From: an uncultured Acidobacteriota bacterium
Lineage (GTDB): Bacteria > Acidobacteriota > Blastocatellia > Pyrinomonadales > Pyrinomonadaceae
Reading direction: 5' to 3'
Assembly: GCA_946480545.1 (NCBI GenBank)
Contig: CAMLKY010000118.1
Location: forward strand, 1-6,577
DNA length: 6,577 bases
Positions 1 through 6,577 of this stretch are shown here, one piece after another. Position 1 is the first letter of the stretch, and the number at the start of each line of letters is the position of its first letter. A model generated the notes under the pieces. It searched no databases. It saw nothing but the letters and a program-made list of their open reading frames with translations, and was not told the DNA's origin. A program made the position numbers and the translations under genes.

Positions 1-586
1 TCTCCCCGAAAACCACGGGACGCGAGGTCCTGATGATATTTCCAAAATCTTTCCCACCGTCGGCCGCAACCCCGTAGCCACTCTCCTCAAACTGTGTCAC
101 ACGCGGCTTGAGCCCGTGGCGTCGGAAAACGCTCGCTACTTCGCGCGCGGTAGCCGCCCCGTCGCCGCCCGACATCTCGATCTCAGCATTCTGCGGCTGT
201 GAGAGCAGCCATGAACGCGTCGCCGTCAATTTGGGTTTGGAGATGTACGCCCACGCCGACGGGAATCTGTCGATCGAGGCGAGGATGATATTGAGCGACA
301 GGATCAGCAGCAGGACCTTGAAGTACCATGCGTAATAGATGTCGAAGAACCCAAGGTAACCGTACACAAGCTTCTCGGCCGGCGTTAGCGACGCGTAGTA
401 CGCATCGAAGCCCTGCACATTCTGCTGAATTATCAGCATCCCGACCATAGACAGGACGACCAGAATACACAGGAGCGTCACGCCGAACCGGACCGAGCTG
501 ATAAAATCCAGGGCCCGATCGCCGATCGGCTTTGTGTACGTGTTGGCGGCCTCACCACGCCGTATTGTCTCTTCTGCGGCTGACAT
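1..586 (-). CDS. resB: ResB-type cytochrome c biogenesis protein, N-terminal part (runs off left edge)
   Basis: This is the first 195 residues of a ResB/Ccs1-type membrane protein of the System II cytochrome c maturation pathway. In that family ResB works with CcsA/ResC to bring heme across the membrane and attach it to apocytochromes c. I see a cytoplasmic N-terminus, a first membrane helix at about residues 35-54 ending in IIQQNVQGFDAYYASL, a periplasmic loop, and a second helix at about 89-104 followed by SIDRFPSAW. The loop pattern (IIQQN...AYYASLTPAEK...LGFFDIYYAWYFK...LLLLSLN-like) is characteristic of ResB. Residues 138-190 are a less familiar soluble insert. The end VVFGE probably leads into the next conserved ResB segment beyond the window. 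ATG at 586 is the only start codon between the in-frame stop at 638-640 and the conserved region, and no Shine-Dalgarno is visible. It is divergent from the oxidase cluster, fitting a shared role in respiratory heme proteins. Confidence 0.88.
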   Translation of the reverse strand, partial: MSAAEETIRRGEAANTYTKPIGDRALDFISSVRFGVTLLCILVVLSMVGMLIIQQNVQGFDAYYASLTPAEKLVYGYLGFFDIYYAWYFKVLLLILSLNIILASIDRFPSAWAYISKPKLTATRSWLLSQPQNAEIEMSGGDGAATAREVASVFRRHGLKPRVTQFEESGYGVAADGGKDFGNIIRTSRPVVFGE

Positions 587-597
587 TAGAAAACAAG

Positions 598-626
598 ATA
601 ATAGCGTACCGTCATGCTCTTTTCCA
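598..626 (-). promoter_or_regulatory. candidate sigma70-type promoter for resB
   Basis: On the minus strand a TGGAAA box (621-626) lies 17 bases from a TATTAT box (598-603). Both resemble the -35 and -10 consensus, with four and five of six matches. The implied transcription start near 591 leaves only about five bases before the resB ATG at 586, and there is no Shine-Dalgarno, so the mRNA could be nearly leaderless. This is a pattern match only. Confidence 0.35.
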
Positions 627-685
627 TCGGAAGCAAATTAGAAGGACTTTAGCCGAAAAGAAGCCTCCCCGAAGTAGCCAGGACT

Positions 686-713
686 TTGAAATTGCCTTGG
701 CCCAAGCTATTCT
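686..713 (+). promoter_or_regulatory. candidate promoter for the ctaB-ctaE-DUF420 cluster
   Basis: A TTGAAA box (686-691) and a TATTCT box (708-713) are separated by 16 bases, about 30 bases before the GTG start of ctaB. This is the best-placed sigma70-like match on the + strand of the 159-base divergent region (587-745). No convincing operator or extended inverted repeat is visible there. This is a pattern match only. Confidence 0.35.
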
Positions 714-745
714 TTACCCTTACGATCACCAGTTAGACCGACACA

Positions 746-1648
746 GTGGATACAGCGGCCGCAGAAATTGGAAATAACAGGATACTCGGATGGCGCATGC
801 GGCTCGCGGCGTTCGTCGAGCTGACGAAACCGCGCATCGCGTTCATGTTGGTCCTGACCTCGGCTGCCGGGTTCTACATCGGGAACACGGGACCGTTCGA
901 TTTTGTGCTGTTCGTGAACGCAATGCTTGGGATTGCGATCCTGGCCTTCGGGGTTGCCACCCTGAATCAGTACATCGAGCGCTCGACGGACGCGCTCATG
1001 GAGCGTACAAGAAACCGGCCAATTCCTTCCCAACGGCTGACACCGGGCGAAGCCCTCATTTTCGGACTCGCACAGTGCCTGGTCGCGGAGATCTACCTTT
1101 TCTTTCTCGTCAATCCACTTACCGCAGGTCTCGGGTTGATAGTGATCGTTGGATACGTGCTGTTGTACACCCCCTTGAAGACACGGACGTCGGCTTCGAC
1201 CGCGATCGGCGCGATACCCGGAGCGATGCCACCTCTGATGGGTTGGACCGCGTCGGCCAATGAGATAACGGCCGGCGCAGGTGTACTTTTCCTCCTATTG
1301 TTCCTATGGCAGTTCCCGCACTTCCTGGCGATCGCATGGATGTATCGCGAGCAGTATGCGAAGGCCGGCATTCGAATGCTCCCGGTAGTTGAGCCCTCGG
1401 GACGGATCACGGCGAGGCAGATAGTGCTTTTCTCGATAATGCTGGTTCCCGTGAGCCTGGCTCCGTTCTTCCTGGGATTCGCGGGCGTCGCATATCTGAT
1501 CGGCGCGTCGTTGCTCGGGATCTGGTTCCTGATCGAAAGCATACGGACCGCGAGGGCTAAGACGACCGAGCGTGCCAGACGGCTCCTGATGGTATCCGTT
1601 CTTTACCTGCCTCTTATCTTTGGTCTACTGGTGATCGATCGAATCTAA
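746..1648 (+). CDS. ctaB: protoheme IX farnesyltransferase (heme O synthase)
   Basis: This enzyme of the UbiA prenyltransferase superfamily adds a farnesyl group to protoheme IX to make heme O, the precursor of heme A for aa3-type oxidases. It is 300 residues long, normal for the family, with about nine hydrophobic helices. The first polyprenyl-diphosphate site is clear at residues 74-92 (NQYIERSTDALMERTRNRP), with Glu at position 78 where many family members have Asp; this variant is common in CtaB. Other family motifs are TKPRI (27-31), YTPLKTRTSASTAIGAIPGA (141-160), PPLMGW (162-167) and WQFPHFLAIAWMYREQYAKAG (188-208). The start is uncertain: GTG at 746 gives 17 extra residues, and ATG at 797 (MRLAAFVELTKPR) would still keep the whole conserved domain. 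Neither has a clear ribosome binding site. It heads a cluster with ctaE 20 bases downstream. Confidence 0.96.
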   Translation: MDTAAAEIGNNRILGWRMRLAAFVELTKPRIAFMLVLTSAAGFYIGNTGPFDFVLFVNAMLGIAILAFGVATLNQYIERSTDALMERTRNRPIPSQRLTPGEALIFGLAQCLVAEIYLFFLVNPLTAGLGLIVIVGYVLLYTPLKTRTSASTAIGAIPGAMPPLMGWTASANEITAGAGVLFLLLFLWQFPHFLAIAWMYREQYAKAGIRMLPVVEPSGRITARQIVLFSIMLVPVSLAPFFLGFAGVAYLIGASLLGIWFLIESIRTARAKTTERARRLLMVSVLYLPLIFGLLVIDRI

Positions 1649-1668
1649 CCGGGCATCTAATAAGTTGT

Positions 1669-2412
1669 ATGAAAATAGGAACCGCAGAGCCGATCATCGA
1701 AGAGAAAGAGCCGGTCCCCGGAAGGCGCGCGAAATCTCGCACTTTCAGGGGCGGCACGTCCGGCGGCGGTGGTAAGAACGGAGGCGGCGGTGGCGGCGGC
1801 AATGGGAACGACGGCGGCGACCAGTCGCAATACGATCTCGAGGAACCGCAGGAGAATACCGCCGACAAGGCGAAGTTTGTAACCTGGTTCCTGCTCCTCA
1901 TCGTCCTGATGACTTTTGGAGGGATGATCGGAGCCTACGTAGTTATCGCGTCGAACGGAGCTTCCGAATGGCGACCCTTCGAGCTTCCGTTCCAGGTCTG
2001 GATAAGCACGGCTCTGATAGTTGCGAGCAGCGTTACATACCAGCTCGGGAAAAACGCGCTGTTCGCCGAGCAGTTCGACCGCAGCCGTAACTTTTTCCTG
2101 GCGACAACGGTTCTCGGGGCGTCTTTCATCTCTTCCCAGCTCATCGTATGGCTCGCTCTCGTCAAACAGGGAATGTATATGTCGGGAAATCCGTACGCCG
2201 GTTTCTTTTACATATTGACCGCGGCTCACGCTCTTCACGTTATCGGCGGGATGATCGCTCTCGGCGTGGTGCTGTTGCGGAACTGGAACGAAACTAGCTT
2301 TGAGATCGAGAATCAGTATCGACGCAACCTGACACGGTCTGTCGGCTGGTATTGGCACTTCCTCGGGGCGCTCTGGATAGTGCTCTTGATGATGCTCGGA
2401 CTCTGGAAATAG
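1669..2412 (+). CDS. ctaE: cytochrome c oxidase subunit III, five-helix type with glycine-rich N-terminal tail
   Basis: This is subunit III of a heme-copper oxidase, a membrane subunit that stabilises the catalytic core and proton uptake. It is 247 residues long. The first 70 are soluble, with a Gly/Asn-rich low-complexity stretch at 28-50 (17 of 23 residues Gly). Five membrane helices follow at about 71-94, 108-127, 141-164, 177-204 and 226-246, so it matches the short five-helix form rather than the seven-helix mitochondrial form. Family signatures include GAYVV at the end of helix 1, AAHALHVIGG (185-194) and WYWHFLGALWI (227-237). The helix 1 Glu, known for DCCD sensitivity in classical subunit III, seems absent: the aligned segment LLLIVLMTFGG (75-85) has no acidic residue. 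ATG at 1669 lacks an obvious Shine-Dalgarno. It sits between ctaB and the DUF420 gene, probably in one transcript. Confidence 0.95.
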   Translation: MKIGTAEPIIEEKEPVPGRRAKSRTFRGGTSGGGGKNGGGGGGGNGNDGGDQSQYDLEEPQENTADKAKFVTWFLLLIVLMTFGGMIGAYVVIASNGASEWRPFELPFQVWISTALIVASSVTYQLGKNALFAEQFDRSRNFFLATTVLGASFISSQLIVWLALVKQGMYMSGNPYAGFFYILTAAHALHVIGGMIALGVVLLRNWNETSFEIENQYRRNLTRSVGWYWHFLGALWIVLLMMLGLWK

Positions 2413-2415
2413 CTA

Positions 2416-2865
2416 ATGGAGCTTCTGCAGATCTTTCCTCATCTGAATGCTGCGCTCAATGCGTCCTCGGGCGCATTTTTAGTTTGCGGGCTATTCTTCA
2501 TTCTGAGAAATCGGGTCCCCGCTCACCGTTTCTGCATGCTCACGGCGTGTACGATATCGCTTCTCTTTCTCGTCTCGTACATCTCGCATCACGCGCTTCG
2601 CACATACTATTTCGGATTGGGACCGACGCGTTTTACCGGAGAAGGTCTCGCGCGACCGGTTTACTTTACGATCCTGACATCACATACCGTTCTTGCAGCA
2701 CTGGTCTTTCCGTTTGTCATCGCGACGCTTTACAGGGCTCTGAAGGGAAGATTCGACGACCATAAGCGACTCGCTCGGCTGGTCTATCCCGTCTGGCTAT
2801 ATGTTTCGATCACAGGCGTTATCGTCTATCTGATGCTCTACCAGATTTATTCCGTTCCGAAGTGA
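2416..2865 (+). CDS. DUF420 family membrane protein, CtaM-like oxidase assembly factor
   Basis: This 149-residue protein has four hydrophobic helices (about 12-30, 39-56, 82-105 and 122-145) and the histidine pattern of the DUF420 family: H9 with LNA, H37, the pair H58/H59 after FLVSYIS, H90 in ILTSH, and H116 before RLARLVYPVWLYVSITGVIVY. In Bacillus and Staphylococcus the DUF420 protein CtaM is needed for aa3-type oxidase function, and the conserved membrane histidines suggest metal or heme handling. The role here is inferred from that family and from its position directly after ctaE. Only three bases separate the ctaE stop (2410-2412) from this ATG, so translation is probably coupled. No terminator follows the stop at 2863-2865, so transcripts could read into the riboswitch region. 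Confidence 0.9.
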   Translation: MELLQIFPHLNAALNASSGAFLVCGLFFILRNRVPAHRFCMLTACTISLLFLVSYISHHALRTYYFGLGPTRFTGEGLARPVYFTILTSHTVLAALVFPFVIATLYRALKGRFDDHKRLARLVYPVWLYVSITGVIVYLMLYQIYSVPK

Positions 2866-2873
2866 GTTTTTCC

Positions 2874-2903
2874 TTGAAGGATCGGTAAATGGCGTGTTAA
2901 ACT
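2874..2903 (+). promoter_or_regulatory. candidate promoter in front of the riboswitch
   Basis: TTGAAG (2874-2879) and TAAACT (2898-2903) are 18 bases apart. The -10 box is preceded by TG one base upstream (2895-2896), giving an extended -10. The predicted start near 2910 lies just ahead of the aptamer's first helix at 2924, which is where a riboswitch transcript would begin. This is a pattern match supported by position. Confidence 0.4.
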
Positions 2904-2920
2904 CTAATCGTTGAAAAGTT

Positions 2921-3057
2921 GATCACCGAAGTCATTCTTTGTTGAATGACGCGGGGGAACCAAACGTTTCGTCGTGCAATACGAAACAGGGGCGAAGAGC
3001 TTTGGCTCGGGGATAATCTTTCGTTCCTAGCCCGTCAGCTAACCTCGTAGGTGTGGC
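2921..3057 (+). ncRNA. cyclic-di-AMP riboswitch aptamer (ydaO/yuaA class)
   Basis: The conserved core of the ydaO/yuaA class is visible in order. The closing helix P1 pairs CACC (2924-2927) with GGTG (3050-3053). A perfect 7-bp hairpin follows (2931-2937 with 2944-2950), then GCGGGGGAACCA (2951-2962). Next is a perfect 7-bp hairpin (2966-2972 with 2981-2987), the GGGGCGAA block (2989-2996) and a small GAGC/GCTC hairpin (2997-3000 with 3005-3008). Last is the signature CCCGTCAGCTAACCTCGTAG (3031-3050), nearly identical to the end of the Bacillus subtilis ydaO element. In this class, cyclic-di-AMP binding usually turns off downstream genes for cell wall hydrolases or potassium and osmolyte transport. 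The element points rightward, but no plausible gene follows: a terminator-like hairpin and then the end of a convergent gene come next. An Infernal search with the Rfam ydaO-yuaA model would settle the identity. Confidence 0.92.
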
Positions 3058-3160
3058 AAAGAAGTTACTGCAGAAGTTTGACCTCTAAAGTCGCGATTTT
3101 GTGTGTGCTTCGCGCTCTGCTTTCTCAACACTCAAGCAGACATCCGGTCTTCTCAAAGAG
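3058..3160 (+). other. spacer between riboswitch and terminator hairpin, no convincing gene
   Basis: This roughly 100-base stretch should hold the riboswitch's expression platform or target, but it contains no ATG. A GTG at 3053, inside the 3' strand of P1, opens an 11-codon frame ending at TAA 3086-3088 (MAKKLLQKFDL). A 7-bp hairpin pairs 3116-3122 with 3134-3140 and has no U-tract. Neither is enough to call a gene or a terminator. Confidence 0.4.
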
Positions 3161-3192
3161 AAAAGCTCCGTATCATTTGGTACGGAGCTTTT
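3161..3192. terminator. bidirectional intrinsic terminator between convergent transcripts
   Basis: A perfect 12-bp inverted repeat (3161-3172 with 3181-3192) encloses an 8-base loop. The stem has a GC-rich middle (GCTCCG) with A-runs on one side and T-runs on the other. Read leftward, the stem is followed by TTTTCTCTTT, a good U-tract for ending the aminopeptidase transcript that stops at 3236. Read rightward, only four T's precede CGCGC, a weaker signal that could end the riboswitch transcript. Confidence 0.8.
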
Positions 3193-3235
3193 CGCGCTTG
3201 GACGATAGCTGGTCGATCCTTTGCGGCGTCACAGC

Positions 3236-4921
3236 TTATGGCGTGATATTGACTGTCTTAACTATGACCTTGTCAGCCGGATCGACATCGATCTTAGCGG
3301 GTTGATTCGGAAGCTTGATCGAAAAGGTCTCGAGTCGCTTGGTCACGTTGATCTTCTCGATCGTCTTCGTATCGCCCGTTATAAACTCGACTTCCAGCGG
3401 CAGACGGAATGCCGCCGGTGTTAGCTTGTCGGGCTTCTGGGTTTGTGTGACTGTAAGCCGCAACGTCCTGGTCGCCGCATTCCAGGAATGCGTGACATTC
3501 AGCTTTGGATGCCCGCCCATATAGACCCACTGTTCGAAGAACCAGTTCAGATCGCGTCCCGAAGCCTCTTCCATTGCCGCTCGCAGGTCCGTGCTTTCCA
3601 CATTCGCAAACTTGTGACGGTTGAGATAAATATTTACACCCTTCCAGAACGCGGCATCACCTATCTCTTCGCGGAGCATATGCAGCACCGCGCCGCCTTT
3701 GTTGTAGGTCGTCGCCGGTCGATCAAATAGCTCGGAGACTTTATCGGCGTTTTGATTGAAAAGTGCATTGCGGTTCCGGTTGACGGCGTCGTCGATTATG
3801 AAATACTGCGCGTCGCGACGGATCTTATTCATATAGCTGTCGCGCCCGTAGGCCTTCTCACGAAACACAGCTTCCATCAGCGTCGCGAATCCCTCGTTTA
3901 GCCAAAGCTCCGCCCAATTCTTGCAAGTAACAAGATTTCCGAACCAGGAATGCGCCAGCTCATGCGATACGAGATCGCCGACGCCCGCTTCAAAGAGCGG
4001 ATTTGTGATCGCGAGGATCTCAGTATCCGCCATCGTCGTCGCGGTGATGTTTTCCATCCCCCCGAACGTAAATCCTGCGACGATCGTCTGATCGTATTTC
4101 GCAAAAGGATAAGCCACTCCCGTTAGTGACTCGAACACCTTCATCATGTCCTTGGTGTTTCCAAATGCCTTCTGACCTATCGACTCGGTGCCGGGGTAAA
4201 CGAAAAACCCGAGCGGGATGTCGCGATACGAATCCGAAACACGGACGTACTGTCCAATGACAAACGAGACAAGGTAGGTCGGCGTCGGATCGTCCATTCG
4301 AAAATGATGGGTCACCGTACCGTCGGGGTTCGTAGTCTTCGTCACGAACTCGCCGTTACCGATCACCGTCTCGTCCGCTTTCGACGTGATGAATTGCTCG
4401 ATCGTCGCCTTGTCACTCGGGAAGTCGAACGACGGAAACCAGTGACGGGCCTCATCCGGCTCGCCCTGCGTCCAAATCTGCGGTCCATGGATCAGCTTGC
4501 CGTTCTCGATTTCCTCCGGGATGAAGTACACACCTTTCCGCGGAACCGAGGAATGTTTGAACGAGATCGTGATCGTATCCGAGGGAGAGTATGGCTTATC
4601 AAGCGTGACTACGATCTTGCCGTTCTGAACCCGGTACTTTAGCGTCGTACCGGCCGGTAGTAGTGTCACCGAGTTAAACGTGATCCCCACGGCATCGAAT
4701 TCCGCTGACGCGAAGCCTGGTTTGAGAGGCTTCAGTGTTACGGCAGTTTCGCCGAGGACCTTCTTCGCCTCTCGATCGAACGAAACGCGAAGTGAATAGT
4801 GCTGGGCGTCAAAGGTCTGCGGACGTGTAAAGTTCCGCCTCGCTGTTTGGGCAGAGGCGGAACTGGCAAGAGTCAGAAGTAGTGCGAAGCAGAATATCGC
4901 AACGATCGGGTTCAATCTCAT
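3236..4921 (-). CDS. secreted M1 family zinc aminopeptidase
   Basis: This gluzincin metallopeptidase probably removes N-terminal residues from peptides outside the cytoplasm. It is 561 residues long and begins with a signal peptide (residues 1-24, hydrophobic core IVAIFCFALLLTLA, likely cleavage after SASA). An N-terminal beta domain runs to about 225 and includes the M1-typical DEARHWFPSFDFPSDKATIE (156-175). The catalytic domain has the exopeptidase motif GGMEN (287-291), the zinc site HELAH (320-324) with the third ligand Glu343 in NEG exactly 18 residues on, and the catalytic Tyr406 in YNKGG. A beta-sandwich domain seems to fill about 472-561. The large helical C-terminal domain of classical aminopeptidase N is absent, which is usual for short bacterial members. 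ATG at 4921 is followed directly by the signal peptide. It starts three bases after the S9 peptidase stop, so the two are probably co-transcribed, with the 3161-3192 hairpin as terminator. Confidence 0.96.
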   Translation of the reverse strand: MRLNPIVAIFCFALLLTLASSASAQTARRNFTRPQTFDAQHYSLRVSFDREAKKVLGETAVTLKPLKPGFASAEFDAVGITFNSVTLLPAGTTLKYRVQNGKIVVTLDKPYSPSDTITISFKHSSVPRKGVYFIPEEIENGKLIHGPQIWTQGEPDEARHWFPSFDFPSDKATIEQFITSKADETVIGNGEFVTKTTNPDGTVTHHFRMDDPTPTYLVSFVIGQYVRVSDSYRDIPLGFFVYPGTESIGQKAFGNTKDMMKVFESLTGVAYPFAKYDQTIVAGFTFGGMENITATTMADTEILAITNPLFEAGVGDLVSHELAHSWFGNLVTCKNWAELWLNEGFATLMEAVFREKAYGRDSYMNKIRRDAQYFIIDDAVNRNRNALFNQNADKVSELFDRPATTYNKGGAVLHMLREEIGDAAFWKGVNIYLNRHKFANVESTDLRAAMEEASGRDLNWFFEQWVYMGGHPKLNVTHSWNAATRTLRLTVTQTQKPDKLTPAAFRLPLEVEFITGDTKTIEKINVTKRLETFSIKLPNQPAKIDVDPADKVIVKTVNITP

Positions 4922-4924
4922 AGC

Positions 4925-6577
4925 CTATTTTAGATGCTTGCTGAACCAATCGAGGACATTCTTATACCAGAATTCAGAATTTTGCGGTTTCAGGATCCAG
5001 TGGCCCTCATCCGGAAAAATGATGAGCTTTGACGGAACACCTTTTAGCTGAAGTGTCGTGAAGAGCTGCAGACTTTGATCGACAGGGACGCGAAAATCGA
5101 GCTCTCCCGCAGTGACCAAAGTCGGCGTTGCAAAGTTATTTGCAAACTTATGCGGCGACCAACGCTGGTACATGGTGGGATTCTGCCAGGGCATCCCCTT
5201 GAATTCCCAATTGACGAACCAGATCTCTTCGGTCGCCGTGGCCATTGATTCGAGGTTGTAAACTCCGGCGTGTGAAACGAGCGCCTTGAACTTGAATCGC
5301 GGATCGTTATTGTGGCCGAGTATCCAGTCGACCATATACCCGCCGTAGCTCGCTCCCGCCGCTCCGATGCGCGTGCGATCGATGTACGGACGCTTGATCA
5401 CTTCGGCGACGCCGTTCTTGAGATCGATAAACACCTTGCCGCCCCAGTCGCCCGAGATGTCGTTGATGAACTTCTGGCCATAGGTTGTAGAGCCGCGCGG
5501 GTTCGGCATAAATACCACGTACCCCGCATTCGCGAAGATCTGCGGATTCCATCGATAGCCCCAGTTGTCATTCCATGCCCCCTGCGGTCCGCCGTGGATC
5601 AGAACGATGAGCGGGTACTTTCGCGAAGGATCGAAATTGGCGGGTTTCACGATGAACCCGTGATTCGGCGTGTTCAAGGCTCCGCGCCAATCGATCTCCT
5701 CTGCTTTCTGCAGGCCGTATGCCCGGTACGCAGCATCGTTGAGCGTCGTCAGGGGGGCTACTCCACTCCCATCCGAGTTCACACGCATGATCTCCGTCGG
5801 GGAAGCGATCGTGCTCGATGCAAATACGATCGTGCGGCCGTCAGCAGAGATATTCAGACTGTTGGCGGCATGACCGGTAAGGACGGGTTTGACGTGGGTC
5901 GCGATGCGCAGTCGAAAATCCGGCTCGACCGGAACGCTATAGATCGGCGACCGCCCACGCGTCCCAGCCGCAAAATAGATCGTCCTACCGTCATCGGTGA
6001 CGACCATTTCATCGACCTGCTGATCGAATCCGCGCGTCAGCTCAACCGTCTCGCCGGTCTGGCGGTTGTATCGCATTATTCGCCAGCGGTCGGCTTCGAA
6101 CGTCGCGGTCTCCTGCGATCGATAAAGGATGTACTTCCCGTCGGGCGTGTACATCGGCGCGGCATCGTAACCCTTATTCGAGGCCGTGATGTTCTTCTGC
6201 GATTTATCGAACAGCGACGCGACGACGATATCGCTGTTTGTCGATGTCGCTTCGACCTTGTCGGGGTTCTTCAGGAATGCTATCTCTCGCGAGTCCGGTG
6301 AAAACGCGTAGTCGACACCGGATGATGCACCATACGGCGGTGCGTCGAAGTCGCCGGGCGTAAAGTCGGTCGCGATGCCGCCGTCGCTTGAGACGACGAA
6401 GACGTGTGTTCGCTTACGGTCGCGCCATTCATTCCAATGCTTAAAGAGAAGCCGTTCAGCGACTTTCGCCTGGACCTTGCTTGATTCGACCCCGGCGTCT
6501 TCGGCCTCGGCTACGCCGAGAACGGCTCGCTGCCCTCCCCCTACGGCAACCTCGAGAGCCAGGGCGGCCCGCTGTTC
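4925..6577 (-). CDS. S9 family serine peptidase (prolyl oligopeptidase/acylaminoacyl-peptidase type), partial at right edge
   Basis: The reading frame is open from the window edge to the TAG at 4925-4927 (550 codons), and the N-terminus lies outside. The upstream part has beta-propeller blades with repeated SPDSREIAFL, TPDGKYILY, TDDGRTIYFA and SADGRTIVFAS segments. The C-terminal alpha/beta-hydrolase has HGGP (5585-5596, oxyanion region), the nucleophile Ser of GASYGGYM (codon 5348-5350), Asp in AGELDFRVP (codon 5096-5098) and His in DEGHW (codon 5000-5002), so the triad is complete. The family cleaves short peptides at prolyl, acylated or other N-terminal sites, usually in the periplasm; location is not shown here because the N-terminus is missing. 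The ATG at 6154 is not the start, since propeller sequence continues upstream of it. Recognisable S9 sequence (SKVQAKVAERLLFKHWNEWRD) runs to about 6484; beyond about 6488 the translation no longer looks like S9. Confidence 0.93.
   Translation of the reverse strand, partial: EQRAALALEVAVGGGQRAVLGVAEAEDAGVESSKVQAKVAERLLFKHWNEWRDRKRTHVFVVSSDGGIATDFTPGDFDAPPYGASSGVDYAFSPDSREIAFLKNPDKVEATSTNSDIVVASLFDKSQKNITASNKGYDAAPMYTPDGKYILYRSQETATFEADRWRIMRYNRQTGETVELTRGFDQQVDEMVVTDDGRTIYFAAGTRGRSPIYSVPVEPDFRLRIATHVKPVLTGHAANSLNISADGRTIVFASSTIASPTEIMRVNSDGSGVAPLTTLNDAAYRAYGLQKAEEIDWRGALNTPNHGFIVKPANFDPSRKYPLIVLIHGGPQGAWNDNWGYRWNPQIFANAGYVVFMPNPRGSTTYGQKFINDISGDWGGKVFIDLKNGVAEVIKRPYIDRTRIGAAGASYGGYMVDWILGHNNDPRFKFKALVSHAGVYNLESMATATEEIWFVNWEFKGMPWQNPTMYQRWSPHKFANNFATPTLVTAGELDFRVPVDQSLQLFTTLQLKGVPSKLIIFPDEGHWILKPQNSEFWYKNVLDWFSKHLK
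6488..6577 (+). other. abrupt high-GC tail, probably foreign coding fragment
   Basis: From about 6488 to the window end, the + strand frame beginning GAC CCC GGC has G or C in the third position of all 30 codons, with roughly 70% GC at first and 50% at second positions. That is the pattern of a real gene in a very GC-rich genome, unlike the neighbouring genes. The frame reads through DPGVFGLGYAENG and GSLPSPYGNLESQGG; I do not recognise the family. The S9 gene on the other strand loses its expected sequence at the same point. A chimeric contig end is the simplest explanation; true recombination is possible. Confidence 0.55.

What the first reader, a model, noticed from the sequence alone, without database searches (positions are those of the whole stretch)
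2921..3235. Orphan cyclic-di-AMP riboswitch facing a convergent gene
The sequence shows an almost textbook ydaO/yuaA aptamer (CACC/GGTG closing helix, GCGGGGGAACCA, GGGGCGAA, CCGTCAGCTAAC) pointing rightward. These riboswitches normally sit just upstream of a cell wall or ion transport gene. Here only about 100 bases follow before a terminator-like hairpin, and then the 3' end of an aminopeptidase gene on the opposite strand. The conserved pairing in every helix argues against a decayed relic. It may therefore act without a coding target: as a ligand-sensing small RNA, as a switch controlling antisense transcription into the aminopeptidase 3' end, or as a 3'UTR element of the oxidase cluster. 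Alternatively the target gene was recently deleted.
Basis: partly seen in the sequence, partly recalled or inferred. Interest (0 to 1): 0.8.

Follow-up and report, generated by a model that had tools for sequence, protein, structure and literature searches.

The report
Stand-alone c-di-AMP-sensing regulatory small RNA
A bacterial RNA that contains a sensor for the signal molecule c-di-AMP is not attached to any gene; comparison across genomes indicates that it is a free-standing small RNA that pairs with the ribosome-binding sites of envelope lipoprotein messages.

Summary
In detail: window 2914-3068 matches Rfam RF00379 at 74.5 bits (cut-off 38), and no gene follows it. It is neither a relic nor a deletion. 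The same element (own promoter, 5' GUUGAAAA, aptamer, about 130-nt conserved noncoding tail, terminator hairpin) was found in 65 of 119 genomes of one acidobacterial order, with differing downstream genes and in two genomes at another locus. A near-invariant tail segment (CC[G/A]GUCUUCUCAAAG, 3144-3158) is complementary to an 18-nt motif, CTTTGANGAAGACNGGAG, overlapping the Shine-Dalgarno site of small Ala/Asn-rich lipoprotein genes. Over 62 genomes, all 33 distinct exact sites examined lie 7-14 nt before such a gene. Two genomes show matched seed/target changes; one (G023) goes the other way. Best reading: a c-di-AMP-sensing, trans-acting, base-pairing sRNA that blocks lipoprotein translation. 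Pairing is supported by comparison only. Ligand binding is inferred from the aptamer. How the ligand gates the seed is unresolved: my folding test found no coupling. No expression data were available.

The parts
2874..2903 (+). Promoter: -35 TTGAAG 2874-2879, 18-nt spacer, extended -10 TG 2895-2896 / TAAACT 2898-2903
   Evidence: Conserved pattern upstream of the RNA: TGnTAnnnT in 58 of 67 and a TTG (or CTGG) 17-19 nt upstream of the -10 in 63 of 67 sequences examined (columns for 31 sequences). The simple consensus scan did not flag it in the window.
2910..3193 (+). The small RNA, about 284 nt (5' end inferred from the -10 box, 3' end from the hairpin)
   Evidence: Conservation of the whole unit; no transcript was measured.
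2910..2917 (+). Segment A, GUUGAAAA, at the predicted 5' end
   Evidence: 31 of 31 (L013 needed its second match) and 66 of 67 in the alignment (L160 lacks it); sequences were anchored on it with up to one mismatch, so the count is partly selected. Complementary to loop B; mean A-B pairing probability 0.65 over 64 sequences, 0.09 in the window itself.
2914..3068 (+). c-di-AMP riboswitch aptamer (RF00379)
   Evidence: 74.5 bits, E 1.9e-16.
2924..2927 (+). P1 5' strand CACC (pairs with GGTG 3050-3053)
   Evidence: 97.5% of cells paired, one pair with a two-sided change.
3017..3021 (+). Segment D, loop UCUUU, half of the aptamer pseudoknot
   Evidence: UCUUUC with AAAGAAG in 40 and CUUCUUC with GAAGAAG in 22 of 67 sequences, 3 near forms, 2 other; the crystallised ydaO RNA has an equivalent loop and tail (construct sequence in PMC5393176, passages).
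3058..3064 (+). Segment C, AAAGAAG, aptamer 3' tail, other half of the pseudoknot
3092..3114 (+). Mid hairpin CGCGA/UCGCG, variable; sits where the terminator of canonical copies sits
   Evidence: Read by eye from the outputs; absent or degenerate in several relatives.
3116..3140 (+). Hairpin UCUGCUU/AAGCAGA presenting loop B (UUCUCAAC, 3122-3129)
   Evidence: Different stems around the kept loop in different clades (UCUGCUU/AAGCAGA, UUUGAUUU/AAAUCAAA); 82.9% of cells paired. Some relatives show only short or other stems.
3141..3158 (+). Segment E: seed CAUCCGGUCUUCUCAAAG, pairs with the Shine-Dalgarno region of lipoprotein mRNAs
   Evidence: Near-invariant; target motif; matched changes.
3160..3193 (+). 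Terminator hairpin (only UUUU at its 3' arm here; longer T runs in most relatives)
   Evidence: Hairpin directly after the seed in all 30 loci with complete 3' ends; a run of 4 or more T at its end in 28 of 30 (L011 interrupted, L014 none, and L012's run lies inside the stem); 9 of 12 pairs with two-sided changes.

Best explanation
The element is a gene for a free-standing small regulatory RNA that carries a c-di-AMP riboswitch aptamer as its sensor. It is transcribed from its own promoter and ends at its own terminator. Its seed (window 3141-3158) base-pairs in trans with the Shine-Dalgarno region of mRNAs for small, perhaps Lpp-like, lipoproteins, and so most likely blocks their translation. 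Supported by comparison: conservation of the unit, promoter and terminator patterns, intact aptamer, seed/target complementarity, matched changes in two genomes. Inferred: that the RNA is expressed, that it binds c-di-AMP, that pairing represses, and that the ligand gates the seed. On gating I commit, at low confidence (about 0.5), to the ligand-bound fold holding the 5' segment A in the A-B helix and so leaving the seed free, because A can otherwise pair with the seed (A-E probability 0.46 in the window's own fold, but only 0.06 on average over 64 sequences).
For: Aptamer far above cut-off, its pseudoknot kept in two sequence forms. Of 80 DUF420 loci, the 27 closest and three more carry it with the same tail. 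Promoter pattern in 58-63 of 67. Hairpin in 30 of 30 complete copies. Downstream gene convergent in 22 of 29 loci and varied. Tail-model hits in 65 of 119 genomes of the order. Another locus in G035/G036. c-di-AMP synthase domain in 14 of 14 genomes, Hfq in 15 of 16. Target motif: 33 of 33 distinct exact sites lie before lipoprotein starts; 50 hits at up to 1 mismatch against 5 of the reversed pattern in 62 genomes. Exact motif in 15 of 20 genomes with the RNA and 2 of 20 without (Fisher p 7e-5, not corrected for kinship). Matched changes: G008 seed GUCGUCUCAAAG with leader UUUUGAGACGACAGGAG, 18 contiguous pairs, -25.5 kcal/mol with its own seed vs -19.0 with the window-type seed; G025 seed GUCUUCUUAAAG with leader UUUUAAGAAGACAGGAG, -18.0 vs -13.9.
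Against: G023: its own seed pairs worse than the window-type seed (-15.7 vs -20.3); G116/G117 show no difference. No target found for G035/G036. The second lipoprotein leader of G005 is not complementary (-10.1). G048 and G069 have the target motif but no detected copy of the RNA, perhaps from draft incompleteness; G066 and G070 have the RNA but no motif at up to 1 mismatch. Against a gene-start background the duplex energies are good but not unique: 3 of 36 beat all 300 background sites. The folding test shows no C-E switch and no change of seed accessibility when C and D are held unpaired. G116 has no Hfq hit. No transcription data. The window's own genome is not held, so its own target could not be read.
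Confidence: 0.8

Rival explanations
1. A riboswitch-controlled attenuator that makes an sRNA: c-di-AMP terminates transcription at the mid hairpin (3092-3114), giving a short RNA without seed; low c-di-AMP gives the full RNA with seed, which represses the lipoproteins.
For: Canonical copies in the same genomes have aptamer, then terminator, then gene, and the mid hairpin sits at that place with a similar loop; a c-di-AMP riboswitch is described as triggering termination on ligand (PMC9337991, passages). The scan flags a terminator-like site at 3101-3115, where 0.7 sites are expected by chance for the region.
Against: The mid hairpin is missing or changed in several relatives (for example L007, L021, L154), and its U-run is displaced from the stem.
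Confidence: 0.3
2. A trans-acting sRNA whose aptamer no longer gates activity, or a ligand-binding RNA that mainly buffers c-di-AMP.
For: No gating seen in the folding ensemble.
Against: The aptamer is kept at 67-77 bits in the orphan copies of genomes G001-G012, and its pseudoknot is kept in two sequence forms, which argues for kept ligand binding.
Confidence: 0.1
3. A 3'UTR element or antisense regulator of neighbouring genes (oxidase cluster or M1 peptidase).
For: Mostly kept between DUF420 and the M1 peptidase (18 of 29 loci).
Against: Own promoter pattern and hairpin, varied downstream genes, another locus in two genomes.
Confidence: 0.05
4. Decayed leader whose target gene was deleted, or a misassembly.
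For: No adjacent co-directional gene in the window.
Against: Same arrangement in dozens of assemblies, with covarying helices.
Confidence: 0.01

Closest known systems
c-di-AMP (ydaO/yuaA) riboswitch, RF00379
   Same: Aptamer sequence, P1, loop-tail pseudoknot, score above cut-off.
   Different: Not a leader of a gene: own promoter pattern, 130-nt conserved tail and terminator hairpin; the canonical copies read in the same order are compact and precede genes.
SreA of Listeria (SAM riboswitch product acting in trans)
   Same: A riboswitch RNA that binds a distant mRNA 5'UTR (PMC8383071, passages).
   Different: SreA is the terminated leader of a gene; here no gene follows, and a separate seed domain follows the aptamer.
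Rli55 (Listeria) and EutX (Enterococcus)
   Same: Ligand-sensing RNA with an effect in trans (PMC8383071, passages).
   Different: They answer to vitamin B12 forms and sequester the protein EutV; here c-di-AMP and mRNA pairing.
MicL sRNA of E. coli, which represses lpp
   Same: An sRNA of similar length (308 nt before processing) that inhibits translation of a small envelope lipoprotein (PMC12137417, passages).
   Different: MicL is described there as part of the sigma-E response, with no ligand sensor; the targets here have no significant family match to Lpp (best NCBIfam hit E 0.55).

Membership tests
c-di-AMP riboswitch aptamer (RF00379) | Covariance-model score over the curated cut-off | tested here: met
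   74.5 vs 38 bits
c-di-AMP riboswitch aptamer (RF00379) | Loop-tail pseudoknot as in the solved ydaO RNA | tested here: met
   Complementary in two sequence forms, 62 of 67, plus 3 near forms; 2 do not fit. Construct sequence in PMC5393176 (passages)
c-di-AMP riboswitch aptamer (RF00379) | Binds c-di-AMP | not testable with these tools
   needs in-line probing
cis-acting riboswitch | Leads a co-directional gene with an expression platform | tested here: not met
   Next gene convergent in 22 of 29 loci, co-directional in 7 but after the terminator hairpin
trans-acting base-pairing sRNA | Own promoter and intrinsic terminator | tested here: met
   Sequence patterns only; transcript not measured
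trans-acting base-pairing sRNA | Conserved seed complementary to conserved mRNA sites | tested here: met
trans-acting base-pairing sRNA | Compensatory seed/target changes between species | tested here: inconclusive
   Better own-seed pairing for one G008 leader (-25.5 vs -19.0) and G025 (-18.0 vs -13.9), slight for the other G008 leader, neutral in G116/G117, worse in G023
trans-acting base-pairing sRNA | Regulation of the target demonstrated | not testable with these tools
   needs a reporter
Lpp/Braun lipoprotein (for the targets) | Family-model match over cut-off | tested here: not met
   NCBIfam Ala-zipper lipoprotein 10.8 bits vs 43, E 0.55, for one of three fragments; no Pfam Lpp match
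Lpp/Braun lipoprotein (for the targets) | Lipobox and C-terminal Lys | tested here: inconclusive
   Lipobox-like N termini by a loose pattern; 29 of 57 collected proteins end in K

The most novel reading that the evidence does not exclude
A dedicated second-messenger-sensing sRNA (a riboswitch that works in trans): c-di-AMP, the turgor and cell-wall signal, directly sets the activity of an sRNA gene that controls a set of small envelope lipoproteins across an order of Acidobacteriota, without any cis gene and without a protein sensor.
Probability: 0.6. Interest if true: 0.92.

Novelty: new variant of a known kind. Interest (0 to 1): 0.86.

Why it matters
Riboswitches are read as cis elements, and the trans cases I found are few (SreA, Rli55, EutX). 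Here a c-di-AMP aptamer appears to have become the sensor of a free base-pairing sRNA with a named and testable set of targets. That would link c-di-AMP to envelope lipoprotein levels by RNA alone in an abundant, little-studied soil phylum. It also gives a rule for re-reading 'orphan' riboswitch hits: look for a promoter, a terminator and a seed. My paper searches (open-licence PMC only, listings seen, passages of a few papers read) listed no c-di-AMP-sensing sRNA; that does not show that none is in print.

Tried and rejected
Ligand gating by pairing of the aptamer tail (C) with the seed (E): the tail-only consensus fold suggested it, but full-length ensembles of 64 sequences give C-E probability 0.00 and no accessibility change when C and D are held open; dropped as a claim. 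A first version of that test gave identical values, probably because the constraint was not applied; one search replaces it.

A tandem with the Na+ riboswitch (known for some c-di-AMP riboswitches): no other Rfam family in the window at E<=1. A small protein in the tail: the ORF there (3051-3305) has no Pfam match, and the tails carry indels of varied length. Viral origin: no relative of the DUF420 protein in viral contigs.

Exact 12-nt seed complements in 12 genomes gave 23 places, 13 of them outside the RNA gene. Only one (G005, L189) lay at a ribosome-binding site; most others are inside genes. The target family was found by following that one, so the discovery was selected; the later pattern counts are the test, though the pattern itself was drawn from leaders of 18 of these genomes. 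For one search I gave 20 of the 65 genomes with a tail-model match and 20 of the 54 without.

Rows dropped: L060 and L069 (chance motif matches, set aside by eye); L009 (contig ends before the seed) from then on; L161 and L166 without a core; near-duplicates removed (97 to 67). L109/L170 and L116/L015 remained as near-duplicates, and L109 and L116 were mis-anchored (seen). One non-lipoprotein ORF (G009) stayed among the 36 leaders. The 33 leaders of the column count were picked by a pattern for the 3' part of the motif. One search missed a co-directional gene in L022; one search replaces its neighbour counts. In one search four tandem loci were read at their sibling's site; re-read each site. 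Tail-model hits G228 and G270 (weak, partial) and the second hit in G026 were not followed as members.

Full report
What was checked. The window is a piece with a ResB-like gene, CyoE (UbiA family), COX3, DUF420, then the aptamer, then convergent M1 and S9 peptidases. The named DUF420 relatives are from Pyrinomonadaceae bacteria (Acidobacteriota). The Rfam scan confirms the c-di-AMP aptamer at 2914-3068 with 74.5 bits against a cut-off of 38.

It is conserved as a gene-less unit. A scan of species genomes with a DUF420 alignment returned the best 80 loci. In 30 of the 80 (all of L001-L027, and L030, L037, L043) the aptamer core lies in the same place downstream of DUF420, followed by the same tail (two further motif matches, L060 and L069, were chance). 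The tail is noncoding in look (indels of varied length) but has near-invariant blocks. A hairpin follows directly in all 30 with a complete 3' end, window included; 28 of these 30 have at least four Ts in a row at its end. In 29 loci with a readable neighbour the next gene is convergent in 22 (18 of them the M1 peptidase) and co-directional in 7 (correcting). A covariance model of the tail alone (R1) matches 65 of 119 genomes of the order, one copy each apart from a weak second hit in one, and 25 of 396 genomes drawn from the phylum, of which 23 belong to the first set and two are weak partial hits. In two divergent genomes the RNA sits elsewhere, with no DUF420 beside it (L159, L160).

Its anatomy. 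Upstream lies a conserved sigma-70-like promoter pattern with extended -10: TGnTAnnnT in 58 of 67 sequences, and TTG (or CTGG) at a 17-19 nt spacing in 63 of 67. The predicted start falls on segment A, GUUGAAAA, present in 66 of 67 sequences (sequences were anchored on it with up to one mismatch). A is complementary to loop B (UUUUCAAC type, 65 of 67 by a permissive pattern); mean A-B pairing probability is 0.65 in 64 sequences but 0.09 in the window. L160 lacks both A and B; L159 has A and only a short UCAAC in the tail. The aptamer pseudoknot is kept in two sequence forms (40 and 22 of 67) and corresponds to the solved ydaO RNA (construct sequence in PMC5393176, passages read). A pair count on 30 aligned sequences for a structure I named gives 90.9% of cells paired and 23 of 46 pairs with two-sided changes, above all 500 shuffles and all slid versions; the structure was drawn from the window, which favours it. 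The A-B helix shows no two-sided change there and so has no covariation support.

Canonical copies differ. Genomes G001-G012 have one to three RF00379 hits. In five of these twelve the orphan is the only hit, with draft incompleteness as a caveat. The other copies that I read have the aptamer, a terminator within about 80 nt, and then a gene; the proteins look like potassium or amino-acid transporters and FAD oxidoreductases, by recall from their sequence, not by a family scan.

The targets. The tail block before the terminator, CC[G/A]GUCUUCUCAAAG, was used as a seed. An exact complement at a ribosome-binding site in G005 led to small lipoprotein genes, often in tandem, whose leaders carry forms of CTTTGAAGAAGACAGGAG before the start codon. 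As a test, the pattern CTTTGANGAAGACNGGAG with at most one mismatch was sought in 22 and then 40 genomes: 50 hits in all, against 5 for the reversed pattern. Re-reading the 49 loci fetched gives 33 distinct exact sites, all 33 lying 7-14 nt before a small lipoprotein start; of 16 one-mismatch hits, 4 do. Exact hits occur in 15 of 20 genomes with the RNA and in 2 of 20 without (G048, G069; no orphan was found there with RF00379 either). In the first 22 genomes, exact hits occur in 10 of 16 with the RNA and 0 of 6 without. In 33 leaders picked by the 3' part of the motif, the unselected CTTTG part is kept in 29-32 of 33 per column; further upstream, columns are A/T-rich and mostly less conserved, though a few reach 27-28.

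Matched changes. G008 has the unusual seed GUCGUCUCAAAG; one of its lipoprotein leaders reads UUUUGAGACGACAGGAG, giving 18 contiguous pairs (-25.5 kcal/mol, against -19.0 with the window-type seed). G025 has GUCUUCUUAAAG and a leader UUUUAAGAAGACAGGAG (-18.0 against -13.9). The second G008 leader is near neutral (-21.2 against -20.3), G116 and G117 are neutral, and G023 is against (-15.7 against -20.3). Two matched cases, one contrary. Duplex energies of 36 leaders have a median of -20.2, against background means of -10.5 to -14.2; 13 of 36 rank within the best 3 of 300 background sites and 3 beat all.

The target proteins collected are 76-142 aa with lipobox-like N termini and Ala/Asn/Ser/Thr-rich, often heptad-like bodies; 29 of 57 end in Lys. 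Family scans of three fragments gave no significant Lpp match. 'Lpp-like' is therefore an impression.

Context. The c-di-AMP synthase domain is present in 14 of 14 genomes tested and Hfq in 15 of 16.

Mechanism. Supported by comparison: a separate RNA gene with sensor and seed, and base pairing with lipoprotein Shine-Dalgarno regions. Inferred: expression, ligand binding, repression, gating. The folding ensemble gives no support for a direct tail-seed switch. In the window's own fold segment A pairs with the seed at 0.46 and with B at 0.09, which suggests an A-B versus A-E choice, but the mean A-E value over 64 sequences is only 0.06; attenuation at the mid hairpin is the main rival.

Known relatives. 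Riboswitch RNAs that act in trans are known: SreA by binding an mRNA 5'UTR, Rli55 and EutX by protein sequestration (PMC8383071, passages). MicL represses lpp in E. coli (PMC12137417, passages). Seven paper searches listed no c-di-AMP-sensing sRNA among the rows shown; the library lacks most subscription papers.

I left the odds as they were, since none of these facts carries the main claim alone.

Noticed in passing
L189 1100-2000 (G005): The leader of the G005 lipoprotein has a second, weaker seed-like site (GTTTGAGAAGAAAC) about 40 nt upstream of the first.
   Followed up: no
L081, L097, L098, L100, L104, L303-L319: Canonical c-di-AMP riboswitches in the same order precede genes that look like transporters and oxidoreductases, with compact terminator platforms.
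   Followed up: partly
L159, L160 (G035, G036): The RNA sits at another locus with a diverged seed (UCUUCUCUAAA), and no target was found; L160 lacks both A and B.
   Followed up: partly
G048, G069: Target motif present before lipoprotein genes but no orphan RNA detected: incomplete drafts, or a second regulator.
   Followed up: partly
window 6470-6577: The N-terminal end of the S9 peptidase reading frame at the window edge reads oddly (Ala/Val-rich); possibly a frameshift or a contig-end error.
   Followed up: no
L179 (G008:C32:10185): An exact consensus-seed complement CTTTGAGAAGAC about 270 nt from the matched lipoprotein site on the same contig of G008.
   Followed up: no
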